This document shows positions 1 to 64,000 of a DNA stretch of 64,000 bases, piece by piece; within the stretch, counting starts at the first letter, position 1, and each line of letters begins with the position of its first letter. Origin of the DNA: Hyalangium ruber. Its GTDB lineage: Bacteria; Myxococcota; Myxococcia; Myxococcales; Myxococcaceae. The notes beneath the pieces were generated by a model. It made no database searches, was not told where the DNA came from, and saw only the letters and a program-made list of their open reading frames with translations. The DNA is taken from positions 558,001 through 622,000 of the forward strand of contig NZ_JAXIVS010000004.1 of the NCBI RefSeq assembly GCF_034259325.1, in the 5' to 3' direction. The position numbers and the translations under genes were made by a program.

Positions 1-864
1 GTACGTGAGCCCCTGGATGCGCGTCACCCCGTGGTTCGTCGTGATGTAGAGGTCCCCGCGATACGGACCGCGCGTCACCCTCGCGCAGCTCAGCACGGTG
101 CGGTCCTCCTCGTAGTGGAAGTCGTTCGTGTTGTGGATGCCGATCTGCTTGCCCGCGTTCGACGCACCGGTGGTGCGCCAGATGTGCTCCTCGAGCGCGA
201 CGGTTCCATCCGGCTGGAGGCGGACCGCGTCGAGGTCTCCCTTCTGGTACTCGGCATAGCGCTCGGGCGTGTAATTCGCCTCGCCCGGTCCTGGGATGTA
301 CGTGCGCTGCGAAATCCCTTCCGCCCGCTTCATCTCAGCAGCGCGGTACCCCACATATGCGCGCCCGGCCTCACCGCCACAGATGACCGTCGAGCCGATG
401 GCCAGTGAGTCTCGGCTGAATGGCTGGCGCGCCTGTCCCACGCCCGAGGTCCACGTCGGAGCCGTATCCCCCGGACGCAGCACGCCGATGCGGTGGCCGT
501 CGAGGAGCCACAGGTTCAGCCCTTCATCGAGCCCCACGCTCTGCGGTGTGCCGACGCCATACGACCGCGTGTAGTTGAGCATCGCGTCCGTGGGCCATGG
601 CCCCGCGTCCGGTGTCCCTGCATCCGGCGGTGTGCCGGCGTCGGGCTCCGTCCCCCCGTCCTCCCCGGGCGTGGAGTCCGGGGGAGTGCCGGCATCCACA
701 GGGGGAACGGAAGGGGGCTCGGAGGGAACTTCGTTTCCCTCTGGGGAACCGGGCTCCTCAGTTGTCTCCAAGGGGTCGACTGTCCTGCTCCGGTCACCGC
801 ATCCCACCGAGAACAATGCGATGACCGCGAGCCCTGCCCCCACCGCGCCTGCGCGAATGCCCAT
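1..864 (-). CDS. Secreted lipoprotein, C-terminus cut off by window edge
   Basis: The reading frame runs off the left edge, so only about 288 N-terminal residues are visible. The start ATG at 864 follows GGAGG with a 5-nt spacer; the overlapping ATG at 868 is out of frame. The N-terminus is a lipoprotein signal (MGIRAGAVGAGLAVIALFSVGC) with the lipobox Cys at residue 21. Next comes a low-complexity linker of Pro, Asp, Gly and Thr with repeated PDAGTP-like units, common in myxobacterial surface lipoproteins. The globular part begins near residue 85 and reads like repeated beta-strands (YGVGTPQSVGLDEGLNLW, TTNHGVTRIQGL), suggesting a propeller-like fold. I recognise no specific family. It is divergent from the ADYC gene across a 153-bp gap. 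Confidence 0.75.
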   Translation of the reverse strand, partial: MGIRAGAVGAGLAVIALFSVGCGDRSRTVDPLETTEEPGSPEGNEVPSEPPSVPPVDAGTPPDSTPGEDGGTEPDAGTPPDAGTPDAGPWPTDAMLNYTRSYGVGTPQSVGLDEGLNLWLLDGHRIGVLRPGDTAPTWTSGVGQARQPFSRDSLAIGSTVICGGEAGRAYVGYRAAEMKRAEGISQRTYIPGPGEANYTPERYAEYQKGDLDAVRLQPDGTVALEEHIWRTTGASNAGKQIGIHNTNDFHYEEDRTVLSCARVTRGPYRGDLYITTNHGVTRIQGLTY

Positions 865-1017
865 CCATGCCTCCGTCAGCAGAGGTCTGTTCGCAAATCT
901 CGGGCCGCGGTGGATTCGATCAACGAGATCCTCTGCATGATTTTTCACCCTCCCGGCTCTCTTCATTCGTGGGCGGTTGGTTCGAGCCCGCGGATGTGAA
1001 TTCCAGGGGGAAAAATC

Positions 1018-2091
1018 GTGACGCACATGAACAAGTATCTGCTGGCCTGGATGTTCCTTCAGTTGCCCGTGCTAGCGCACGCCGGCACTCCAGCCGCCAC
1101 AGGCGCAGTGGCTCCACTCTCGGACGCCGAGCGCTATGCCAAGCGGTGTCAGTCCCAGTCGGCCCACCGCATCGCCAAGCCTCAGGGGACGATGCTCTGG
1201 GGCACCAAGCGCAGCTGGGATACCGAGAAGCTCGCCCCCGAGCTCAGCAGCGTGCTCGTCTCAGCCGCCCTCGAGCCCTTGCGGCAGGCGGATGGGGACG
1301 TGAAGGCGCTGAAGATCGAAGGCGGGCGCCTGGTCGCCGTGCCCTCCGCGGCCAAGAGTATCGTCGGCACCGTGCTCCAGGGCACCGACAGCGCCGGCAA
1401 GCCCGTGGAGGTGTCCATCTGCGGCGCCGAGCCCTCCCACGAGGACCCCGGGATGGTCTGGTACCGCATCGAGGCCTGGAACGCGGTGGCCCAGGAGTGG
1501 GAGAACCCCTGCGTCGCCCTGAACAACGTGCCCGATCCCCGAGCGCTCGCCGTGAGCAGCCTCTGGGATGAGAGCGGCGCGAGCAAGGCGGTCCCCGGCA
1601 GGTTCACCTTCGCCTGTGAGAACGGTGCCATCACCAAGTGCGTCCGCTGGGGCTACAAGCCCTGGGCCAGCCGCGACGGGCAGCCGCTGGCGGACCTGCA
1701 CCAGGCCTGTACCCGCATGGCGCGTGCCGACTACTGCGGCAACGGCCGCAGCCATACCCACCAGGACACCACCATCGATATGTACGATCGGCTCGGCATG
1801 CTCACGCGGACCCACGAGGCCTCGGCGGAGTGGGATCCCGCGAGGGCCTCTTTCGAGGCGGCGTGGGGGCCCGACGGAGCCACCTGCCTGGCACGCACCC
1901 GTGACGGCCGCGCGTTGGCGACGGTCCTCCAGGAGTGTCCCAACCGCTTCCGTACCAACATGGCGGTGGAGCTGGGCGAAGGCGATCGCTGCACGACTCG
2001 GCGCGTGGACGTGAGCCCCGGGGCAGCGCTGCTGCGCAACCACTCGTATGGAGCCTCCACGGGCGGCGTCTCGCAAGGCGAGGGCCCGTAG
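1018..2091 (+). CDS. Secreted ADYC domain-containing protein
   Basis: A 357-residue exported protein. The GTG at 1018 is preferred because AGGGGG lies 7 nt upstream; the in-frame ATG at 1027 would be 16 nt away. A signal peptide (KYLLAWMFLQLPVLAHAG) is followed by a mature domain with many Cys residues and the sequence ARADYCGNG near residue 237, the signature of the ADYC family. That family is largely myxobacterial and its biochemical role is unknown. The spaced cysteines suggest a disulfide-bonded periplasmic or secreted domain. The gene stands alone, divergent from a lipoprotein gene and convergent with the sigma factor gene. Confidence 0.8.
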   Translation: MTHMNKYLLAWMFLQLPVLAHAGTPAATGAVAPLSDAERYAKRCQSQSAHRIAKPQGTMLWGTKRSWDTEKLAPELSSVLVSAALEPLRQADGDVKALKIEGGRLVAVPSAAKSIVGTVLQGTDSAGKPVEVSICGAEPSHEDPGMVWYRIEAWNAVAQEWENPCVALNNVPDPRALAVSSLWDESGASKAVPGRFTFACENGAITKCVRWGYKPWASRDGQPLADLHQACTRMARADYCGNGRSHTHQDTTIDMYDRLGMLTRTHEASAEWDPARASFEAAWGPDGATCLARTRDGRALATVLQECPNRFRTNMAVELGEGDRCTTRRVDVSPGAALLRNHSYGASTGGVSQGEGP

Positions 2092-2116
2092 GACACCTCG
2101 CGCGTGCGCCCCCGTG

Positions 2117-3058
2117 TCAGCCGTGCTCGGGCAACGGGGGCACCCCGTCTTTTTCCCCCAGGAGCTGGCTGAGGCTCAGCTCCAGCTGGCTGTTGACGAC
2201 CGCCAGGAAGCTATCGAAGTCCCGGGTGGACAGGCCCAGGCGCGACCGCAGGTGGCGCCGGGTCTCCTCATAGACCGTCTGCCGCGCACTCTTCAGCCAT
2301 CGAGAGACCGTCGATTGATTCACGCGAAACAGCGAGGCCAGCTCATACATCGAGAGCTGATCGACGAAGTAGAGGCGCAGCAGGTGCCGCTCGTCCGCCG
2401 CGAGCGCGGAGAAGGCTTCACGCATGGCCTGGCGAAAGTCCGCGTGGTGGCGCCGCTTGATGAGATCCAGTTCCGCGTCGACCCCTGGCGCCGGCAGTGC
2501 CGCGAAGACGGTGTCCGCATCGTGCTCGGGCGCGGGCTTCTCGACGGCCTGAAGCTTGATAGCGATGCGCACGGCGGAGACACGCACCCAGTTCATCAGC
2601 GCGCCTCGCCCCGTATACTCGACGATCTTGGGTGGCCCTTCGGGCGTGGCGACCAGGATCTTCACACGCGCCAGTTGGCAGACATCATCGATCACCACCT
2701 CGGGTTGCTTGGACCCCCGAAGCAGCGCCGGCAGCTTCGCCAGGTAGTGCCGATCGAAGTTCTCGAGCGCGGCGGGAACCCCGTGCAGACAAGCACATGC
2801 CAGGTAAAGCTCCGCCAGCGACAACTGCTCGAGGAGCGGCGCGATGGGGCTGTCGGGACTTGCCTCGGGCAGCCGCTGAGCGAGGTGAATCACAAACATC
2901 CTGGCAGGGAGCTCCACCGTCGGCCATTTCGCGCGGCCGCCCTGCCAAACGCTCACCAGCAGGTTTTCAAGTGCTTGGGAATCCGCGGGTGGCGCGAGGC
3001 GCGCCTTCGTGTGCGCGAGAAACGTCGCGGCCAACTCCCCATCACGCCCCTGGTCCAT
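2117..3058 (-). CDS. Sigma-70-like RNA polymerase sigma factor, Myxococcales family
   Basis: A 313-residue protein. The C-terminal region carries a sigma region 4-type helix-turn-helix: around residues 205-285 it reads LLRLYFVDQLSMYELASLF followed by VNQSTVSRWLKSARQTVYEE. A central segment with GALMNWVRVSAVRIAIKLQ resembles region 2. The long N-terminal extension and overall length match the multi-copy Myxococcales sigma-70-like family that is often encoded beside Ser/Thr kinases. It would direct transcription of a small regulon. Its neighbour is a divergent kinase with an anti-sigma-type zinc finger, 75 bp away, so the pair probably forms a signalling unit; that link is inference. Confidence 0.85.
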   Translation of the reverse strand: MDQGRDGELAATFLAHTKARLAPPADSQALENLLVSVWQGGRAKWPTVELPARMFVIHLAQRLPEASPDSPIAPLLEQLSLAELYLACACLHGVPAALENFDRHYLAKLPALLRGSKQPEVVIDDVCQLARVKILVATPEGPPKIVEYTGRGALMNWVRVSAVRIAIKLQAVEKPAPEHDADTVFAALPAPGVDAELDLIKRRHHADFRQAMREAFSALAADERHLLRLYFVDQLSMYELASLFRVNQSTVSRWLKSARQTVYEETRRHLRSRLGLSTRDFDSFLAVVNSQLELSLSQLLGEKDGVPPLPEHG

Positions 3059-3133
3059 GGTTTGCCTGTACCATGCGCTTCACAAAGCCAGCAATGGGTG
3101 CCATTGAACCCAGCCGACTGAATAGGTAGTTTG

Positions 3134-6100
3134 GTGCCCCTCGACTCCATGCGTCAGTCCAGCTCCAGCCATCGTGGGCACGGCGCTTCCAGCTGCCTGA
3201 CGGACGAGCTCCTCGTCGATCTCCTCGACGGCAGGCTTTCGAACGAAGAGCTGGAGCGGGCCCATCGCCACGCCACGGATTGCGCCGACTGCAGGGTTCT
3301 GTTGGCCGAAGTCACCCGCGGCGGCCTGGGAGAAGCGCCGGAAATCCCTGGGCCCGCCGTCCCAGCCATGGATGGCGCGCCGGAACCGGGCCTCTCGTGG
3401 ACACCGCCCGAGGTGTTCAACGAGTTCCGTCTCGAGCGGCTGATTGGCCGGGGCGGCATGGGCGTCGTCTACCTGGCGCACGACACCTCACTGGATCGCC
3501 GTGTGGCGGTGAAGTTCATTGCCTCGAGTCAGCCCGAGCCCTGGGTTCGTGCGTACTTCGAGACCGAGGCGCGCGCGCTCGCTCGACTCCAGCACCCGAA
3601 CGTCGTCACGGTGTTTCGCGTTGGCGAAGTCCTGGGACACCCGTACATCGCCTCCGAGTACATCGCCGGCCAGAGCCTCGCGGAGCTGCCCCTGCCGCTG
3701 CCGTGGCGCCAGGTGCTCACCCTTGGCATTGGCCTTGCCAGAGGGCTCGCGGCGGCCCATCGCCAGGGCGTGCTCCATCGCGATCTCAAGCCATCCAACG
3801 CCATCATCAGCGAGGAGGGCGAGGTCAAGCTGCTCGACTTCGGGCTGGCCGATCACTTCGAGCCAGGTGCGGCCTCGACCTCTGGAAGCGCGCAGCTCGT
3901 CGTCGGCACGCTGCCCTACATGGCACCCGAGCTGCTGGAGCGTGCTCCGGCGACGCCGCGAAGTGATCTCTATGGCCTGGGCCTCATCCTCCGCGAGCTC
4001 TGCACGGGGGAGATGCCGCGCCGTGCCTCCGCGCGGTCTGCGCAGGACTTCACGTCCCCCGCACTCTGGCCGGGCGTCGATCCGGACTTCGCCGCCCTCA
4101 TCGCGCGGTGCCTGGCGCCCAACCCGTTGCAGCGCTTCGCCTCGGCAGAGGCTCTATGCGAAGCCCTGGAGCGCTTCGAGCGTCGCATCGCCCCCACGCC
4201 CCTGCTCGAGGGCAATCCCTACCGCGGCCTCGCGCCCTTCGAGGCCGAGCACCAGGCACTCTTCTTCGGACGAGACGCCGACATCCGCGCCGTGCTCGAG
4301 CGCCTGCGCCACCGGCCCATGGTCCTCGTCGCCGGGGACTCTGGCGCCGGCAAGTCCTCGCTCTGCCGCGCGGGCGTCCTGCCCCGGATCGTCGCCAGTG
4401 CCCAGGACGCGGGCCGCGAGCAGGTCACCGTCACCCTGTGGCCTGGCCGCTTTCCGATCGAAGCCCTGGCCTCCGCGCTCGCCCCCGTGCTTGACCAGAA
4501 GGAGGAGGAGCTCGTCACCGCGCTCACGGAGACGCCTGCATCGTTCGGGCGGGCGCTGCGCGAGGCGCATCCGAGCGGCCGGGGCCTGCTGCTCTTCATC
4601 GATCAGCTCGAGGAGCTCATCACCCTCTCCGAGCCCGTCCAGGCGGAGCACTTCGCTCGCTTTCTCGGGGAGCTCGCCTTGCCGTCGGCGGGCCTGCGCG
4701 TGCTGCTAGCGGTGCGCGGTGACTTCCTGACGCGCTTGTGCGCGCTGCCCGGCCTGGGCAGCGAGGCCGAACGCGCGCTCTACATCCTGCGTCCCATGTC
4801 CCCCGACAACGTGCGCGAGGCCATCGTCGGCCCCGCGCGCAGCCGCGGCGTGGGCTTCGAGTCCCATGAGCTCGTCCAGACGCTGGTCGCCTCCACCGTA
4901 CACAGCGCCGGCAGTCTGCCCCTGCTTCAGTTCGCGCTCGCCGAGCTGTGGGAGCGCCGCAACCCGGCGCAAGGCCACCTCACGCGGGCGTCGCTCGAGG
5001 AGATGGGGGGCGTGGCGGGAGCACTGTCCCGGCACGCGGATGGGGTGCTCCGACGCCTGAGCCCAACCGAGCGGGAGGCGGCGCGGCGGCTCCTCCTCCA
5101 ACTCGTGACAGAAGCCGGAACGCGCATCGAGCGCGGTGAAGAGGAGCTCCTCGAGACGTCGGCGGAGGCCTCCCGCGCCGCGCTTCGGGCGCTCGTCGAA
5201 GGCCGCCTGTTGCACACGCGCACCGTGGGCGGCCAGCCGCGCTGTGAGATTGCCCACGACACCCTCGTCGAGAGCTGGGGCACGCTGCGCGACTGGCTCA
5301 ACGACGACATCGGCCACCGAGCGGTGCGCAAGCGCGTCGAGGAGGCGAGCATCGAGTGGGAGCGGCTGCGGCGCGCCCAGGATGCGCTCTGGGGCCAGCG
5401 GCAGCTCGATGAAGCGCGGCCGTTGGACCCGTCCACCCTGGGGTCGCGCGAGCGGGCCTTTCTGCTCGCCTCTCGCCGCGCCGTGGTTCGCCAACGGTGG
5501 GGCCGCTGGCTCGCGGTGCTGCTCCTTACGCTCGCCGCGGGTGCCTCCTATGGCGGCTTCCGCCTGCAGAAGCACCTCGCGGACACGCGCTTCATCGCCG
5601 CCCAGCTCGACACGGCGCGCAAGGCACTCGACACGGGGCGATCCCTCTCCGAGCAGGCCCGCGCGCGTCGGGAGGATGCGCTGGCGCTGTTCGACGGCCG
5701 GGCGCCTCCGTCCGCGAAGCCTGGAACCGCACCGAGTCCCCATGGCCTGCTGGAGGCCGCTGAGCGGCAATGGGCCGAAGCGCTCGACTTACGAGAGCAG
5801 GCCGACGCGGCCTACGCCGTGGCCAGCCGGGACCTCGACGGCGCCCTTGATCGCGATCGAGCCGATGCGGGCACGCGCCGGCTCATCGCGGAGGTCCTCT
5901 ATGAACGCGCGCTCCTCGCCGAGCTCTTTCATCAGCGGCGCGAACATGACGAGTGGGTGCAGCGCCTGGAGCAAAACATCGACACCTCCAAGGAGGGCAC
6001 GGAGTGGCGGCAGCGGCTCGTGGCCCCCGCCGAGCTGGCGCTGGTCACGGAGCCTCCTGGCGCACGCATCGAGGTCGAGCGCTATTTCGACGCGCAGGGG

Positions 6101-7117
6101 TTGCGGCTCCTCGAGCCCGTTCCGGAGGCCGGCGCCCTGGGCCCCACACCCATCGCCCGCGTCCTCCTGCCCCAGGGCTCCTATCTCCTCCACCTCACGA
6201 AGCCCGGCCACGTGCCGGTGAAGCTGCCGCTGCTGCTCACCCCCGGCGCCCGCGAGCAGCTCCGCCTCGTGCTCCCCACCTCGGTGCCTGACGGCTATGC
6301 CTATGTCCCCCCGGGCTGCTTCCTCCAAGGCAGCGCCGAGCCCGAGGTGGTGCGGCGCTTCATGTACAGCTCGCCGCTTCACCGCCTCTGTCTCACCGAG
6401 GGCTATCTGATCGGCAAGCGGGAGGTGACGTTCGGCGACTGGCTGGCCTACCTCGACTCGCTGCCCCCAGAGGCGCCCGCGAGACGGCTCCTCGCGGAGC
6501 CGCGCTTCGGCGACGGTGGGGCGGTCACGCTGCGAGAGCAGCCCGGCGTGGGGTGGAGCTTCTCCTTCCATGGTTCGCGCAAGGACGTCTTCACCGCGAA
6601 GCTGGGAGAGCCGTTCCGCTATCCAGGCCGGACCCGGCGCGACACCGCCAACTGGCTCCAGTTTCCCCTCTCGGGGGTCTCCGCCTTGGACCTGGAGGGC
6701 TACTTCTACTGGCTCGACCGCTCGGGAAGGCTCCCGGGAGCGCGCCTGTGTGGCCAGAACGAATGGGAGTACGCCGCCCGTGGCGCCGATGGACGCCTGT
6801 ATCCGCACGGTGACCGGCTGTTGCCCGATGACACCAACATCGACACCACCTACAGCCGACAGCCCACGGCCTTCGGGCCGGACGAGGTGGGCGCTCACCC
6901 CGCCTCGGTGAGCCCCTTCGGCCTGGAGGACATGGCCGGCAACGCCTACGAAATCACGCGCTCGGAGACCCAGGAGTTCGGGCGTGTCCTCTATCGGGGA
7001 GGCGCCTGGTACTACGACGCCTTCACCGCGTTCAGCGCGAACATCGCGCCGGGCGACCCGATGGCACGCGACGCGCGAATCGGCGTGCGCGTCTGTGCCT
7101 CGTTCTCTCCCCGTTAA
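3134..7117 (+). CDS. Zinc finger-Ser/Thr kinase-STAND ATPase-TM-FGE multidomain protein
   Basis: About 1327 residues. Domains in order: an anti-sigma-type zinc finger near residues 21-60 (H-x3-C-x2-C in HATDCADC); a Hanks-type kinase at about 97-350 with the glycine loop GRGGMGVVY, HRDLKPSN, DFGLAD and APELLE; a STAND-type NTPase from about 360 (NPYRGLAPFEAEH, Walker A GDSGAGKSS); one membrane helix near 785-806 (WLAVLLLTLAAGASYGGF); a coiled, Arg-rich stretch; and a formylglycine-generating-enzyme/sulfatase-modifying (SUMF1) fold from about 1050 to the end. Kinase and ATPase lie on the cytoplasmic side and the FGE-like domain outside, so it resembles a transmembrane sensor. TTG at 3131 and ATG at 3149 are alternative starts; AGG sits 7 nt before the GTG chosen. 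It is divergent from the sigma factor gene. Confidence 0.88.
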   Translation: MPLDSMRQSSSSHRGHGASSCLTDELLVDLLDGRLSNEELERAHRHATDCADCRVLLAEVTRGGLGEAPEIPGPAVPAMDGAPEPGLSWTPPEVFNEFRLERLIGRGGMGVVYLAHDTSLDRRVAVKFIASSQPEPWVRAYFETEARALARLQHPNVVTVFRVGEVLGHPYIASEYIAGQSLAELPLPLPWRQVLTLGIGLARGLAAAHRQGVLHRDLKPSNAIISEEGEVKLLDFGLADHFEPGAASTSGSAQLVVGTLPYMAPELLERAPATPRSDLYGLGLILRELCTGEMPRRASARSAQDFTSPALWPGVDPDFAALIARCLAPNPLQRFASAEALCEALERFERRIAPTPLLEGNPYRGLAPFEAEHQALFFGRDADIRAVLERLRHRPMVLVAGDSGAGKSSLCRAGVLPRIVASAQDAGREQVTVTLWPGRFPIEALASALAPVLDQKEEELVTALTETPASFGRALREAHPSGRGLLLFIDQLEELITLSEPVQAEHFARFLGELALPSAGLRVLLAVRGDFLTRLCALPGLGSEAERALYILRPMSPDNVREAIVGPARSRGVGFESHELVQTLVASTVHSAGSLPLLQFALAELWERRNPAQGHLTRASLEEMGGVAGALSRHADGVLRRLSPTEREAARRLLLQLVTEAGTRIERGEEELLETSAEASRAALRALVEGRLLHTRTVGGQPRCEIAHDTLVESWGTLRDWLNDDIGHRAVRKRVEEASIEWERLRRAQDALWGQRQLDEARPLDPSTLGSRERAFLLASRRAVVRQRWGRWLAVLLLTLAAGASYGGFRLQKHLADTRFIAAQLDTARKALDTGRSLSEQARARREDALALFDGRAPPSAKPGTAPSPHGLLEAAERQWAEALDLREQADAAYAVASRDLDGALDRDRADAGTRRLIAEVLYERALLAELFHQRREHDEWVQRLEQNIDTSKEGTEWRQRLVAPAELALVTEPPGARIEVERYFDAQGLRLLEPVPEAGALGPTPIARVLLPQGSYLLHLTKPGHVPVKLPLLLTPGAREQLRLVLPTSVPDGYAYVPPGCFLQGSAEPEVVRRFMYSSPLHRLCLTEGYLIGKREVTFGDWLAYLDSLPPEAPARRLLAEPRFGDGGAVTLREQPGVGWSFSFHGSRKDVFTAKLGEPFRYPGRTRRDTANWLQFPLSGVSALDLEGYFYWLDRSGRLPGARLCGQNEWEYAARGADGRLYPHGDRLLPDDTNIDTTYSRQPTAFGPDEVGAHPASVSPFGLEDMAGNAYEITRSETQEFGRVLYRGGAWYYDAFTAFSANIAPGDPMARDARIGVRVCASFSPR

Positions 7118-7121
7118 TGGT

Positions 7122-9029
7122 TCAGCGCGCTGCTTCCAGGAAGCTCGCTCGGAAGGTCTCCTGGAGCGCCTCCTGCCCCACCTGCGCCTCGATGAGCTCG
7201 TAGCCCATCAACGCGAAGATGCGGTTGCGGTAGAAGATGGGGCGCGCGTTGCCGTACCAGTCCACGCACGACTTCACGCACGCGTCGTCCCGCGACTCTT
7301 CTCTGGCGACGAGCGCACCCAGCGGCGCCAGCCCCAGCTCCGGGCTCACCCGCAGGAAGTTCACCTCGGCCGAGCCGTAGCGCAGGTGCATCCAGGACGA
7401 GCCGTTCAGCCGCGCTGGCAGCCCCAGCACCCCGCCGCCCCCCTCGGCCGGCTTGAAGAAGAAGCCGTGGCTGCGCGTCTCGCCCTGCGTGGCGCTCGGC
7501 CGCATGTACTGGCCCCGGAACTCCGGCGTGTCTCCCAGCTTCAGCGCGGTGAAGTACAGGTTCGTGCCATCCGTGCCCACCACCACCGCTCCCGCGGCAC
7601 CCAGGGCCTCGATGCGCTCCACGCCATGCGCCAGCTCCAGCTCCTTCACCGCCTCGGGTGCGCGCACGTCCGTCACCCAGATCCGCGGCTGTTCAGACAC
7701 CACGAAGCTGTCCATGCTCCACAGCAGGTGGTTGCCCACGAAGCGGTTCTGCAGCCTGTAGCCCGTCGGGCCCGGCAACCGCGTGTAGTGCTCCCCGGCG
7801 GCCTTCGGCGCATCTGCACTGAAGGCGGACAGCGGCGCGCGCAGCAGCGCGAACTCCCCGCTGCCCCGGTTGACCTCCGGGCCCCACATGGAGTCCCCCT
7901 CGCCCTGCCCTCCCAGCAGCACCTCCAGGTGCCCGTCCTCGTTCTCCCGGAAGGAGAACTGATCGATGGGGTTGCCGCGCGCGCGCAGCACCGTGGGCTC
8001 CCCTCCATCCAACGGCAGCCGGTACACGTAGGAGTCCTGCGACTCCTTCTGCTCGTCCTCCAGGTACCAGCTCTCGGCGTTCCCCGACACCCAGACGTAC
8101 GCCGCGTCACGCGACACATAGAAGGTCCGCGAGGAGGGCCCCATCACCGCGCGCGCCGTGCAGGTGAATGCGGGCGCTTCCAGGTCGCAGCGCACCACCG
8201 TGTGCAACGTGGTGCCAAGCGCCGGCTGCACCGGCCGGTAGATTTCCACCTGGGAGAGCATGCTGCTCCAGCCCGAGGTGCCGTTCTGGCCGTTCCAGCT
8301 GCTGATGGACGGCAGCTCCTTCTCGTCGCCCAGATAGTGGGGAATGTAGAAGACGAGCGTGTTGCCCACCCGCCGGCCCGTGTAGTTGCGGACCGAGTAG
8401 TAGTCGAACGAGCGCAGGAAGTGCGAGGACTCGTGGGTCAGCCGCCCATCATCGCCCAGCTGGAACAGCACCACCTCCGTGGCCCCCACCTCGTAGCTGT
8501 AGCCAATGACGATGACGCGCCGGCCATGCACCAGCATCTCGTCGTACCAGCTGCCACGGGTGAAGCCGGGCGCATAGGAGTCCACCTGGTGGACCGGCAC
8601 CAGCGCCTCGGCGCCCTCGCCCTGGCGCACGGTGAAGAGGCGGCCCCGGCGCAGGATGACGAAGTAGTCGTCCACCGCCTTGACGATGCCGCCCTCGTCG
8701 ACTCCCTCCTCCTGGTTGTTGGTGATGGACTCCTCCTCGTAGGGGTCCGCCGGGGAGGGGGAGGCGACGCCGTCGTCCTGAACAGGAGGGGAGCCGCAGC
8801 CGAACGACGGGCCCCCGTCGCCGCTCGACGTGCGCTCCCGCAGCTCCTTCACCTTGTCCAAGTGCGCCTTGAACGCATCCTCCGACTCGAAGCGCTCGAG
8901 CCGCGAGTGGGTGATGGGTTGGAGCTCCTCTCGCTTCAGGCGCTCTCCTTGCTGGGGGCAGCCCACGACGATGAACAGCAACATCAGCGACAACGGGGCA
9001 TGGCGGCGGGTCAGGCGCGGCACGCGCAT
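7122..9029 (-). CDS. Secreted C-terminal beta-propeller lipoprotein
   Basis: About 635 residues starting MRVPRLTRRHAPLSLMLLFIVVGC. I chose the ATG at 9029, not the upstream one at 9077, because it begins a clean lipoprotein signal with Cys at residue 24 and AGGAG lies 10 nt upstream. The segment NNQEEGVDEGGIVKAVDDY is the hallmark of the secreted beta-propeller family distantly related to WD40 (Beta_propel). The rest is repeated strands with YVWVSGN-like and LYFTALKL-like blades. Function is unknown; related proteins are cell-surface and probably bind proteins or polysaccharide. It is convergent with the kinase gene, with only 4 bp between stops. Confidence 0.83.
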   Translation of the reverse strand: MRVPRLTRRHAPLSLMLLFIVVGCPQQGERLKREELQPITHSRLERFESEDAFKAHLDKVKELRERTSSGDGGPSFGCGSPPVQDDGVASPSPADPYEEESITNNQEEGVDEGGIVKAVDDYFVILRRGRLFTVRQGEGAEALVPVHQVDSYAPGFTRGSWYDEMLVHGRRVIVIGYSYEVGATEVVLFQLGDDGRLTHESSHFLRSFDYYSVRNYTGRRVGNTLVFYIPHYLGDEKELPSISSWNGQNGTSGWSSMLSQVEIYRPVQPALGTTLHTVVRCDLEAPAFTCTARAVMGPSSRTFYVSRDAAYVWVSGNAESWYLEDEQKESQDSYVYRLPLDGGEPTVLRARGNPIDQFSFRENEDGHLEVLLGGQGEGDSMWGPEVNRGSGEFALLRAPLSAFSADAPKAAGEHYTRLPGPTGYRLQNRFVGNHLLWSMDSFVVSEQPRIWVTDVRAPEAVKELELAHGVERIEALGAAGAVVVGTDGTNLYFTALKLGDTPEFRGQYMRPSATQGETRSHGFFFKPAEGGGGVLGLPARLNGSSWMHLRYGSAEVNFLRVSPELGLAPLGALVAREESRDDACVKSCVDWYGNARPIFYRNRIFALMGYELIEAQVGQEALQETFRASFLEAAR

Positions 9030-9236
9030 AGGGGGACATCTCCTGGGTGGAAGGGCTCGCAGGGGACAGCAAGGCACGTACCAGCTGCTCCCGCCCAGCC
9101 GCTCCCCCAGGGAGCTGCCGTGTCAGGTGCGACGCGCGTGTCAGGGGCCCCTCGGAAAGCCCAACGCCCGCCGGCCCGCCTGCTCACGAGCGGGCAGAGC
9201 GCGCTCGCATCCGCTGTGAGCCCCGGGAGAGCGGGG

Positions 9237-9242
9237 TAAGGT
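9237..9242 (+). promoter_or_regulatory. Possible -10 hexamer for nagZ (short leader)
   Basis: TAAGGT fits the TANNNT pattern of a sigma-70 -10 element and lies 7 nt before the GTG at 9250, which would give a leaderless or very short leader. The same bases also read as an AAGGTG ribosome-binding site, so the signal is ambiguous. No clear -35 element is visible. Confidence 0.3.
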
Positions 9243-9249
9243 GCCGCCC

Positions 9250-10350
9250 GTGACGACCGCCTCCGCTCTCTACCAAGACTGCGCCCGCCTCTTCATGGTG
9301 GGCTTCCCCGGCACGCGCATCGACTCGGACTTCGCAGCGCTCATGAAGGACGGCATCTTCGGTGCCATCCTCTTCAAGCGGAACGTGGGCTCCGCTCAGG
9401 AGACCGCCGCCCTGTGCCGCGACATCAAGTCCCGCGCGGCTCGCCCCTTCATCCTCTCGGTGGACCAGGAGGGCGGGCGCGTGGCCCGGCTGCGGGGCGC
9501 TCCCTTCACCGCCCTGCCTCCCATGCGCGAGCTGGGCCAGCGCGGCGACGAGGGCCTCGCCGAGCGCGTCGGCCGGCTGCTGGCGCACGAGCTGCGCGCC
9601 ATGGGCTTCGACTGGGACTTCGCCCCCGTGCTCGATGTGGACACCAACCCCGCCAACCCCGTCATCGGCGACCGCAGCTTCAGCCGCGACGCCCAAGTTG
9701 TCGCGCGGCTCGGCGTGGCCCTGGCCCGAGGTCTGGAGGCCGGCGGCGTGGCCTCGTGCGGCAAGCACTTCCCCGGCCACGGCGACACCACCACCGACAG
9801 CCACCTCACGCTGCCGCGCCTGCCGCATGACCTGGAGCGCCTGCGCCGCGTGGAGCTGGTGCCCTTCCGCGCCTTCGCCCAAGCGGGCCTCGCCTCATTG
9901 ATGACGGCGCACGTCCTCTTCGACGCGCTGGAGCCCGGCGTGCCCGCCACCATGAGTCTCAAGGCGCTGCACGGCGTGCTGCGTCAGGAGCTGGGCTTCG
10001 ATGGGGTGCTCGTCTCGGATGACCTGGAGATGAAGGCCATCGCGGGCCACTACTCCGTGGAGGAGGCCACCGTGCAGGGCACCCTGGCCGGCGTGGACCT
10101 GTTCCTCGTGTGCCACCACGCGGACGTGCAGCGGCGCTGCATCGAGGCGCTGGTGAAGGCCGTCGAGTCCGGCCGCGTGCCGCGCGAGCGCATCACCGAG
10201 GCTCATCGCCGCCTGGCACGGCTCCAGGCCCGCTTCGCCCACCCCGCCGAGGATCGGCTCGCCACGCTCGGAGACTCCGAGCACCGCGCGCTCGCCGACG
10301 GGCTCGCCAGCACCTTCGCCGGAAAGGATCCGACCGAGGTGCTGGTCTAG
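9250..10350 (+). CDS. nagZ: Beta-N-acetylhexosaminidase NagZ (GH3)
   Basis: About 366 residues, the usual length for NagZ. It removes beta-1,4-linked GlcNAc from anhydro-muropeptides during cytoplasmic peptidoglycan recycling. The GH3 features are clear: SVDQEGGRVARL near the start of the barrel, the diagnostic loop KHFPGHGDTTTDSH near residue 175 carrying the catalytic His, and SDDLEM near 257 with the catalytic Asp nucleophile. There is no signal peptide, as expected. GTG at 9250 is chosen for its AAGGTG site at 9238-9243; GTG at 9241 would add three residues. The gene is monocistronic, divergent from the beta-propeller gene. Confidence 0.92.
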   Translation: MTTASALYQDCARLFMVGFPGTRIDSDFAALMKDGIFGAILFKRNVGSAQETAALCRDIKSRAARPFILSVDQEGGRVARLRGAPFTALPPMRELGQRGDEGLAERVGRLLAHELRAMGFDWDFAPVLDVDTNPANPVIGDRSFSRDAQVVARLGVALARGLEAGGVASCGKHFPGHGDTTTDSHLTLPRLPHDLERLRRVELVPFRAFAQAGLASLMTAHVLFDALEPGVPATMSLKALHGVLRQELGFDGVLVSDDLEMKAIAGHYSVEEATVQGTLAGVDLFLVCHHADVQRRCIEALVKAVESGRVPRERITEAHRRLARLQARFAHPAEDRLATLGDSEHRALADGLASTFAGKDPTEVLV

Positions 10351-10363
10351 CCCTGGCCTCGCC

Positions 10364-10828
10364 TCACTTGTTGAGCTTGCTGCCGTAGTCGCCCCAGTCA
10401 GGCGCGGGGGTCTCGTTGCCGCGGTGCTCACGCCACCCCATGTCGGTTGTGCCCGCGTTGCCACCGCCGCCGATGCCCTGGCTGGTGGGGGCCTCGTTGC
10501 CCCCCAGCGTCGTCACGCCTCGGCCCATGTACCCGGTCACATCCTCCATCCGGCTGTTGCCCTGCGTGCCGAGCTTCTCGGGCGTGCGCGGGTCGATGCT
10601 CGAGCCGAGCTGCCCGATGGTCCCGTTGAAGCCCCGGTTCGCGTCGACCTGGTAGTGGGTGTAGAAGTCCTGGGGCACGTGGCGCACGGGGCCCCCGAAG
10701 AAGTTCTCGGGCGGATCATCCGGTCGCTCGCCGCCGGTCTGCGGAAGCCTGCCGCACCCCACGCTCAGCACCAGCGCCGAGCCCAGTCCTCCCAGCCACA
10801 TCCACCGTCGAAAGCCACTGTGTCTCAT
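10364..10828 (-). CDS. Small lipoprotein of unknown function
   Basis: 154 residues from ATG 10828, preceded by GGGAGA with an 8-nt spacer; the longer version starting at 10900 lacks a sensible signal. The signal MRHSGFRRWMWLGGLGSALVLSVGC ends in a lipobox Cys at residue 25. The mature part is short, rich in Gly, Asn and Pro, with little hydrophobic core (FNGTIGQLGSSIDPRTPEKL, GGGGNAGTTDMGWREHRGNE), so it may be partly disordered. I recognise no family. It is convergent with nagZ, 13 bp between stops. Confidence 0.65.
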   Translation of the reverse strand: MRHSGFRRWMWLGGLGSALVLSVGCGRLPQTGGERPDDPPENFFGGPVRHVPQDFYTHYQVDANRGFNGTIGQLGSSIDPRTPEKLGTQGNSRMEDVTGYMGRGVTTLGGNEAPTSQGIGGGGNAGTTDMGWREHRGNETPAPDWGDYGSKLNK

Positions 10829-10957
10829 GTCCCATCTCCCAAGGGGCACACGAGCCCCCACTCGCTTCAAGGGATGAGCACCGCGCCGCGCCTCAACCAC
10901 CCACCCGGCACCCGGCCCGGCCCCTGTCAGTTCGGGCGGAGAGCCTCCAGGGGAGCG

Positions 10958-12346
10958 TCAGTGAGGCAGCTCCGGCTTGAGCGGCAGCTCCACGCGGAAG
11001 CAGGTGTCTCCTGGCCTCGACTGGAGGCGGATGCGGCCTCCCAGCCGGCGCTCGACGATGCGCAGGGCGATGTCCAGCCCCAGCCCCGTGCCCTTCCCCA
11101 GCGCCTTGGTGGTGAAGAACGGCTCGAAGACGCGCGCCTGTAGTTCCTCGGGCACGCCCGGCCCATCGTCCGAGAGCTCCACGTGGACCTCGTCCCCGCA
11201 CAGGCGGGTGCTCACGCGCAGGTTGCCCTGGTCCTTCATCGCGTCCAGCGCGTTCTCGATGAGGTTGGTCCACACCTGGTTGAGTTCGCTGCCGTGAGCC
11301 CAGAGCTTCGGCACGTGTCCGTCATAGTCGCGCGTCACCGTCACCCCGCCGCGCAGGCGGTGGGCGAACATGGCCAGCGTCGCCTCGAGCCCGGCATGCA
11401 CATCCACCTCCTGCAGCCAGTCCCGGTCCATATAGGTGTACTGACGGACCGCGGCGATCAGCGAGCAGATGCGCTGGGTGCTCGCATCCATCACGTCCGT
11501 GAGCTGCGTGAGCAGCAGCGTCTTCTCCAGCCACGTCAGCCCCACCTCCAGGGCCTCGCCCTCCAGCGTGGCCCCCAGCACCTCCAGGTGCGGCAGGTCC
11601 ACCCCCGCGGTCCCCAGCGTCGTGGCGCGCGAGAAGGCATTGGCCATGCCATGGCTCTCCAGCCACCCGAGCAGCCCGTCCTCCAAATCACTCTGCGCCA
11701 GCGCGTCCAGCGGCTGGAGCGGTGTGGCGGATTGGAGGTCCCGCATCAGCTCCGCGAGCACCTCGCGCTGCGGCGCTGACAGCCGCTCGTCATGCGCCAG
11801 CGCCCGGTGCTGTGCCTCCAGGCACTCCTCGCGCAGTTGCTCCGCCGAGCGCCGCGCCGCCGAGGCCGGGTTGTTCAGCTCGTGCATCAGCCCCGCCGCC
11901 ATGCGCCCCAGCGCGGCCAGCTTCTCCTGCTGGCGGATCTGCGCCTCGGCGTCCTGCCGGCGCGTCACCAACGTCTGGAGGACGAACCTCGCCAGCGGCG
12001 TACACTCGGCCACCATGCGGCGGAACGCCTCCGCCTTCACCTGCAGCACGCGCGTCTCCCCCACGGCGCGCCCAGTGGCGATGGCGGGCCCGCCCGAGAG
12101 CAGGGAGATTTCTCCGGTGAAGGCTCCGGGCCGGTGTACCGCCAGCACCTGATCCTCGCTCCCCAGCCGGCGGGTGACGCGCACCTCGCCCGAGAGGACG
12201 ACGAAGAAGTCGTAGTCGTGCTGGCCCTCGGTGAAGAGGGGCTCTCCCGGCTGGAACTCGCGCAACACCCCCTCGCGCTTCACCTCATCGAGCACTTCTG
12301 GCGGGAAGGTGGGTACGAGCGTGGTGTCGATGGAATCGTGCAACAT
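10958..12346 (-). CDS. Sensor histidine kinase with cyclic-nucleotide-binding domain
   Basis: About 462 residues, no membrane segment. The N-terminal 130 residues are a Crp-like cyclic-nucleotide-binding domain (FQPGEPLFTEGQHDYDFFVVLSGEV, then GAFTGEISLLSGGPAIATGRA as the phosphate-binding cassette). The phospho-acceptor His lies in AAGLMHELNNP near residue 155. The C-terminus holds the catalytic domain: N-box WTNLIENALDAM, DDGPGVPEEL, FEPFFTTKALGKGTGLGLDIALRIVERRLGG. It therefore probably senses cAMP or another small ligand and passes phosphate to a regulator encoded elsewhere, since no response regulator is adjacent. ATG 12346 is chosen because the 25 residues upstream (from 12421) look non-native; this is uncertain. 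Confidence 0.87.
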   Translation of the reverse strand: MLHDSIDTTLVPTFPPEVLDEVKREGVLREFQPGEPLFTEGQHDYDFFVVLSGEVRVTRRLGSEDQVLAVHRPGAFTGEISLLSGGPAIATGRAVGETRVLQVKAEAFRRMVAECTPLARFVLQTLVTRRQDAEAQIRQQEKLAALGRMAAGLMHELNNPASAARRSAEQLREECLEAQHRALAHDERLSAPQREVLAELMRDLQSATPLQPLDALAQSDLEDGLLGWLESHGMANAFSRATTLGTAGVDLPHLEVLGATLEGEALEVGLTWLEKTLLLTQLTDVMDASTQRICSLIAAVRQYTYMDRDWLQEVDVHAGLEATLAMFAHRLRGGVTVTRDYDGHVPKLWAHGSELNQVWTNLIENALDAMKDQGNLRVSTRLCGDEVHVELSDDGPGVPEELQARVFEPFFTTKALGKGTGLGLDIALRIVERRLGGRIRLQSRPGDTCFRVELPLKPELPH

Positions 12347-12508
12347 GATCGGCCCCCGTCGAGCAGCACGCACACGCGCGCAGGCTCCGCTCAGGGTGGT
12401 GACGCCTCCTCGCTCGCACATGGAGGAATGGGCGAGGAGGACGAGGGCCGATTGTCTGCCTGCCCGCCCTCCAGGGTGCCTGGCGGGCGGTTCAGCGCTC
12501 CCGCGTGG

Positions 12509-13096
12509 TCAGCGGCTCGGGGACTTCTTGGCCACCTTCTTCACCGCGCTCTTCACGGCGGCGCCGACCTTCTTGGCCACCTTCGCGGCCGATGCCTTCT
12601 TCTTAGGCTCCGCAGAGGGCTCGGCCGCATCGCCGCCGCTCAGCGCGGAGAGCACCTCGCCGACGTGGCCCGTCACCTTCACCTTGGGCCACACCTGCTT
12701 CACCCGGCCCTGCGGGTCGATGAGGACCGTGGTGCGGGTGATGCCCATGAACTTGCGGCCGTAGAGCGACTTCTCTCCCCAGACACCGTAGGCGTCCGCG
12801 AGCTTGTGCTCGGGATCCGCCAGCAGCGTGAAGGGCAGGCTGTACTTGGCGACGAACTTCTCGTGGCTCTTCACCGAGTCCGGAGAGACGCCCACCACCA
12901 CCGCGCCGGCCTTCTCGAGCGCGGAGTGTTCATCGCGGAAGTCACAGGCCTCCTTCGTGCAGCCCGAGGTGTTGTCCTTCGGGTAGAAGTAGAGGACGAC
13001 GTGCTTCCCCGCGAACTGGGAGAGGGAGACCGTCTTGCCGGTCTGGTCCGAGAGCTGGAAGGCGGGGGCCTGGCTGCCGACTTGAGGGAGGGGCAT
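12509..13096 (-). CDS. bcp: Peroxiredoxin (Bcp/PrxQ type) with basic histone-H1-like tail
   Basis: 195 residues from ATG 13096. The thioredoxin-fold part (about 1-155) is a typical PrxQ/Bcp thiol peroxidase: FYPKDNTSGCTKEACDFRD holds the peroxidatic Cys46 and the resolving Cys51 five residues on. It reduces H2O2 and organic hydroperoxides using thioredoxin. Unusually, about 37 residues follow the end of the domain, rich in Lys, Ala and Val (PKKKASAAKVAKK, KSAVKKVAKKSPSR), resembling histone H1 or HU-type tails that bind DNA. Ordinary Bcp proteins end near 155 residues. The tail may tether the enzyme to the nucleoid; that is inference. Confidence 0.9.
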   Translation of the reverse strand: MPLPQVGSQAPAFQLSDQTGKTVSLSQFAGKHVVLYFYPKDNTSGCTKEACDFRDEHSALEKAGAVVVGVSPDSVKSHEKFVAKYSLPFTLLADPEHKLADAYGVWGEKSLYGRKFMGITRTTVLIDPQGRVKQVWPKVKVTGHVGEVLSALSGGDAAEPSAEPKKKASAAKVAKKVGAAVKSAVKKVAKKSPSR

Positions 13097-13175
13097 GGGG
13101 CCTCTGGTAACCCCGTCCCCGGGGCCGACGCAAGCCCTACTTCGCACGTCACCTCTGGCTCACCCCACCCGAGGC

Positions 13176-13670
13176 TCAACGCCCCGCGTCGGTCTCGTGG
13201 TCGTGGCCGTGCTCTCCCGGCGGGTGGGAGTCCGCTTCCAGCCGGACCTGCCGGGCCCGGCACTCCGCGAGCGCCTGCCGTACCGTCTCCCGCCGCTCCG
13301 AGGGCGCCGTGCCCAGCTCCTTCGCCAGCGCTTCGCACGCGGCGCGCTGGGCCTCGAGTTCGCCCGTGCCCGGCCCTGTTGCCCCGGGCGTGGCCAGGGG
13401 CCGGGGCGGCATCGGCCCTCGGAGCGCCCTCAGCGCCGCGAGCCGCGCGTCCGCCTCAGCCCGCGCCTTCGAGTCCTTCGGGATGGCCTCGAAGGCGGCG
13501 ATGACCGCGTCGTAGGCCGGGTCCCTCGGGTTCACTCCGCGCTGCACGAGATCCGCGTACTGGGCCTGGGCCTTGGCGAGCTGCTCCGGGCCCTTGTCAC
13601 AGGCGGGCAGCACGAGCAGCCCCAGGGCAAGGAGCACCGCGGCCGGGAGTCGTTGGAAAGTGGAGGACAT
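13176..13670 (-). CDS. Lipoprotein with His/Asp-rich C-terminus
   Basis: 164 residues from ATG 13670, with AGGAG 5 nt upstream. The signal MSSTFQRLPAAVLLALGLLVLPAC carries a lipobox Cys at residue 24. The mature part is alpha-helical and charged (AKAQAQYADLVQRG, AIPKDSKARAEADARL), with an Ala/Pro/Gly linker in the middle. The last 20 residues are His- and Asp/Glu-rich (HPPGEHGHDHETDAGR), a likely divalent-metal ligand. It is divergent, 51 bp apart, from a membrane protein of a Ni/Co-type transporter family that also has a His-rich loop, so a joint role in metal handling is plausible. No named family recognised. Confidence 0.72.
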   Translation of the reverse strand: MSSTFQRLPAAVLLALGLLVLPACDKGPEQLAKAQAQYADLVQRGVNPRDPAYDAVIAAFEAIPKDSKARAEADARLAALRALRGPMPPRPLATPGATGPGTGELEAQRAACEALAKELGTAPSERRETVRQALAECRARQVRLEADSHPPGEHGHDHETDAGR

Positions 13671-13707
13671 GGGCTCTCCTGTGCTGGCCATGGGAGCGGC
13701 GCGCGGG

Positions 13708-13713
13708 TAGGGT
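13708..13713 (+). promoter_or_regulatory. Possible -10 hexamer for the UreH/NicO-like gene
   Basis: TAGGGT matches TANNNT and stands 8 nt before the GTG at 13722. There is no good Shine-Dalgarno sequence in that spacer, so the transcript may be leaderless. No strong -35 element was seen. Confidence 0.35.
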
Positions 13714-13721
13714 GCGCCGAA

Positions 13722-14363
13722 GTGTCGCCCGTCTTCTTCGCATTCGTCGTCGGTCTAGGCCAGGGGTTGCTCCACGCCGTGGGGCCGGACCACTGTGCCG
13801 CCATGGCCACGCTCGGTACCCTGGGCACCGGGCGGCGCCGCGCTGCCCTGCTCACCGCCCTGCGCTTCGCCTTTGGCCACGCGGCGGTGCTGGGCGGGGT
13901 GGCCGCCTTCTGCCTGCTGGCGGGCGTCGGCCTGTCCGAGGCCTTCGAGCGCTGGGCCGAGGTGTTCGGCGGCGGTGTGCTGGTGGCCCTGGCCGTCACC
14001 GCGCTGCTGTTCCCCAACAGCCTTCGCCACGGCCACCCCCACCTGCCGGGCCACGCTGGCGAGCCGCACTCCCACATCCACGAGGGTGTGAGCACCGCGG
14101 CCGGCGCGCTCATGGCCGTCAGCGGCGTGCGCTCGCTGCTGCTGGCGCTGCCTCCGCTGCTGGTGGGCGGCAGCATGAGCCTGTCGGCGTGGACGTACCT
14201 GCCGGGCTTCGCCCTGGGCATCCTCATCGGCATGGGCGTGGTCGGGCTCATCTTCGCCGAGGGCTTCTCTCGCATGAGCGAGCGGCTCGCCGGTTGGGTG
14301 CATCGCGCTGTCGCGTTGACCTCGGGCGCCCTCGGCCTGTTCTGGATCGGCTCTCGGCTGTAG
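13722..14363 (+). CDS. UreH/NicO-type nickel/cobalt transporter family membrane protein
   Basis: 213 residues with about six membrane helices. The first helix contains GQGLLHAVGPDHCAAMATLG, matching the H-A-x-x-x-D-H metal-selectivity motif of the HoxN/NicO/UreH superfamily. Between helices 3 and 4 there is a His-rich loop (HGHPHLPGHAGEPHSHIHEG) typical of nickel, cobalt or zinc binding. Helix 4 begins AAGALMAVSGVRSLLLALPP. It should move a transition metal across the inner membrane, direction unknown. The start is GTG 13722; the longer in-frame extension upstream runs through the divergent lipoprotein gene and is rejected. The next gene follows 10 bp after the stop, so cotranscription is possible. 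Confidence 0.75.
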   Translation: MSPVFFAFVVGLGQGLLHAVGPDHCAAMATLGTLGTGRRRAALLTALRFAFGHAAVLGGVAAFCLLAGVGLSEAFERWAEVFGGGVLVALAVTALLFPNSLRHGHPHLPGHAGEPHSHIHEGVSTAAGALMAVSGVRSLLLALPPLLVGGSMSLSAWTYLPGFALGILIGMGVVGLIFAEGFSRMSERLAGWVHRAVALTSGALGLFWIGSRL

Positions 14364-14373
14364 GCAGGGCGTG

Positions 14374-16431
14374 ATGGACACCGCTCGGCCTGACGCGGGC
14401 GCCTCCTCTCGCCTCTCCTCTGTGTATCTGCACGGCCTCGCCTTCCTGGGCGGCTTCGGCGTGATGCTGCTGGAGATGTGCGCCTTCCGGGTGCTCGCCA
14501 CCACGTTCGGCTCCTCCATCTACGTGACGGGGGTGCTGCTGGCGCTGGTGATGATCTCCCTCTCCGCGGGCTACTACCTCGGCGGCCGCTTCTCGCGGCG
14601 GTATGACCTGGGCTTCCTGCTGTGGCTGCTGCTGGGCGCGGGGGTGTATGTGGCGCTAACGGGCGTCTTCCTATCGGAGCCGCTGCTGGAGGCCTGCTTC
14701 GCGCTGCGGGGTGCATTCCGGGGGTCGATGGCCATTCACGCCGTGCCCCCCGCCGTGGCCACGCTGCTGCTGTACGCGGGCCCCATGCTGGCCTTGAGCC
14801 AGGTGTCTCCCTTCCTCATCAAGGTGCTGACGGCTCGTGCGGCCCAGGGTGGTGCCGAGGCTCGTGGGGTCGGCGCGACCGCTGGCAACCTGATGGCGCT
14901 GTCCACCGTGGGCAGCATCGTCGGCACCCTGCTGCCTTCCTTCGTGTTCATTCCCCTGCTGGGCGTGCCCTCCACGCTGTGGATCTTCCTCGGTCTCCTG
15001 GGCGCGGCGCTGGTGGGAGGGTTCGCGCTGATGGGTCGGCACGGTGCGGCGGGGGTGACGGCCGCCGTGCTGCTGGTGGGCGTGGGCGCGGGCTTCCTGC
15101 GTGGTCCGGAGGGGGTGAACGCTCCTTCGCGGATGGGGCAGCTCGTCTTCTCCGCCGAGTCGCTCTACGGGAACGTGAAGATCTTCCGCTCGACCGATGA
15201 GGCCGGGGACACGGTGCTCTATTACATGCCGTCCCGGAGCTTCGTGCATTCCGCTGTCTATCCGGGCCGGCCGCTGAAGGATCAGTTCACCAACTCCTAT
15301 CTCCACCTGGGGCTGGCGCGCGGCGCCCGGCGCTACCTCATCCTCGGCAGCGCGCTGGGGGGAGCCGTGGCCGCTCTCCTGGAGGCTGATCCTCGGGCGG
15401 AGATCACGGCGGTGGAGATTGATCCGCTCGTCAGTGACCTAGCACGCCGCTTCGTGCCCCGTATCGAGCAGCCTCGGGTGCGCTTCGTCGTCGAGGACGC
15501 GCGCCTGTTCCTGCGCGAGGACCGGGGCGCCTACGACTACATCGTCGTGGATGTCTTCTCCGGCGAGCAGTTGCCCGCCCACTGCGTCACCCAGGAGTTC
15601 TTCGCGCTGGCCCACGCGCGGCTGGCGCCCGGTGGCGTGCTGCAGATGAACACCAACCTGTGGGACTTCCAGGTGTTCACAGGGCTGGAGACTTCCACGC
15701 CAATCGTTCCGGTACACCACCTCCACTCCGCGCTGCTGCGCGTTGGCTTCGCCTCCCTCTTCCAGAACGACTACTTCGAGAACGGGCACCTCTATGCTTT
15801 CCGTGAGCGCACTTCCTTGGAAGAGGTGCGCGGCGCGCTGGCGCGGCAGGCCCGTGATGAAGCGGTGCCTGCGGACCTGCGGGCCTCCATGGCGATCGCG
15901 GCGCTCCAATTGCTGCCCGTGCCCGACACACGGCGGGGGCTGCGCCCGCTGAGCGACTCCTGGGTGCCGGAGCACGCGCTGCACCTCAAAGGCAACTTCG
16001 ATGGCTACCTCGAGGCGCTGGGCCGCGCGAGCCTGCGGCCTGAGTGGAAGGAGCAGGTCCAGGAGGCGGGCGACTCGGAGCTGCGCCTCATCGCCGCCCG
16101 GCACTACGCCCAGGCGGCCACCACCCATGCACCCACCTATGACGGCTTCAATGCCTATATGGCGGGCGAAGGCGGGGCACGCTTCTGCTCGGAGGTGATG
16201 GCCTGGGCCTCTCACGGTCCCAAGGATCTGCACGCGCAGCTGGCTCGCTACCTCCACACCCGCGTCGTCCGCCGCTGCGGGCGCGCTCTCTCGGAGCCGG
16301 CGCAGACACCTGGCACCGCACCGGCCGCGCAAGCCTTGAGTCAGTACGCCCGGGCTGTGCGGTACCTGGCCGCGAACCAGGGTGACTCCGCCCTACCGCT
16401 CCTGCTCGACGTGCTCGCTTACGGCTCCTGA
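14374..16431 (+). CDS. Membrane-fused spermidine-synthase-like protein
   Basis: 685 residues from ATG 14374 (GTG 14371 is directly upstream). The N-terminal 235 residues form about seven or eight membrane helices (FLGGFGVMLLEMCAFRVLA and VTGVLLALVMISLSAGYYLGG are typical of the fused transporter-like domain). Residues about 265-500 are a Rossmann methyltransferase-like SpeE domain: YLILGSALGGAVAALLE (an unusual glycine loop), ITAVEIDPLVSDLARRF, VRFVVEDARLFLRE, YDYIVVDVFSGEQLPAHC. The C-terminal 190 residues have no recognised family. The catalytic Asp region reads VVDVFSG and does not match classical spermidine synthase, so the true substrate is uncertain. Confidence 0.82.
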   Translation: MDTARPDAGASSRLSSVYLHGLAFLGGFGVMLLEMCAFRVLATTFGSSIYVTGVLLALVMISLSAGYYLGGRFSRRYDLGFLLWLLLGAGVYVALTGVFLSEPLLEACFALRGAFRGSMAIHAVPPAVATLLLYAGPMLALSQVSPFLIKVLTARAAQGGAEARGVGATAGNLMALSTVGSIVGTLLPSFVFIPLLGVPSTLWIFLGLLGAALVGGFALMGRHGAAGVTAAVLLVGVGAGFLRGPEGVNAPSRMGQLVFSAESLYGNVKIFRSTDEAGDTVLYYMPSRSFVHSAVYPGRPLKDQFTNSYLHLGLARGARRYLILGSALGGAVAALLEADPRAEITAVEIDPLVSDLARRFVPRIEQPRVRFVVEDARLFLREDRGAYDYIVVDVFSGEQLPAHCVTQEFFALAHARLAPGGVLQMNTNLWDFQVFTGLETSTPIVPVHHLHSALLRVGFASLFQNDYFENGHLYAFRERTSLEEVRGALARQARDEAVPADLRASMAIAALQLLPVPDTRRGLRPLSDSWVPEHALHLKGNFDGYLEALGRASLRPEWKEQVQEAGDSELRLIAARHYAQAATTHAPTYDGFNAYMAGEGGARFCSEVMAWASHGPKDLHAQLARYLHTRVVRRCGRALSEPAQTPGTAPAAQALSQYARAVRYLAANQGDSALPLLLDVLAYGS

Positions 16432-16444
16432 GCCGGAAGTGAAC

Positions 16445-16918
16445 TCAGTCGGAGGAGCTTCCCATGAGGACTATCCACCGCCCCTGTTTCCGGTCATGGA
16501 GCACGTAGGCGTAGAACCAGAACACGGTGTAGCCCGGTAGGCCCTTGTCACTGGGGTACTCGTAGATGTCCGTATCCCGCAGCGAGAGCAGTGCTTCCAG
16601 CTCGCTCCAGAACGCTGGGAGCAGCTCTTCCCCCAGTTGCTTCCTCTTGGCCGCCGTGAGCCTCGGCCCCGCTCCCTCGTCGCCCTCGTAGCCCAGGCTA
16701 GAGTCGATCTCGGCCTTCATCTCCTCCAGCGGAACCTGCCGAACCTTCGCCGTGTGCGGCTCGCTCTCCGGGTAGCACCGGCGCACCACCTCGGGCCAGG
16801 ACAGCTCCTCGCCCGACGGTTCGAGCACCTTCACGTCGAGGGTGACGACATAGTTCAGCCCTCCCGCCAGAAGTCTCTCGATCCGACGCAGGACTTTGGT
16901 GAAGGTCGGAGTGCGCAT
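16445..16918 (-). CDS. Hypothetical protein, 157 residues
   Basis: A soluble protein without signal peptide or membrane helix. It starts MRTPTFTKVLRRIERLLAGG and ends with an aromatic-rich beta segment (GYTVFWFYAYVLHDRKQGRW). Hydrophobic periodicity suggests an alpha/beta fold. No motif or family is recognised. It is divergent from the next small gene across 55 bp; such paired small orphan genes sometimes act together, but nothing here shows it. Coding assignment rests on the clean frame, plausible composition and fit between neighbours. Confidence 0.6.
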   Translation of the reverse strand: MRTPTFTKVLRRIERLLAGGLNYVVTLDVKVLEPSGEELSWPEVVRRCYPESEPHTAKVRQVPLEEMKAEIDSSLGYEGDEGAGPRLTAAKRKQLGEELLPAFWSELEALLSLRDTDIYEYPSDKGLPGYTVFWFYAYVLHDRKQGRWIVLMGSSSD

Positions 16919-16973
16919 AGGCGTGAACTGCTTGTATCCCCGGCATTGGGATCCGCGAGATTAAATTCACCCC

Positions 16974-17303
16974 ATGACCACCAACACCGCTCTGGAGGAC
17001 ACCCAAAAGCGATGGGTCGAGGTTTGTGCGAGCAGTGACGTCGGCCTGTGGTGGATCGCGGACGATGTTCGACAGCTCTGGCCAGAAGCGTCGGAGACGG
17101 AACTCCGCCTCGAGACCCTGCGCGCGCTTCGGCCCCTCCTCCACCAGGGCTCACTCCGCGCAGCCAGACTCCTGCCAGGAGGCGCGTATCAACTGTGGGA
17201 GGGCTCCGTGGACGAGCAGCTCGCGAAGATCGACGCGGAGTGGGCCGCCCTGGGGCGCCCTCCCGACGTCGGAGACATCGTCTGGTTCATCGGTCCGCGC
17301 TGA
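16974..17303 (+). CDS. Hypothetical protein, 109 residues
   Basis: A small acidic soluble protein. The sequence SSDVGLWWIADDVRQLWP, the helical ELRLETLRALRPLLHQG and the end PDVGDIVWFIGPR look like a compact alpha/beta domain of the kind found among small orphan or immunity-type proteins. I cannot name a family with confidence. Start ATG 16974 has only a weak upstream ribosome-binding site. It is convergent with the response regulator gene, 25 bp between stops. Confidence 0.6.
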   Translation: MTTNTALEDTQKRWVEVCASSDVGLWWIADDVRQLWPEASETELRLETLRALRPLLHQGSLRAARLLPGGAYQLWEGSVDEQLAKIDAEWAALGRPPDVGDIVWFIGPR

Positions 17304-17328
17304 ATCCTGGGCCCAGCCAGCCCTCGGC

Positions 17329-18654
17329 TCAGGTGCGGCGGTCGAGGATGCCCAGCGCCATCATCGCCACCAGGAACCCGTAGGCCACCTGCTCGGGCCG
17401 GTTGGCGTATGCCAGGAGCTCCGCCACCGTCCGGTTGCCGTCGATGCGCGGCAACAGCTCCGCCTCCCAGCGCTCCAGCTCCACCTCGTTGAGCTGGTAG
17501 GCCGGCGCCACCGCCGGAATCAGCCGATCCTCCGGCTGCAGCAGCCGACGCAGGCGCTCCGGCTTGTAGAGCTTCTTCACCCCGCGGACGATCAGGTTCG
17601 CCGGGTGCAGGTCCAGCTTGATGGACTCCGTGGAGGCCTTCTCCTTGAAGCTCATCACGTAGGTGCCGTCCTCCCACGAGAAGAGCGAGTAGATGATCGC
17701 CTTCACCTGCTGGCCCACGTAGTACAGCCGCTCCGTGTCCTTGAGCAGGCCGCGCTCCACCAGCACGTCGCCCGTGCGCCGGTTCGTCTTGTTCGCCACC
17801 GTCGCCGCGTCCTGCAACTGCTCGGGCCGAATCTTCCCCACTCGCACCAGGAACTGGCCGAAGCGGTCCGCCAGCAGGTTCGACAGCGCGAACACCGGCG
17901 TGCCGTGCTCGAAGTACACCACCTTCTTCACCTTGCCCCGCTGCACGCCCAGCTCGCCCGTCTCGCGCGACAGGTAGAAGGCCGTAATCAGCGCCGGCAG
18001 GTTGTCCTTCAGCTCGCCCCGGCGCATGCCCGGCCCGCCCGCTCCCGCCGGCACCGGATCCGGCGGCCGCCCCGGCTGCGGCGGACGCACCTGCGTCACC
18101 GGCGCCTTCTGCATGGGGTTGGCCGTAAGGTTGGCGCCACGAATCTCCGCCGAGAGGTTGCCGCCGCCCGTCACCTTGATGCGGCCGGTGAGCTCCATCG
18201 CGTCCTGCGGCCCCTCCTCCTCCACGTCGATGTCCAGCTCCACCTCGAACGCGTCCTGCATCGAGGCCACTGGCACCGCCTTCTTCTCCGGCGGCACCAG
18301 CTTGCCCACCGCCTCCAGCAGCTTCTGCGCCTCGAAGGGCTTCTCGAAGTAACCCGCCGCCGAGTACTTCTGCCGGGCCTCCAGCGCGTGCTTGCCGCCC
18401 TTGAACACCCCGGTGATGAAGAGCAACGGCAGTGCGGGCTGCTCTTTACGCAGGGTATCAGCCAGGTGGTAGCCCATCATGTCGGGCAGGAGGATGTCGA
18501 TGACGGCCGCGGCCGGGGGCTGCGTCCGCCCCAGCTCGATCGCCTGCTTGCCGCGGCTGGCGCCGCTCACCTCGTAGCCCGCATCCTCGAAGAGCTGTGT
18601 GAGAAGGGAGAGGAGCTCCGGGTTGTCGTCCACGACGAGGATTCGAGGGGCCAT
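17329..18654 (-). CDS. Response regulator with DUF4388 domain
   Basis: 441 residues. The N-terminal 120 residues are a CheY-like receiver: ILVVDDNPELLSLL with the acidic pair, VIDILLPDMMGY with the phospho-acceptor Asp, FITGVF and YFEKPF with the conserved Lys. A low-complexity linker (residues about 125-205, Pro/Gly rich) leads to a DUF4388 region from about 210 (GELKDNLPALITAFYLSRETGELGVQRG, VYFEHGTPVFALSNLLADRFG). DUF4388 proteins are frequent in myxobacteria and some affect motility or polarity. There is no DNA-binding domain, so output is probably protein-protein contact. No partner kinase is adjacent. Confidence 0.85.
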   Translation of the reverse strand: MAPRILVVDDNPELLSLLTQLFEDAGYEVSGASRGKQAIELGRTQPPAAAVIDILLPDMMGYHLADTLRKEQPALPLLFITGVFKGGKHALEARQKYSAAGYFEKPFEAQKLLEAVGKLVPPEKKAVPVASMQDAFEVELDIDVEEEGPQDAMELTGRIKVTGGGNLSAEIRGANLTANPMQKAPVTQVRPPQPGRPPDPVPAGAGGPGMRRGELKDNLPALITAFYLSRETGELGVQRGKVKKVVYFEHGTPVFALSNLLADRFGQFLVRVGKIRPEQLQDAATVANKTNRRTGDVLVERGLLKDTERLYYVGQQVKAIIYSLFSWEDGTYVMSFKEKASTESIKLDLHPANLIVRGVKKLYKPERLRRLLQPEDRLIPAVAPAYQLNEVELERWEAELLPRIDGNRTVAELLAYANRPEQVAYGFLVAMMALGILDRRT

Positions 18655-18664
18655 CGAGGGCCCT

Positions 18665-18670
18665 AACCTA
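18665..18670 (-). promoter_or_regulatory. Possible -10 hexamer for the receiver-DUF4388 gene
   Basis: On the minus strand TAGGTT lies 10 nt before the ATG at 18654. The segment from TAGGTT to the start codon is nearly the same as that before the divergent gene at 18756. Confidence 0.35.
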
Positions 18671-18740
18671 GCAAAACCTCGGGGCCGGGATCAGGAAACT
18701 GTTTGCGCTCCCAAAGGGTGCATCCCGGCCGCCGGAAAGA

Positions 18741-18746
18741 TAGGTT
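18741..18746 (+). promoter_or_regulatory. Possible -10 hexamer for the small anchored protein gene
   Basis: TAGGTT lies 9 nt before the GTG at 18756. The following bases (GGCGCCCTC) resemble AGGGCCCTCG in front of the divergent response regulator start. Neither spacer has a good Shine-Dalgarno sequence. Confidence 0.35.
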
Positions 18747-18755
18747 GGCGCCCTC

Positions 18756-19130
18756 GTGAACCGTCTCCTCCCGCATCCCCGCCTACTCGCCTGCCTGCTG
18801 CTCCTGGGGCTTGGAGTGCCAACTTCTGGCCACGCCCAGGAGACTCCCGAGGAGGATGGAGGTGTCACGGTCCCCGCGCCGGACGCCTCGGTGGGTGAGG
18901 GTGGCGCCGATCGCGACAACCCGGAGGGTGAGGACGGGGTGGGCCGCGTCGTCACCGACTGCCACAGCACCGCCGACTGCTCTCCCCGCTTCGCCTGCAC
19001 CCAGGGCAAGTGCAAGTACAGCGGCATCCGCGAGGCGGAGCGCGTGGGGTGCCTGCTGGGGCCCGAGGCGGCGGTGATGCTCGTGGGCCTCGGGCTGGTG
19101 GTGGTCACCTGGAGACGGAGGCAGGGGTGA
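18756..19130 (+). CDS. Small secreted Cys-rich protein with C-terminal membrane anchor
   Basis: 124 residues. A signal peptide (LLACLLLLGLGVPTSGHAQ) is followed by an acidic, Gly-rich linker and a compact Cys motif, DCHSTADCSPRFACTQGKC, of the type seen in many myxobacterial extracellular proteins. The C-terminus is a single Cys, a hydrophobic helix (EAAVMLVGLGLVVVTW) and RRR, a layout resembling MYXO-CTERM sorting tails, although not a close match. The protein should be anchored at the cell surface. The TGA overlaps the GTG of the next gene (GTGA), implying translational coupling to the methyltransferase. Confidence 0.72.
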   Translation: MNRLLPHPRLLACLLLLGLGVPTSGHAQETPEEDGGVTVPAPDASVGEGGADRDNPEGEDGVGRVVTDCHSTADCSPRFACTQGKCKYSGIREAERVGCLLGPEAAVMLVGLGLVVVTWRRRQG

Positions 19131-20167
19131 GGCTGGGCTTCAAGGCGGACAGCCTGCTGGAGCGCGTGGCGGACTTTCTGAACCTGGCGCCGCGCCCGGT
19201 GGTGCAGGCCTTCTTCGGGATGATGGCGGCGCGCACGTTGATGGCGGGCGTGCGGCTGGGGGTGTACACGGCGCTCACCGAGGGGCCCGCCACCTCCGAG
19301 GCCCTGGCCGAGCGGCTGAAGCTCTCGCCCGAGGGCACGCGCGCGCTGCTGGAGGCGCTGATCTCCTGCGAGGTGGTGACGCGCAAGCGCGGCCGCTACT
19401 CCCTGGACGAGCGGGCCCAGCGCTGGTTGGACCCGCGCTCCTCCCAGTACATGGGCGCCTTCCTGGAGTTCAACTACGCCCAGTGGGACTGGTGGAGCCA
19501 GTTGGAGAACGTGGTGCGCACCGGCAAGTCGGTGGACATCCACGACTTCGCCCCGGAGGACCCACGCTGGAAGGACTACATCCACGCCATGCACCAGCTG
19601 GCGCGGCTGGCGGCGCCGGAGGTGGCGGGCGCCATCTCCCTGCCCCGAGGCGCGCGGCACGTGCTGGACCTGGGCGGGGCCCATGGCTGGTTCTCCGCCG
19701 AGCTGTGTCAGCGCAACAAGGGGCTGAAGGCCACGGTGCTGGACCTGGAGGGCAGCGCGCGCGTGGGGCGGGAGATCATCGCCGCCGCGGGGCTGACGCA
19801 CGTGGTGACGCACCGCGAGGGCAACATCCTCACCTCCGAGCTGGGCGGCCCGTACGACGCGGTGCTCGTGTTCCAGGTGCTCCACCACCTGTCGCCCGCG
19901 CAGAACGTGGCGCTGCTGCGCCGGGTGCGCGCCGCGCTGGCCCCCAAGGGCACGCTCGCCGTGCTGGAGTACCTGCGCGAGGACACCGAGGCTCCGCCCT
20001 CCACCGCGGCCCTCATCGGCCTGCACTACTTCCTCACCTCGAAGGCGGCCGCGTACAGCTCCGCCGAGGTGGAGGGCTTCATGGAGGACGCCGGCTTCCG
20101 CATCACCAAGACCCAGACGGTGCGCCACCTGCCGCTGCAGACGCTCATCCTCGCCCGCCCCGAGTGA
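19127..20167 (+). CDS. Class I SAM-dependent O-methyltransferase with dimerisation domain
   Basis: 346 residues from the GTG overlapping the upstream stop. Residues about 20-95 form the winged-helix dimerisation domain typical of plant-COMT-like and polyketide O-methyltransferases (VRLGVYTALTEGPATSEALAERL). The catalytic Rossmann domain follows: ARHVLDLGGAHGWFSAELC is motif I, KATVLDLEGSARV contacts SAM ribose, and YDAVLVFQVLHHLSP and GTLAVLEYL are later motifs. It would methylate a hydroxyl on a small aromatic or polyketide molecule; the substrate is unknown. It is followed 91 bp later by the HAD-UbiA gene, which may be a separate unit. Confidence 0.85.
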   Translation: MRLGFKADSLLERVADFLNLAPRPVVQAFFGMMAARTLMAGVRLGVYTALTEGPATSEALAERLKLSPEGTRALLEALISCEVVTRKRGRYSLDERAQRWLDPRSSQYMGAFLEFNYAQWDWWSQLENVVRTGKSVDIHDFAPEDPRWKDYIHAMHQLARLAAPEVAGAISLPRGARHVLDLGGAHGWFSAELCQRNKGLKATVLDLEGSARVGREIIAAAGLTHVVTHREGNILTSELGGPYDAVLVFQVLHHLSPAQNVALLRRVRAALAPKGTLAVLEYLREDTEAPPSTAALIGLHYFLTSKAAAYSSAEVEGFMEDAGFRITKTQTVRHLPLQTLILARPE

Positions 20168-20258
20168 GCGCGCCCGCTCGGCCCCCGAACGACCCACGGC
20201 CCGGCGCGAATGGGCCGCCCGCCCTGCTCTCCCTGCGTTAGCCTCGAGCTCTCTCGCG

Positions 20259-21707
20259 ATGTCCTCCGCTCCCTCCGCCCCCGCTTCGTCTCCGGACGTG
20301 CCGCTCGTCGTGGACCTCGACGGGACGCTGGTGCGCACGGACACGTTGCACGAGAGCCTGCTGGTGCTGCTCAAGCGCAACCCGCTGCTGCTGGTGCTGG
20401 CGGCGCTGTGGCTGCTCAAGGGCAAGGCGGCCTTCAAGGCGGAGGTGGGCCGGCGGGTGCAGCTGGACGCCGCGCGCCTGCCCTACAGCGAGCCGCTGCG
20501 GGCCTTCCTCACCGAGGAGAAGGCACGGGGGCGCAAGCTGGTGCTGGCCACCGCGGCGGACCAGAGCATCGCCGAGGCCGTGGCCGCGCACCTGGGCCTG
20601 TTCTCCGAGGTGTACGCCAGCGACGGGCGGGTGAACCTCTCCGGCGCGCGCAAGCTGGAGCGGCTCAAGCAGGCCCACCCCGAGTTCGACTACGCGGGCG
20701 ATGGCGAGGTGGACTTGGCGCTGTGGCGCGAGGCCCGGCGGGCGCTGGTGGTGCATGGCTCGGCGGGGCTGCAGCGCAAGGTGCGCGCGCTGGGCCGTGG
20801 CGAGGTGCGCGTGTTCGAGGCGTCCTCCACGGGCGTGCGCACGTGGGTGAAGGCGCTGCGGGTCCACCAGTGGGCCAAGAACATCCTCGTCTTCGTGCCG
20901 CTGATGGCGGCGCACAAGGGCGCCAACCTGGGGCTGCTCGTGCAGGCGGTGCTGGGCTTCGCGGCCTTCAGCCTGTGCGCCTCCAGCGTGTACGTGCTCA
21001 ACGACTTGCTGGACCTGGACTCGGACCGGCGGCACCCGACCAAGCGCCGGCGCCCCTTCGCCTCGGGAGACCTGCCGGTGCGGGCGGGGGCGGTGCTCGC
21101 CCCGGTGCTGCTGGTGGCCGGCTTCGCGGTGGCGCTGCTCCTGCTGCCGCTGCCCTTCACCGCGCTGCTCGCCACCTACTACGTGGCGACGCTGGCGTAC
21201 TCGATGCACCTCAAGCAGGTGATGGTGCTCGATGTGCTGGTGCTCGCGGGCCTGTACACGGTGCGCATCTTCGGCGGCTCGCTGGCCACGGGGGTGCCCA
21301 CCTCGAGCTGGCTGTTCACCTTCTCCATGTTCCTGTTCCTGTCGCTGGCGCTGGTGAAGCGGCTGTCCGAGCTGCGGGGCCTGCGGGCCTCCAACGAGGA
21401 GGCGACACCGGGCCGGGGCTACCTGGCCAGCGACTACGAGCAGCTCTCCAGCCTGGGCGTGGCGGCCGGCTACATCTCCGTGCTGGTGCTGGCCTTCTAC
21501 ATCACGAGCAAGGACGTGACGGCGCTCTACGGCCACCCCGAGCGGCTGTGGCTGCTGTGCCCGGTGATGCTGTACTGGGTGAGCCGGGTGTGGCTGCTGG
21601 CGCACCGCGGGCTGGTGAACGAGGATCCGCTCGTCTTTGCGCTGCGGGACAAGGTGAGCTACGCGGTGGGAGCAGCGGCGGTGCTGGTGCTGCTGGCCGC
21701 CACGTGA
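20259..21707 (+). CDS. HAD phosphatase-UbiA phosphoribosyl/prenyltransferase fusion
   Basis: 482 residues. The N-terminal 190 residues are a HAD hydrolase: VDLDGTLVRTD (nucleophile and acid/base Asp), VLATAAD (motif II) and AGDGEVD (motif IV). The remainder has about eight helices of the UbiA family with the metal motif NDLLDLDSDRRHPTKRRRP near residue 247, the form seen in decaprenyl-phosphate 5-phosphoribosyltransferases. The combined protein could attach 5-phosphoribose to a polyprenyl phosphate and then remove the 5-phosphate. That reading is supported by the next two genes, which match DprE1 and DprE2, 10 bp and -4 bp apart. Precise lipid and sugar are not shown by sequence alone. Confidence 0.86.
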   Translation: MSSAPSAPASSPDVPLVVDLDGTLVRTDTLHESLLVLLKRNPLLLVLAALWLLKGKAAFKAEVGRRVQLDAARLPYSEPLRAFLTEEKARGRKLVLATAADQSIAEAVAAHLGLFSEVYASDGRVNLSGARKLERLKQAHPEFDYAGDGEVDLALWREARRALVVHGSAGLQRKVRALGRGEVRVFEASSTGVRTWVKALRVHQWAKNILVFVPLMAAHKGANLGLLVQAVLGFAAFSLCASSVYVLNDLLDLDSDRRHPTKRRRPFASGDLPVRAGAVLAPVLLVAGFAVALLLLPLPFTALLATYYVATLAYSMHLKQVMVLDVLVLAGLYTVRIFGGSLATGVPTSSWLFTFSMFLFLSLALVKRLSELRGLRASNEEATPGRGYLASDYEQLSSLGVAAGYISVLVLAFYITSKDVTALYGHPERLWLLCPVMLYWVSRVWLLAHRGLVNEDPLVFALRDKVSYAVGAAAVLVLLAAT

Positions 21708-21717
21708 GAAGGCCGGG

Positions 21718-23115
21718 ATGAGCGACGCGTTTCAATCCTGGGGGCGCTTCCCGCGCGCCGCGCGGCAGGCAGCGCACCCCATCGTCTGGCAGACGGACCG
21801 GCTGCCCGCCACGAGCGGCACGCTGCTGCCCTACGGCCAGGGCCGCAGCTACGGCGACAGCTGCCTCAACGAGGGCGGCACGCTGCTGACGACCGCCACG
21901 CTGGACCGGCTGCTGGGCTTCGATGCGGCCACCGGCGTGGTGCGCTGCGAGGCGGGCGTCACCCTGGACACGCTGCTGCGGCTGGCGGTTCCTCGGGGCT
22001 GGTTCCTGCCGGTGACTCCGGGCACCAAGTTCGTCAGCGTGGGTGGGGCGATCGCCAACGACGTCCACGGCAAGAACCACCACCGCGCCGGTACCTTCGG
22101 GCGGTATGTGCGGCGCTTCGAGCTGCTGCGCTCGGATGGCAGCCGGCGCGTGTGCTCGCCGGAGGAGAACCCGGACTGGTACGAGGCCACGGTGGGCGGG
22201 CTGGGGCTCACGGGGCTCATCCTCTGGGCCGAGGTGCAGCTTCGGCCCATCCACAACCCCTTCGTCCTCACGGAGACGGTGCCGCTGGAGAACCTGGACG
22301 CGTTCTTCGCCGTGTCCCGCGAGTCGGAGCCGGACCACGAGTTCACCGTGGCGTGGGTGGACAGCCTGGCGCGGGGCCGGAAGGTGGGCCGGGGCCTGTT
22401 CTATCGGGGCAACTTCGCTCCGCCGCAGTTCGACGGGCTGCCCCTGGCCAAGAGCCACCTGAGCCACGGCTCGGGGCTGGCGGTGCCCTTCGACATGCCG
22501 GGCTTCAGCCTCAACCGGCTGTCGGTGGCCGCCTTCAACGCGCTCTACTACCGCGCCAACGTCCTCAAGCGCGGCCAGCGCCTGCAGCACTATGACCCGT
22601 TCTTCTATCCGCTGGATGCGGTCCAGGGATGGAACCGCATCTACGGGCGCGACGGGTTCCTCCAGTTCCAGTGCGTGGTGCCCCACGCCACCGCGCGCGC
22701 CGCGATCCAGGAGATCCTCGAGCGCAGCGCGCGCGAGGTGCCCAGCTTCCTGAACGTGCTGAAGACGTTCGGCGGCGTGCCCTCTCCGGGTTGGCTGTCC
22801 TTCCCCCGGCCCGGAGTGACGCTGGCGCTGGACTTCGCCAACCGGGGCGAGCGCACCTGGCGGCTGGTGGCGGAGCTGGACCGCATCACCCGCGAAGCCG
22901 GCGGCGCGGTGTACCCGGCGAAGGACGCGCGGATGAGCGCGGAGAGCTTCGCGACGTACTTCCCACAGCTCGAGCGCTTCAAGGCGTACGTGGACCCCGC
23001 CTTCTCCTCTTCCTTCTGGCGCCGGGTGACGGTGGCGCCCGCGGTGCAACCCGCTGCGCTTCCGCTACAGGAGGGTGCCCCGCTGCCCGCGGTCCCTCTG
23101 AGATCCTCCCTATGA
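21718..23115 (+). CDS. DprE1-like FAD-dependent polyprenylphosphoryl-ribose 2-oxidase
   Basis: 465 residues, similar to DprE1. The FAD-binding segments are clear: YGQGRSYGDSCLNEGG near 40, and GGAIANDVHGKNHHRAG near 104. The C-terminal half carries FLNVLKTFGG and AKDARMSAESFATYFPQLERFK, which align with the DprE1 substrate domain. In this family the enzyme oxidises C2 of the lipid-linked ribose to a keto intermediate. Where mycobacterial DprE1 has the benzothiazinone-reactive cysteine (ICVDF), this protein reads LALDF, so Ala seems to replace it. Alternative: another VAO-type oxidase such as a gulonolactone or sterol oxidase, less likely given the neighbours. Confidence 0.85.
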   Translation: MSDAFQSWGRFPRAARQAAHPIVWQTDRLPATSGTLLPYGQGRSYGDSCLNEGGTLLTTATLDRLLGFDAATGVVRCEAGVTLDTLLRLAVPRGWFLPVTPGTKFVSVGGAIANDVHGKNHHRAGTFGRYVRRFELLRSDGSRRVCSPEENPDWYEATVGGLGLTGLILWAEVQLRPIHNPFVLTETVPLENLDAFFAVSRESEPDHEFTVAWVDSLARGRKVGRGLFYRGNFAPPQFDGLPLAKSHLSHGSGLAVPFDMPGFSLNRLSVAAFNALYYRANVLKRGQRLQHYDPFFYPLDAVQGWNRIYGRDGFLQFQCVVPHATARAAIQEILERSAREVPSFLNVLKTFGGVPSPGWLSFPRPGVTLALDFANRGERTWRLVAELDRITREAGGAVYPAKDARMSAESFATYFPQLERFKAYVDPAFSSSFWRRVTVAPAVQPAALPLQEGAPLPAVPLRSSL

Positions 23116-23849
23116 AGAAGGTCCTCGTCCTCGGCGCCACGAGCGCCATTGCCCAATCCACGGTGCGGCTGCTCGCCGCGCGTGGGGCCTCGCTGTACCT
23201 CGTGGGCCGCAACGCCACGAACCTGGACGCGGTGGCGAAGGACGCGGCCACGCGCGGCGCCGCCAAGGTGGAGCAGCAGGCGCTAGACCTCAACGACACC
23301 GCCGCGCACGAGGCGCTGGTGGAGCGCGCGACCCAGGCCCTCGGAGGACTGGACGGGGCGCTCATCGCGCACGGCGTGCTCGGAGACCAGAAGGCATGCG
23401 AGCGCTCCTGGGTGGACGCCGAGCAGGTGCTGCGCACCAACTTCCTGAGCGCGGCCTCGCTGCTGACGGTGCTGGCCAACCGCTTCGAGGCGCAGAAGGC
23501 GGGCACGCTGGTGGTCATCTCCTCGGTGGCGGGAGACCGCGGCCGGCAGAGCAACTACGTGTACGGCGCCTCCAAGGGTGCGCTGAATGTCTTCCTCCAA
23601 GGGCTGCGCAACCGGCTGGCGCCCTCGGGGGTGGCGGTGGTGACGGTGAAGCCGGGCTTCGTGGACACGCCGATGACGGCGCACCTGCCGAAGAACAAGC
23701 TGTTCGCCTCACCGGACAAGGTGGCCCGGGGAATCCTCCGGGCGGCGGATGGGCGCAAGAACGAGGTCTACGTCCCAGGCATCTGGGCGCTCATCATGCT
23801 CATCATCCGCTCCATCCCCGAGGGCATCTTCAAGCGGCTGAAGCTGTGA
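23112..23849 (+). CDS. DprE2-like short-chain dehydrogenase
   Basis: 245 residues. The start ATG at 23112 overlaps the upstream TGA (ATGA); the longer in-frame extension from 22629 lies inside the upstream gene and is rejected. It is a classical SDR: GATSAIAQS as the nucleotide loop, LDLNDTAAH, NFLSAASLL, VISSVAGDRG, and the catalytic pair in YGASK. DprE2-type enzymes reduce the 2-keto intermediate with NADH to give the arabino epimer. The C-terminal amphipathic stretch (IWALIMLIIRSIPEGIFKRLKL) suggests membrane association with the partner enzymes. Confidence 0.84.
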   Translation: MKKVLVLGATSAIAQSTVRLLAARGASLYLVGRNATNLDAVAKDAATRGAAKVEQQALDLNDTAAHEALVERATQALGGLDGALIAHGVLGDQKACERSWVDAEQVLRTNFLSAASLLTVLANRFEAQKAGTLVVISSVAGDRGRQSNYVYGASKGALNVFLQGLRNRLAPSGVAVVTVKPGFVDTPMTAHLPKNKLFASPDKVARGILRAADGRKNEVYVPGIWALIMLIIRSIPEGIFKRLKL

Positions 23850-23876
23850 CGCCCAGAGAGCCTCCTAACCTGGGTA

Positions 23877-23900
23877 AACCTGTCCGACATCAGACAGGTT
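23877..23900. terminator. Hairpin after the DprE2-like gene
   Basis: AACCTGTC and GACAGGTT form a perfect 8-bp inverted repeat with an 8-nt loop (cgacatca), 28 bp after the stop codon. There is no T-run behind it, so it could be a Rho-independent-like terminator or a repressor operator. Confidence 0.45.
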
Positions 23901-23918
23901 GGGCGGCAGCGCCGCTGG

Positions 23919-24053
23919 GTGGCCTCGGAAGTACGACTCGGAGCCAACCTGGCGCTGCGCTGTCTTCAGGACTTGGCGGGCGGCTATGCACATGAGAAGC
24001 GGCGGTCCTCTCTCGGGAGTTGGGCCGTCACTCACTTACCTGAAGGGGATTAG
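23919..24053 (+). other. Possible 44-residue ORF or gene remnant
   Basis: In the 245-bp gap between the DprE2-like gene and the Uma2 gene one frame reads through with protein-like composition: SEVRLGANLALRCLQDLAGGY, then HEKRRSSLGSWAVTHLPEGD and TAG. The frame stays open upstream of the GTG into the hairpin region, so this may be the tail of a decayed gene. No ribosome-binding site and no family match. Low confidence. Confidence 0.2.
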
Positions 24054-24094
24054 GCTCGCTTGCAAAGCGCCGCAGGTGCCTCCACACTTACCAC

Positions 24095-24676
24095 GTGGTC
24101 TACGGCGCACAGAACCTACAAGGTCCTGCCACTCTGGCTGACATCGAAGCCCTTCCCGAAACCATCAGAGGGGAGATCATCGATGGAACCCTCTACATCC
24201 ATCCTCTGCCAGATCCGAGGCACGGCTATGTTGTCGGTGCTCTTCTCGCAGCTCTGCGAACCATAGGTCGGTCTCGAACCCTTCCCTCGGAGAGCTGGTG
24301 GATCATCTTCGCGCCCGGCATCCAAGCGAGAGGTTCTCCGGAGTTTGTCCCGGACATTGCAGGCTGGCGCCAAGACCGCTTCCCAGTGCTACCCGAAGAG
24401 CGGTGGACTGAGGCTCCCGACTGGGCCTGCGAGATCCTCTCTCCGACCACGCGCTCTTACGACCAGCGCATCAAGCGCCCCTTCTATGCGCGCATCGGCG
24501 TCCGCCACCTCTGGTACGTCGATCTGGAGGCCCGGACGCTCACTGTCAGCGAGCTGACCGATGGACGCTGGGTCGAGCTGGGCGTGTATGGCGAGGACGA
24601 CGTCATCCGCGCAGCCCCATTCGACGCCATCGAGCTGAAGCTCGGCGAGCTTTGGCCTCCCCTCCGAACGCCCTGA
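24095..24676 (+). CDS. Uma2 family endonuclease (DUF820)
   Basis: 193 residues from GTG 24095. Uma2 proteins have a PD-(D/E)XK nuclease-like fold and occur in many copies in cyanobacteria and myxobacteria; their biological role is unsettled. Visible features: RGEIIDGTLYIHPLPDPRHGYVV near the N-terminus, EFVPDIAGWRQ with the conserved Asp, CEILSPTTRSYDQRIKRPFYARIGVRHLWYVD with the usual Glu and Lys, and a C-terminal beta segment. The DNA here looks less GC-rich and less GC3-biased than the genes around it, which would fit horizontal acquisition. It may be a nuclease, a toxin-like element or a domesticated gene. Confidence 0.83.
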   Translation: MVYGAQNLQGPATLADIEALPETIRGEIIDGTLYIHPLPDPRHGYVVGALLAALRTIGRSRTLPSESWWIIFAPGIQARGSPEFVPDIAGWRQDRFPVLPEERWTEAPDWACEILSPTTRSYDQRIKRPFYARIGVRHLWYVDLEARTLTVSELTDGRWVELGVYGEDDVIRAAPFDAIELKLGELWPPLRTP

Positions 24677-24693
24677 GCAGCCAGGAGAGCGTT

Positions 24694-24715
24694 CCCGCAT
24701 ATATAAGGATGCGGG
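24694..24715. promoter_or_regulatory. Inverted repeat around an AT-rich loop, 5' of the caspase gene
   Basis: CCCGCAT and ATGCGGG are a perfect 7-bp inverted repeat enclosing ATATAAGG. It stands 18 bp after the Uma2 stop and 93 bp before the start of the deacetylase-caspase gene. It may be a terminator for the first or an operator/promoter for the second; the loop is the most AT-rich spot nearby. Confidence 0.35.
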
Positions 24716-24807
24716 CCACGCCCCCTGTGCGCCACCACCACACACTGTGCGACTTGGCGTCCCTGTCGCCACCCGGCATTCTTCGCGGCCGGAGCCCCTT
24801 CCGTCGC

Positions 24808-27642
24808 ATGCACAACACCTTCGCCTTCCCCCGTTCCCTCCGCTTCGGGGCGAGCCTCCTCGCGCTCGCCGCCGCGGGCCTCCTCGCGTCCTGTAAGGGC
24901 ACGGCCTCCGCTCCTCCGGCGTCGACTCCGCCCGCTGCGGCGTCCTCCACGCCCACGCCCGCCGCGCCCCCGGCGCCCGTGCTCACGGCGCCCGCCACCC
25001 TGGCCACGGACATGGCGGAGATCGTCACCCGCTACCGGCAGAACATCGTCCTGGCCGCGGACTCGGCCACGCTCGATGACGAGACCCGGGACAAGGTGGC
25101 CGTCGCTGGCCGGATGATCTTCGAGCAGAACCGGCACGCGCTGGAGGAGCTCGGCGAGCAGTTCGGCGAGGAGCTGACCGCGGCGGCCAGCAGCGCCGCT
25201 CCGCCTCCGGGCATCACCGCGTTCCTCGAGCGGCTGGAGAACTCCCCCGAGCTGCGAGACGGCGACAAGCTCGCCTTCAAGGACACGGTGGCGGACCTGC
25301 GCGCGGCCATCGAGTCGCTGCCGCAGTCCCCGGCCTGGAAGGCCCCGCTGCTCACCCGCATCGAGGAGGACCAGAAGGCGCTCCAGGAGATCCAGTCGCT
25401 CTACGAGAAGGAGCTGAAGGAGATCTTCGGCCGCTACGAGACGCGCGGCATGACGGTGCGCCGCGAGGCCTGGGAGTCGTACCTGGCCTTCCTGAAGACG
25501 CTCTTCACGCGCGACTCCATCCTCAAGGCCTTCGAGGACTCGCTGCAGTCACTCAACGAGGGCATGCGCGGCAAGGGGCCTCGCAAGGAGCACGCGTTCA
25601 TGCTCACCGGCCAGTCGCTGCCGGACAAGACGCTGGTGCTCACCTTCGACGACGGTCCGCACCCGCGCCACACGGCCGCCATCCTCGGCATCCTCGAGAA
25701 GTACAAGGTGAAGTCCATCTTCTTCGAGGTGGGCCAGAACGTCGCCGTGCCCGCCAAGAGCAAGGGCACCGATGCGGGCACCACGCTCAAGCGGACCTCC
25801 GCCTCCGCCTCCACGGAGAAGATCATCCAAGGGGGGCACCTGCTGGCCAACCACTCGCTCACGCACGCCTTCCTGCCGAAGCTGAGCGAGGAGCGGCTGA
25901 CGCAGGAGATCGACAACTCCAAGCTCATCATCGAGCAGGTGTCCGGCACGCCGGTGCAGCTCTTCCGGCCGCCCTACGGCGCCTTCAACGCGCGCGTGCA
26001 GACGGCGCTCACCGAGCGCGGCATGAAGGCGTTCCTGTGGAACGTGGACTCGCTGGACTGGAGCGATCCCATCCCCACCTCCATCGCCAACCGCGTGGTG
26101 CAGGAGGTGGACAAGTACGGGCGCGGCGTCATCCTCCTGCACGACGTCCACAGCCAGTCGGTGGAGGCGCTGCCGCTCATCCTGGAGACGCTGCAGGCGC
26201 GCGGCTACCAGTTCGTCCTCTGGGATGGCACAAACGTCCTCGGCGAGGCCACGGAGGACGGCGGCACCCGGAGCATCATCGCGCCCACGCCCGCCCCCAC
26301 CCCCTCGGAGACGAGCCTGTACCGCGAGAGCTTCGCGGTGGTCATCGGCATCAACGCGTACCAGAAGTGGCCCAAGCTCTCGTACGCGGTGAATGACGCC
26401 GAGGGCGTGCGCGAGATGCTGGTGAGCAAGTACCGCTTCAAGCCGGAGAACATCCAGGTGCTGCTGGATGGCGAGGCCACGCGCGAGAAGATCCTCTCGG
26501 CGCTGGGCGACGTGCTCTCCAACCCCGACAAGGTGCACCGGGACGATCGGGTGTTCGTCTTCTTCGCGGGCCACGGGGTGACGCGCAAGCTGCCCAACGG
26601 CAAGAGCCTGGGCTACATCGTCCCGGTCGACGCGGACACGAGCAACTACCAGAGCCAGGCCATCTCGATGACCAACTTCCAGGACATCAGCGAGGCCATC
26701 CCCGCCAAGCACGTCTTCTTCGTGATGGACGCGTGCTACAGCGGGCTGGCGCTCACGCGCGGCGGGGCCCCGGGCGGCGACGTGCGCAAGTACCTCCAGG
26801 AGATGACGCGGCGGAGCACGCGGCAGGTGCTCACGGCGGGTGGCGCGGACGAGCAGGTGGCGGACCAGGGGCCCAACGGGCACTCCATCTTCACGTGGAC
26901 GCTGCTGCAGGGCATGGAGGGCAAGGCGGACCTGAACACGGACGGCTTCGTCACCGCCTCGGAGCTGGCGGCATACGTGGGGCCCACGGTGTCCTCGCTG
27001 TCGCGGCAGACGCCGGCCTTCGGGAGCATGGTGGGCAGCGAGGGCGGCGAGTTCATCCTCCAGCTCAACCACGACGGGGAGTTCCTCACCGAGTCCTCCG
27101 AGCAGCTCGACGCGGAGGCCATCCGGCTCAACGCGGAGCTGGACAAGGTGCGCCAGGCGATCGCCGAGAAGCAGCAGCGCAACCAGGCGCTGGCGAAGCA
27201 GTTGGCGGAGGCCCGCAGCCAGCTGGCGAAGCTGGACGACGGGGGCACCCCCGCGCTGGTGGCCCCGAGCCTGGCGCCCGCGCAACTGGCCCGTCAGCAC
27301 AACGACCAGGGCCTGACGCTCTACCGGGAGAAGCGCTACGCGGAGGCGCTCGCCGAGTTCAAGACCGCCGCCGTGCTGGATGCCACCAACGCGCAGGCCG
27401 CCAACAACGTGGGCTTTGTCCTCTTCAAGGTGGGCGAGTACGAGGAGGCGGCGAAGTGGCTGGAGAAGACCGTCGCCCTGGACGCGGGCCGGGCCGTGGC
27501 CTACCCCAACCTGGGAGACGCCTACGACAAGCTCGGCCGCACCGCCGACGCGGCGAAGGCGTACGCGCGCTACCTGGAGCTGCTGCCCGCGGGGCCGGCC
27601 TCGGGGGCCGTGAAGGCCAAGCTGGCGGAGCTGCGCCCGTAA
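24808..27642 (+). CDS. Lipoprotein with polysaccharide deacetylase, caspase and TPR domains
   Basis: 944 residues from ATG 24808. The signal LLALAAAGLLASC has a lipobox Cys. An Ala/Pro linker and a helical region (about 60-260) precede a NodB/CE4 deacetylase domain (about 270-475) with all five motifs: TFDDGPHPRH, ANHSLTHAF, FRPPYGAFN, VDSLDWSD, VILLHDVHS. Residues about 500-755 form a caspase (peptidase C14) domain with the His589 motif FFAGHGV and Cys643 in DACYSG. A coiled coil (764-811) and TPR repeats (827-941, e.g. AKWLEKTVALDAGRAVAYPNLGDAYDKLG) close the protein. Both catalytic sets look intact. It should be a surface- or periplasm-facing enzyme; substrates are unknown. A KaiC-like gene follows 118 bp later. 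Confidence 0.88.
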   Translation: MHNTFAFPRSLRFGASLLALAAAGLLASCKGTASAPPASTPPAAASSTPTPAAPPAPVLTAPATLATDMAEIVTRYRQNIVLAADSATLDDETRDKVAVAGRMIFEQNRHALEELGEQFGEELTAAASSAAPPPGITAFLERLENSPELRDGDKLAFKDTVADLRAAIESLPQSPAWKAPLLTRIEEDQKALQEIQSLYEKELKEIFGRYETRGMTVRREAWESYLAFLKTLFTRDSILKAFEDSLQSLNEGMRGKGPRKEHAFMLTGQSLPDKTLVLTFDDGPHPRHTAAILGILEKYKVKSIFFEVGQNVAVPAKSKGTDAGTTLKRTSASASTEKIIQGGHLLANHSLTHAFLPKLSEERLTQEIDNSKLIIEQVSGTPVQLFRPPYGAFNARVQTALTERGMKAFLWNVDSLDWSDPIPTSIANRVVQEVDKYGRGVILLHDVHSQSVEALPLILETLQARGYQFVLWDGTNVLGEATEDGGTRSIIAPTPAPTPSETSLYRESFAVVIGINAYQKWPKLSYAVNDAEGVREMLVSKYRFKPENIQVLLDGEATREKILSALGDVLSNPDKVHRDDRVFVFFAGHGVTRKLPNGKSLGYIVPVDADTSNYQSQAISMTNFQDISEAIPAKHVFFVMDACYSGLALTRGGAPGGDVRKYLQEMTRRSTRQVLTAGGADEQVADQGPNGHSIFTWTLLQGMEGKADLNTDGFVTASELAAYVGPTVSSLSRQTPAFGSMVGSEGGEFILQLNHDGEFLTESSEQLDAEAIRLNAELDKVRQAIAEKQQRNQALAKQLAEARSQLAKLDDGGTPALVAPSLAPAQLARQHNDQGLTLYREKRYAEALAEFKTAAVLDATNAQAANNVGFVLFKVGEYEEAAKWLEKTVALDAGRAVAYPNLGDAYDKLGRTADAAKAYARYLELLPAGPASGAVKAKLAELRP

Positions 27643-27760
27643 GCTCGCCTGCCTGACAGGCTTTCGACACTGAAGTGGGCCTCATGGCTGTTAGCCATTG
27701 ATGAGCGGCTCGAATGAGCCAGAGTGGACCTATACCCACCCCGCCACGCAAGGAGCCGCA

Positions 27761-29248
27761 GTGTCCAACCCCACATCCGAACTCGCGGCAACCGGCGTCG
27801 CGGGGCTCGATGCCATCCTCCGAGGAGGCCTTCCCCGCAAGCGCATCTACCTGCTGCAGGGAGAACCCGGGGTGGGCAAGACGACGCTCGGGCTCCAGTT
27901 CCTCCTGGAAGGCCAGCGCCTGGGCGAGCGGGGCCTCTACGTCACCCTCTCCGAGACGGAGGAGGAGCTGCGAGCCGTGGCCTCCTCTCACGGCTGGGCG
28001 TTGGACGGCCTCGTCCTGCACCAGCTCTCCTCGCTCGAGGAGATGCTCCAGGCGCAGCAGCAGAACACCCTCTTCCACCCCGCCGAAGTGGAGCTCCACG
28101 AGACCATCACCAAGGTGCTGGACCTGGTGGAGCGGACCCGGCCCCTGCGCGTCGTCTTCGACTCGCTCTCCGAGATGCGGCTGCTGGCGGGCGACTCGCT
28201 GCGCTACCGCCGGCAGATCCTCGCGCTCAAGCAACACTTCGCCGGCCGCAACAGCACCGTCCTGTTCCTGGATGATGGGACGGCCAACGGCGGAGACCTG
28301 CAGCTGCAGAGCCTCGCCCATGGCGTCATCGCCCTGGAGAAGCTGTCGCCCGAGTACGGGGCGACGCGGCGGCGGCTCGAGGTGGTGAAGCTGCGGGGCG
28401 TCGACATCCGCAGCGGCAAGCATGACTACTGCATCATGAAGAACGGGCTCCAGGTCTTCCCCCGACTGGTGGCGTTGGAGCACCACAAGGACTTCACGCG
28501 CGAGAAGCTGCCCAGCGGCGTGCCCGAGCTGGACGCCCTGCTCGGCGGAGGAATCGAACGCGGCTCCAGCACCCTCCTGCTGGGGCCGGCGGGGACGGGA
28601 AAGTCCAGCCTCGCCGCGCAGTACATCGCCTCGGCGGTGCAGCGCCAGGAGCACGTGGCGATCTTCACCTTCGACGAGAACATCAGCACCTTCTTCGCGC
28701 GGGCTTCCGGCATGGGCCTGCGGCTCGAGCAAGCCGCCGCCGAGGGCCGTCTCTCCTTGCGGCAGGTGGACCCAGCCGAGCTCTCCCCGGGAGAGTTCGC
28801 TCACCTCGTCCGCCAGGCCGTTGAGCAATCCGGGGCGCGCGTCGTCATCATCGACAGCCTCAACGGCTACCTGATGGCGATGCCCGACGAGCGTCACCTC
28901 ATCATCCAGATGCACGAGCTGCTCACCTACCTGGCGCAGCAAGGCGTCTCCACGCTGCTGGTGGTGGCGCAGCACGGGCTGGTGGGGAGCATGCAAGCCC
29001 CCGTCGACATCACCTACCTGGCGGACACCGTGATGCTGTTCCGCTTCTTCGAGGCGGCCGGCAAGGTGCGCAAGGCGCTCTCCGTGCTGAAGAAGCGAAC
29101 GGGCACGCACGAGGACACCATCCGCGAGTTCCAGGTCGACTCGGATGGCGTCCATGTCGGCCCGCCGCTCACGGGCTTCCGGGGCATCCTCACCGGCACG
29201 CCTTCCTACATCGGGCAGGACCAGGCCCTGCTGAAAGAGCAGGCATAG
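27761..29248 (+). CDS. KaiC-like double RecA-type ATPase
   Basis: 495 residues from GTG 27761, selected because AAGGAG lies 5 nt upstream; an earlier start at 27698 adds a linker without a ribosome-binding site. It has two RecA/KaiC domains. The first carries GEPGVGKTT, the Glu-rich YVTLSETEEEL and Walker B VVFDSLSEM; the second carries GPAGTGKSS, FTFDENISTF and Walker B VVIIDSLNGY. Such non-cyanobacterial KaiC homologues act in stress, motility or redox signalling, commonly with histidine kinases. No KaiB or KaiA is encoded here, so a true clock is not indicated. The kinase gene follows 3 bp after the stop, so they form an operon. Confidence 0.87.
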   Translation: MSNPTSELAATGVAGLDAILRGGLPRKRIYLLQGEPGVGKTTLGLQFLLEGQRLGERGLYVTLSETEEELRAVASSHGWALDGLVLHQLSSLEEMLQAQQQNTLFHPAEVELHETITKVLDLVERTRPLRVVFDSLSEMRLLAGDSLRYRRQILALKQHFAGRNSTVLFLDDGTANGGDLQLQSLAHGVIALEKLSPEYGATRRRLEVVKLRGVDIRSGKHDYCIMKNGLQVFPRLVALEHHKDFTREKLPSGVPELDALLGGGIERGSSTLLLGPAGTGKSSLAAQYIASAVQRQEHVAIFTFDENISTFFARASGMGLRLEQAAAEGRLSLRQVDPAELSPGEFAHLVRQAVEQSGARVVIIDSLNGYLMAMPDERHLIIQMHELLTYLAQQGVSTLLVVAQHGLVGSMQAPVDITYLADTVMLFRFFEAAGKVRKALSVLKKRTGTHEDTIREFQVDSDGVHVGPPLTGFRGILTGTPSYIGQDQALLKEQA

Positions 29249-29251
29249 GCC

Positions 29252-30403
29252 GTGGTGGGTACGCACGAGCAGCGCATCCTCGTCCTCGCCCCCACCGGGC
29301 GGGACGCGGCCCTGGCCTGCGAGGTGCTGAACAAGGCGGGCCTCGCCGCCGAGCCTTGCCGGGACATCCTCGCGCTCTGCGAGGCCTTGGAGGTGGGAGC
29401 CGGCGCGGTGTTGCTGGCCGAAGAGGCACTCTCTCCCCAGGGGCAGGGCCATCTCTCGGAGTGCCTCCAGCGGCAACCCTCGTGGTCGGATCTTCCGGTC
29501 GTCATCTTCGCGGCCACCATCGAGAGCGTGGCGGCCACGACGCGGATGCAGCAGATGCTCGAAGTCCTGGGCAACGTGACGTTCGTGGAGCGCCCCATGC
29601 GCGTGCCCACGCTGGTGACGGCGATGAGGGCGGCCTTGCGCGCCCGCGGCCGGCAGTACATGGCCCGGCAGACCCAGCTCGCCCTGGAGCAGCAGGAGGA
29701 ATCCGCGCGCCACCGGGCTGACTTCGAGCAGCAGCTCATCGGCATCGTCAGCCATGACTTGAGAAACCCCCTGAACGCCATCCACCTGACCGCCACCACG
29801 CTGATGCGGCGGGAGGATCTCGACGCGCGCACCACCAAGGCCGCCGTTCGCATCCAGAGCTCCACCGAGCGGGCCACCCGCATGGTGCGCGACCTGCTGG
29901 ACTTCACCCAGGCGCGGCTGGGAGGGAGCATTCCCGTGAAGCCCCAGCCGCTGAACCTGCACGAGCTCACCCGCCAGGTGGTGGACGAGGTGCAGATGAA
30001 CTACCCCGAGCGGGAGCTCCAGGCGCGGCATGAGGGGGACGCACAAGGCCATTGGGACAGCGACCGCATGGCCCAGGTGCTCACCAACCTGCTCTCGAAC
30101 GCGATGAAATACAGCCCGGAGGGGACACCCGTGACGGTGGTGACGCGCGGGGTGGGCGACTGGGTGACGCTCGAGGTGCGCAACACGGGAGACCCCATCA
30201 CGGAAGAGACGCGCTTGCGCCTGTTCGAGCCCATGCAGCGGGGAGCCACCGAGGTGGGCAGAACGGAGCGCAGTGTCGGGCTGGGGCTCTACATCGTCCG
30301 CAACGTGGTGGAGGCGCACCAAGGCACCATCGACGTGCGCTCCACGCAGGAAGAGGGCACCCTCTTCACGGTGCGCCTGCCGAGGCAGCCTCCCAAGCCA
30401 TAG
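29252..30403 (+). CDS. Histidine kinase with N-terminal pseudo-receiver
   Basis: 383 residues from GTG 29252. The first 130 residues have receiver-like beta/alpha repetition (RILVLAPTGRDAALACEVLNKAGL, AGAVLLAEEAL, LPVVIFAAT), but the phospho-acceptor Asp position is hydrophobic or Ala/Glu, so it looks like a pseudo-receiver. A coiled coil leads to the dimerisation helix with IGIVSHDLRNPLNAIHL and the catalytic domain: VLTNLLSNAMKYSPEG, VRNTGDPITEE, SVGLGLYIVRNVVEAHQG. No membrane helix. It is directly downstream of the KaiC-like gene and is probably its signalling partner, comparable in layout, not in orthology, to KaiC-SasA/CikA pairs. Confidence 0.85.
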   Translation: MVGTHEQRILVLAPTGRDAALACEVLNKAGLAAEPCRDILALCEALEVGAGAVLLAEEALSPQGQGHLSECLQRQPSWSDLPVVIFAATIESVAATTRMQQMLEVLGNVTFVERPMRVPTLVTAMRAALRARGRQYMARQTQLALEQQEESARHRADFEQQLIGIVSHDLRNPLNAIHLTATTLMRREDLDARTTKAAVRIQSSTERATRMVRDLLDFTQARLGGSIPVKPQPLNLHELTRQVVDEVQMNYPERELQARHEGDAQGHWDSDRMAQVLTNLLSNAMKYSPEGTPVTVVTRGVGDWVTLEVRNTGDPITEETRLRLFEPMQRGATEVGRTERSVGLGLYIVRNVVEAHQGTIDVRSTQEEGTLFTVRLPRQPPKP

Positions 30404-30411
30404 CAGCGGAG

Positions 30412-31506
30412 TTACTTCACGACGAAGGCGAGGATGCGCTCGAAGAGCCAGGGCTGATGGCCCAGCCAACGCACCACGGGCCTGCGCAGCCTCGGGCGTC
30501 GGGCCAGCACGAGCAGCGCGCGCGCCATCCACGCATACTTGCGGAAGGTCTGCTGGAAGACCCGCTCATAGGGCAGCAGCGTCTCGCGCGTGGCGCCCTT
30601 TACCAGCGCATCCGGCAGGAGCTGTCCCAGCGCCTCGGCACAGGTGAAGGCCAACGAGAGCCCCTCCCCCGTCACCGCGTCCACGTACCCGGCCGCGTCC
30701 CCGACCAGCGCGAAGCGGTCCGCCACCCGCGCCCGAGCCACCCGCTCCAGCGGCCCCGCGCCGCGCGCCTTCGAGTCTGGCTCCGCCGCGCTCAACCGCT
30801 CCGCCAGCGACGGGAAGCGAGCGAGCAGCGCATCGAAGGAGACGTGCTCCAGTCCGCCATCCTCCCAGAGGAAGGCAAGCCCCACGCGCTCGGCTCCGGC
30901 CGGAGTTACATACGCCTCCACGCCGTGGGCGAAGTGGACCTCCACGTAGGGCGTCCACGGCTTCACCTTGAAGTGCCGCCGCAGCCCGAAGCGCCGAGGA
31001 CCGCTCACCGCCACCTCCAGCCCCTCCGCCCGCCGCAGCGGAGAGCCCAGCCCATCCGCCGCCACGAGGAAGCGCGCCGCCACGAGGCCCTGAGGTGTCT
31101 CCAACTCCACGCCTTCGCTTACGCGCCGATGGCTCACCACCGCCGTGCGCTCCCGCAGCTCCACTCCCACCTCTCGCGCCCGCGCGCTCAGCGCCAACGA
31201 CAGCGCCACCCGCCGAACGCCCAGCCCGCCCGGCGCGGGCAGCAGTCCCTCCGCCGTGCTGCCATCCTCCTGCACGTAGCGAATGCCCACGAAGGGCGAG
31301 CAGTCGCCGCTGTCCAGCAAGGTCCGCGCGCCGAGCCGCTCCAGCACCTCCAGGCCCGAGGGCATCAGCCCCTCGCCGCACGCCTTGTCCGCCGGCACGC
31401 TGGAGCGCTCCACCACCACCGTGCTCAACCCCCGCCGCGCCGCGGTGATGGCCACCGCCAGCCCCGCGGGCCCGCCGCCAGCGATGGCGACGTCGTACCG
31501 CTTCAT
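30412..31506 (-). CDS. FAD-dependent oxidoreductase of the geranylgeranyl reductase family
   Basis: 364 residues, last gene of the type III PKS operon; its ATG overlaps the upstream TGA by 4 bp. FAD motifs are clear: VAIAGGGPAGLAVAITAARRG at the start and RFALVGDAAGYVDAVTGEGLSLAF near 270. CGEGLMPSGL near 43 is typical of the family. It would hydroxylate, oxidise or reduce the product of the PKS; in comparable operons (SrsC in Streptomyces) a flavoprotein hydroxylates an alkylresorcinol toward a quinone. The C-terminal helical region (MARALLVLARRPRLRRPVVRW) may touch the membrane. Confidence 0.84.
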   Translation of the reverse strand: MKRYDVAIAGGGPAGLAVAITAARRGLSTVVVERSSVPADKACGEGLMPSGLEVLERLGARTLLDSGDCSPFVGIRYVQEDGSTAEGLLPAPGGLGVRRVALSLALSARAREVGVELRERTAVVSHRRVSEGVELETPQGLVAARFLVAADGLGSPLRRAEGLEVAVSGPRRFGLRRHFKVKPWTPYVEVHFAHGVEAYVTPAGAERVGLAFLWEDGGLEHVSFDALLARFPSLAERLSAAEPDSKARGAGPLERVARARVADRFALVGDAAGYVDAVTGEGLSLAFTCAEALGQLLPDALVKGATRETLLPYERVFQQTFRKYAWMARALLVLARRPRLRRPVVRWLGHQPWLFERILAFVVK

Positions 31507-33260
31507 CCCTCCTGCTCCGAGCGGACGAAGGCCAGCGCGCTCTTGGCCATCTCCACCGCGAGCCCCACCGCGCCCACCTTCTTCGGAGGCTTCAGCTCGC
31601 CGCTCAGATAGCGCCGCAGCGCCTCGGTCCGGCGCAGCTTGCCGCTAGAGGTGCGGGGCAACGTCCCGGGGTCCAGCATCCGCACGGTGTGCGGACGAAT
31701 ACCCGTGCTCTCCACCACCGCCGCGCGAACCCGCTCCTCCACCGCCGCGTCCTCCCCCTCCAACCCGGCGCGCTCGGCGAGCAGCAAGAGCGCCTCGTCC
31801 TCGCTCCCCTCTGGCGTGAAGCCGAGCGCCACCGCGCAGCCGGCACGCACCCCGTCCACCCGCTGCAAGCACTCCTCGAAGGCCTGGGGCGCGTGGTTCG
31901 CCCCACGAATGATGACCAGGTCCTTCGCGCGGCCGGTGAGGTACAGCTCGCCGTCCGCCACGAAGCCCAGGTCTCCGGTGTCCAGCCAGCCATCGGAATC
32001 CAGCGACCGCGCCGTGGCCGCCGCGTCACCGAAGTACTCCTTCATCAACGAAGGCCCGCGCGCGAAGACGCGCCCCACGTGCCGCTCGGCCAGCGCATGG
32101 CCCAGCTCATCGCGCACCTCGACCTCGAAGCCGGCCACGGGGCTGCCCACGGACACGAGGGCGCGAGAGCCTTCCACCACCCGCCCCTCGCGGGCCAGCA
32201 CGCCCATGTCCACCTCCAACGACCGAGGCCCTCGGCCGCCCGGCGGGAAGGTGACAGCCAACGAGGCCTCGGACAGACCGTACACCGGCCGCAGCGCGCC
32301 GGCGGAGAAGCCAAACCGCCCGAAGCGCTCCACGAAGCGGCGCAGCGTCTCCAGGGACACGGGCTCGGCGCCATTGAGCGCGTGGCGCCACGCCGAGAGG
32401 TCCACGCCTTGGAGTTCCTCGTCCTTCACGCGCTTGAGGCACAGGCCGTAGGCGAAGTTGGGCGCGGGAGAGATGAAGGCCTTGTGGCGCGAGAGGGCGC
32501 GCAGCCACAGCGCGGGCCGGGCGAGGAACACCTCGGGAGGGATCAGCACCATGCTGCCCGGGTAGTACAGCGCCGAGAGCAGACAGCCGATGAGCCCCAT
32601 GTCGTGGTACAGCGGCAGCCAGGACACGCCCACCGCGGGTATGCCCGGCGCCACGGGGCTGGCGGCCTGCAGCGCGGCCAGCTGCGCCATCAACGCCGCA
32701 TGGGTGAGCGCCACGGGCTTGGGGTCCACCGTCGAGCCCGAGGAGAACTGGATGAGGCCCAGCGCCTGAGGCGACACGGCCACCGCCAGCGCCTCCTCGC
32801 CGCGAGACACCTCCTCCACGGTCCGACAGCCGAGCCTCGGCCGAGCTGCCTCCACCGAGGGTCCCAGCAGCAGCTTCACCTTCAAGTCGGTGAGCACCAC
32901 CGCCGCGCCCGTCACCTCCAGCATCCGCGCGGTGGAGCGGTGGTACTCCTCGAGCCGTCCCAGCCGCACCGGCGGGTAGAGCGGCACGGGCACCGCACCG
33001 GCCAGCAGCGCGCCGAAGAACGCATCCATGAAGCCCGGAGAGGTGGGCAGGAGAATCGCCACCCGGTCCCCCTCCCCCACGCCCAGGCGCCGCAACCCGG
33101 CGGCGGTGCGCTGAGCCCGGCGGTACACGTCCGCCCACGGCATGGGCGTCTCCCGCTCGGAGGCGTCCACGAAGATGAGCCCCAGCTCCGTGCGCGCCGT
33201 GGCGGCGAGCATCTCCGTGACGGTGGCGTGCTTCACCTGCGGCAGCGCGGGCCCCTTCAT
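31503..33260 (-). CDS. Fatty-acyl-AMP ligase (FAAL-type)
   Basis: 585 residues. It belongs to the adenylate-forming superfamily: VALAVSPQALGLIQFSSGSTVDPKPVALTH is the P-loop-like motif, VSWLPLYHDMGLIGCLLS and VYGLSEASLAV are further core motifs, and GWLDTGDLGFVADGELYLTGRAKDLVIIRGAN is the hinge region. PVPLYPPVRLGRLEEYHRSTARML is characteristic of FAALs, which activate long-chain acids for loading on carrier proteins. ATG at 33260 overlaps the stop of the carrier-protein gene. It would activate a fatty acid and pass it to the adjacent ACP as the starter unit for the type III PKS. Confidence 0.88.
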   Translation of the reverse strand: MKGPALPQVKHATVTEMLAATARTELGLIFVDASERETPMPWADVYRRAQRTAAGLRRLGVGEGDRVAILLPTSPGFMDAFFGALLAGAVPVPLYPPVRLGRLEEYHRSTARMLEVTGAAVVLTDLKVKLLLGPSVEAARPRLGCRTVEEVSRGEEALAVAVSPQALGLIQFSSGSTVDPKPVALTHAALMAQLAALQAASPVAPGIPAVGVSWLPLYHDMGLIGCLLSALYYPGSMVLIPPEVFLARPALWLRALSRHKAFISPAPNFAYGLCLKRVKDEELQGVDLSAWRHALNGAEPVSLETLRRFVERFGRFGFSAGALRPVYGLSEASLAVTFPPGGRGPRSLEVDMGVLAREGRVVEGSRALVSVGSPVAGFEVEVRDELGHALAERHVGRVFARGPSLMKEYFGDAAATARSLDSDGWLDTGDLGFVADGELYLTGRAKDLVIIRGANHAPQAFEECLQRVDGVRAGCAVALGFTPEGSEDEALLLLAERAGLEGEDAAVEERVRAAVVESTGIRPHTVRMLDPGTLPRTSSGKLRRTEALRRYLSGELKPPKKVGAVGLAVEMAKSALAFVRSEQEG

Positions 33261-33523
33261 CGCGGCTCCTCCGGCGTGGCCACCACGCGCGTCACCACCA
33301 GGCTCGCCAGGTCCTTCACGGTGTGAATGCCCGCGCCATCCTCCTCGGACAGCTTCACCCGGAAGCGGTTCTCCAGCCCCACGGCGAGCACCGTCAGCCC
33401 CAGGCTGTCGAGCTGCAAATCACGAAGCAGCTCCTGCGAGGGCTCCACCGCCCCCTTCCACTCCAGCTCCTCGACGAGGATGCGGCGGATCTCCGCCACC
33501 ACCTCGACTTCCAGATCAGCCAC
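33257..33523 (-). CDS. Acyl carrier protein
   Basis: 88 residues from GTG 33523, chosen because GGAGG precedes it by 7 nt; the longer version from 33571 has no such site. The four-helix carrier fold has the phosphopantetheine Ser in LQLDSLGLTVLAVGLENRF. It overlaps the methyltransferase gene by 8 bp and the ligase gene by 4 bp, so it is translationally coupled in the PKS operon. Likely role: carry the acyl group made by the FAAL to the type III PKS. A dedicated carrier is unusual because type III PKSs often accept acyl-CoA. Confidence 0.86.
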   Translation of the reverse strand: MADLEVEVVAEIRRILVEELEWKGAVEPSQELLRDLQLDSLGLTVLAVGLENRFRVKLSEEDGAGIHTVKDLASLVVTRVVATPEEPR

Positions 33524-34091
33524 GGCGCACCTCCGGGATGAACCGAGGACGACCCTCGAAGGCCCGCGCATACCCCATGCCGAGCGCGGCCTCCTCGGCG
33601 CGGATGCGCACGAAGAGCAGGGCCGCGTTGCCCACGGTGAAGACCACGGCCGTCAGCCACGCGCCATGAATGAGCGGCACGGCGAGCAACTCCAGCACCA
33701 CGGCCACGTAGTTGGGGTGACGCAGGAAGCGATACGGCCCGCCCGTGACGGGAGCCAGGTCCGGCACGACGATGATGCGCGAGTTCCACCGGTCCCCGAG
33801 CGTGGCGATGGCCCAGTAGCGCAGGCCCTGCGCGAGCACCGCCGCGCCGAGCGCCACCCACCCCCAGGCTCCGGGAAACGGACGCCTCAGGAGGAACACC
33901 TCCGCCACGCACGCGAAGAGGAACAGGGTGTGAAAGACCACCATCACCCGGTAGTGGCCCTGCCCCCGCTCGACGCCGCCGCGCGCGAAGGCCCGGGCCG
34001 CGTTGCGCTTGGACAGCCACAGCTCCACGAGCCGCTCGCAGATGAGCAGCCCCATGAACCCGAGGAACACCGCCTGCGTCGCGCTCACCAT
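33516..34091 (-). CDS. Isoprenylcysteine carboxyl methyltransferase-type membrane methyltransferase
   Basis: 191 residues from ATG 34091, which overlaps the PKS stop (ATGGTGA). Four to five membrane helices and the family motif are visible: GPYRFLRHPNYVAVVLELL near 125 plus RIRAEEAALGMGYARAF at the end. Proteins of this family linked to type III PKS genes, such as SrsB, methylate phenolic lipid hydroxyls with SAM. Given the flanking PKS, ACP and ligase genes, that is the most likely role here rather than prenylated protein modification. Confidence 0.87.
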   Translation of the reverse strand: MVSATQAVFLGFMGLLICERLVELWLSKRNAARAFARGGVERGQGHYRVMVVFHTLFLFACVAEVFLLRRPFPGAWGWVALGAAVLAQGLRYWAIATLGDRWNSRIIVVPDLAPVTGGPYRFLRHPNYVAVVLELLAVPLIHGAWLTAVVFTVGNAALLFVRIRAEEAALGMGYARAFEGRPRFIPEVRRG

Positions 34092-35164
34092 CGCAGCAGC
34101 ACCAGCTCGGCGCAGAAGCCCGGCCCCATCGCCATCATCACGCCCCAGTCCCCGGGCTTGGCCTCCTGGGAGTCCAGCATCTCGCTGAGCACGAAGAGCA
34201 CGGAGGCCGAGGAGAGGTTGCCCACCTCGTTGAGCGAATTCCACGAGCGGGCCAGGGCATTCTTGGGCAGCTCCAGGCTGTCCTCGAAGGACTGCAGCAC
34301 CTTGGGGCCACCGGTGTGCGCCACCCAGTGCCGGATGTCCGAGCGCTTCAGCCCATGCGGAGCGAGGAAGTCATCCACGTTGCGGCGGATGTGGTCACTC
34401 ACGAGCTGAGGCACCTTGGCCGACAGCACCACCTTGAAGCCGGTGTCGACGACATCCCACCCCATGATGCGCTCGGTGTCCGGGTAGAACACCGCCTGCG
34501 AGGCCACCACGCGAGGCCCCTTGGACTTCGCCTCCGCCCCCTGCATCACCACGCACGCGGCCCCATCTCCGAAGAGGCCCGAGGCGATGATGTTGGGGAT
34601 GGACAGGTCCTCGCGCTGGAGCGTGAGCGAGCACAGCTCCACGGAGAGCACGAGCGCGGTGTGGCCAGGAAAGCCGCGCAGGTAGTCGGCGGCCCGCGCC
34701 GTGCCCGCCGCGCCCGCCACGCACCCCAACCCGAAGATGGGCGTGCGCTTGATGTCATTGCGAAAGCCCAGCCGGTTGGTCAGCCGCGCCTCGATGCTGG
34801 GCGTGGCCAGGCCCGTCACGGTGACGAAGAAGATGTGGTCCACGTCGCGCGGAGTGAGCCCCGCCTTGTCCAGCGCCTCGCGCACCACCTTCTCGCCCAG
34901 CTCGGTCGCGACGCGGATCCACGCGTCATTGCGTTGCTGGAAGGTGACCATCGAAGGGTACTGGTCGACGGGCACGGCCAGGAAGCGCCCGGAGACGTTC
35001 ACCGCGCGGTGGAGATCCTCCAACCGCTCGAGGTTGAAGTGCTTGGTGGCCCACAGGGCGCGGAAGGCGCTGATGAGCTGCTCCTGGGGCACGTAGTGCG
35101 ACGGCAGGCCGCGTCCAACGGCGCGGATGAAGGGAGCGGGGGCCTGCGTGGGTAGGCTGTGCAT
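34085..35164 (-). CDS. Type III polyketide synthase (chalcone-synthase-like)
   Basis: 359 residues from ATG 35164 with GGAAGGAG 5 nt upstream. The catalytic triad is intact: Cys148 in IFGLGCVAGAAG, His283 in WVAHTGGPKVLQ and Asn316 in NEVGNLSSASVLF, in the order and spacing of chalcone synthase. It condenses a starter acyl chain with malonyl-CoA units. With a fatty-acyl ligase, ACP, membrane methyltransferase and flavoprotein downstream, the expected product is an alkylresorcinol, alkylpyrone or alkylquinone lipid. It heads the operon; about 174 bp separate it from the end of modC and hold its promoter. Confidence 0.92.
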   Translation of the reverse strand: MHSLPTQAPAPFIRAVGRGLPSHYVPQEQLISAFRALWATKHFNLERLEDLHRAVNVSGRFLAVPVDQYPSMVTFQQRNDAWIRVATELGEKVVREALDKAGLTPRDVDHIFFVTVTGLATPSIEARLTNRLGFRNDIKRTPIFGLGCVAGAAGTARAADYLRGFPGHTALVLSVELCSLTLQREDLSIPNIIASGLFGDGAACVVMQGAEAKSKGPRVVASQAVFYPDTERIMGWDVVDTGFKVVLSAKVPQLVSDHIRRNVDDFLAPHGLKRSDIRHWVAHTGGPKVLQSFEDSLELPKNALARSWNSLNEVGNLSSASVLFVLSEMLDSQEAKPGDWGVMMAMGPGFCAELVLLRW

Positions 35165-35338
35165 GAAGCTCCTTCCAGAGAACTCTCGCCTTAACCAAGG
35201 AACGCGGCGGAAGCGACCGGGGAAGGGTGCATTGGAGCCCCCCTGACGCCCCCAGCGGCGCATTGTCACACGGATGACAGAGCGAGTTCCTTCAGCCGAC
35301 ACCTGACGCGAGACTTTCCCGTGGCGAACAGCCGCGCC

Positions 35339-36400
35339 TCACCGCAGGCGTCGGCACGCGGAGCTCTTCACCGCCAGGAACACGCGCGAGCCGACCACCA
35401 CGCCCAGCTCGCGCACGGCCGCGTCGGTGACCCGCACGGCGAGCGGCACGCCGGCCACCTCCACCATGAGGACACGGTCCGCCACGCCAGCCTCCTCCAC
35501 GCGGGACACGGCGCCCTCCAGCACGTTGCGCGCGGAGACACCGGTAAGCGGCGCCATGGACAGAAGGATGTCCTCGGCGAGCACCGCATAGGCGGCACGC
35601 GCCCCCGTGCTCAGCTCCGGGCCCTCCGGCACCCAGAGGCCCAGGCCCTCGGAGACGCGCAGGCGCAGCCCGCCTCCCGCCGGCCGCTCCAGCACGCCCT
35701 CCAGGATGTTCTCCTCTCCCTCCAGCCCCAGCACCCCACGCGCCGCGCCGCCGAACACCCGGTCCGCGGGGCCCACCGCTCGCACGCGGCCCGCCTCCAG
35801 CAGCAGCGCTTCCTGGGCCAGCACCCGCGCCTCGCCGAGCTGATGGGTGACGTAGAGCAGCGGCACCCGCGCCTCGTCCCGGATGCGCAGCAGGTAGGGC
35901 AGCACCCGCTCCTTGAGGGCCACGTCCAGCGCGGCCAACGGCTCATCCAGCAGCAGCAGCGCCGGATCCGTCGCCAGGGCCCGCGCGAGCGCCACGCGCT
36001 GCCGCTCCCCGCCCGAGAGCGTGGCCGGGTAGCGGTGCAGCAGCGGCTCCAGCTCCAGCAGGGCCACCGCCTCCTCCACGCGCGAGGGCCGCCCCTTGCG
36101 CACGCCGAAGCGGATGTTCTCCCGCGCGGTGAGGTGGGGAAAGAGCAACGAGTCCTGGGGCACGTAGCCCATGCACCGCGCCTCGGGAGGCACCTCCACG
36201 CCCGCCATCGAGTCCATCAACACGCGGCCGCCCACCTCCAGCCGTCCCCGCGCGCCGCGACGCAGCCCCGCCAGCGTCTCCAGCAGCGACGTCTTCCCCG
36301 AGCCGGAGCGCCCCATCACCGCCACCGACGCGGAGGAGAAGCGCACCTCCACCTCCAGGGTGAAGCGCGCCAGCGGCAGTCTCAGGGATACCTCCATCAT
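35339..36400 (-). CDS. modC: Molybdate ABC transporter ATP-binding protein ModC
   Basis: 353 residues, usual ModC length. Walker A is GRSGSGKTS, signature LSGGERQRVALARALA, Walker B LLLLDEPLAALD, switch His in VTHQLGEAR. The C-terminal 130 residues contain the TOBE/Mop domain (VLAEDILLSMAPLTGVSARNVLEG, VRVTDAAVRELGV) that senses molybdate. The start overlaps the modB stop by 4 bp. It energises molybdate or tungstate import in a modABC operon, probably regulated by the divergent MarR protein. Confidence 0.92.
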   Translation of the reverse strand: MMEVSLRLPLARFTLEVEVRFSSASVAVMGRSGSGKTSLLETLAGLRRGARGRLEVGGRVLMDSMAGVEVPPEARCMGYVPQDSLLFPHLTARENIRFGVRKGRPSRVEEAVALLELEPLLHRYPATLSGGERQRVALARALATDPALLLLDEPLAALDVALKERVLPYLLRIRDEARVPLLYVTHQLGEARVLAQEALLLEAGRVRAVGPADRVFGGAARGVLGLEGEENILEGVLERPAGGGLRLRVSEGLGLWVPEGPELSTGARAAYAVLAEDILLSMAPLTGVSARNVLEGAVSRVEEAGVADRVLMVEVAGVPLAVRVTDAAVRELGVVVGSRVFLAVKSSACRRLR

Positions 36401-37071
36401 GCGCGGACCCGTGCGCCCCGTCGGCGCGCCAGGACCTCGGTGGTGAAGATGGCGGCGAAGGCGATGAAGGTGGCCACGCCCGCCAGCCGCAGCGCCTCCG
36501 CGTCCTGCCCGAGCTGGGTACGGTGGAAGATGGCGAGCGCCAGTGTCTGGGTGCGCCCGGGGATGTTGCCCGCAACCAGCACCGTGGCGCCGAACTCTCC
36601 CAGGGCGCGCGAGAAGGCGAGCAACGTACCGGTGAGCAGCCCGCGCCAGGCCAGCGGCAGCGTCACGCGGAAGAAGGCCCGCGCGCGCGAGTCACCCAGC
36701 GTGCGCGCCACCGCCACCAGCCGAGGATCGACCTCCTCGAAGCCCGCGCGCGCCGAGCGCACCAGGAGCGGAAAGGCCATCACCGCGCTGGCCAGCACCA
36801 CGGCCTTGGGCGTGAAGACCACCTCGATGTCGAGCGAGTCCAGCACACGCCCCAGCGGCCCGTTGCGCGCGAGCAACTCCAGCAGCACCAGCCCCACCGC
36901 CGTGGGCGGAAGCACCAGCGGAAGCACCAGCAGCGTCTCGACGAAGCCCTTGCCGGCGCCCTCCCACCGAGACAGGCCATAGGCCACCGCCACTCCGGCC
37001 GGCAGGATGAGCACGGTGGCCAGCGCGGCCACCGCCAACGAGAAAAGGACGAGTGAAAGCTCGCCCTCCAT
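36397..37071 (-). CDS. modB: Molybdate ABC transporter permease ModB
   Basis: 224 residues. The ATG at 37071 shares a base with the modA stop (TGATG), and the longer in-frame extension lies inside modA and is rejected. Five membrane helices (SLVLFSLAVAALATVLILPAG, VETLLVLPLVLPPTAVGLVLLELL) and the EAA-type loop VARTLGDSRARAFFRVTLPLAWRG, which docks to ModC, fit the ModB family. It forms the transmembrane channel of the molybdate importer. Confidence 0.92.
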   Translation of the reverse strand: MEGELSLVLFSLAVAALATVLILPAGVAVAYGLSRWEGAGKGFVETLLVLPLVLPPTAVGLVLLELLARNGPLGRVLDSLDIEVVFTPKAVVLASAVMAFPLLVRSARAGFEEVDPRLVAVARTLGDSRARAFFRVTLPLAWRGLLTGTLLAFSRALGEFGATVLVAGNIPGRTQTLALAIFHRTQLGQDAEALRLAGVATFIAFAAIFTTEVLARRRGARVRA

Positions 37072-37856
37072 CACGGCGAGGGCTTCCCCGCCAGCACGGT
37101 GAAGCCATGGCGCTCGAAGATGCGCCGCGCGATGTCCCCCTGAAGGAAGCGCACGAAGGTCTGGCCCCCCTCCGAGGCCTTGCCCTTCGACAAGGCGGCC
37201 ACGGGGTAGACGATGCGCGGCCCCTCTTTCTCGGAAACGGAGAACACCACACGCACGCGCTTCGACATCGCCGCATCCGTGGCGTAGACCACCCCGGCAT
37301 CCACCCGGCCGGCCTCCACGGCGGTGAGCGCCGCGCGCACATCCAACAAAGGCACCACCTGGGGCTCCAGCTCCTTCCAGACGCCCGTCCGCTCCAGCCA
37401 CGCCTTGGCATAGAGACCCGCGGGCACCGCCGCCGGATCCGCCAGCGCCAGCCGCTTCACCCCGCGCAGGTCGGCCGCGGAGGCCACCTTCCGCTTCGAG
37501 TCCACCGGCACCACGACCACCAACTGATTGGAGAGCAGGTCCGCCCGCGTGCCTGGCTGGAGCAGCCCGGCCTTCTCCACCTGATCCATCTTCGCCACAT
37601 CGGCCGAGAGGAAGGCATCCGCGGGAGCGCCCGCCACCGCCTGCCGCGCCAGGTCGCTGGAGGCGCCAAAGGCAAACTCCACGGTGGCCCCATGCTCTTG
37701 CGTGTAGGCGCGGCCGATCTCCTGGAGCGCATCCGTGGTGCTTGCTGCGGCAAATACCAGCACCCGCTCGGCGGCGGAGGCTGGGAAGGCAAAGGTAAGC
37801 AAGAGAGCAAGCAGAGGTGTGCGCAAGAGGGGCTCCTTGAATCCATTGACCCGCAT
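37071..37856 (-). CDS. modA: Molybdate-binding protein ModA
   Basis: 261 residues from ATG 37856; the longer version from 37889 would cover the palindrome and the marR start. A signal peptide (LLALLLTFAFPASAAE) is followed by LVFAAASTTDALQEIGRAY, FAFGASSDLARQAVAGAPADAFLSADVAKMDQ and DAGVVYATDA, the usual ModA fold and ligand loops. It captures molybdate in the periplasm for ModBC. The gene is divergent from the MarR gene, with 26 bp between the two start codons. Confidence 0.92.
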   Translation of the reverse strand: MRVNGFKEPLLRTPLLALLLTFAFPASAAERVLVFAAASTTDALQEIGRAYTQEHGATVEFAFGASSDLARQAVAGAPADAFLSADVAKMDQVEKAGLLQPGTRADLLSNQLVVVVPVDSKRKVASAADLRGVKRLALADPAAVPAGLYAKAWLERTGVWKELEPQVVPLLDVRAALTAVEAGRVDAGVVYATDAAMSKRVRVVFSVSEKEGPRIVYPVAALSKGKASEGGQTFVRFLQGDIARRIFERHGFTVLAGKPSP

Positions 37857-37877
37857 CGGGGTGCCCGATAAATCAAA

Positions 37878-37894
37878 ATTCCGTGTCACGGAAT
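37878..37894. promoter_or_regulatory. Perfect palindrome overlapping the marR start: likely operator
   Basis: ATTCCGTGTCACGGAAT is a perfect 17-bp palindrome (8-bp arms, central T). It covers the GTG of the MarR gene at 37883 and lies 22 bp upstream of the modA ATG. Size and symmetry suit a MarR dimer, so autoregulation and control of modABC are likely. Confidence 0.7.
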
Positions 37895-38386
37895 ATCCCT
37901 ATCGAGGAAGACCTCACCGGCGATGCCTCGCGGCTCCAGGAGTTGCTGTTCGCGATGGGCCGGCGTCACTCGCTCCGTGACCCCATCGCCAGCGTCTGCG
38001 AGGAGCTCCAGTTCACCCCGCCCCAGGTCCACGCGCTGCTGTGGCTGGGGCGCGACGGCGCGCTCACCATGGGCGAGCTGGCCCGGCGGCTGGGAGTGAC
38101 CGAGAAGACCGTCACGGGCGTGGTGGATCGCCTGGAGCGCGAGGGCCACGTCCAGCGCGAGCGCATCACCGGCGATCGCCGGGTGGTGCATTGCCGCCTG
38201 ACGCCCGCAGGGCAGGAGACCTACCAGAAGCTCGATGGCTTCCTGCTCGAGGCGGTGGGACAGGTGCTGGGACTGCTGGATGGCGGGGACCGCGAGGCGC
38301 TCTTCCGCATCATCGAGAAGATCACCCGGCGGCTGGACTCGCCCTCCGAGGCAGCGGCGGAGGGGACGCGCGAGAAGTCGCTCTGA
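37883..38386 (+). CDS. MarR family transcriptional regulator
   Basis: 167 residues. The winged helix-turn-helix is clear: FTPPQVHALLWLGRDGALTMGELARRLGVTEKTVTGVVDRLEREGHVQRERITGDRRVVHCRLTPAG, with dimerisation helices at both ends. It is divergent from modABC and probably regulates it, together with itself, through the palindrome over its start codon. GTG 37883 has no Shine-Dalgarno sequence, but GATAAAT lies 9 nt before it, so a leaderless message is likely. An alternative start at ATG 37955 would delete the first helix. It is not a ModE protein, so its ligand may not be molybdate. Confidence 0.85.
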   Translation: MSRNIPIEEDLTGDASRLQELLFAMGRRHSLRDPIASVCEELQFTPPQVHALLWLGRDGALTMGELARRLGVTEKTVTGVVDRLEREGHVQRERITGDRRVVHCRLTPAGQETYQKLDGFLLEAVGQVLGLLDGGDREALFRIIEKITRRLDSPSEAAAEGTREKSL

Positions 38387-38482
38387 GCGCCCACTCGCTC
38401 CCTCTGCGGCCCCACCTCTCCTACCCCCAGCCACCTTGCGCCGCGTCCGCGCTGCCTTATCCGGAGAAGGGAAAGGAGCGCG

Positions 38483-39904
38483 ATGAAGGCACGAATGTCC
38501 AGTCGGGTGAGCGCGCTGCTGTTGGCGGCGCTGGCCCTGGTGAGCTGTGGGAAGGAGTCGCCCCCCAACGAATCGAAGCCCGAGGTCCCCGCCAGCTCGG
38601 AGACGGGCCACACCTCGCGGGAGGTAACGCTGCCCTCCCCCATCGAGGCGCTTGGCTCACTGGCTCCGCTGACGGAGTCGGTCCGGGCCGCCGTGGTGAA
38701 CGTGGAGGTCCGCGCGAGCGGAGTCCCGCGCCGGGGAACGCCCCCCTGGCAGGGCGAGCGCCGTGGCCTCGGCTCGGGCTTCATCATTGATCCGACGGGG
38801 CTGGTGCTCACCAACAACCACGTGGTGGAGAACGCCGTGGAGATCCAGGTGCAACTCCTGGACGGCCGCCAGTTCCCGGCCGAGCTGCTGGGAACGGATC
38901 CGCTGACGGACGTGGCCCTGCTGCGCCTGCGAGGGCAGAACGTGAAGGAGCTGCCGGTGGTGAAGCTGGGAGACTCGGACGCCATGCGCGTGGGCGACTG
39001 GGTGCTGGCCATCGGCAACCCTTTTGGCCTGGCCTCCAGCGTGAGCCTGGGCATCCTCTCGGCGAAGGCGCGTGACATCCAGGCGGGTCCATATGACGAC
39101 TTCCTGCAGACCGACGCGGCCATCAACCCGGGCAACTCGGGGGGCCCGCTCTTCAACATGAAGGGCGAGGTGATCGGCATCAACACGGCGATCGCGGGAG
39201 GAGGCACGGGCATCGGCTTCGCGGTGCCCAGCAACCTGGTGCAGGTGCTGCTGCCCCAATTGGAGAAGGAGGGCGCCGTCACCCGTGGCTGGCTCGGGCT
39301 CGGAGCGCAGGACCTGACGCCGGCGCTGGCCGAGGCGCTGGGGCTGACAGTGCGCAGCGGCGCCATCGTGGTGAGCGTGGAGGAGGGAACTCCGTCCGCC
39401 AAGGCGGGCCTGGAGCCGGATGACGTCATCGTGTTCCTGAACGAGAAGCCCATCACCTCGGCGGGCTCGCTCACGCGCGCGGTGGGACTGATGCGGCCCG
39501 GCACGGAGGTGCGGCTCGAGCTCTACCGAGAAGGGAAGAAGCACGAGCGCCAGGTGACGCTGGGGACGCGGCCGGACCTCGAGGGCCTGGCCACGCGCGG
39601 GGTGCCGCACACGGAGGAGGAATCCCAGCAGCGGGTGGGGCTCGGCGTGAGCGACGTGGCACCGAGGCTGAGCGCGCAGGGCGTACCGCGAGGTGCGCTC
39701 ATCACGAACGTGCTGCCAGGCTCCGCGGCCGAGCGCGCCGGGCTGATGCCGGGGATGGTGGTGGTGGAGGCCAACCAGAAGCCCGTGCGAGGAGCGGCGG
39801 ACTTCGTGCGCACGCTGCGCGAGGCGGCGCCCGGCAGCGTGCTGCTGCTGCGCGTCCAGGTGGAGGACACCCGGGCGCTGCGAGCGCTCACGCTCCCCGA
39901 TTAG
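38483..39904 (+). CDS. HtrA/DegP-type serine protease with two PDZ domains
   Basis: 473 residues, preceded by AAAGGAG. A lipoprotein-like signal ends at LALVSC. The trypsin-like domain has the triad His in LTNNHVV, Asp in PLTDVALLRL and Ser in INPGNSGGPLFN. PDZ1 covers about 270-360 (GWLGLGAQDLTPALAEALGL, EGTPSAKAGLEPDDVIVFLN) and PDZ2 about 380-470 (ALITNVLPGSAAERAGLMPGMVVVEAN). It is a periplasmic quality-control protease and chaperone tethered, unusually for the family, by a lipid anchor. It overlaps the 3' end of the next, convergent gene by 17 bp. Confidence 0.92.
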   Translation: MKARMSSRVSALLLAALALVSCGKESPPNESKPEVPASSETGHTSREVTLPSPIEALGSLAPLTESVRAAVVNVEVRASGVPRRGTPPWQGERRGLGSGFIIDPTGLVLTNNHVVENAVEIQVQLLDGRQFPAELLGTDPLTDVALLRLRGQNVKELPVVKLGDSDAMRVGDWVLAIGNPFGLASSVSLGILSAKARDIQAGPYDDFLQTDAAINPGNSGGPLFNMKGEVIGINTAIAGGGTGIGFAVPSNLVQVLLPQLEKEGAVTRGWLGLGAQDLTPALAEALGLTVRSGAIVVSVEEGTPSAKAGLEPDDVIVFLNEKPITSAGSLTRAVGLMRPGTEVRLELYREGKKHERQVTLGTRPDLEGLATRGVPHTEEESQQRVGLGVSDVAPRLSAQGVPRGALITNVLPGSAAERAGLMPGMVVVEANQKPVRGAADFVRTLREAAPGSVLLLRVQVEDTRALRALTLPD

Positions 39905-40547
39905 CCGTGCCGGCCTCCTCCGAGGGAGGAGAAGCGAGCAGCACACGGGGGTGCAGCAACAGGGCGATGGCCTCGCGCACGGTCCAGTAGAAGCGGTCCA
40001 CCGTATCGAGGTTTCGCTCGGTGAGCAGCGCGGGGCTGGTGGCGACCTCGAGGCCCTGGAGCCGGAAGTACTGGCGCGCGCGCAGCAGGTGGTACGGGTC
40101 CGAGACCACCACCACGCGGCGGGCGCCCAGCTCGCGCAGCAATCGGGCGCTGTAGCGCGCGTTCTGCTCGGTGGAGTGGCTCTGCTCCTCCAGGACACAC
40201 GCCTCGGAGGGGACGCCGAGCCGCACCGCCAGCGCGCGCATGACCTGGGCCTCGGACGGAGGATTCACGCCGACGCCACCGGAGAAGACGAGCCGGGGTG
40301 CGACGCCTTGCTGGTAGAGCTCCACCGCCTTCTCCACCCGCGCCTGCAGCGCTCCGGAAGGCACGCCGCCCGGCAACACGCGCGCCCCCAGCACCACCAG
40401 GGCGTCCGCTGGCGTGGCCCGCTCGCGCTGTCCGAACCGGTCCACGCGCCACGCCAGGCCGAACACGCCGCAGGTGAGCACGCCCACCAGCGCCAGCAGC
40501 GGTCGCTGGGCGGAGCCGAGCCGCGCTCTGAGGGCCGAGAGCCACAT
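39888..40547 (-). CDS. ElyC/SanA/YdcF family membrane protein (DUF218)
   Basis: 219 residues from ATG 40547, preferred over 40619 because TACCCT, a -10-like hexamer, stands 7 nt ahead. One N-terminal helix (LLALVGVLTCGVFGLAW) is followed by a DUF218 domain: ADALVVLGARVLPGG, LVFSGGVGVNPPSEAQVM, LEEQSHSTEQNARYSARLL, VVVSDPYHLLRARQYF. ElyC and SanA act in cell-envelope biogenesis in E. coli, probably at peptidoglycan or lipid carriers. Its precise function here is unknown. It ends inside the htrA-like gene. Confidence 0.87.
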   Translation of the reverse strand: MWLSALRARLGSAQRPLLALVGVLTCGVFGLAWRVDRFGQRERATPADALVVLGARVLPGGVPSGALQARVEKAVELYQQGVAPRLVFSGGVGVNPPSEAQVMRALAVRLGVPSEACVLEEQSHSTEQNARYSARLLRELGARRVVVVSDPYHLLRARQYFRLQGLEVATSPALLTERNLDTVDRFYWTVREAIALLLHPRVLLASPPSEEAGTANRGA

Positions 40548-40554
40548 GGCGCTC

Positions 40555-40560
40555 AGGGTA
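40555..40560 (-). promoter_or_regulatory. Possible -10 hexamer for the ElyC/SanA-like gene
   Basis: On the minus strand TACCCT fits TANNNT and is 7 nt (GAGCGCC) from the ATG at 40547, giving a leaderless or very short leader. No clear -35. Confidence 0.3.
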
Positions 40561-40676
40561 GGCCAACCGTGTCGGGTCCTCCACTCCCGCTCACGCGCGC
40601 GAGCCGCCAGCCGACGCACCCCGGGTGCGAGCCGCTTCCCGAGGGTGAGCGGACAGGGGCCTGGGTCGAGCTGAGC

Positions 40677-41540
40677 TCAGGGGGCCGCGCCACGCACCAG
40701 CGGCTCCTCGGGAGCCTCCTTCAGCCGCACATCCGCGATCACGGGGTAGTGGTCCGACGCCGCCACGCGCAGCACCTGGCTGCGCAGCGGCACGAAGGCC
40801 TCGCTGGCGAGCACATAGTCGATGCGCAGCGCGGGAGAGAACGGCAGCGGCAGCGGATAGGTGCCCTCGGCCCCCTGCCCGCTGGCGGCGAAGACGTCCG
40901 TGAGGTCGCGCCGCAGCAGCCGCACCGTGCGCGAGTCCGGCCCGTCGTTGAGGTCTCCCATGAGGAGCTTGGGCCGGGAGTCCTTCGCGAGCAGCGCGGT
41001 GATGATCGCGCTCTGGCGCATGCGGATATCGCTGTTGAAGGGCTGCCGGATGAGGTGCGTGAGGTAGATGCTCACCTCGCGTCCGCCCACCTGCATCACC
41101 GCATGGACGACGGTGCGGGGCTCGGCGCCACGCGGCACGGGCAGCGGGTACTGGGCCAGCGCCTCCACGGGGAAGCGGGACAGCAACGCGATGCCGTAGG
41201 CACCTCCAAAGAGGTCGGTGGTGCGGAAGTGGGCCTGGTACATCAGGCCCGTCCGCTCGGCGAGCACCGCCGCCTGGTCCTGCCCCTGCGCCCGTCGGCT
41301 GCCGCGATCGACCTCCTGCAGCGCCACGATGTCGGGCCGGGCCTGACGAATGACCTCTGCCACGCCCTCCAGCCCACGAACCCCGGACTGGATGTTGAAG
41401 GTCATCACGCGAAGCTCCCCCTCGCCACGAGGAACGGCCACCTCCTCGACCGGGGCGGAGCGGGGGCTCACGCCACGGGAGGAGGCGCACGCGAGGGAGA
41501 GCGTGAAACAGAGAGCGAAGAGGAGACGGAGAGGACGCAT
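40677..41540 (-). CDS. Endonuclease/exonuclease/phosphatase family lipoprotein
   Basis: 287 residues from ATG 41540 (a TTG one codon earlier is also possible). The signal LLFALCFTLSLAC has a lipobox Cys. The EEP fold is clear: LRVMTFNIQSG, VALQEVDRG, LLSRFPVE, THLIRQPFNSDIRMRQSA, LLMGDLNDGPDS, SDHYPVIADVRL, giving the conserved Asn, Glu, Asp, Asn and His of the catalytic site. It may hydrolyse nucleic acid, a phospholipid or an inositol phosphate outside the cell. Neighbours give no further hint. Confidence 0.87.
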   Translation of the reverse strand: MRPLRLLFALCFTLSLACASSRGVSPRSAPVEEVAVPRGEGELRVMTFNIQSGVRGLEGVAEVIRQARPDIVALQEVDRGSRRAQGQDQAAVLAERTGLMYQAHFRTTDLFGGAYGIALLSRFPVEALAQYPLPVPRGAEPRTVVHAVMQVGGREVSIYLTHLIRQPFNSDIRMRQSAIITALLAKDSRPKLLMGDLNDGPDSRTVRLLRRDLTDVFAASGQGAEGTYPLPLPFSPALRIDYVLASEAFVPLRSQVLRVAASDHYPVIADVRLKEAPEEPLVRGAAP

Positions 41541-41652
41541 CAAGGGGGGCGCGATGCTAGGGCCAGCCTTGCACTCCTGTCGCGTCCCCTCCCCAGGCCC
41601 GGCCGCGGAGCAGCCGGGCAGGAGCCTCGGAGCCTTCCCGAGGGGTCCTCAC

Positions 41653-42345
41653 TCAGTCGCGGCGGCGACGCATGTGCGCGGCGACCAGGGCGAGCAGCAG
41701 CACCATGGGCGCGCCACCGGCGGCGGAGCAACCCCCGCCGTCGTCGTCGTCCTCATCCCCATCGCCGCCGCCCGAGCCCGCGTCCGGATTGCCCGTGCCG
41801 GCATCCGGCGTGCCCGTGCTTCCACCCGTCACCTGGATGGCCTTGGTGATCGAAGCCGCGTTGTCCCCGGTGTTCTGGCTGTTGCCATTGACCGAGTTGC
41901 CACTGGCGTAGAGGGTCACCGTCTGGGCGCTGGTCGGCGCCACCAGCGAGAAGTCGAACCGGACCTCACCGTTGGCGAATGCCTTGGCTCCCCCCTTGTG
42001 GGTCAGCTCATTGCTGATGGCCTGCAGATCGGTTCCACCCGGAGTGAGCGTCCCGCCGCCGTTGCTCACCGCCACGTTCATGCCCGCCTTGTTGGCGGGA
42101 CCACCCTTGATGACGAGCGTGTAGTTGCCCGTGGCGCCCGCGACGAGGCTGTCAGGGCCGAGCAACGTCACCTCGGTGGGGATGGTGGAAGGGTTGCTGC
42201 TATGGCAGCCGGCCGACATGCACGTCTTGTTCGCCGTCTTGCCGGAGTAGTCAGTGATGCCCGCATTGTAGGCGTGAGCCGAAGGAGCGAGGAAGCACGC
42301 CGCCACCACGCCGACAATGCCAAGAGAGAAGAGCCGCGACTTCAT
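41653..42345 (-). CDS. MXAN_6652-like MYXO-CTERM anchored surface protein
   Basis: 230 residues. A signal peptide (VVAACFLAPSAHA) is followed by CMSAGCHSSN, a heme-like or metal-binding Cys/His motif, then about 120 residues of beta-sandwich (choice-of-anchor V type: TGNYTLVIKGGPANKAGMNVAVSNGGG). A Thr/Gly/Asp repeat leads to an acidic tract (DGDEDDDDGGG) and the tail CSAAGGAPMVLLLALVAAHMRRRR, a textbook MYXO-CTERM sorting signal. It should be exported and anchored at the surface. The Cys motif has four residues between cysteines, so it is not a standard CxxCH heme site. Confidence 0.85.
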   Translation of the reverse strand: MKSRLFSLGIVGVVAACFLAPSAHAYNAGITDYSGKTANKTCMSAGCHSSNPSTIPTEVTLLGPDSLVAGATGNYTLVIKGGPANKAGMNVAVSNGGGTLTPGGTDLQAISNELTHKGGAKAFANGEVRFDFSLVAPTSAQTVTLYASGNSVNGNSQNTGDNAASITKAIQVTGGSTGTPDAGTGNPDAGSGGGDGDEDDDDGGGCSAAGGAPMVLLLALVAAHMRRRRD

Positions 42346-42432
42346 TCAGCCTCCAACATGAACGGGGGAGTAAAAGCCCTTTGTTTCATATCGTGCTGAC
42401 ACACGAATCGTACACACTCTTGACCCACTGCA

Positions 42433-43107
42433 TCATTCCACTCCGGCTCGAAGCAGCAGCGCGCACGCCTCGTCTCGAAGCTGGTGAAGGGTGTGGAGCG
42501 TGGAGCCACCCGCCCGCTCCAGCCCAGCCACGAGCGCGAGCAGCCCATGAGCCGTCGTCCACGCGAGGTTGGCCAGGCGTCGCGGCTCGAAGCCCGGCGC
42601 CAGCCGGCCCGCGCGCGCATCCTCCTTGAGCCGCGCCTCGAGCGCGTCATTCACCCGCTGGCTCAGCGGGTACACACGCTCGCGCAAAAGCTCCACGGGC
42701 AGACCGATGAGCTGCGGCCAGAGGTACGCCACCCGGAAGGCATCCAGGTCCTCCGCGTAGAAATCCACCTTGGCGCGCGCCAGCGCGGCCAGCGCCTCCA
42801 CGCCGCTCGCCGCGCCCGCCACCGCCGCCTCCAGCACCCGCACCTCCGCCTCGAGCTGCTCCACGGCGAGCGCCCCCACCAGCTCCTCCTTCGAGCGGAA
42901 GTAGTAGAAGACGGCCGGCTTGCTCACATCCGCCGCGGCGGCCACCGCCTCCATCGTCAGCCCTGCCACGCCCTCCTTCACGAGCACGGCACGCGCGGCG
43001 ACGAGCAGCTCCGCCCGGCGGCCCTGCTGACGCCGCTCCTTGCGCGCCTGCCGCTCCGCCGAGGGCTCCCGGCCACGGCCCTCACGCCTGGAGCCACGCG
43101 AAGCCAT
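42433..43107 (-). CDS. TetR family transcriptional regulator
   Basis: 224 residues. After a basic N-terminal tail, the helix-turn-helix is LVKEGVAGLTMEAVAAAADVSKPAVFYYFRSKEELVGALA, followed by the ligand-binding helical domain. It overlaps the DUF4336 gene upstream by 26 bp, so the two are cotranscribed. It likely represses this operon through the inverted repeat at 43779-43812. A start slightly downstream would remove part of the unusual basic tail (GSRREGRGREPSAERQARK); the choice is open. Confidence 0.87.
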   Translation of the reverse strand: MASRGSRREGRGREPSAERQARKERRQQGRRAELLVAARAVLVKEGVAGLTMEAVAAAADVSKPAVFYYFRSKEELVGALAVEQLEAEVRVLEAAVAGAASGVEALAALARAKVDFYAEDLDAFRVAYLWPQLIGLPVELLRERVYPLSQRVNDALEARLKEDARAGRLAPGFEPRRLANLAWTTAHGLLALVAGLERAGGSTLHTLHQLRDEACALLLRAGVE

Positions 43108-43762
43108 CCCGCAGCGCCTCCCGCCCGCCGCGCTCGAGCACCTCGCCGTGACACACCACCACCCGCTCGAAGTCCCAGCCCAGCACCCCCTCCAGCGAGG
43201 TGCGCAGCGCGGCCTTGTCCTTCACCAGGGACTTGAGCAGCACCGTCGGCGCCAGCTTTCCGTAGGTGCGGTTCAGCTTCAGGTACGTGCGCGTGAGCCA
43301 CGAGGAGGACTCGCGGATGTGGAACGCCAGATCCGTCACCAGCAGCGTGCGGCTGGGGCGGTGCAGGAAGAGGAACTCGTCCAGGCGGGGCATGCCCTGC
43401 ATCCGCTGTTGGGTAAACACCGCCGCGTAGCCCGGATCCGGCGTCTCCGTGAGCTCCCCATCGATGCGCAGATCCGGCCGCTTGGCGCGCAGGCCCGCCG
43501 GTGCCACCACGCGCGCCGCCGGGTAGGCCGCCGCCCAATCTCCCAGGTGGACGTGGTGCATCACGTTGGGCGCCACGAGGAAGCGCACCGGCCCCAGCGC
43601 ATCCACCGCCGCGCGCGTCTCCGCGTCCATGCGCACCGGCGAGTGGATCCACAGGCCCCCGTCCGGCAGCCGGATCACCGTCATCCGCCCGCCCAGCTCC
43701 ATGCCTCCGGTACGGAACGGCACCTCTCTCACAAACACACCTTCGCTCAACGGACGCAACAT
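43082..43762 (-). CDS. DUF4336 domain protein (metallo-beta-lactamase-like fold)
   Basis: 226 residues from ATG 43762, with GAGGAG 6 nt upstream; the longer version from 43900 would read through the regulatory region. DUF4336 features: GGLWIHSPVRMDAETRAAVDALGPVRFLVAPNVMHHVHLGDWAAAYP, VTDLAFHIRE and ERVVVCHGEVLERGG. The fold resembles metallo-beta-lactamases, and the His residues in NVMHHVH and VCHGE may bind metal. Biochemical role unknown. It is cotranscribed with a TetR repressor. Confidence 0.82.
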   Translation of the reverse strand: MLRPLSEGVFVREVPFRTGGMELGGRMTVIRLPDGGLWIHSPVRMDAETRAAVDALGPVRFLVAPNVMHHVHLGDWAAAYPAARVVAPAGLRAKRPDLRIDGELTETPDPGYAAVFTQQRMQGMPRLDEFLFLHRPSRTLLVTDLAFHIRESSSWLTRTYLKLNRTYGKLAPTVLLKSLVKDKAALRTSLEGVLGWDFERVVVCHGEVLERGGREALRDGFAWLQA

Positions 43763-43778
43763 GGCGGCTCCTCGTTCT

Positions 43779-43812
43779 CTGACCTCGCATCGAAAAACTA
43801 ACCGGAGGTCAG
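43779..43812. promoter_or_regulatory. Candidate TetR operator upstream of the DUF4336-TetR operon
   Basis: CTGACCTC and GAGGTCAG are an 8-bp perfect inverted repeat separated by 18 bp; a second, overlapping near-palindrome is CTAACC-gga-GGTCAG. Both lie 17-50 bp upstream of the DUF4336 start codon, where a TetR dimer would block transcription. Confidence 0.55.
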
Positions 43813-43879
43813 AAAAATTGCCAATCCGTCCGCCGTACACACAGGTGCCCCACATGTGCGGCGCTGAGGGAGCGGGCCT

Positions 43880-43927
43880 CGCAAAGTTTGCGGAGTGCAA
43901 AGTTTGCGACGCGCAAACCCCTGCAAG
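43880..43927. repeat. Three 16-bp tandem repeats with GCAAA cores
   Basis: Units are CGCAAAGTTTGCGGAG (43880), TGCAAAGTTTGCGACG (43896) and CGCAAACCCCTGCAAG (43912). The GCAAA cores recur at exactly 16-bp spacing, and the first two contain palindromes centred on G (CGCAAA-G-TTTGCG). They lie between divergent operons, about 104-151 bp before the first minor pilin start, and may bind a regulator. Confidence 0.6.
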
Positions 43928-44030
43928 AGGCGGTGCGGGCGGCGCGTGATCCCCGTGCTTCCGCAGGCTTACCGGGCACCGGGTTCAGGGCTGGACTTTG
44001 CAACGTCCGGGGCTCTGCCGGAGGATCCGC

Positions 44031-44825
44031 TTGCTCGCTCGCACCCGACTTCGCCGAGGCTTCACGCTGCTCGAGTTGATGACCGCCGTGGCCATCATCG
44101 CCATCCTGGCTGGTCTCTCCTTCACCGCCATGTCCTACGGCACGGGGCGCGCGCGGGTGAACAACGCCATGTTCGACGTGGCGGCCATCTTCTCCGCCGC
44201 CCAGCTTCGGGCCATGAGCAACGGGGTGCCCCACCTCGTCGTCCTATCCCAGGACCCCACGCCGCCCGACCCGAGTGAGCCTCGCCACGTGCGCATCACC
44301 CTGCTCGAGCGCCCCGACACGGCGACGCCCACCATCGACGATGCGGGCTGGAACACCCTGGACCTGATCAACGGCCCGGATGTGGCCCTGAGCTTCGAGC
44401 GCACCCTGCCCGACGGCACCGTGGGGCTGGCGCCCGCTCCGGTGCGCGATCGGCTGGTGCTGACGGCGGGCTCGGGCCCGGACTCCGGCGGCTTCTCCTT
44501 CCTGGACCTTGACTCGCCGCGCATCCGCCGCCCGCTGCCTCGCCCCTTCAACACCATCCCGCTGAGCACGCCCGACTACAACCCGAGCGACACGAGCCAG
44601 CCCACCCGCGAGCTGCTGGGCGGCTGCTCCTTCTGTGTCGCCAACGGCTCCCGGACCTACGGCATCATCCGCTTCAACGCCGATGGCACCGTCGAGGTGC
44701 TCACGGGACAGCCCAACAGCACCGGCGGCACCATCGCCTTCATGCCCAACACCACCGACGAGGCCGGCTTCATTCCCCGGCTGCTGACCATCGCCGCCCC
44801 CGCGGGCGCCATTCGCACCTTCTAG
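44031..44825 (+). CDS. GspH/FimT-type minor pilin
   Basis: 264 residues. The start is TTG 44031, because GGAGG lies 6 nt upstream; no ATG fits. The prepilin signal RLRRG|FTLLELMTAVAIIAILAGL has the peptidase cleavage Gly and Glu5. The rest is a beta-rich pilin domain with one CSFC pair. Minor pilins of this type sit at the tip of the type IVa pilus and prime assembly with PilY1. First gene of the minor-pilin operon; the next begins 11 bp later. Confidence 0.85.
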   Translation: MLARTRLRRGFTLLELMTAVAIIAILAGLSFTAMSYGTGRARVNNAMFDVAAIFSAAQLRAMSNGVPHLVVLSQDPTPPDPSEPRHVRITLLERPDTATPTIDDAGWNTLDLINGPDVALSFERTLPDGTVGLAPAPVRDRLVLTAGSGPDSGGFSFLDLDSPRIRRPLPRPFNTIPLSTPDYNPSDTSQPTRELLGGCSFCVANGSRTYGIIRFNADGTVEVLTGQPNSTGGTIAFMPNTTDEAGFIPRLLTIAAPAGAIRTF

Positions 44826-44836
44826 GAGACCCGCCC

Positions 44837-45397
44837 ATGAGCCCTTCGCGTCCCTCCGCTCGCGGCTTCAGCATCATCGAGGCCCTGGCCGCCATGGCTG
44901 TCTTCGTCATCGGCATCGTCGGCGTCATGCAGATGAACGTGCTGGCCAGCCAGCAGAACAACCTGGCCCGCAGCCAGACCATCGCCAGCAAGATCGCCCG
45001 CGATGTCGCTGACTCCTTCGAGCGGCTGCCCTTCAACCACCCCGTCTTCCTCCGCAACACGGGCGTGCCCGCCAACAACCCGGATCAGTTCAGCGACTTC
45101 AACAACCCCGACGGGCTCTACACGCTGCAAGAGGCCATCGACCTGGACACGGTGCGCCCCTTCCTGGGTGCCGCCGACGCCATCATCAAGTCCGAGGGCG
45201 GCGGCGACTTCTACCAGGTCGCCTGGCGCTCCCAGCTCGTCCCCAACACCTCGCAGCCGACCGTGTTCGACTCGCGCCGCATCGCCATCATGGTGCGCTT
45301 CCCCACCCCTGGCGGCTTCCGTCAGGTGACCGTCTGGTCCGTGAAGTATGATCCGGCCTCCGTCACCCTCGACCCCGACGCCGTCCTGGAGATCTGA
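44837..45397 (+). CDS. pilV: PilV-type minor pilin
   Basis: 186 residues. The short leader ARG|FSIIEALAAMAVFVIGIVGVMQMN has the prepilin cleavage Gly and Glu5, followed by the amphipathic helix ASQQNNLARSQTIASKIARDVADSFERLP, typical of PilV-type minor pilins. The remaining beta domain is short. It belongs to the same operon as FimT, PilW, PilX and PilY1 and should be part of the priming complex at the pilus tip. Confidence 0.85.
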   Translation: MSPSRPSARGFSIIEALAAMAVFVIGIVGVMQMNVLASQQNNLARSQTIASKIARDVADSFERLPFNHPVFLRNTGVPANNPDQFSDFNNPDGLYTLQEAIDLDTVRPFLGAADAIIKSEGGGDFYQVAWRSQLVPNTSQPTVFDSRRIAIMVRFPTPGGFRQVTVWSVKYDPASVTLDPDAVLEI

Positions 45398-45400
45398 TCC

Positions 45401-46711
45401 ATGCGTCCCCCTCTCCGCTCTCGCGGCTTCACCTTGGTCGAGCTGCTCATCGGCGGCGCCGTGGGCGCCGTGGTGCTGCTGGGCATCAGCCTGACCTTCA
45501 TCTCCCAGGCCCGGCAATACCAGGCGCACGCCAGCCGCCGCGCCATCCAGGCCAACGCGCGCCAGGCCCTGGCCTTCATGGGCCGCGCCGTTCGCACCGC
45601 CGGCTATGGCGTCAACCCGGACCGGGCCGTGCTCGCCTACGACTCCTATGACGTGGAGAGCGACTCCGCCGTGCCGGGCTACCCGGACGCGGTCGTCATT
45701 CACTGGCGCGACACGCTCTTCCGCCGCAACGTGGCCTCCGCCAACTCCAACCAGATCATCGTGCAGCAGCTGCCAGTGGACCCCGCGGATCCGGGCGCCG
45801 AACGAGGCCTGCGCGAGCCGCTGCGCAGGGGGCAGATCCTCCTGGTGCTCTGCCCGCTGGCGCGCCAGCACGCCTTCGTCACCGTGCGCGACTTCGTGCC
45901 CGTGGGTGAAACCACCATCCCCCTGGACCAGACCATGCCGGCCTCCGCGGTCAACACGCCCATCGGCGCTCCCGGTCGGCTGTTCCACGAGCAGGCCTCG
46001 CTGGACTCCGAGGCCTGCTTCAGCGCGCCCGGCACCCAGGTGGTGAAGGTCCGCCGCGCCGCCTTCTACGTGGCCATGTTCGATGCCGACGGCCTCGGGA
46101 GCACTCCCGAGCGCACCCCGTATCTGATGATGCACCAGGGGCTGGACATGCCCACCGACACGCAGCCGCAGGGAGACAACGTCATCGACGTCAACGACTC
46201 GGTCCCGGTGGCCGAGGGCATCGAGCAGCTCCAGGTGGCCTACATCCTCAACTCCAACAACGACACCGCGCCGCTCGTGCGCGGCGTGACGGACGACCCG
46301 ATGCTGTCGCCCAACTACTATGGCGAGCAGTGGGAGCGCATCGACCCGTCCCTGCTCACCAACTGGTTCTTCGACCCGTCCGTGCGCTTCACCGATGCGC
46401 GGCGCATGGCGGACCACCCGGCCAACATCCGCCAGGTGCGCTTGACGGTGGTGTCGCGCAGCACCGTGGCCGACCCGGACATCCGGGGCGACAACCTGCT
46501 GACGGCCACCGAGGGTGCTCCGCTGGCCAATGGCACCATCCCCTGGCGTCAGCTCGAGAACCTGGGCACGCCCGCCATCGAGGACTTCAACCCCTCGGGC
46601 CGCCGCTTCTACCGGGTGCTGCTGCGCGAGTCGATCACCCCCAAGAACATGATGATGAACTCTCAGTTCCCCCCGGTTTCCTTCACCGCCAACACCCTGG
46701 GCGGAGGTTGA
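45401..46711 (+). CDS. pilW: PilW-type minor pilin
   Basis: 436 residues, long for the family (often 300-400). The leader SRG|FTLVELLIGGAVGAVVLLGISLTFISQARQYQAHASRRAIQANARQALAFMGRAVRTAGYGVNP is a prepilin signal and first helix, with the AxxFMxRxxRxAGYG pattern of PilW. The large C-terminal part contains several aspartate-rich turns (MPTDTQPQGDNVIDVNDSVP) that may bind calcium. It begins 4 bp after pilV. It likely helps bridge PilY1 to the fibre. Confidence 0.85.
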   Translation: MRPPLRSRGFTLVELLIGGAVGAVVLLGISLTFISQARQYQAHASRRAIQANARQALAFMGRAVRTAGYGVNPDRAVLAYDSYDVESDSAVPGYPDAVVIHWRDTLFRRNVASANSNQIIVQQLPVDPADPGAERGLREPLRRGQILLVLCPLARQHAFVTVRDFVPVGETTIPLDQTMPASAVNTPIGAPGRLFHEQASLDSEACFSAPGTQVVKVRRAAFYVAMFDADGLGSTPERTPYLMMHQGLDMPTDTQPQGDNVIDVNDSVPVAEGIEQLQVAYILNSNNDTAPLVRGVTDDPMLSPNYYGEQWERIDPSLLTNWFFDPSVRFTDARRMADHPANIRQVRLTVVSRSTVADPDIRGDNLLTATEGAPLANGTIPWRQLENLGTPAIEDFNPSGRRFYRVLLRESITPKNMMMNSQFPPVSFTANTLGGG

Positions 46712-46718
46712 ACACCCC

Positions 46719-47195
46719 ATGAAACGCCTCACTCCCCACCCCCGAGGCATGGCGCTGGTGTTGGCCATGGTCGTCGTGGTGCTCATCACCATGTTGGTGG
46801 CGGGCGCCATCTCCTTCACCGGCACCGAGCGAGCCGCCTCCCTCATGCAGACGCAGGAGGACCAGATGTCCTCGTGCATCCAGGCGGCGCGCAACCTCTT
46901 CATCTCCCGCATGCGCATGATTCCGGCCACCAGCGTGGAGACGGTCACCTTCGATGAGCAGATGAACGGCGCCCGCGTGGCCACCGGCCACTTCGGCCGC
47001 GTGACGGTCAACTCCGTCACCGACACGACCAGCTCCGTGCAGGACGCCAACATCAACGTCATGGCCATCGACCAGACGCCCGGTAACCCTCAGCCCGTGA
47101 AGTTCTACGCCGTCACCGCCGTGTGCCAGGAAGTCGCCAACGACCCGAGCAGCCCGGAGCGCGAGGTCGAGTTCCTTGTCAAGGTCGGGTTGTAG
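46719..47195 (+). CDS. pilX: PilX-type minor pilin
   Basis: 158 residues. The leader PRG|MALVLAMVVVVLITMLVAGAISFTGTERAASLMQ has the prepilin cleavage Gly but no Glu5, as is normal in PilX, which enters the tip complex through other contacts. The domain that follows is small. It sits 8 bp after pilW and 31 bp before pilY1. Confidence 0.83.
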   Translation: MKRLTPHPRGMALVLAMVVVVLITMLVAGAISFTGTERAASLMQTQEDQMSSCIQAARNLFISRMRMIPATSVETVTFDEQMNGARVATGHFGRVTVNSVTDTTSSVQDANINVMAIDQTPGNPQPVKFYAVTAVCQEVANDPSSPEREVEFLVKVGL

Positions 47196-47225
47196 ACTTC
47201 GAGTTCCCAAGGAGAACCCCCCCCT

Positions 47226-50200
47226 ATGCACTCCTGGAAATCCTTCCTCCGTCCCCTGAGCGCCGGCGTTCTGGCGCTCGGTGTGGCCAGTGTCGCCTGG
47301 GCGCAGAGCAAACTGGGCACCGCCCAGGACTCCGCCGCCTGCTGTCAGCTCACCACCTCCATCATTCAGGACGCGTTGCGCGGCAAGGACGTGGCCGGCG
47401 ACGAGCGCTTCTTCAGCTCCGAAGGCGCTCCTCCCAACATCCACTTCCTCATCGATACCTCGGGCTCGATGCGTGAGCTGCCCCAGCTCAACAACAGCAA
47501 CCACATCGAGTTCTTCAACAACACCACCAACGGCTGCTTCAACGCGCGGTTGGATGCCTTCTCCATCAGCCGCGGCTGGACCGCCAGCACCGTGTACCCG
47601 GTGCCGGACATGGGCACGGGGCTGGGCTCGGACACGGGCTTCCCCAACCTCTTCCAGGACAGCAAGTTCTACGGCTACATGTACTGGGGCGACAGCAGCA
47701 GCCCCACGCCCCAGTGGAACTCGAAGGAACAGGCCTGCCAGTCGCAGGTGCCCAACTGGAACGGCTCGCGCGCGTCGGATTACGGCCGCTGCATCCTGTG
47801 CCTGACCACCAAGGGCTTCTACAAGCTGCCCGAGGCCGAGGCCGTCAACAACGGCGACCTGTCCAACCCGGACTTCATCTTCTGGGGCCGCTACCTCAAC
47901 TTCAACCCGCCCAAGTACGTCACCGCCAAGGCGGTGCTCAAGCAGGTCGTCAAGGATCTGCGCCGGGTGCGCGCTGGCTTCAGCATCTTCACCAACGACT
48001 CCACCAGCACGCAGCTGCGCCAGCGGCAGAACCCCTCGTGCGACCTGATCCTCAGCAACGCCAGCGCCTTCGACAGCAACCGCGCCAGCTACATCAACGA
48101 CATCAACAGCCTGGGCTTCAGCACCGGCACGCCGCTGGCGCGCTCGCTGCTCAACGTGGGCTACTACTTCACCTCGGATGACGGGGTGTACCGCGACGTG
48201 TTCGGCTTCGGCACCGGCTACACCTTCCCGAACACCTTCCGCAACGGCTCGCTCTCCGCGCAGGGCCGCAGCGTGTGCTGGGGCTGCCAGAACTCCTCCA
48301 TCGTCATCATCACGGACGGTGAGCCCTCCGGCGACACCCTCCACGCCACCGTCGTCAACAAGCTGCGCCAGATCAACAATGGCCCCGTCTACTGCCCGGA
48401 CGCCGCGTGGTGCGGCACCAACAGCGGCAGCGGCCGGGACCGGGGCAGCAACATCGCCAGCTACACCGACGACAACGGCAACTACTACCTGGATGACGTG
48501 GCCAAGATGCTGGCCAACCAGGACCTGCAGCGCAACAGCCCCGCGACGGTGGGCGACTTCAACACCGCCGGCGTCCAGTCGCTGAGCATCTACACGGTGG
48601 GCTTCGGCATCAACAGCAACCTGCTCAAGCACACCGCGCAGGTGGGCAACGGCCTGTATTACACCGCCGAGGACTCGGCCAGCCTCAAGCAGGCGCTGCT
48701 GGAGATCATCAACAGCGTGCAGACGCGCTCCACCTCCTTCTCCAGCGCCTCGGCCAGCTCCCTGCAGGTGCGTGAGGCGGGCGCGGCCCTCATCCCGCGC
48801 TTCGAGCCGGGCCGCAACCGGACCTCCGCGTGGCAGGGCTTCCTCTACCGCTTCAAGCTCGGGCCCGAGCGACTCCTGGACTGCGTGCCCAACGGCACGG
48901 GCGACCTCAACAACGATGGCGACTGCAACGACACGCACCTCATCGACTCCACGGGCCAGGCGGTCATCGAGAATGACGAGGGCGAGTTCGTCAAGCTGCT
49001 GACGCCCACCGTGGAAGCGGTGCCCTTCTGGGAGGCCGGCAAGAAGTTGCGTGACCCCGCCGCCAACAACACCCAGCGCTGGCTGACGCGCAACATCTAC
49101 ACCATCGTCGACAGCAACGGCGATAACAAGCTGGACAAGCAGGATCCGCCCATCCCCTTCAACGAGGCCAACGCGGACAAGCTGGCCGACTACCTGGGCA
49201 TCAGCGACAACCCCACCACCTGCAACGACCTGGCGACGACGCTGGGCGTGGGCAGCCTGTCGCGCCTCGACTGCGCCAAGGTCATCATCCGCTGGTACCG
49301 GGGCGCCGACGCGCTCAGCCCGGACCCGAGCCTGCGCAACTATGACCGGCCGTTCCTGCTGCAGGACATCTTCCACTCCTCGCCCATCAGCGTGGAGCCG
49401 CCCATGCCGCGCATCTTCTGTGACTTCTCCAGCCAGTGTACCTACACCCTGTTCTCGGGCAGCACGCCGGGCAGGGACTCGTATGACACCTACGAGGAGA
49501 ACCAGGGAGACCGGGACAAGATCGTCCTGGTGGGCTCCAACGGCGGCATGCTGCACGCCTTCCACAACGGCCGAGCCACGGGACCGCGCGATCCGCTGAC
49601 GAAGATCCGCCCCTACAACGAGGGCACGGGCGATGAGCTGTGGGCCTTCGTCCCTCCGGACATGCTGCCCAAGCTGCGCCCCAACCTGGGCAAGCACGCC
49701 TACTTCGTGGACGGCACGCCGATGGTGCGCGAGGTGTGGCTGGACGGCGTGGGCGGCGCGGAAGACGGCGCCAAGCAGGAGGGTGAGTTCCGCACCGTGG
49801 CCGTGGTGGGCACGGGCCGGGGCGGTGTGCACCGCTTCGCCCTGGACCTCACGCGCCTGCTGGGCAAGAACATGGACGTCCCGGCCAACATCGTGAAGCC
49901 CGACGCCCCGGGCGACTTCCTGTGGATGTGGCCGCAGCCGTGCGACCCGCTGGCGCTGCAGGTGGGCCAGAGCTTCAGCAACTTCTCTCCCCGCCCGCCT
50001 CCCATCGGCCCCGTGGCCCTCACCGCCGCCGCGGATGATGCCCTGCGGTCGCTCGTCGGCATGGGTGGGCCCTCCGACGCCCCCTGGGACGTGGAGGGCA
50101 TCCAGGCGCGCGAGCGCTGGGTGGTGGCGCTCAACGGCGGCTATGACCAGGCCTACAGCCGTGGCCGTGGCATGGCCATCGTGGACCTGACCACCGGCCA

Positions 50201-51635
50201 CACGATGTGGAGCTTCTTCAACGGCGACGGGCAGGACCGCTCGCAGCACCTGCGCTACCCCGTCGGCGCCGGCATCTCGCTGCTGGACATCGGCGAGGGC
50301 ACCGACCCGACGCGTGACGCGGACCTGCTGCTCGACAGCGCCACCGTGGGTGACTACGGCGGCCAGCTGTGGATGCTGCGCATGTGGAAGCCGGGCACCT
50401 GGGACACCAGCACCCAGCGCATCAACAACTGGTTCGCCGCGCGCGCCTTCCGCGTGGAGAAGCCCAGCACCAGCCTCCACGACGAGGCGGTTCGCGGGCC
50501 GTTCAGCTACATGACCACCAACACCTTCCAGCCCGACACCGGCTACCTGCGCACCTTCATGGGTACCGGTGACAAGGAGAACCTGCTGGACAAGGGCAGC
50601 GCGTGCCGCCTGTCCAACCCGCACGCCTGCGCGGCGCAGGGCTGCCAGGTGAACACCTCGGTGACGGTGGAGCGTGGAGGCTCCAACACGTGGAACTCCA
50701 GCGCCAACTTCGAGGACTTCCACTACGCCTCCGGCACCGCGACCCGCGGCGCCACGGGCAGCACCTGCGGCGGCGCTCGGGCCACCCTCACCTGGGACGT
50801 CAACCCGGACAACGGCTGCCTCGCCGACAACAACGGCTCCATCCAGTACACCTGCGATGGTAACAGCACGACGTGGAGCTGCCGCGAGACGGCCAACACG
50901 TGGACGGTGATCAACTTCACCAAGCCCGACCGGCCCTACCCGCGCCGCTACTACGGCGTGTGGACCTACGGCGTGGACCCCACCCGTACCTTCAATGACA
51001 ACGCGCAGGCCAACACGTACGACACCCTGCACTTCACCGACAGCCAGCTGATCAACGTGGGCCAGTTCGACGAGGACGGCCAGGTGGAAGAGGGCGCGCA
51101 GGCGGAGGCCCCGTCCACGGGCAAGGGCTGGTTCATCGAGTACGAGAACGGCGACGAGGGCACCGGCAACAACGGCACGCTGGTGAGCGGCTGCATGCTG
51201 TGGGCCTCGTTCGAGCCCAGCGGCACCTCGGGCGCGGTGTGCTCGACGACGGGCAGCAACAAGTCGCGCATCTACCAGGCCAACTACGCCACGGGTCGCG
51301 CCAACTGCGCGGTGAGCTTCTTCTCGCAGAACACCAACAGCTGGTCGCGCTTCCTCGAGTTCAACAGCGTCGCCAGCGCGCCGGAGTTCACCACGCAGCT
51401 GACGGTCGGTGGCGGCCAGCTGATTCGTACGGTGGTCGGCCTCGGCCCTGGGCTCGAGGAGTCCGGCGGCGGCGGCGGTGGCGGCGGCGGTGGTGGCGGT
51501 GGCGGCAACAACGGCAGCAACGGCGTCATCGATGCCCCCATCACCAAGACCGAAGAGGGCGTGAAGTCGCTGTACCAGATCGTCCTCGACCGCAAGGGCC
51601 ACGACTGCCGCCACGAGGGTCGGAATTGCGAGTAA
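47226..51635 (+). CDS. pilY1: PilY1-like adhesin/tip protein of type IV pili
   Basis: 1469 residues with a signal peptide (VLALGVASVAWA). The VWA-like domain begins near 70 (IHFLIDTSGSMRELP, a MIDAS motif) and continues with IVIITDGEPSGD and YTVGFGINSN. Residues about 740-1120 hold the PilY1 beta-propeller (KIVLVGSNGGMLHAFHNG). Asp-rich loops DLNNDGDCND and DSNGDNKLDKQDP look like calcium sites. The C-terminus is Cys-rich, then 14 consecutive Gly codons and a final segment LYQIVLDRKGHDCRH. PilY1 needs calcium and primes pilus extension and adhesion. Myxobacteria carry several such clusters. Confidence 0.88.
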   Translation: MHSWKSFLRPLSAGVLALGVASVAWAQSKLGTAQDSAACCQLTTSIIQDALRGKDVAGDERFFSSEGAPPNIHFLIDTSGSMRELPQLNNSNHIEFFNNTTNGCFNARLDAFSISRGWTASTVYPVPDMGTGLGSDTGFPNLFQDSKFYGYMYWGDSSSPTPQWNSKEQACQSQVPNWNGSRASDYGRCILCLTTKGFYKLPEAEAVNNGDLSNPDFIFWGRYLNFNPPKYVTAKAVLKQVVKDLRRVRAGFSIFTNDSTSTQLRQRQNPSCDLILSNASAFDSNRASYINDINSLGFSTGTPLARSLLNVGYYFTSDDGVYRDVFGFGTGYTFPNTFRNGSLSAQGRSVCWGCQNSSIVIITDGEPSGDTLHATVVNKLRQINNGPVYCPDAAWCGTNSGSGRDRGSNIASYTDDNGNYYLDDVAKMLANQDLQRNSPATVGDFNTAGVQSLSIYTVGFGINSNLLKHTAQVGNGLYYTAEDSASLKQALLEIINSVQTRSTSFSSASASSLQVREAGAALIPRFEPGRNRTSAWQGFLYRFKLGPERLLDCVPNGTGDLNNDGDCNDTHLIDSTGQAVIENDEGEFVKLLTPTVEAVPFWEAGKKLRDPAANNTQRWLTRNIYTIVDSNGDNKLDKQDPPIPFNEANADKLADYLGISDNPTTCNDLATTLGVGSLSRLDCAKVIIRWYRGADALSPDPSLRNYDRPFLLQDIFHSSPISVEPPMPRIFCDFSSQCTYTLFSGSTPGRDSYDTYEENQGDRDKIVLVGSNGGMLHAFHNGRATGPRDPLTKIRPYNEGTGDELWAFVPPDMLPKLRPNLGKHAYFVDGTPMVREVWLDGVGGAEDGAKQEGEFRTVAVVGTGRGGVHRFALDLTRLLGKNMDVPANIVKPDAPGDFLWMWPQPCDPLALQVGQSFSNFSPRPPPIGPVALTAAADDALRSLVGMGGPSDAPWDVEGIQARERWVVALNGGYDQAYSRGRGMAIVDLTTGHTMWSFFNGDGQDRSQHLRYPVGAGISLLDIGEGTDPTRDADLLLDSATVGDYGGQLWMLRMWKPGTWDTSTQRINNWFAARAFRVEKPSTSLHDEAVRGPFSYMTTNTFQPDTGYLRTFMGTGDKENLLDKGSACRLSNPHACAAQGCQVNTSVTVERGGSNTWNSSANFEDFHYASGTATRGATGSTCGGARATLTWDVNPDNGCLADNNGSIQYTCDGNSTTWSCRETANTWTVINFTKPDRPYPRRYYGVWTYGVDPTRTFNDNAQANTYDTLHFTDSQLINVGQFDEDGQVEEGAQAEAPSTGKGWFIEYENGDEGTGNNGTLVSGCMLWASFEPSGTSGAVCSTTGSNKSRIYQANYATGRANCAVSFFSQNTNSWSRFLEFNSVASAPEFTTQLTVGGGQLIRTVVGLGPGLEESGGGGGGGGGGGGGGNNGSNGVIDAPITKTEEGVKSLYQIVLDRKGHDCRHEGRNCE
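51465..51506 (+). repeat. GGN codon repeat encoding 14 glycines in PilY1
   Basis: Fourteen consecutive GGC/GGT codons near the PilY1 C-terminus. Such a run could vary in length by slippage and forms a flexible hinge before the last 40 residues. Confidence 0.85.
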
Positions 51636-52102
51636 TCACGACATGGAGGGTGGCAGCGCTCGCCGGGGCGCTGCTGTGTGGGGCCTGCTCGAAAGAGCCG
51701 GCCCCCGCCCCGGCCCCGGCAGCGAAGCCGGCCCCCGAAGCGCGGGAGACCGAGCCCGCGCCGGAGCCGGCCGCCGAAGCCGAGCCTGAAGCCCAGGCTC
51801 AGGCCGAGGAGGCCGCGCCCGCCGCTCCCGTGGCGGATACGGGGCCTGCTCCGGAGTTCAAGATCGGCCAGCACCGGGATGAGGTGATGCGCTTGTTCGG
51901 CAACTGCGCCGAGCGGCGGGTCTTCGTCCCGGGCGGGCCCAACGGCGCGCAGTACGTGGAGGTCTACCAGGCCAAGGAGGACGAGGCCTGCATCAAGCGC
52001 CTGGGCGACCGCCACTTCCTCATCCGGGGTGATTTCCTGCACGAGATCAGCCCGGGGCGGATGGTGCCGCCCTCGTTCGAGCCGCCGCCGGAAGGCACCT
52101 GA
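51626..52102 (+). CDS. Small lipoprotein at the end of the pilus operon
   Basis: 158 residues, starting at TTG 51626, which overlaps the pilY1 stop; GAGG lies about 7 nt upstream. The signal RVITTWRVAALAGALLCGAC has a lipobox Cys at residue 21. An Ala/Pro/Glu-rich linker (residues 25-75) leads to a 75-residue domain (EFKIGQHRDEVMRLFGNCAERR, VEVYQAKEDEACIKRLGDRHFLIRGDFLHEI) with two Cys. Its position behind pilY1 suggests a role in the pilus-priming complex. No family recognised; the longer frame from 51200 is a shadow of pilY1. Confidence 0.68.
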   Translation: MRVITTWRVAALAGALLCGACSKEPAPAPAPAAKPAPEARETEPAPEPAAEAEPEAQAQAEEAAPAAPVADTGPAPEFKIGQHRDEVMRLFGNCAERRVFVPGGPNGAQYVEVYQAKEDEACIKRLGDRHFLIRGDFLHEISPGRMVPPSFEPPPEGT

Positions 52103-52117
52103 AGTCCACGGAACCCG

Positions 52118-52150
52118 ACGTCCACGAGTGCCTCCAGGCCTCGTGGACGT
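52118..52150. terminator. Hairpin after the minor-pilin operon
   Basis: ACGTCCACGAG and CTCGTGGACGT form a perfect 11-bp stem with an 11-nt loop, 15 bp after the lipoprotein stop. The bases after it (TGATTTCC) are weakly T-rich. A likely transcription terminator. Confidence 0.6.
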
Positions 52151-52174
52151 TGATTTCCGGGAGCCCCCATCGTA

Positions 52175-52213
52175 GGCAACCCTCCTCTTTCTCTACTTAT
52201 TACGAGGGTTGCC
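52175..52213 (+). promoter_or_regulatory. Leader hairpin containing the proS ribosome-binding site
   Basis: GGCAACCCTC and GAGGGTTGCC are perfect 10-bp arms with a 19-nt pyrimidine-rich loop, ending 4 nt before the proS ATG at 52218. The second arm holds GAGGG, the probable Shine-Dalgarno sequence. Folding would hide it, so translation may be controlled. Confidence 0.55.
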
Positions 52214-52217
52214 GCAC

Positions 52218-53651
52218 ATGGCCGAGAAGCTCCTGCCCCGCGAGAAGGGCTTTTCCGAGTGGTATGTCGACCTCGTCCTGAAGGCGAAGCTCGCCGACTA
52301 TTCGGACGTGAAGGGCTGCATGGTCATCCGGCCCAACGGCTACGCGCTGTGGGAGAACATGCAGCGCGTGCTGGACAAGATGTTCAAGGATCTAGGCCAC
52401 AAGAACGCCTATTTCCCGATGCTCATCCCCGAGAGCTACCTGAAGAAGGAAGCCGAGCACGTCGAGGGCTTCAACCCTCAGCTCGCGGTGGTGACGCACG
52501 CCGGTGGCGCCAAGCTGGAGGAGCCCCTCGTCATCCGGCCCACCAGCGAGACCATCATCAACCGCAGCTTCGCCAAGTGGATCCAGAGCTATCGGGACCT
52601 GCCGATGCTCATCAACCAGTGGGCGAACGTGATGCGCTGGGAGATGCGCACGCGGCTGTTCCTGCGCACCACCGAGTTCCTCTGGCAGGAGGGGCACACC
52701 TGCCACGAGACGGAGGAGGACGCGGAGAAGGAGACGCTGCAGATGCTGGAGGTGTACCGGAAGTTCGCCGAGGACTACATGGCGATGCCGGTGCTCACGG
52801 GGCGCAAGAGCGAGACGGAGAAGTTCGCCGGCGCGCTGCGCACCTACTCCATCGAAGCGATGATGCAGGACAAGAAGGCGCTGCAGGCGGGCACCAGCCA
52901 CAACCTGGGGCAGAACTTCGCCAAGGCCTTCGAGACGCAGTTCCAGGGCCGCGACGGCAAGCAGCACCACGTGTGGCAGACGTCCTGGGGCGTGTCCACG
53001 CGCCTCATCGGCGGCCTCATCATGACGCACTCGGATGACGCGGGGCTGGTGGTGCCGCCCCGGCTGGCGGCCACGCACGTGGTCATCATCCCCATCTTCG
53101 GTAAGGCGTCGGACGCGGAGAAGGCGCAGGTGCTGGAGAAGTCGAACGCGGTGGCCGCGGACCTGCGCAAGGCGGGCCTGAGCGTGGTGCTGGACGACGA
53201 CGACACGAAGACCCCGGGCTTCAAGTACAACGAGCACGAGCTCATCGGCACGTGCCTGCGCCTGGAGCTGGGACCGAAGGACCTGGCCAAGGACTCGTGC
53301 GTGATGGTGCGCCGCGACGTGCGCCAGAAGGAGTTCGTCCCGCTGGCGCAGGCGGTGGAGAAGGCCAAGGCGATGCTGGACGCGATGCAGTCGGAGATGT
53401 TCGCCAAGGCCAAGGCGTTCCGCGACTCGCACACCTTCGAGGTGAACTCCTACGAGGAGATGCAGAAGCGCGCCGAGGAAGGCTTCATGCTGGCGCACTG
53501 GTGCGAGAAGCCGGCGTGCGAGACGAAGGCGAAGAACGACATGGCGGCCACCACGCGCTGCCGGCCGTTCGACCTGAAGCAGGAGCCGGGCAAGTGCGTG
53601 GTGTGCGGCGACGCCTCCCGCGGCCGGATCGTCTTCTCGAAGGCCTACTGA
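52218..53651 (+). CDS. proS: Prolyl-tRNA synthetase (archaeal/eukaryal-type, class II)
   Basis: 477 residues, the length of the short ProRS type without the editing insertion. Motif 2 and 3 regions are clear: [95 protein letters not shown]. The C-terminal zinc-binding domain ([13 protein letters not shown] and [18 protein letters not shown]) marks the archaeal/eukaryal form. It attaches proline to tRNA(Pro). ATG 52218 is preferred over TTG 52209. The 3' end overlaps the convergent cyclase gene by 7 bp. Confidence 0.94.
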
Positions 53652-54892
53652 GCCGCCTTCTCGCGGCGCGGGATGAAGGTGGCGACGGGCTCCGGCTTGC
53701 CCGCCACCGGCAGCGGGGTGGCGGCGGTGAACTCGAGCTCACCGCCACACCGCTCCCGCGTCGCTCCCGACACGAGCATGGAGACGCCCACCTTCTTGGT
53801 GAGCCCCTCGATGCGGCTGGCCAGGTTCACCGCGTCTCCCACCACCGTGTACTCGCGTCGCTGGCTGGGCCCGATGGCGCCCACCACCACGCGGCCGGTG
53901 TGGATGCCAATGCCAATATTGAGCGGCACTTCGCCTCGAGCCTGGCGCTCGGCGTTGAGCACCTCCAGCGCCTCGAGCATCTGCAGCCCGCACTCCACCG
54001 CCGCCCGTGGGTGACCTGACAGCTCCAGCGGTGCTCCGAAGTACGCCAGAATCCCGTCGCCGATGAACTTGTCGAGCGTGCCTCCGTTGCGGAACACCAC
54101 CTCCACCATCCTCGACAGGTACTCGTTCAGCAGCGCCACCACCTGCGGGCTCTCCATCTGGTCCGCCATCGTGGTGAACCCTCGGATGTCCGAGAAAAGC
54201 AGCGTCACCTCGCGGTGCTGGCCCTCGTCGGCTCCGGAGCCCAGCTCGGCGATGCGGCGCGCCACCTGGGGTGAGAAGTAACGGCCCAGGCGCGTACGCT
54301 GGACCTGCTCGCGCGTCACGTCATGCACCATGCCGAGCACCTGCCGGCTGACGAACGTGGCGGCGAACGCCGCCATCGCCAGCACCAGCACCAGCGCGTA
54401 CAAGTAGACGTCGATGGGAATCCCGACAGCGGTGCAGAGCCACGCCTCGCAGGCGATGGCCAGCACGGTGGCCACCCCCACGCCGACGCTCGACAGCTCC
54501 AGCATCGCCACCACCATCACCAGGGTGACGTAGATGGCCGTGGTCATCACCGCGGAGGCCACGGGGTTCGAGGCGCCGCCAACCGCCGTGAGCTGGATGA
54601 GGCAGATGGCGGGCATGTCGATGGCCACCACTCCGAGCGAGGGCCTCTTGCCCAGCCAGGCAAAGCGCCGAGCCCCGGCCCACAGCGCGAACGCCAGGAG
54701 CAGGTATGCCCCCAGCATCCCGCGCGGCGTCGCCCAATCGAAGAGCGAAGCGAACAGGAGCCAGCCCAGCGCGCCGCTCACACGGAAGCGGTTGATCCAC
54801 TCCGTCACCTGCGCGCGGCGCTCGTCCAAGCGCTGCCGCAGGAGCTCCTCGAGGCCAGGATCGGATGGGGCAAGCAGCACGGTGCCCCTCAC
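53645..54892 (-). CDS. Class III adenylate cyclase, membrane-bound (copy 2)
   Basis: 415 residues starting with GTG 54892, which overlaps the upstream stop (GTGA). About five or six membrane helices (residues 38-180) precede the cyclase domain. Catalytic residues: the metal Asp in [10 protein letters not shown], the second metal Asp in [11 protein letters not shown], the adenine-specifying Lys in LDKFIGD and Asp in [10 protein letters not shown]. It therefore makes cAMP from ATP. The catalytic domain is almost identical to that of the upstream gene, while the membrane part differs, so sensing may be different. Confidence 0.9.
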
Positions 54893-56160
54893 GCTAATCC
54901 AGGGGTTCTCCCCTCACCAGGAAGGCGCCCGAGACTCGCCGGGCGCTGAGGGACGAAGGTAGCCACGGGCTCGGGCTTGCCGGCCACCGGCAGCGGCGTG
55001 GCGGCGGTGAACTCGAAGTCCGCGCCACAGCGGGCCTGCGTCACCTCCGACACGAGCATGGAGACGCCCACCTTCTTGGTGAGCCCCTCGATGCGGCTGG
55101 CCAGGTTCACCGCGTCCCCGATGACCGTGTACTCGCGCCGCTGGTCCGGCCCCACGTCCCCCACCACCACGCGGCCGGTGTGGATGCCGATGCCAATCTT
55201 GAGTGGCTCCTCGCCGCGTGAGCGCCGCTCGGCGTTGAGTGCCTCCAGCGCCTCGAGCATCTGTAGCCCGCACTCCACCGCCGCCTGCGGGTGGCCCGAC
55301 AGCTCCAGCGGCGCTCCGAAGTACGCCAGAATCCCGTCGCCGATGAACTTGTCGAGCGTGCCCCCGTTGCGGAACACCACCTCCACCATCCTCGACAGGT
55401 ACTCGTTGAGCAGCGCCACCACCTGCGGACTCTCCATCTGGTCCGCCATCGTGGTGAACCCGCGGATGTCCGAGAACAGCAGCGTCACCTCGCGGTACTG
55501 GCCGCTGTCGCCTCCCGGGCCGAGCTCGGCGATGCGGCGCGCCACCTGGGGCGAGAAGTAGCGGCCCAGCCGGGCGCGACGCGTCTGCTCACGCGTCACG
55601 TCATGCACCAGCCCGAGCACCTGCCGGCTGACGAACGCGGCGGCGAACGCCGCCATCGCCAACACCAGCACCAGGGACTGCGGGTAGGCATCCCTGGGAA
55701 TCCCCGCCTGCTCACACAGCACCGCCTCGCAGGCGATGGCGACGCCGGTGGCCACCACCACGCCCCGCCACGACATGCCCAGCATCGCCACCACCATCAC
55801 CAGGGTGACGTAGATGCCAATGGGCATCATCGCCACCGCCTCGCGGTTGGGCGTGTACTCCAGCGCCGCGTATTGGATGAGGCAGATGGCGGGCATATCG
55901 ATGCCCACCACCCCGAGCGAAGGCTGCTTGCCGAGCGTGGTGATGCGCCGGGCTCCGGCCCACAGCGCGACCGCCAGCGCCAGGTAGATGCCCAGCATCC
56001 ACAGGGGCGTCTTCCAATCGAACAGGTAGGCAAAAGCGAGCCAGCCGAGCGCCCCCCCTGCGCGGAAGCGGTTGATCCACTCGCTCATCCGCGCGCGGCG
56101 CTCGTCCAAGCGCTGGCGCAGGAGCTCATCGAGTCCCGGCTCGGAAGAAACCGTGTGCAA
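54889..56160 (-). CDS. Class III adenylate cyclase, membrane-bound (copy 1)
   Basis: 423 residues, same architecture as the next gene: N-terminal cytoplasmic helix ([21 protein letters not shown]), five to six membrane helices, a connecting segment ([17 protein letters not shown]) and the cyclase domain with the same catalytic residues. Over 69 consecutive residues from [10 protein letters not shown] the two proteins are identical. The stop overlaps the start of the second copy, so they are coupled. The two could form homo- or heterodimers, as class III cyclases work as dimers. Confidence 0.9.
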
Positions 56161-56250
56161 GATACCTCCAGGGTAGACCAGCGGCCCTGCTTCCGCCAGG
56201 AAGGCTCTCGCCGCTCCTGCCCCGCCGATGGACTATCGTGGAAGGCAGGT

Positions 56251-56778
56251 ATGGCAAGCATCGGTCACGTGGCGGTGGGCATGTTGTTGGGGCGGTACGA
56301 GCGAGGCACCTCCTCGACGGGGAGGCTGCTCGCCAGCATGGCCTTCTTCTCCGCGCTGTCCCTGTCTCCGGACGCGGACGTCATCGCCTTCGTGTTCCGC
56401 ATTCCCTATGAGGCGCCCTGGGGCCACCGCGGCGCCACGCACTCTTTCGTCTTCGCCGCGCTGGTGGCGCTGGCCATCGGCCTGCTGGCGCGCGCCGTCC
56501 GCTTCCCTGCCCTGCGCACGGGCGGGCTCGCCTTCATCGCCCTGGCCAGCCATGGCCTGCTGGACTCGCTCACGGATGGAGGGCTGGGCGCGGCGCTGCT
56601 GTGGCCCTTCTCGAACGAGCGCTTCTTCGCGCCGGTGCAGCCGCTGCCGGTGGCTCCCATCGGCGCCGGCATGTTGTCCCCTCGCGGGCTGTACGTGGTG
56701 GTGGTGGAGTTCGTCGTCTTCCTCCCCTTCTGGGTCTACGCGCTCTGGCCACGTCGGCGCGCCCTCCCGGAGTCCTGA
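56251..56778 (+). CDS. YdjM-type membrane metal-dependent hydrolase
   Basis: 175 residues from ATG 56251 with GGAAGG upstream; the longer frame from 55291 is a shadow of the cyclase gene. Four membrane helices with metal-ligand motifs of the family: GHVAVGMLLGR at the start, LSLSPDADVIAF, GHRGATHSFVFAAL and ALASHGLLDSLTDGG. Related inner-membrane proteins occur in many bacteria and act as zinc hydrolases of unknown substrate. thpR begins 4 bp after its stop, so they are likely cotranscribed. Confidence 0.82.
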   Translation: MASIGHVAVGMLLGRYERGTSSTGRLLASMAFFSALSLSPDADVIAFVFRIPYEAPWGHRGATHSFVFAALVALAIGLLARAVRFPALRTGGLAFIALASHGLLDSLTDGGLGAALLWPFSNERFFAPVQPLPVAPIGAGMLSPRGLYVVVVEFVVFLPFWVYALWPRRRALPES

Positions 56779-56781
56779 GCC

Positions 56782-57336
56782 ATGCGCCTGTTCACCGCCG
56801 TCACGTTGGGGAGCGCCATGGAGGCCCGTGCCACCGCGGCCATCGAGCGCCTGCGGCCCGTGTCGCCCAAGGCGCGCTGGGTGAAGCCCGAGGGCGTCCA
56901 CCTCACGCTGGTCTTCCTGGGGGAGGTGGATGCGGCGCAGCTCCCCGCCCTGGGCGAGGCGCTCACGCCCGTGTCCCACCACCACGCGCCCTTCACGCTC
57001 ACCATCGAGGGCGGCGGGTGCTTCGGCGTGCCGCGTCACCCGCACGTGCTGTGGGCCGGCGTGGGTGGGGACATCGCCGCGCTGGGAGCGCTCCAGGCGG
57101 AGGTGGCCACCGTGCTGGAGCCGCTGGGCTTTGCGAAGGAGAAGCGCATGTACACGGCGCACCTGACGCTGGCGCGCTCCAAGGAGCCTCGGGGCGACGC
57201 GACGTTCCTTGAGTGCCAGCAGGTGCTCGCGGGGGAGCACTGGGGTCAGGCGCGCGTGGAGCACCTCGTCCTCTTCGAGAGCCGGGGTGGGCGCTACGAG
57301 CCGCGGTTGGAGCTGCCGCTGGCCGGCGCTCCGTGA
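56782..57336 (+). CDS. thpR: RNA 2',3'-cyclic phosphodiesterase
   Basis: 184 residues, the usual length. The 2H-phosphoesterase fold has two HxTx motifs: VHLTLVFLGEVD near residue 40 and AHLTLARSK near 122. The N-terminus MRLFTAVTL and the WVKPEGVHLTL segment are characteristic. It opens 2',3'-cyclic phosphates on RNA ends; its physiological role is uncertain. Start ATG 56782 is 4 bp after the preceding stop. Confidence 0.92.
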   Translation: MRLFTAVTLGSAMEARATAAIERLRPVSPKARWVKPEGVHLTLVFLGEVDAAQLPALGEALTPVSHHHAPFTLTIEGGGCFGVPRHPHVLWAGVGGDIAALGALQAEVATVLEPLGFAKEKRMYTAHLTLARSKEPRGDATFLECQQVLAGEHWGQARVEHLVLFESRGGRYEPRLELPLAGAP

Positions 57337-57373
57337 GCCAACCCCAAGGCCCCCAACATCAGGAGCCGACGCC

Positions 57374-58135
57374 ATGACGACGCTCGACAGTCGCCTGGAA
57401 CCCTTCGTACAGCGTCACCCCTACCCGCTCGTCTTCATGACGGTGAGCGGCTCTCACATCTACGGCTTTCCCTCGCCGGACTCGGACTGGGACCTGCGCG
57501 GCGTCCACGTGCTGCCCGCGCGCGAGGTGGTGGGGCTCGACACGGGCCCGGACACCGTGGAGCAGGCCACGCTCCACGAGGGCCTGGAGATGGACCTCGT
57601 CACCCACGACGTGTCCAAGTTCTTCGCCCTGCTCCTGCGCCGCAACGGCTACGTGCTGGAGCAGCTCTTCTCGCCGCTGGTGCTGCGCACCTCGCCGGAG
57701 CACCAGGAGCTCAAGGCCCTGGGGGGCGCCTGCATCACCCGCCACCACGCGCACCACTACCTGGGGTTCTCCGAGACACAGTGGCGGCTCTTCGAGAAGG
57801 AGAACCCCCGGCGCGTCAAACCGCTGCTCTACGTGTACCGGGTGCTACTCACCGGCATCCACCTGATGCGCACGGGGCGCGTGGAGCCCAACCTCGTCAC
57901 GCTCAACGAGGAGTTCCGCCTGCCGTACATTCCCGAGCTCGTCGAGCGCAAGCTGTCGGGGCCCGAGAAGGGCACGCTGCCGGAAGGCGACTTCGCTTTC
58001 CACGAGCGGGAGTTCCAGCGCCTGCGGGGCGAGCTGGAGCGGGCCCGGGACGCGTGTACGCTGCCAGAGGCGCCGAGCGGGCGCGCCGGGCTCCATGACC
58101 TGCTCGTACGCCTGCGGCTGGCCTCGGCGCGGTGA
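57374..58135 (+). CDS. Nucleotidyltransferase domain protein (DNA polymerase beta superfamily)
   Basis: 253 residues from ATG 57374, with AGGAG 10 nt upstream; the extension from 57209 is a shadow of thpR. The N-terminus carries the nucleotidyltransferase signature: TVSGSHIYGFPSPDSDWDLRGVHVLP (G-S motif and D-x-D). A helical region follows (HHAHHYLGFSETQWRLFEKENPRRVKPLLYVYRVLLTGIHLMRTG). Such proteins may modify tRNA, nucleotides or proteins; the specific target is not evident. It is convergent with tam, with 3 bp between the stop codons. Confidence 0.85.
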   Translation: MTTLDSRLEPFVQRHPYPLVFMTVSGSHIYGFPSPDSDWDLRGVHVLPAREVVGLDTGPDTVEQATLHEGLEMDLVTHDVSKFFALLLRRNGYVLEQLFSPLVLRTSPEHQELKALGGACITRHHAHHYLGFSETQWRLFEKENPRRVKPLLYVYRVLLTGIHLMRTGRVEPNLVTLNEEFRLPYIPELVERKLSGPEKGTLPEGDFAFHEREFQRLRGELERARDACTLPEAPSGRAGLHDLLVRLRLASAR

Positions 58136-58138
58136 GGC

Positions 58139-58918
58139 TCAGGGCCGTGCGTCACCTGGGCGCACGGCCACCACGAAGCGGCGGGTGAAGCGAAACGGCG
58201 TTCCTCGGGCCGAAGCGGGGTAGTCCGCGCGCAGCAGCGGCCGGAGCAGCTCCAGGAAGGCCTTGCCCTCCTCGGGCCCGAGCGCCGCGAGCACCGGCCG
58301 CAGCGTGGTGCCCAGCAGCCACTGGAGCACGGCGTCCTCGCCCGGCAGCACATGGAGGTACGTCGTGTCCCATGCGTCCACGGCGAGGCCCAGGCCCGCC
58401 AGGTGGGCCTCGTAGAAGTCGAGCGGCTCGGCATGGCCTCGGCGCACGGAAGCCAGCGCCGGGGCGAAGCGCGGGTGGGCGCGCAGCTCGTCGATGCGCC
58501 GATGCGAAGGTGCCTCGAAGTTGGCGGGCACCTGGAAGGCGAGCACGCCTCCCGGGGCGAGCAGGGACACCAGCCGGGACAGCAGCGCCGCATGGTCCGG
58601 CAGCCAGTGGAGCGCCGCGTTGGAGACGAGCACGTCCAGCGGTGCCTCCGGCTTCCACCCCGCCAGGTCCGCCAGCTCGAAGGACACCCGGTCCGGCGCG
58701 GCGCGGCGGGTGGCCTCCGCCACCATCGCCTCGGAGGAGTCCACCCCCACCACCCGGGCCTGGGGCCAGCGCTCGGCGAGCACGAGCGTCAGGTCCCCGG
58801 TCCCACAGCCCAGATCGGCCACCCGCGAGGGAGCGGCCACGTCCACCCGCGCGAGCAGCTCGAAGAAGGGGCGCTTGCGCTCGTCTCGGAAGCGCTCGTA
58901 CTGCGCGGGGTTCCACAT
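58139..58918 (-). CDS. tam: Trans-aconitate 2-methyltransferase
   Basis: 259 residues from ATG 58918, preceded by GGGAGGG. The sequence begins MWNPAQYERFRDERKRPFFELLARV, typical of Tam. Motif I is VADLGCGTGDLTLVLAERWP; motif II VVGVDSSEAMVAEA; SNAALHWLPDH is also characteristic. It methylates trans-aconitate, a side product that inhibits aconitase, using SAM. The gene appears monocistronic. Confidence 0.91.
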   Translation of the reverse strand: MWNPAQYERFRDERKRPFFELLARVDVAAPSRVADLGCGTGDLTLVLAERWPQARVVGVDSSEAMVAEATRRAAPDRVSFELADLAGWKPEAPLDVLVSNAALHWLPDHAALLSRLVSLLAPGGVLAFQVPANFEAPSHRRIDELRAHPRFAPALASVRRGHAEPLDFYEAHLAGLGLAVDAWDTTYLHVLPGEDAVLQWLLGTTLRPVLAALGPEEGKAFLELLRPLLRADYPASARGTPFRFTRRFVVAVRPGDARP

Positions 58919-58951
58919 AGACCCTCCCTCGGCGGCGGTGCCGGAAAGAAC

Positions 58952-60730
58952 CTAACGTGAATTCAACCGGCGGACCTGGAACTCGTCGAACCACACTCCG
59001 GCCTTGGGGGTGGAGAGCCCTGCCTGCCCGGCCTCCCCGAGCGCGGCGCTGCTGGAGTCCACCACCGTGAGGCGGACCTGCCCATCCACGGAGGCGATGA
59101 GCTCCACGGGGCCCGAGCCCCGAGCGGAGAGCGTGAGTGTCACGGGCTCGCGAGAGGAGGACACGCCACTGCTCGCCTCTCCCAGCACGGTGATGCGCCC
59201 CGAGAGCTCTCGCCGCACCTGGAGCCGCCCGTCCCGACGGAAGACGAGGGTGTAGCGCGCATCCCCCTGGGCGCGCAGCGCCACCGAAGCCTCATCCGCG
59301 CCGAAGTGCTGCAGCCGCGCCTCCACGCTGCAGTCCCGGCAGTGCGAGGGCTGAGCAAGCGCGAGGTTGCCGCCATTCAAGTCGCTCACCCCGCGCTTTC
59401 CGTCCGAGAACCACAGGCCTCGCACCGTCCACTTCTCGCCCAGCCCTCGCGAGGAGGTCCGCGAGAAGTCCTCCCGGAAGATCAGCTCGCCCGGAGCGGG
59501 AGGCTCCTCGGGTTCATCCCCCGGTCCGTCCTCGCCTCCGTCATCGTCGTCGACGGGCATCATCACGCGCGACACCGAGCCTCGCGAGCTCGCATCGGGC
59601 GCATCGCCGAAGAGACAGGGAACCTCACTCGTGCCGGGAGGCAGCACGGCGATGGCGTTGAGGTAGCCCTTGAAGGTGCTCCGTGAGTCCAGCACCACGG
59701 GATCGCTGAAGGCACCGTCCTTCAACACGCGCACGCGCAGCTCGTAGCGTTTGTTGTGCTCACGCACGCGGTTGTAGAAGACGTACAGCGTGTCGCCGAC
59801 GCGCGTGGTGGCCGGCTGCATGGCCCAGTCGCGCGCGTCCTCCAGCAGGGTGCGAGAGCCGAAGGTGCTGCCGTTGAAGTGGCGGTAGTACAGCCGCTCG
59901 TACTCGTCCTTGTAGACGAAGTGCATGCCGCCGTGGCCGTCCTCCACCGCGCTGAGCGCGGCGCCGTGGTAGATGCCATCCGGGAAGGCCTGGCGCACGG
60001 AGCCCCAGGTGTCCAGCGGATCACTGTCCTGGCGGATGCGCATGCGCGCCGGCTCGTAGCCATCGTGCATGCCGTAGACGAAGACGAGCTTGGTGCCGAC
60101 GCTCAGCAGCCGCCCTCCCCCTCTGCGACGTACCCGGTCGAGGTCCGGCTGGCGGTGAAAGCTCGCGCCTCCATCCGTGGAGACGGTCACCACGGCGGTG
60201 GAGCGGCCATCCCGCTCGAGGCGGAAGGCCTGGATCCACAGCCGCCCCTGGGAGTCCCGGGCAATCAGCGCCCGCGAATAGGCGATCCGGTCATCAGGCG
60301 CGTCGAAGACGCGCACCGCGGGCTCAGGGCTCCAGGTGTTCCCACTGGACTGGTAGCGCCACCATTGGAACCAGACATCGTGTCTGCGGGAGGGCGCGAG
60401 GTCAGGCGACTCGTAGGAGTAGACGAGCGCCACATCCTTGCCCACCGCGAGCAGCTCGGCCCGGTCGCGGTGGCTCGCGTCGGGCTGGATGGGCGCGAGG
60501 AACCGGAAGCTGCGCGCTCCATCATCCGAGCGATAGAGCGAGAGACCGCGTCCCTCGACTCCGCCTTGCTGGACGGCGAGCAGCCAGACGGGCGCTCGAT
60601 TCCCTCCAACCTCGATACGAACCGCGTGACGCTGAGCCGGCAGGGTGAGCGCATTGCCCCCACTGACCGGCACCAGCGGAGACCCGCTCGCGAGCACCGC
60701 CGCGAGCAGGGCCGTGGTAGCCCCCACCAT
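58952..60730 (-). CDS. Secreted sialidase-like beta-propeller protein
   Basis: About 592 residues. The ATG at 60730 is favoured over 60736 because the GGGGAGGGG sequence would be too close to the latter. A signal peptide (TTALLAAVLASGSPLVPVSGG) precedes six-blade-like repeats with BNR/Asp-box-like turns: SDDGARSFRF, STDGGASFHRQP, DSQGRLWIQAF, EDGHGGMHFVYKDEY. An acidic linker (residues about 395-420, DDDDGGEDGPGD) leads to a C-terminal lectin-like sandwich (LIFREDFSRT, VSDLNGGNLALAQP, WFDEFQVRRL). It may bind or cleave glycans, but the sialidase active-site Arg triad was not established. Located outside the cell. Confidence 0.76.
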   Translation of the reverse strand: MVGATTALLAAVLASGSPLVPVSGGNALTLPAQRHAVRIEVGGNRAPVWLLAVQQGGVEGRGLSLYRSDDGARSFRFLAPIQPDASHRDRAELLAVGKDVALVYSYESPDLAPSRRHDVWFQWWRYQSSGNTWSPEPAVRVFDAPDDRIAYSRALIARDSQGRLWIQAFRLERDGRSTAVVTVSTDGGASFHRQPDLDRVRRRGGGRLLSVGTKLVFVYGMHDGYEPARMRIRQDSDPLDTWGSVRQAFPDGIYHGAALSAVEDGHGGMHFVYKDEYERLYYRHFNGSTFGSRTLLEDARDWAMQPATTRVGDTLYVFYNRVREHNKRYELRVRVLKDGAFSDPVVLDSRSTFKGYLNAIAVLPPGTSEVPCLFGDAPDASSRGSVSRVMMPVDDDDGGEDGPGDEPEEPPAPGELIFREDFSRTSSRGLGEKWTVRGLWFSDGKRGVSDLNGGNLALAQPSHCRDCSVEARLQHFGADEASVALRAQGDARYTLVFRRDGRLQVRRELSGRITVLGEASSGVSSSREPVTLTLSARGSGPVELIASVDGQVRLTVVDSSSAALGEAGQAGLSTPKAGVWFDEFQVRRLNSR

Positions 60731-60885
60731 CACCATCCCCTCCCCTTGGAAACTCCAGGGAAGCTAAGGCGGGAGGGCTGAGGAGCCAACCAACACACGA
60801 CGAAGGCACCGGACCTGGGGGCAGGTCCCAGCGCCTTGTCCGCCAGTACACGCTGCCGGACAGCGGAGCGTGTACCGAGGAGGAA

Positions 60886-61617
60886 CTACGGGGTGCCGGC
60901 GTCGGTGGCCGGGGTGCCGGCGTCCGTCGGGCTCGTGGTGCCACCATCCGTGGAGCGGGTGCGGGTGGCCTTGCGCTCGACGGGGGGCGGCGGGTTGATC
61001 AGGGTGAGGGAGCGGAGGAACTCATCGGCCGCGGGGGCACCGATGCTCGGGTTGTAGAGGGCGAGCATGGTGTAGAGGCGGGGCCCGACGAGGTAGCTGC
61101 GCGCCTTCACCTCGCCGTTCTCCGAGGAGACGACGAAGGCCTTGCCGGGATAGGTGTCGTTGATGGTGATGTTCTCTTCGCTCTTCAGGGTGCCCTTGAG
61201 CTGGGCGATGATGCCGTCACGGGCCTCATTGAGGAACGCCTCGGGCGGGCGAGCGGCGACGACCTTGACGGGGTAGTCGGCGAGGCTGATGGCGTAGCCG
61301 ACATTCTCCACGTTGGCGTTCCACGCGGCGGTGACGATGTCACCGGCGGGGATGGTGACCTTGTTGCGCTGGGGCTGAGGGGCGCCGGGCATCTTGGCGG
61401 TGAAGCCCTCCTCGGGGCCGCCGACGGTCTGGAGCTGCGGACCGGCAGGTGCGGCAGGGGTGGCGGCACCCGCGGCGGGCTTGTTCTCCTCGGGGAGCTC
61501 CTCGACGGAGGAGGAGCCACCGGGCTGCGTGCCTCCCGGCTGCTGGGAGGTGGCGCATGCGAACGCCACGAGCGAGACGACACAGAAGGCGGTGAGGAGG
61601 CGGGACTTCACGGACAT
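60886..61617 (-). CDS. Lipoprotein of unknown function
   Basis: 243 residues from ATG 61617 with GGAAAGAA-type spacing upstream. Signal RLLTAFCVVSLVAFAC with the lipobox Cys at residue 21. A Gly/Ser/Pro linker precedes a domain from about 62: GPEEGFTAKMPGAPQPQRN, VTAAWNANVENVGYAISLADYPVKVV, ITINDTYPGKAFVVSSENGEVKARSYLVGPRLYTML, DEFLRSLTLI. The pattern resembles small periplasmic domains that bind peptides or lipids. The C-terminus is repetitive (TDAGTPATDAGTP). No family recognised. Confidence 0.7.
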   Translation of the reverse strand: MSVKSRLLTAFCVVSLVAFACATSQQPGGTQPGGSSSVEELPEENKPAAGAATPAAPAGPQLQTVGGPEEGFTAKMPGAPQPQRNKVTIPAGDIVTAAWNANVENVGYAISLADYPVKVVAARPPEAFLNEARDGIIAQLKGTLKSEENITINDTYPGKAFVVSSENGEVKARSYLVGPRLYTMLALYNPSIGAPAADEFLRSLTLINPPPPVERKATRTRSTDGGTTSPTDAGTPATDAGTP

Positions 61618-61704
61618 TGCGCTTCCTTTCTCAAAGAGGAGGAAAATGCCGCGGACCCTAGACGAGTACGCGGCGTGTGACTACCCGGGAATGACGCGCC
61701 CCCA

Positions 61705-61723
61705 CCCTGAAATGGTTTCAGGG
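61705..61723 (-). terminator. Hairpin after the long Cys-rich lipoprotein gene
   Basis: CCCTGAAA and TTTCAGGG form a perfect 8-bp stem with a 3-nt loop, 14 bp after the stop on the minus strand. Like others here it lacks a T-tract, so a terminator role is likely, not certain. Confidence 0.5.
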
Positions 61724-61737
61724 CAGGAGCTTTGGGC

Positions 61738-63924
61738 TCAGGGGCAGTTGGTGATTGTCGTGGCCGCGTTGCCCGTGTTGCGCGGGTCGCGCTGGTACTT
61801 GGGCCAAGGCGCGGCGGAGTCGAGCCCGGGGCTGTCGACGACGAACGCGTACAGCTTGGTCGCCGCCGCGATGTAGAGGGTTCCCAATCCCGCCGTCACC
61901 TGGCCCGTGGGACCGCGATGACAGTCCAGGGTTGGGGACACGAAGCCCTCAACGTTGTCCTGCACCGGGATGTCCTCCAGTTCCCACTGAGGAGCCAGCG
62001 TGCTCGCCACCCACGCAGCAACCCGCCCCGTCGTACCGGAGGTGCTGAACGTGTAGAGCCGGTCATTCTCCGCAATGACAGGCGCACCTCGCAGGGTGCC
62101 ATTGCTCGCTGCTCGGGCGCTGGGTGCTGTGCTCAGCGGTTGCACCGTGAGGGACAAGAGTTCCTGGGCTGAACTGGTCTCCGCGCCGAAATAGGCGGTG
62201 TTGCCAGTGCCAATGGCCAGGTTGAAAACACGGGAGGTAGCCGTCGAGGGATAGGCCACGCTCACACCTCCACCTGAAGTGGCCACCGAGAAGAGCGCTC
62301 CCTGCGCTGGATTCTCGCTGCTCGCACCACCGTAGAGGGTGTCGCCCAGGACCGCGAGCCCCCGAGCAAAGTAGGTGGTGCTCTGAGGCCAACCCGCGCG
62401 AGGCGTATTGGCGAGCGTGGAGAGATCAAAGCTGGTGACCTTGAAGTCATTGGTCCCATAGAAGACGTTCGAATCCTTGATCACCACCGCGCTACCAGTC
62501 GTGGAGGGCGGCACGGATCCGCCAGACGCCTCGACACACTGCTCCGCTAGCACAGCGGTAGGTCTCACTCCGATGATTCGTCCCTGGCTGCCGCTGGCGT
62601 TGTAGATGCTGAAGCCCGTCTCGCGGGGCACTCCCAGGATCGATGTCGAGCCCACCGCGACAGCACTAACGAGCGAGCCACTTCCCGAGGGGGTACATTG
62701 GGACGCTATCGCGCCACTGCTTCCTCGAATGCCATAGAGGAGCGGGCTCGAACCACTCTTGGCCGTGACGTACACGTACTCTTCGTCTGAAGCGAAAACG
62801 CCTACCGCCGGGCTTCCGGTGACATCTCCCGTGGAGGTCTCCCACTTCCGCTTGCCCTCCGGATCAATGGCAACCGTCTTTCCCGTCCCTGTAGTCGTGT
62901 TCGTGCCGAAGTAGACGACGCCCTGGGCTCCCACGGCGGGGGTACTGAGGATGTTCGCACTGGCTGCGAAACCCCACTTCCAACGCGTCACCTTCAGCGG
63001 CCGGGTGGCAGTGCCCTCATTGCCTGCGCCATCCTGCCCCTTCACCCGGAGTTCCATCGTGCCTCGGAACGCCCTCATCTCCGGCACCGAGAGGTTCACG
63101 GTCGCGCTGGCACAGAAGGCGGGAGCACCCTCGCAGCCCCCCGCTATCTGCAACGGCACCTCCATCTCCTGCCCGGGAGTGTTTCCAGGCCCGATGCCCA
63201 CCAGGGTCAACGCCACACTGTTCACGGTCTCGGTGGACGAGACCGTCACCACGACGGACTCATCCCTGCGGAATGCCGCCTCGAACCCCGCGGTGAGATC
63301 TCGCTGGTCCGCCTGGGTAGCGCTGGGCTCAGCCCGAGGCGGCGGATTGGAGAGATTGATGGTGAAGGTAGGCGCCACCGAGTCCACCGTCACGGTCACC
63401 GAGCCGCTCACCCCCGCGTCAGTGACGGGGTAAGCCGCGGTCACGGTGAATTGATCCTGAGCCGCAGGCGGCTGCCACGTAATGCTGTAGGTGCCTCCAT
63501 CGCGAGACTGATTCGAGAACGGGCCGATGTCACCACTGTTGACCCGTGTCGCGCCGAAAGAGAGGAATGGCGGCAGCTCCGTCGAAGTCGCGTAGGTGGG
63601 GTTCACCACGAGTTCAGCCACCACCTGTACCGCCCCACCATCCAGAACGGCATTGTTGGTGGGCGACAGGAAGTTCACCCCCGTGAACCGGGCTCGGCAA
63701 CCACTCCGAGTACACGCCTCATACGAGGCACAAGCGAACGAGCAGCCTCCGTCGGTCTCCTCCGGCTCCGTGCCCACCGCGTAGCAGAGCTTCGTGGCTT
63801 GGTCGCACGCCGAACCCTCGCCGCAATCGTTGTTGGTGGAACACTCGATGTCGCCCTCGGCGAGCTTCGTACAACCCGCCAACGTCACCAGCAGCAACCC
63901 GGCGCCCAGGAGTTTGCGTAACAT
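61738..63924 (-). CDS. Secreted lipoprotein with Ig-like and PQQ-type beta-propeller regions
   Basis: 728 residues from ATG 63924, preceded by GGGGAGG with a 7-nt spacer; the longer form from 63972 has no signal. Signal LLGAGLLLVTLAGC. A Cys-rich N-terminus (CSTNNDCGEGSACDQATKLC, then CSFACASYEACTRSGC) resembles other myxobacterial surface lipoproteins. Ig-like segments (residues about 85-300: TYSITWQPPAAQDQFTVTA, VTVTVDSVAPTFTINLSNP) are followed by seven-bladed propeller repeats (VVYFGTNT, YVYVTAKSG, NVFYGTNDF, TLYGGASSE, TAYFGAE). The end SAAPWPKYQRDPRNTGNA is typical of PQQ-like propellers. No enzymatic residues identified; likely a binding or structural protein. Confidence 0.8.
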   Translation of the reverse strand: MLRKLLGAGLLLVTLAGCTKLAEGDIECSTNNDCGEGSACDQATKLCYAVGTEPEETDGGCSFACASYEACTRSGCRARFTGVNFLSPTNNAVLDGGAVQVVAELVVNPTYATSTELPPFLSFGATRVNSGDIGPFSNQSRDGGTYSITWQPPAAQDQFTVTAAYPVTDAGVSGSVTVTVDSVAPTFTINLSNPPPRAEPSATQADQRDLTAGFEAAFRRDESVVVTVSSTETVNSVALTLVGIGPGNTPGQEMEVPLQIAGGCEGAPAFCASATVNLSVPEMRAFRGTMELRVKGQDGAGNEGTATRPLKVTRWKWGFAASANILSTPAVGAQGVVYFGTNTTTGTGKTVAIDPEGKRKWETSTGDVTGSPAVGVFASDEEYVYVTAKSGSSPLLYGIRGSSGAIASQCTPSGSGSLVSAVAVGSTSILGVPRETGFSIYNASGSQGRIIGVRPTAVLAEQCVEASGGSVPPSTTGSAVVIKDSNVFYGTNDFKVTSFDLSTLANTPRAGWPQSTTYFARGLAVLGDTLYGGASSENPAQGALFSVATSGGGVSVAYPSTATSRVFNLAIGTGNTAYFGAETSSAQELLSLTVQPLSTAPSARAASNGTLRGAPVIAENDRLYTFSTSGTTGRVAAWVASTLAPQWELEDIPVQDNVEGFVSPTLDCHRGPTGQVTAGLGTLYIAAATKLYAFVVDSPGLDSAAPWPKYQRDPRNTGNAATTITNCP

Positions 63925-64000
63925 CAGAGACCTCCCCAAACCTTTTGACGGCCCAGCGCCGGTGGATAGCATGGCCCCCCTGGTCGCGGAAGGTTGCGGC

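Follow-up and report, generated by a model that had tools for sequence, protein, structure and literature searches.

Known routes of sigma factor control

Zinc anti-sigma factors and neighbourhoods in which a kinase gene adjoins a sigma factor gene are both already known. Helix 4 of class I anti-sigma factors contacts sigma2 and prevents core binding, and anti-sigma domains are known to lose their zinc ligands (PMC7406223). The crystal structure of RslA presents the bundle bound to sigma4 alone (PDB 3hug). As for control by kinases, ECF43 sigma factors are switched on by a neighbouring kinase (PMC8999054, PMC13147305), and these kinase-activated sigma factors are devoid of the acidic DAED motif (PMC8999054, PMC8103513). 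Phosphorylation control has also been predicted from the gene neighbourhood for ECF59, ECF61, ECF62, ECF217 and ECF283 (PMC8999054). In Mycobacterium tuberculosis, phosphorylation by PknB loosens the pair formed by RshA (anti-SigH) and its sigma factor, acting in trans (PMC8999054, PMC13147305).

The gmx1 sigma factor gene and the intergenic region

The window, meaning the whole stretch of 64,000 nucleotides of Hyalangium ruber DNA that was analysed (contig NZ_JAXIVS010000004.1, positions 558,001 to 622,000), carries a sigma factor gene that diverges from the gene of a large zinc-finger Ser/Thr kinase. The sigma factor gene and the region between the two genes comprise:

2117..3058, minus strand: sigma factor gene, TIGR03001 Sig-70_gmx1, 313 aa, with sigma2 at residues ~94-180 and sigma4 at ~197-274
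2153..2227, minus strand: conserved C-terminal helix of the gmx1 sigma, residues 278-302, with Ser283, Ser290 and Ser295
2684..2689, minus strand: codons of D124-D125, an acidic pair at the DAED-equivalent position of region 2.2
3059..3148, no strand: divergent intergenic region, containing CTGTACCATGCGCTTC at 3066-3081

The gene product matches TIGR03001 Sig-70_gmx1 over the full length (E 8e-98; 326.6 bits vs the curated cut-off of 154.6) and thus fully belongs to this family. Pfam recognises region 4 alone in this protein; among 58 gmx1 homologues, region 2 is recognised in five and is too divergent in 53. In the AlphaFold model residues 79-180 match region 2 of sigmaE (Z ~9), and the model also fits a sigmaE-type region 4. 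The protein possesses, in addition, an N-terminal helical part and the conserved C-terminal helix, the latter kept also in most gmx1 sigmas that have no partner. Position 125 is acidic in 141 of the 143 kinase-paired gmx1 sigmas. The conserved serine and threonine residues are S283, S290, S295 and T250. A role of the C-terminal helix serines as phosphosites was weighed and dropped; S283, S290 and S295 are present in the orphan sigmas of loci L090 and L107 as well, and for this reason they cannot decide the mechanism.

The first-pass annotation had placed a sigma-70-like gene 75 bp from a divergent zinc-finger kinase. This arrangement is confirmed by the TIGR03001 and zf-HC2 matches, with a start-to-start gap of 72 bp (kinase start at TTG) or 90 bp (ATG), near the figure first given. 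The ATG at 3149 is the likelier start of the kinase and is common to its nearest orthologue. The sequence CTGTACCATGCGCTTC is conserved between the divergent genes in close orthologues and is possibly a shared promoter element. As a recurring operator it was rejected; it has one exact match in the genome, hence no reuse.

Domain organization of the kinase

The kinase gene encodes the following parts, in order from the N-terminus:

3131..7117, plus strand: zinc-finger Ser/Thr kinase, 1328 aa from TTG 3131 or 1322 aa from ATG 3149
3188..3340, plus strand: anti-sigma-type zinc-binding three-helix bundle, residues 20-70
3341..3427, plus strand: variable linker from the bundle to the kinase domain, no fourth helix predicted
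3428..4159, plus strand: protein kinase domain (Pkinase), residues 100-343, E 1e-44, with VAVK, HRD and DFG motifs
4217..5380, plus strand: nSTAND1 NTPase domain (Pfam), residues 363-750, E 3e-102
5507..5566, plus strand: probable single transmembrane helix, residues ~793-812, weak prediction (Kyte-Doolittle mean 1.5)
6302..7093, plus strand: FGE-sulfatase-like domain (Pfam), residues 1058-1321, E 5e-19

The STAND ATPase and the FGE-like domain proposed at first reading were thus both recovered. The single membrane helix of that reading also has a counterpart, at a place where the prediction is weak. The FGE-like domain is probably extracytoplasmic, and inspection by eye did not reveal its catalytic cysteine pair at the expected place. 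The Hanks-type catalytic Lys, HRD and DFG are all present in the window kinase; a motif search found the three catalytic motifs in 57 of 60 sampled zinc-finger kinases (55 of 60 with HRD). The C-terminal part varies among paralogous kinases, being FGE-like in the window and TPR, pilus-type or other elsewhere. One paralogous zinc-finger kinase (L024:8557-9996) ends in T2SS-T3SS_pil_N, instead of TPR or FGE. The PADLOC matches of the window kinase are generic kinase matches and give no evidence of a role in defence.

The N-terminal zinc finger

In the whole window kinase, zf-HC2 matches residues 25-55 with 18.1 bits, which is under the Pfam cut-off of 22.2; the excised finger domain clears this cut-off with 24.5 bits, and a match is also obtained for 59 of 60 homologous domains. 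The predicted zinc ligand positions are Cys22, His47, Cys51 and Cys54, with a ChrR-like spacing. Judged by its sequence, the window kinase bears the ZAS signature, that is (i) H-x3-C-x2-C lying across helices 2 and 3, and (ii) an upstream Cys or His; at this first ligand position 118 of 143 homologues have Cys and 15 have His (Cys/His in 133/143). The AlphaFold bundle has helices at residues 15-23, 28-40 and 42-58, with pLDDT of ~90-95 over most of its length, and the finger is accordingly modelled as the three-helix bundle of class I ZAS.

A PDB profile search with the finger family retrieved RslA (7e-7), DdvA (3e-5), ChrR (2e-4) and RsiW (1e-3). When the bundle model was submitted to Foldseek, the best 17 matches were all anti-sigma factors, with E-values that are weak (1.7 and above) because the domain is short; VIA-align of the same model gave Z values of 7.3 for ChrR, 5.5 for RsiW, 5.3 for RslA and 5.2 for MucA. 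The profile search also matched residues 8-39 of 8rot_B, the N-terminus of a 991-aa CHAT-domain protein and thereby another enzyme with an anti-sigma-like finger.

Homology of the finger to anti-sigma zinc fingers is supported by profile, model fold, ligand spacing and genomic company. This much of the anti-sigma role suggested for the finger by the first-pass annotation is supported; what counts against full inhibition is helix 4, the sigma2-binding element of class I ZAS, which is absent in the AlphaFold model, where coil follows the third helix and the linker is variable. The finger may therefore dock the sigma factor and not fully inhibit it. Since the RslA bundle binds sigma4 alone, binding without helix 4 is plausible.

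Pairing of the finger kinase with the sigma factor

In the Hyalangium ruber genome all eight TIGR03001 genes above the cut-off have an adjacent zinc-finger kinase. Among 124 kinase hits, nine align to the window kinase through the finger, and all nine are located at these eight sigma loci; the random expectation that eight of eight sigmas adjoin one of nine such kinases is ~2e-17. The profile of the finger alone detects 17 further proteins as weaker matches, of which 16 have an ECF sigma gene within ~0.75 kb (compared by eye), so that 25 of the 26 occurrences of the finger profile in this genome adjoin a sigma gene. At one locus (L027:7507-13682, G000:C16) a single gmx1 sigma lies between two zinc-finger kinases, one in an operon with the sigma and the other divergent, ~1.3 kb away; the second kinase is 59% identical to the window kinase and has no sigma of its own.

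Of the 193 Myxococcota genomes, 107 contain TIGR03001, spread over 38 of 90 genera; the 14 control genomes have none. The survey took in 166 gmx1 loci, selected by the sigma factor alone and belonging to many families. The first-pass annotation held that its proposal would fall if the pair were not conserved in related genomes; a zinc-finger kinase lies within 2 kb of the gmx1 sigma at 143 of the 166 loci. At five more (L079, L169, L176, L178 and L221) a zinc-less kinase stands next to the sigma, its N-terminus having lost all ligands and kept the helical pattern, and L076 contains a frameshifted zinc-finger kinase. Most of the remaining loci have a contig end close by. L078, L090, L092 and L107 have no neighbouring kinase within ~5 kb, the kinase ~4 kb from the sigma at L107 being unrelated.

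The gene order among 60 pairs is divergent in 22, kinase-sigma in 19, sigma-kinase in 16 and convergent in three. Adjacency has thus been kept through a reshuffled gene order, which indicates a functional tie. In six genomes ~41 of 42 gmx1 sigmas have such a kinase, and the strong finger-profile matches in the same genomes are all beside a gmx1 sigma except G113:12178339 (compared by eye). The protein encoded there (L210:3424-6777, G113:C1:12178339), away from any gmx1 sigma, joins CHASE2 and nucleotide cyclase domains to a zinc-finger kinase. A single-protein scan for related loci found only Archangium violaceum.

The sole plasmid-borne relative found, a distant one, is located on plasmid pACIX901 of Granulicella tundricola, a member of the Acidobacteriota (L125:5740-7727). 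Its sigma matches TIGR03001 at 1.3e-20, below the cut-off, and at 99.4% in profile comparison. The next gene, overlapping the sigma gene by 4 bp, codes for a zinc-finger protein that lacks a kinase domain and apparently has a membrane helix. At this one locus, which has no such kinase, the finger thus remains with the sigma, an arrangement that is possibly the ancestral layout.

Joint inheritance is also seen in the sequences of the partners. Distances among sigmas and among fingers correlate at 0.30, compared with a mean of 0.07 and a maximum of 0.23 when partners are shuffled within genomes (p 0.0005). Inter-protein coupling in 143 pairs, taken as the mean of the top 20 couplings, is higher for the real pairing than in 44 of 44 shuffles. 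The finger-sigma coupling of 1.009 is barely above that of kinase columns of equal entropy (mean 0.938, maximum 0.993), and is therefore not counted as proof of contact. Duplication as a cassette could also produce such coevolution.

Proposed mechanism and alternative explanations

From domain homology, retained fold, pairing and joint inheritance we infer binding, a binding site, inhibition and release by phosphorylation. As the pairing recurs throughout the phylum with an anti-sigma module, the kinase is likely to hold and control the neighbouring sigma by direct contact. The best explanation overall, held with slightly better than even confidence, is a single signalling unit in which the finger holds the sigma and kinase signalling releases it. 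Its parts differ in strength: the finger probably binds the neighbouring gmx1 sigma directly, whereas relief of the inhibition by kinase activity is an evenly balanced proposal. In sequential order, the N-terminal bundle would bind the sigma, most likely at region 4, and the bound sigma would be retained at the membrane-bound kinase; a signal received by the exchangeable C-terminal part would activate the kinase; and the sigma would be freed to RNA polymerase once it, the bundle or the linker had been phosphorylated.

With the acidic residue at position 125 kept almost throughout, the gmx1 sigma would be expected to bind core polymerase unphosphorylated and to need restraint, which fits a holding domain. 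Such restraint, lacking helix 4, may be partial and act via sigma4 and the membrane. Binding has good support; the sign of the control, inhibition or recruitment for phosphorylation, does not, because helix 4 is missing and the acidic motif is kept.

Recruitment would mean that the bundle has no anti-sigma role and brings the sigma to the kinase, phosphorylation then activating it at a site different from that of EcfP. This alternative draws on the ECF43 precedent, on the complete set of catalytic motifs, HRD included, in 55 of the 60 scored kinases, on the lack of a helix 4 that would block sigma2 and on the conserved S283, S290, S295 and T250. It is nevertheless considered rather unlikely, for conservation of the acidic residue (141 of 143 paired sigmas) makes the charge-restoring mechanism of EcfP inapplicable, the three serines persist in kinase-less L090 and L107, and the acidobacterial relative has a zinc finger without a kinase.

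Less probable still is a finger that serves the kinase itself, in dimerisation or in redox or zinc sensing, and makes no sigma contact, the linkage arising from phosphorylation of the sigma or from sigma-driven transcription of the kinase. The narrow distance between finger-sigma and kinase-sigma coupling is in line with this, as is the L210 kinase with its CHASE2 and cyclase domains away from any gmx1 sigma. This idea is improbable given that 25 of 26 finger-profile occurrences in the Hyalangium ruber genome adjoin a sigma gene, that the kinases aligning through the finger there are all sigma-linked, that the five zinc-less versions retain the helical pattern and that the acidobacterial domain stays beside the sigma in the absence of a kinase. 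Chance neighbours sharing a divergent promoter region, with no functional relation, are ruled out for practical purposes by the conservation of the pair, which is phylum-wide, occurs in four gene orders and has the very low random expectation given above.

A myxobacterial genome encodes some hundred Ser/Thr kinases or more, and few of their targets are known. For a defined subset of them the sequence points to a target, in that zinc-finger kinases would act on, or through, the adjacent sigma. The pairs are modular and numerous, and specificity and sign are therefore directly testable.

Comparison with known systems

The TIGR03001 model names the sigma family and is silent on its kinase partner. 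A membrane-spanning Ser/Thr kinase that carries its own anti-sigma domain may represent a new architecture of sigma control, a claim to which even weight is given for and against. In it sensing, kinase and capture would be combined in one protein, present as several paralogues per genome with exchangeable sensors and as the standard gmx1 partner in Myxococcota. Its origin would lie in an ordinary zinc-finger anti-sigma protein, a kinase having entered between the finger domain and the membrane part. None of the papers searched describes a sigma family whose standard partner is a kinase with a fused anti-sigma bundle; the main classification papers lay outside that search, and an earlier mention is possible.

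Class I ZAS proteins (ChrR, RslA, RsiW, DdvA) share with the window kinase the H-x3-C-x2-C motif with an upstream Cys or His and the three-helix bundle; with gmx1 kinases in general they share a gene position beside the sigma, zinc-less versions and, often, a membrane anchor. Unlike them, the window kinase has no helix 4 and contains, in the same protein, a Ser/Thr kinase that is catalytically complete by its motifs.

EcfP with its kinase in Vibrio parahaemolyticus, EcfK-PknS in Xanthomonas citri and the ECF43 group resemble the gmx1 pairs in that a Ser/Thr kinase adjoins the sigma and likely controls it. The window sigma has the adjacent Ser/Thr kinase gene that characterizes ECF43; the other ECF43 trait, replacement of DAED by uncharged residues together with a phosphorylatable Thr or Ser, is not present, since D124-D125 occupy this place. 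EcfP and EcfK are without the DAED acidic motif, whereas gmx1 sigmas keep acidic residues there. The named representatives of ECF59, ECF61, ECF62, ECF217 and ECF283 come from planctomycetes and actinobacteria; the gmx1 sigma comes from myxobacteria and has a divergent region 2.

In the PknB/RshA system the kinase and the anti-sigma factor are separate proteins; in the gmx1 pair they would be one. If the finger binds the sigma, the anti-sigma and Ser/Thr kinase routes, both major ones in bacterial signalling, would be merged in a single protein.

Follow-up and report, generated by a model that had tools for sequence, protein, structure and literature searches.

The locus described here raises the question of why one predicted envelope lipoprotein should carry both a polysaccharide deacetylase and a caspase-fold protease, and what such a protein could do for its host. 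The gene lies in a window of 64,000 nucleotides from Hyalangium ruber, which is the whole stretch of DNA that was analysed, and its reading frame is open across 944 codons encoding a protein of 102 kDa, or 99 kDa without residues 1-30. From the N- to the C-terminus the protein consists of a lipobox, a helical domain of ~190 residues, a CE4/NodB domain, a caspase fold, a long helix and TPRs (Table 1). Re-reading of the sequence showed the coordinates and frame to be exact and the motifs quoted in the initial annotation to sit at the positions given there. The same annotation had raised the possibility of a frame error joining two genes, and this is ruled out because the whole architecture recurs in full-length homologues from more than 20 other genomes. 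A frameshift, a chimeric join and a recent accidental fusion were rejected on the same grounds, the homologues being independent of one another. The arrangement of deacetylase, caspase and TPRs in one protein is that of a real and intact gene. A search for sigma-70 promoters and terminators gave nothing above chance.

Table 1. Features of the lipoprotein gene and their positions in the window; fractions give the number of aligned proteins in which the residues are invariant.
Feature	Position	Strand	Basis or conservation
Whole gene, 944 aa, lipoprotein with CE4 deacetylase, caspase-fold protease and TPRs (predicted)	24808..27642	+	
Signal peptide and lipobox, residues 1-29 (LASC), Lys +2, Ala +7	24808..24894	+	Sequence reading; same lipobox type in L009, L010
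N-terminal all-helical domain, residues 61-252	24988..25563	+	18 invariant residues in 22 rows
CE4/NodB polysaccharide deacetylase domain, residues 265-479	25600..26244	+	Pfam, structure matches
CE4 motif 1 TFDDGPH (279-285): predicted base Asp281, metal ligand Asp282	25642..25662	+	24/24
CE4 motif 2 NHSLTH (348-353): predicted metal ligands His349, His353	25849..25866	+	24/24
CE4 motif 5 ILLHD (442-446): predicted catalytic acid His445	26131..26145	+	24/24
Low-confidence Pro/Ala-rich linker between deacetylase and caspase, residues 480-504	26245..26319	+	No invariant basic residue
Caspase-fold protease domain (Peptidase_C14), residues 505-754	26320..27069	+	Pfam, structure matches
Asp530, second predicted S1 acid, probable TbMCA2 Asp95 position	26395..26397	+	24/24
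Catalytic His589 (AGHG)	26572..26574	+	24/24
Asp641 (predicted S1 acid) to catalytic Cys643 (DACYSG)	26728..26736	+	24/24; aligned to metacaspases
EF-hand-like Ca2+ loop D708-x-N-x-D-G-x-x-T-x-x-E719, inside caspase domain	26929..26964	+	24/24
Predicted long helix (possible coiled coil), residues 769-810	27112..27237	+	Model, low to moderate confidence
TPR repeats, residues 824-942	27277..27633	+	Pfam, model, structure matches

The deacetylase site was described as complete, and this holds, as all five NodB/CE4 motifs are present, including RPPYG (387-391) and VDSLDW (413-418), together with a Pfam Polysacc_deac_1 match at residues 270-408 (E 1.8e-28). Homologues were collected by a pattern-based scan of GTDB contigs and invariance was counted over 24 aligned sequences, in all of which Asp281, Asp282, His349, His353, Arg387, Asp414 and His445 are unchanged. 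The model of residues 252-479 matches the peptidoglycan deacetylase Bc1960 (4l1g_D) with VIA Z 25.3 and rmsd 2.2 Å over 203 aligned residues, where this and the other Foldseek and VIA matches report fold and not activity. The features of carbohydrate esterase family 4 are thus found in the NodB fold of the model and in the Asp-His-His ligands and catalytic Asp and His of the alignment. The closest solved relatives include the peptidoglycan deacetylases PgdA, PdaC, Bc1960 and Bd3279, and chitin and xylan deacetylases match as well, so that the substrate is not readable from sequence. Membership in the NCBIfam PgdA equivalogs was rejected, with 117 bits against a cut-off of 800 and 101 against 400. 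By fold and motifs, the domain most likely functions in the metal-dependent removal of N-acetyl groups from the amino sugars of peptidoglycan or from a matrix polysaccharide.

The caspase assignment with its His589/Cys643 dyad is likewise confirmed by a Peptidase_C14 match at residues 509-708 (E 3.6e-21), and the dyad, Asp530, Asp641 and Arg651 are invariant in the 24 aligned proteins. Model residues 503-754 match MALT1 (4i1r; VIA Z 22.0, rmsd 2.5 Å, 196 aligned) and residues 507-756 match metacaspase 4 (6w8r_B; VIA Z 21.3, rmsd 2.9 Å, 213 aligned). Alignment places Asp530 and Asp641 in the S1 region of metacaspases, at the probable positions of TbMCA2 Asp95 and Asp211, for which a part in the binding of substrate or in activity is indicated (PMC4357240), and their location predicts specificity for Arg or Lys. 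The caspase fold, the His/Cys dyad and the acidic S1 pocket, the last judged by alignment, are those of peptidase family C14, and the domain most likely works as a protease that cleaves after Arg or Lys. Within it lies an EF-hand-type loop whose key positions Asp708, Asn710, Asp712, Gly713, Thr716 and Glu719 are invariant in 24/24 proteins and which is modelled as a classical helix-loop-helix (helix 694-706, short strand 714-716, helix 717-731), suggesting that the protease is probably Ca2+-dependent. The motif is not unique to the family, since it is seen in two of eight other caspases examined.

The lipoprotein claim is borne out at the sequence level by the lipobox L26-A27-S28-C29, read by eye, with Lys at +2, and the protein is probably exported and lipid-anchored by its N-terminus. 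In the alignment the three members from myxobacteria and the two Xanthomonadaceae-like ones have a lipobox, and most members elsewhere have a hydrophobic N-terminal segment without one. The helical domain that follows gave no Pfam match and no PDB relative in searches with Pfam, Foldseek and VIA, and it reaches a pLDDT of 83 when folded alone. Known folds were considered for it and rejected (Foldseek best E 0.4; VIA best Z 6.3 to 6yxq, rmsd 3.4 Å over 130 residues) because helical bundles can reach such scores by chance, which does not in itself show a new fold. At the other end, several Pfam TPR models match above the gathering score at residues ~826-930 (E down to 1e-11), as the initial annotation had claimed. 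Its coiled coil stands in part: a long helix is predicted, but as a single helix of low to moderate confidence, and its sequence is poorly conserved outside the myxobacterial members. Mean top-residue frequency falls from 0.80 in the caspase to 0.74 in the TPRs, 0.71 in the CE4 domain and 0.61 in the N-terminal domain. An AlphaFold run with a 22-row alignment (mean pLDDT 74, pTM 0.36) bears out the structural check proposed earlier, in that both catalytic folds are predicted with every catalytic residue present; at this pTM the prediction covers each catalytic domain and not their arrangement.

Proteins with the same domain order occur at 41-81% identity in Myxococcota, Burkholderiales, Acidobacteria and Xanthomonadaceae-like genomes. 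Identity is 81% in a Myxococcaceae MAG (L009) and 72% in Myxococcus sp. RHSTA-1-4 (L010), and lies at 41-45% in Duganella, Rugamonas, Undibacterium, Solimicrobium, Roseateles/Pelomonas, an Acidobacteria MAG and others. Conservation across Cystobacterineae, put forward for checking in the initial annotation, was not found, a full-length copy being absent from all 23 other genera sampled of the host's family. In the class of the Undibacterium genome G040, three of 369 sampled genomes match, namely G040 itself and the Xanthomonadaceae-like L068 and L069. All three myxobacterial proteins fall on a single branch of the tree, distant from the rest (the placement of L012, on a long branch, is unsure). 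Occurrence is wide but patchy, and the myxobacterial branch has diverged; as a Myxococcus species and the MAG have the gene and 23 sampled genera are without a full-length copy, either frequent gain and loss or transfer is suggested. Two further proteins have ~40% identity and no CE4 match, one in a Cloacimonadota MAG (L031, 1718-4357) covering the caspase part only and one in a Desulfatibia MAG (L032, 7584-10460) covering the caspase part and some of the region after it, and these are possible relatives predating the fusion.

The combination of domains had been called unusual, and it proves to be that of an already recognised family, the 'Xanthomonas-type metacaspase' of Asplund-Samuelsson et al. 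2012, comprising 17 proteins that combine a deacetylase with a metacaspase, in most cases with one to three TPRs as well, all with the dyad, from Xanthomonas, Xylella, Stenotrophomonas and two Acidobacteria (PMC3501461). In the first three genera the gene adjoins trmE and is near yidC and rnpA (PMC3501461). In L068, where the context was established by a Pfam run, and L069, where it was read by eye, the gene has yidC on one side and mnmE on the other, and dnaA and dnaN are close by. Each of the two proteins shares 43% identity with the window protein along almost its entire length (874 columns for L068), and this homology to proteins in the published yidC/mnmE context identifies the window protein as a member of the Xanthomonas-type deacetylase-caspase-TPR family. 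Its single chain runs from deacetylase through caspase to TPRs, has a mass (102 kDa, or 99 kDa without residues 1-30) that fits the family's ~97-100 kDa and keeps an intact His/Cys dyad, and its neighbours are Uma2 and KaiC/histidine kinase genes and not mnmE (trmE), a difference not used to exclude it because context is not defining in PMC3501461 and neighbours vary among the other homologues. In the literature searched, no biochemical or genetic test of any family member, including a knockout, was found, and the myxobacterial branch, the EF-hand loop in the family and the N-terminal domain are absent from it.

The Uma2-family gene, for a putative nuclease, lies 131 bases upstream (24095-24676, +), and directly downstream 27698-30403 (+) encodes a double-domain KaiC-like ATPase and then a HisKA/HATPase histidine kinase, a pair that is not beside the gene in the sibling MAG L009. 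A conserved operon partner was rejected, as no neighbours are common to distant genera and only close relatives share them, and no pathway is thus tied to the gene. Further upstream, 20259-23849 (+) carries in a row a UbiA/HAD prenyltransferase, an FAD-binding oxidase and a short-chain dehydrogenase, resembling a decaprenylphosphoryl-arabinose (DprE1/DprE2-like) cassette, which would not be expected of a myxobacterium; of these assignments only UbiA, HAD and FAD_binding_4 have Pfam support. On the opposite strand are a type III polyketide synthase of the chalcone/stilbene synthase family (34085-35302, -) and, beside it, a gene that reads like an isoprenylcysteine methyltransferase (33516-34244, -).

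The best reading, which is given an even chance, is that of an anchored, exported bifunctional protein, a deacetylase and Ca2+-responsive Arg/Lys protease with TPRs for docking. The N-terminus would fix the exported protein to the membrane, on its periplasmic or matrix side, where the CE4 domain would deacetylate peptidoglycan or another polysaccharide in a metal-dependent manner and the EF-hand-like loop would let Ca2+ gate the Arg/Lys protease. The TPRs would most likely offer a docking surface for protein substrates or partners and so bring both activities to one envelope site, the favoured role being a remodelling of the envelope that stress sets off and that can lead to lysis. A misfit to this reading comes from Xanthomonas, where the caspase-3-like activity is Asp-directed and the specificity predicted here is for Arg/Lys.

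The same Xanthomonas data are the starting point for an unlikely alternative, in which the protein executes programmed death: under stress the caspase would cut itself or the linker, the deacetylase would be freed and the cell would lyse. Cell death and caspase-3-like activity in Xanthomonas were assigned to this gene type indirectly, by antibody cross-reaction and homology, and the protein was detected at ~55 kDa against the ~100 kDa encoded (PMC3501461). This indirect link is the sole functional one, and the roles put forward in the initial annotation, in wall damage sensing, programmed lysis or developmental remodelling, stay at the level of inference. A cut in the linker of the window protein is computed to yield ~50 and 49 kDa pieces, a rough fit to the 55 kDa form, and the invariance of Arg651 just past the catalytic Cys is also consistent with self-cleavage. 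Between residues 474 and 508, however, no basic residue is invariant and no single column is more than 67% basic, so that the family has no common linker site, and the acidic S1 residues predicted here fit poorly with the Asp-directed caspase-3 substrates of the Xanthomonas assays.

It is likewise improbable that the protein is an extracellular-matrix enzyme, a lipoprotein modifying exopolysaccharide or the prey wall with its protease acting on matrix or prey proteins. In M. xanthus, a Lys at +2 has been linked to lipoproteins of the inner membrane and an Ala at +7 to those of the matrix, and in FibA the Ala overrode Lys +2 (PMC3222651). All three myxobacterial members carry both residues, so the inner membrane and the matrix are not separable by this signal: Ala +7 is the reported matrix signal, although it weighs little in a post-lipobox region rich in Ala and Pro, and Lys +2 points to the inner membrane. 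The CE4 domain is 31% identical over 191 aligned residues to Bd3279 of the predatory Bdellovibrio, but most of the wider family belongs to bacteria that are not known to prey on others, and it retains a membrane anchor.

A more specific proposal, that of damage sensing, is quite improbable: Ca2+ entering through a damaged envelope would switch on the Arg/Lys protease via the EF-hand loop, envelope proteins bound to the TPRs would be cut and the deacetylase would mark peptidoglycan, so that the sensing of damage would be linked to remodelling of the wall or to lysis. Least probable is housekeeping wall maintenance, in which the deacetylase works and the caspase regulates or turns over its own protein or envelope partners with no part in death, for although caspase homologues with non-death roles exist and the Xanthomonadaceae-like gene sits among the housekeeping genes yidC, mnmE, dnaA and dnaN, the patchy occurrence, with a full-length copy in none of the 23 other sampled family genera and matches in three of 369 sampled genomes of the Undibacterium class, speaks against it.

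The joining of a probably exported caspase homologue to a wall-modifying enzyme offers a direct and testable route from protease to cell wall and bears on what bacterial caspase homologues do, and a widespread but sparse family gains predicted lipid-anchored myxobacterial members in hosts with predation, development and developmental lysis.

Among known systems, the CE4 peptidoglycan deacetylases PgdA, PdaC, Bc1960 and Bd3279 have the same fold and the full catalytic motif set (VIA Z ~22-25), but unlike them the window protein is fused to a protease and TPRs. With the metacaspases, orthocaspases and MALT1 of family C14 it has in common the caspase fold, the His/Cys dyad and the acidic S1 residues, whereas it is probably exported, is fused to a CE4 domain and carries the EF-hand-like loop in the protease domain; MALT1 has an Ig domain, and Pfam finds none here. 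The domain is homologous to NCBIfam NF047832 (EACC1-associated bacterial caspase; E 8.3e-23), of which it is not a member by that model with 81 bits against a cut-off of 140, and scores to all named NCBIfam families are below cut-off. The closest likeness is to the Xanthomonas-type metacaspases, with the same domain order, a size of ~100 kDa and the conserved His/Cys dyad. Myxobacterial taxa are not among the hosts named for that family in PMC3501461, in whose text the EF-hand and calcium are absent, and the myxobacterial branch differs from it in being without the yidC/mnmE context and in having a long, poorly conserved helix region and a lipobox followed by Lys at +2.
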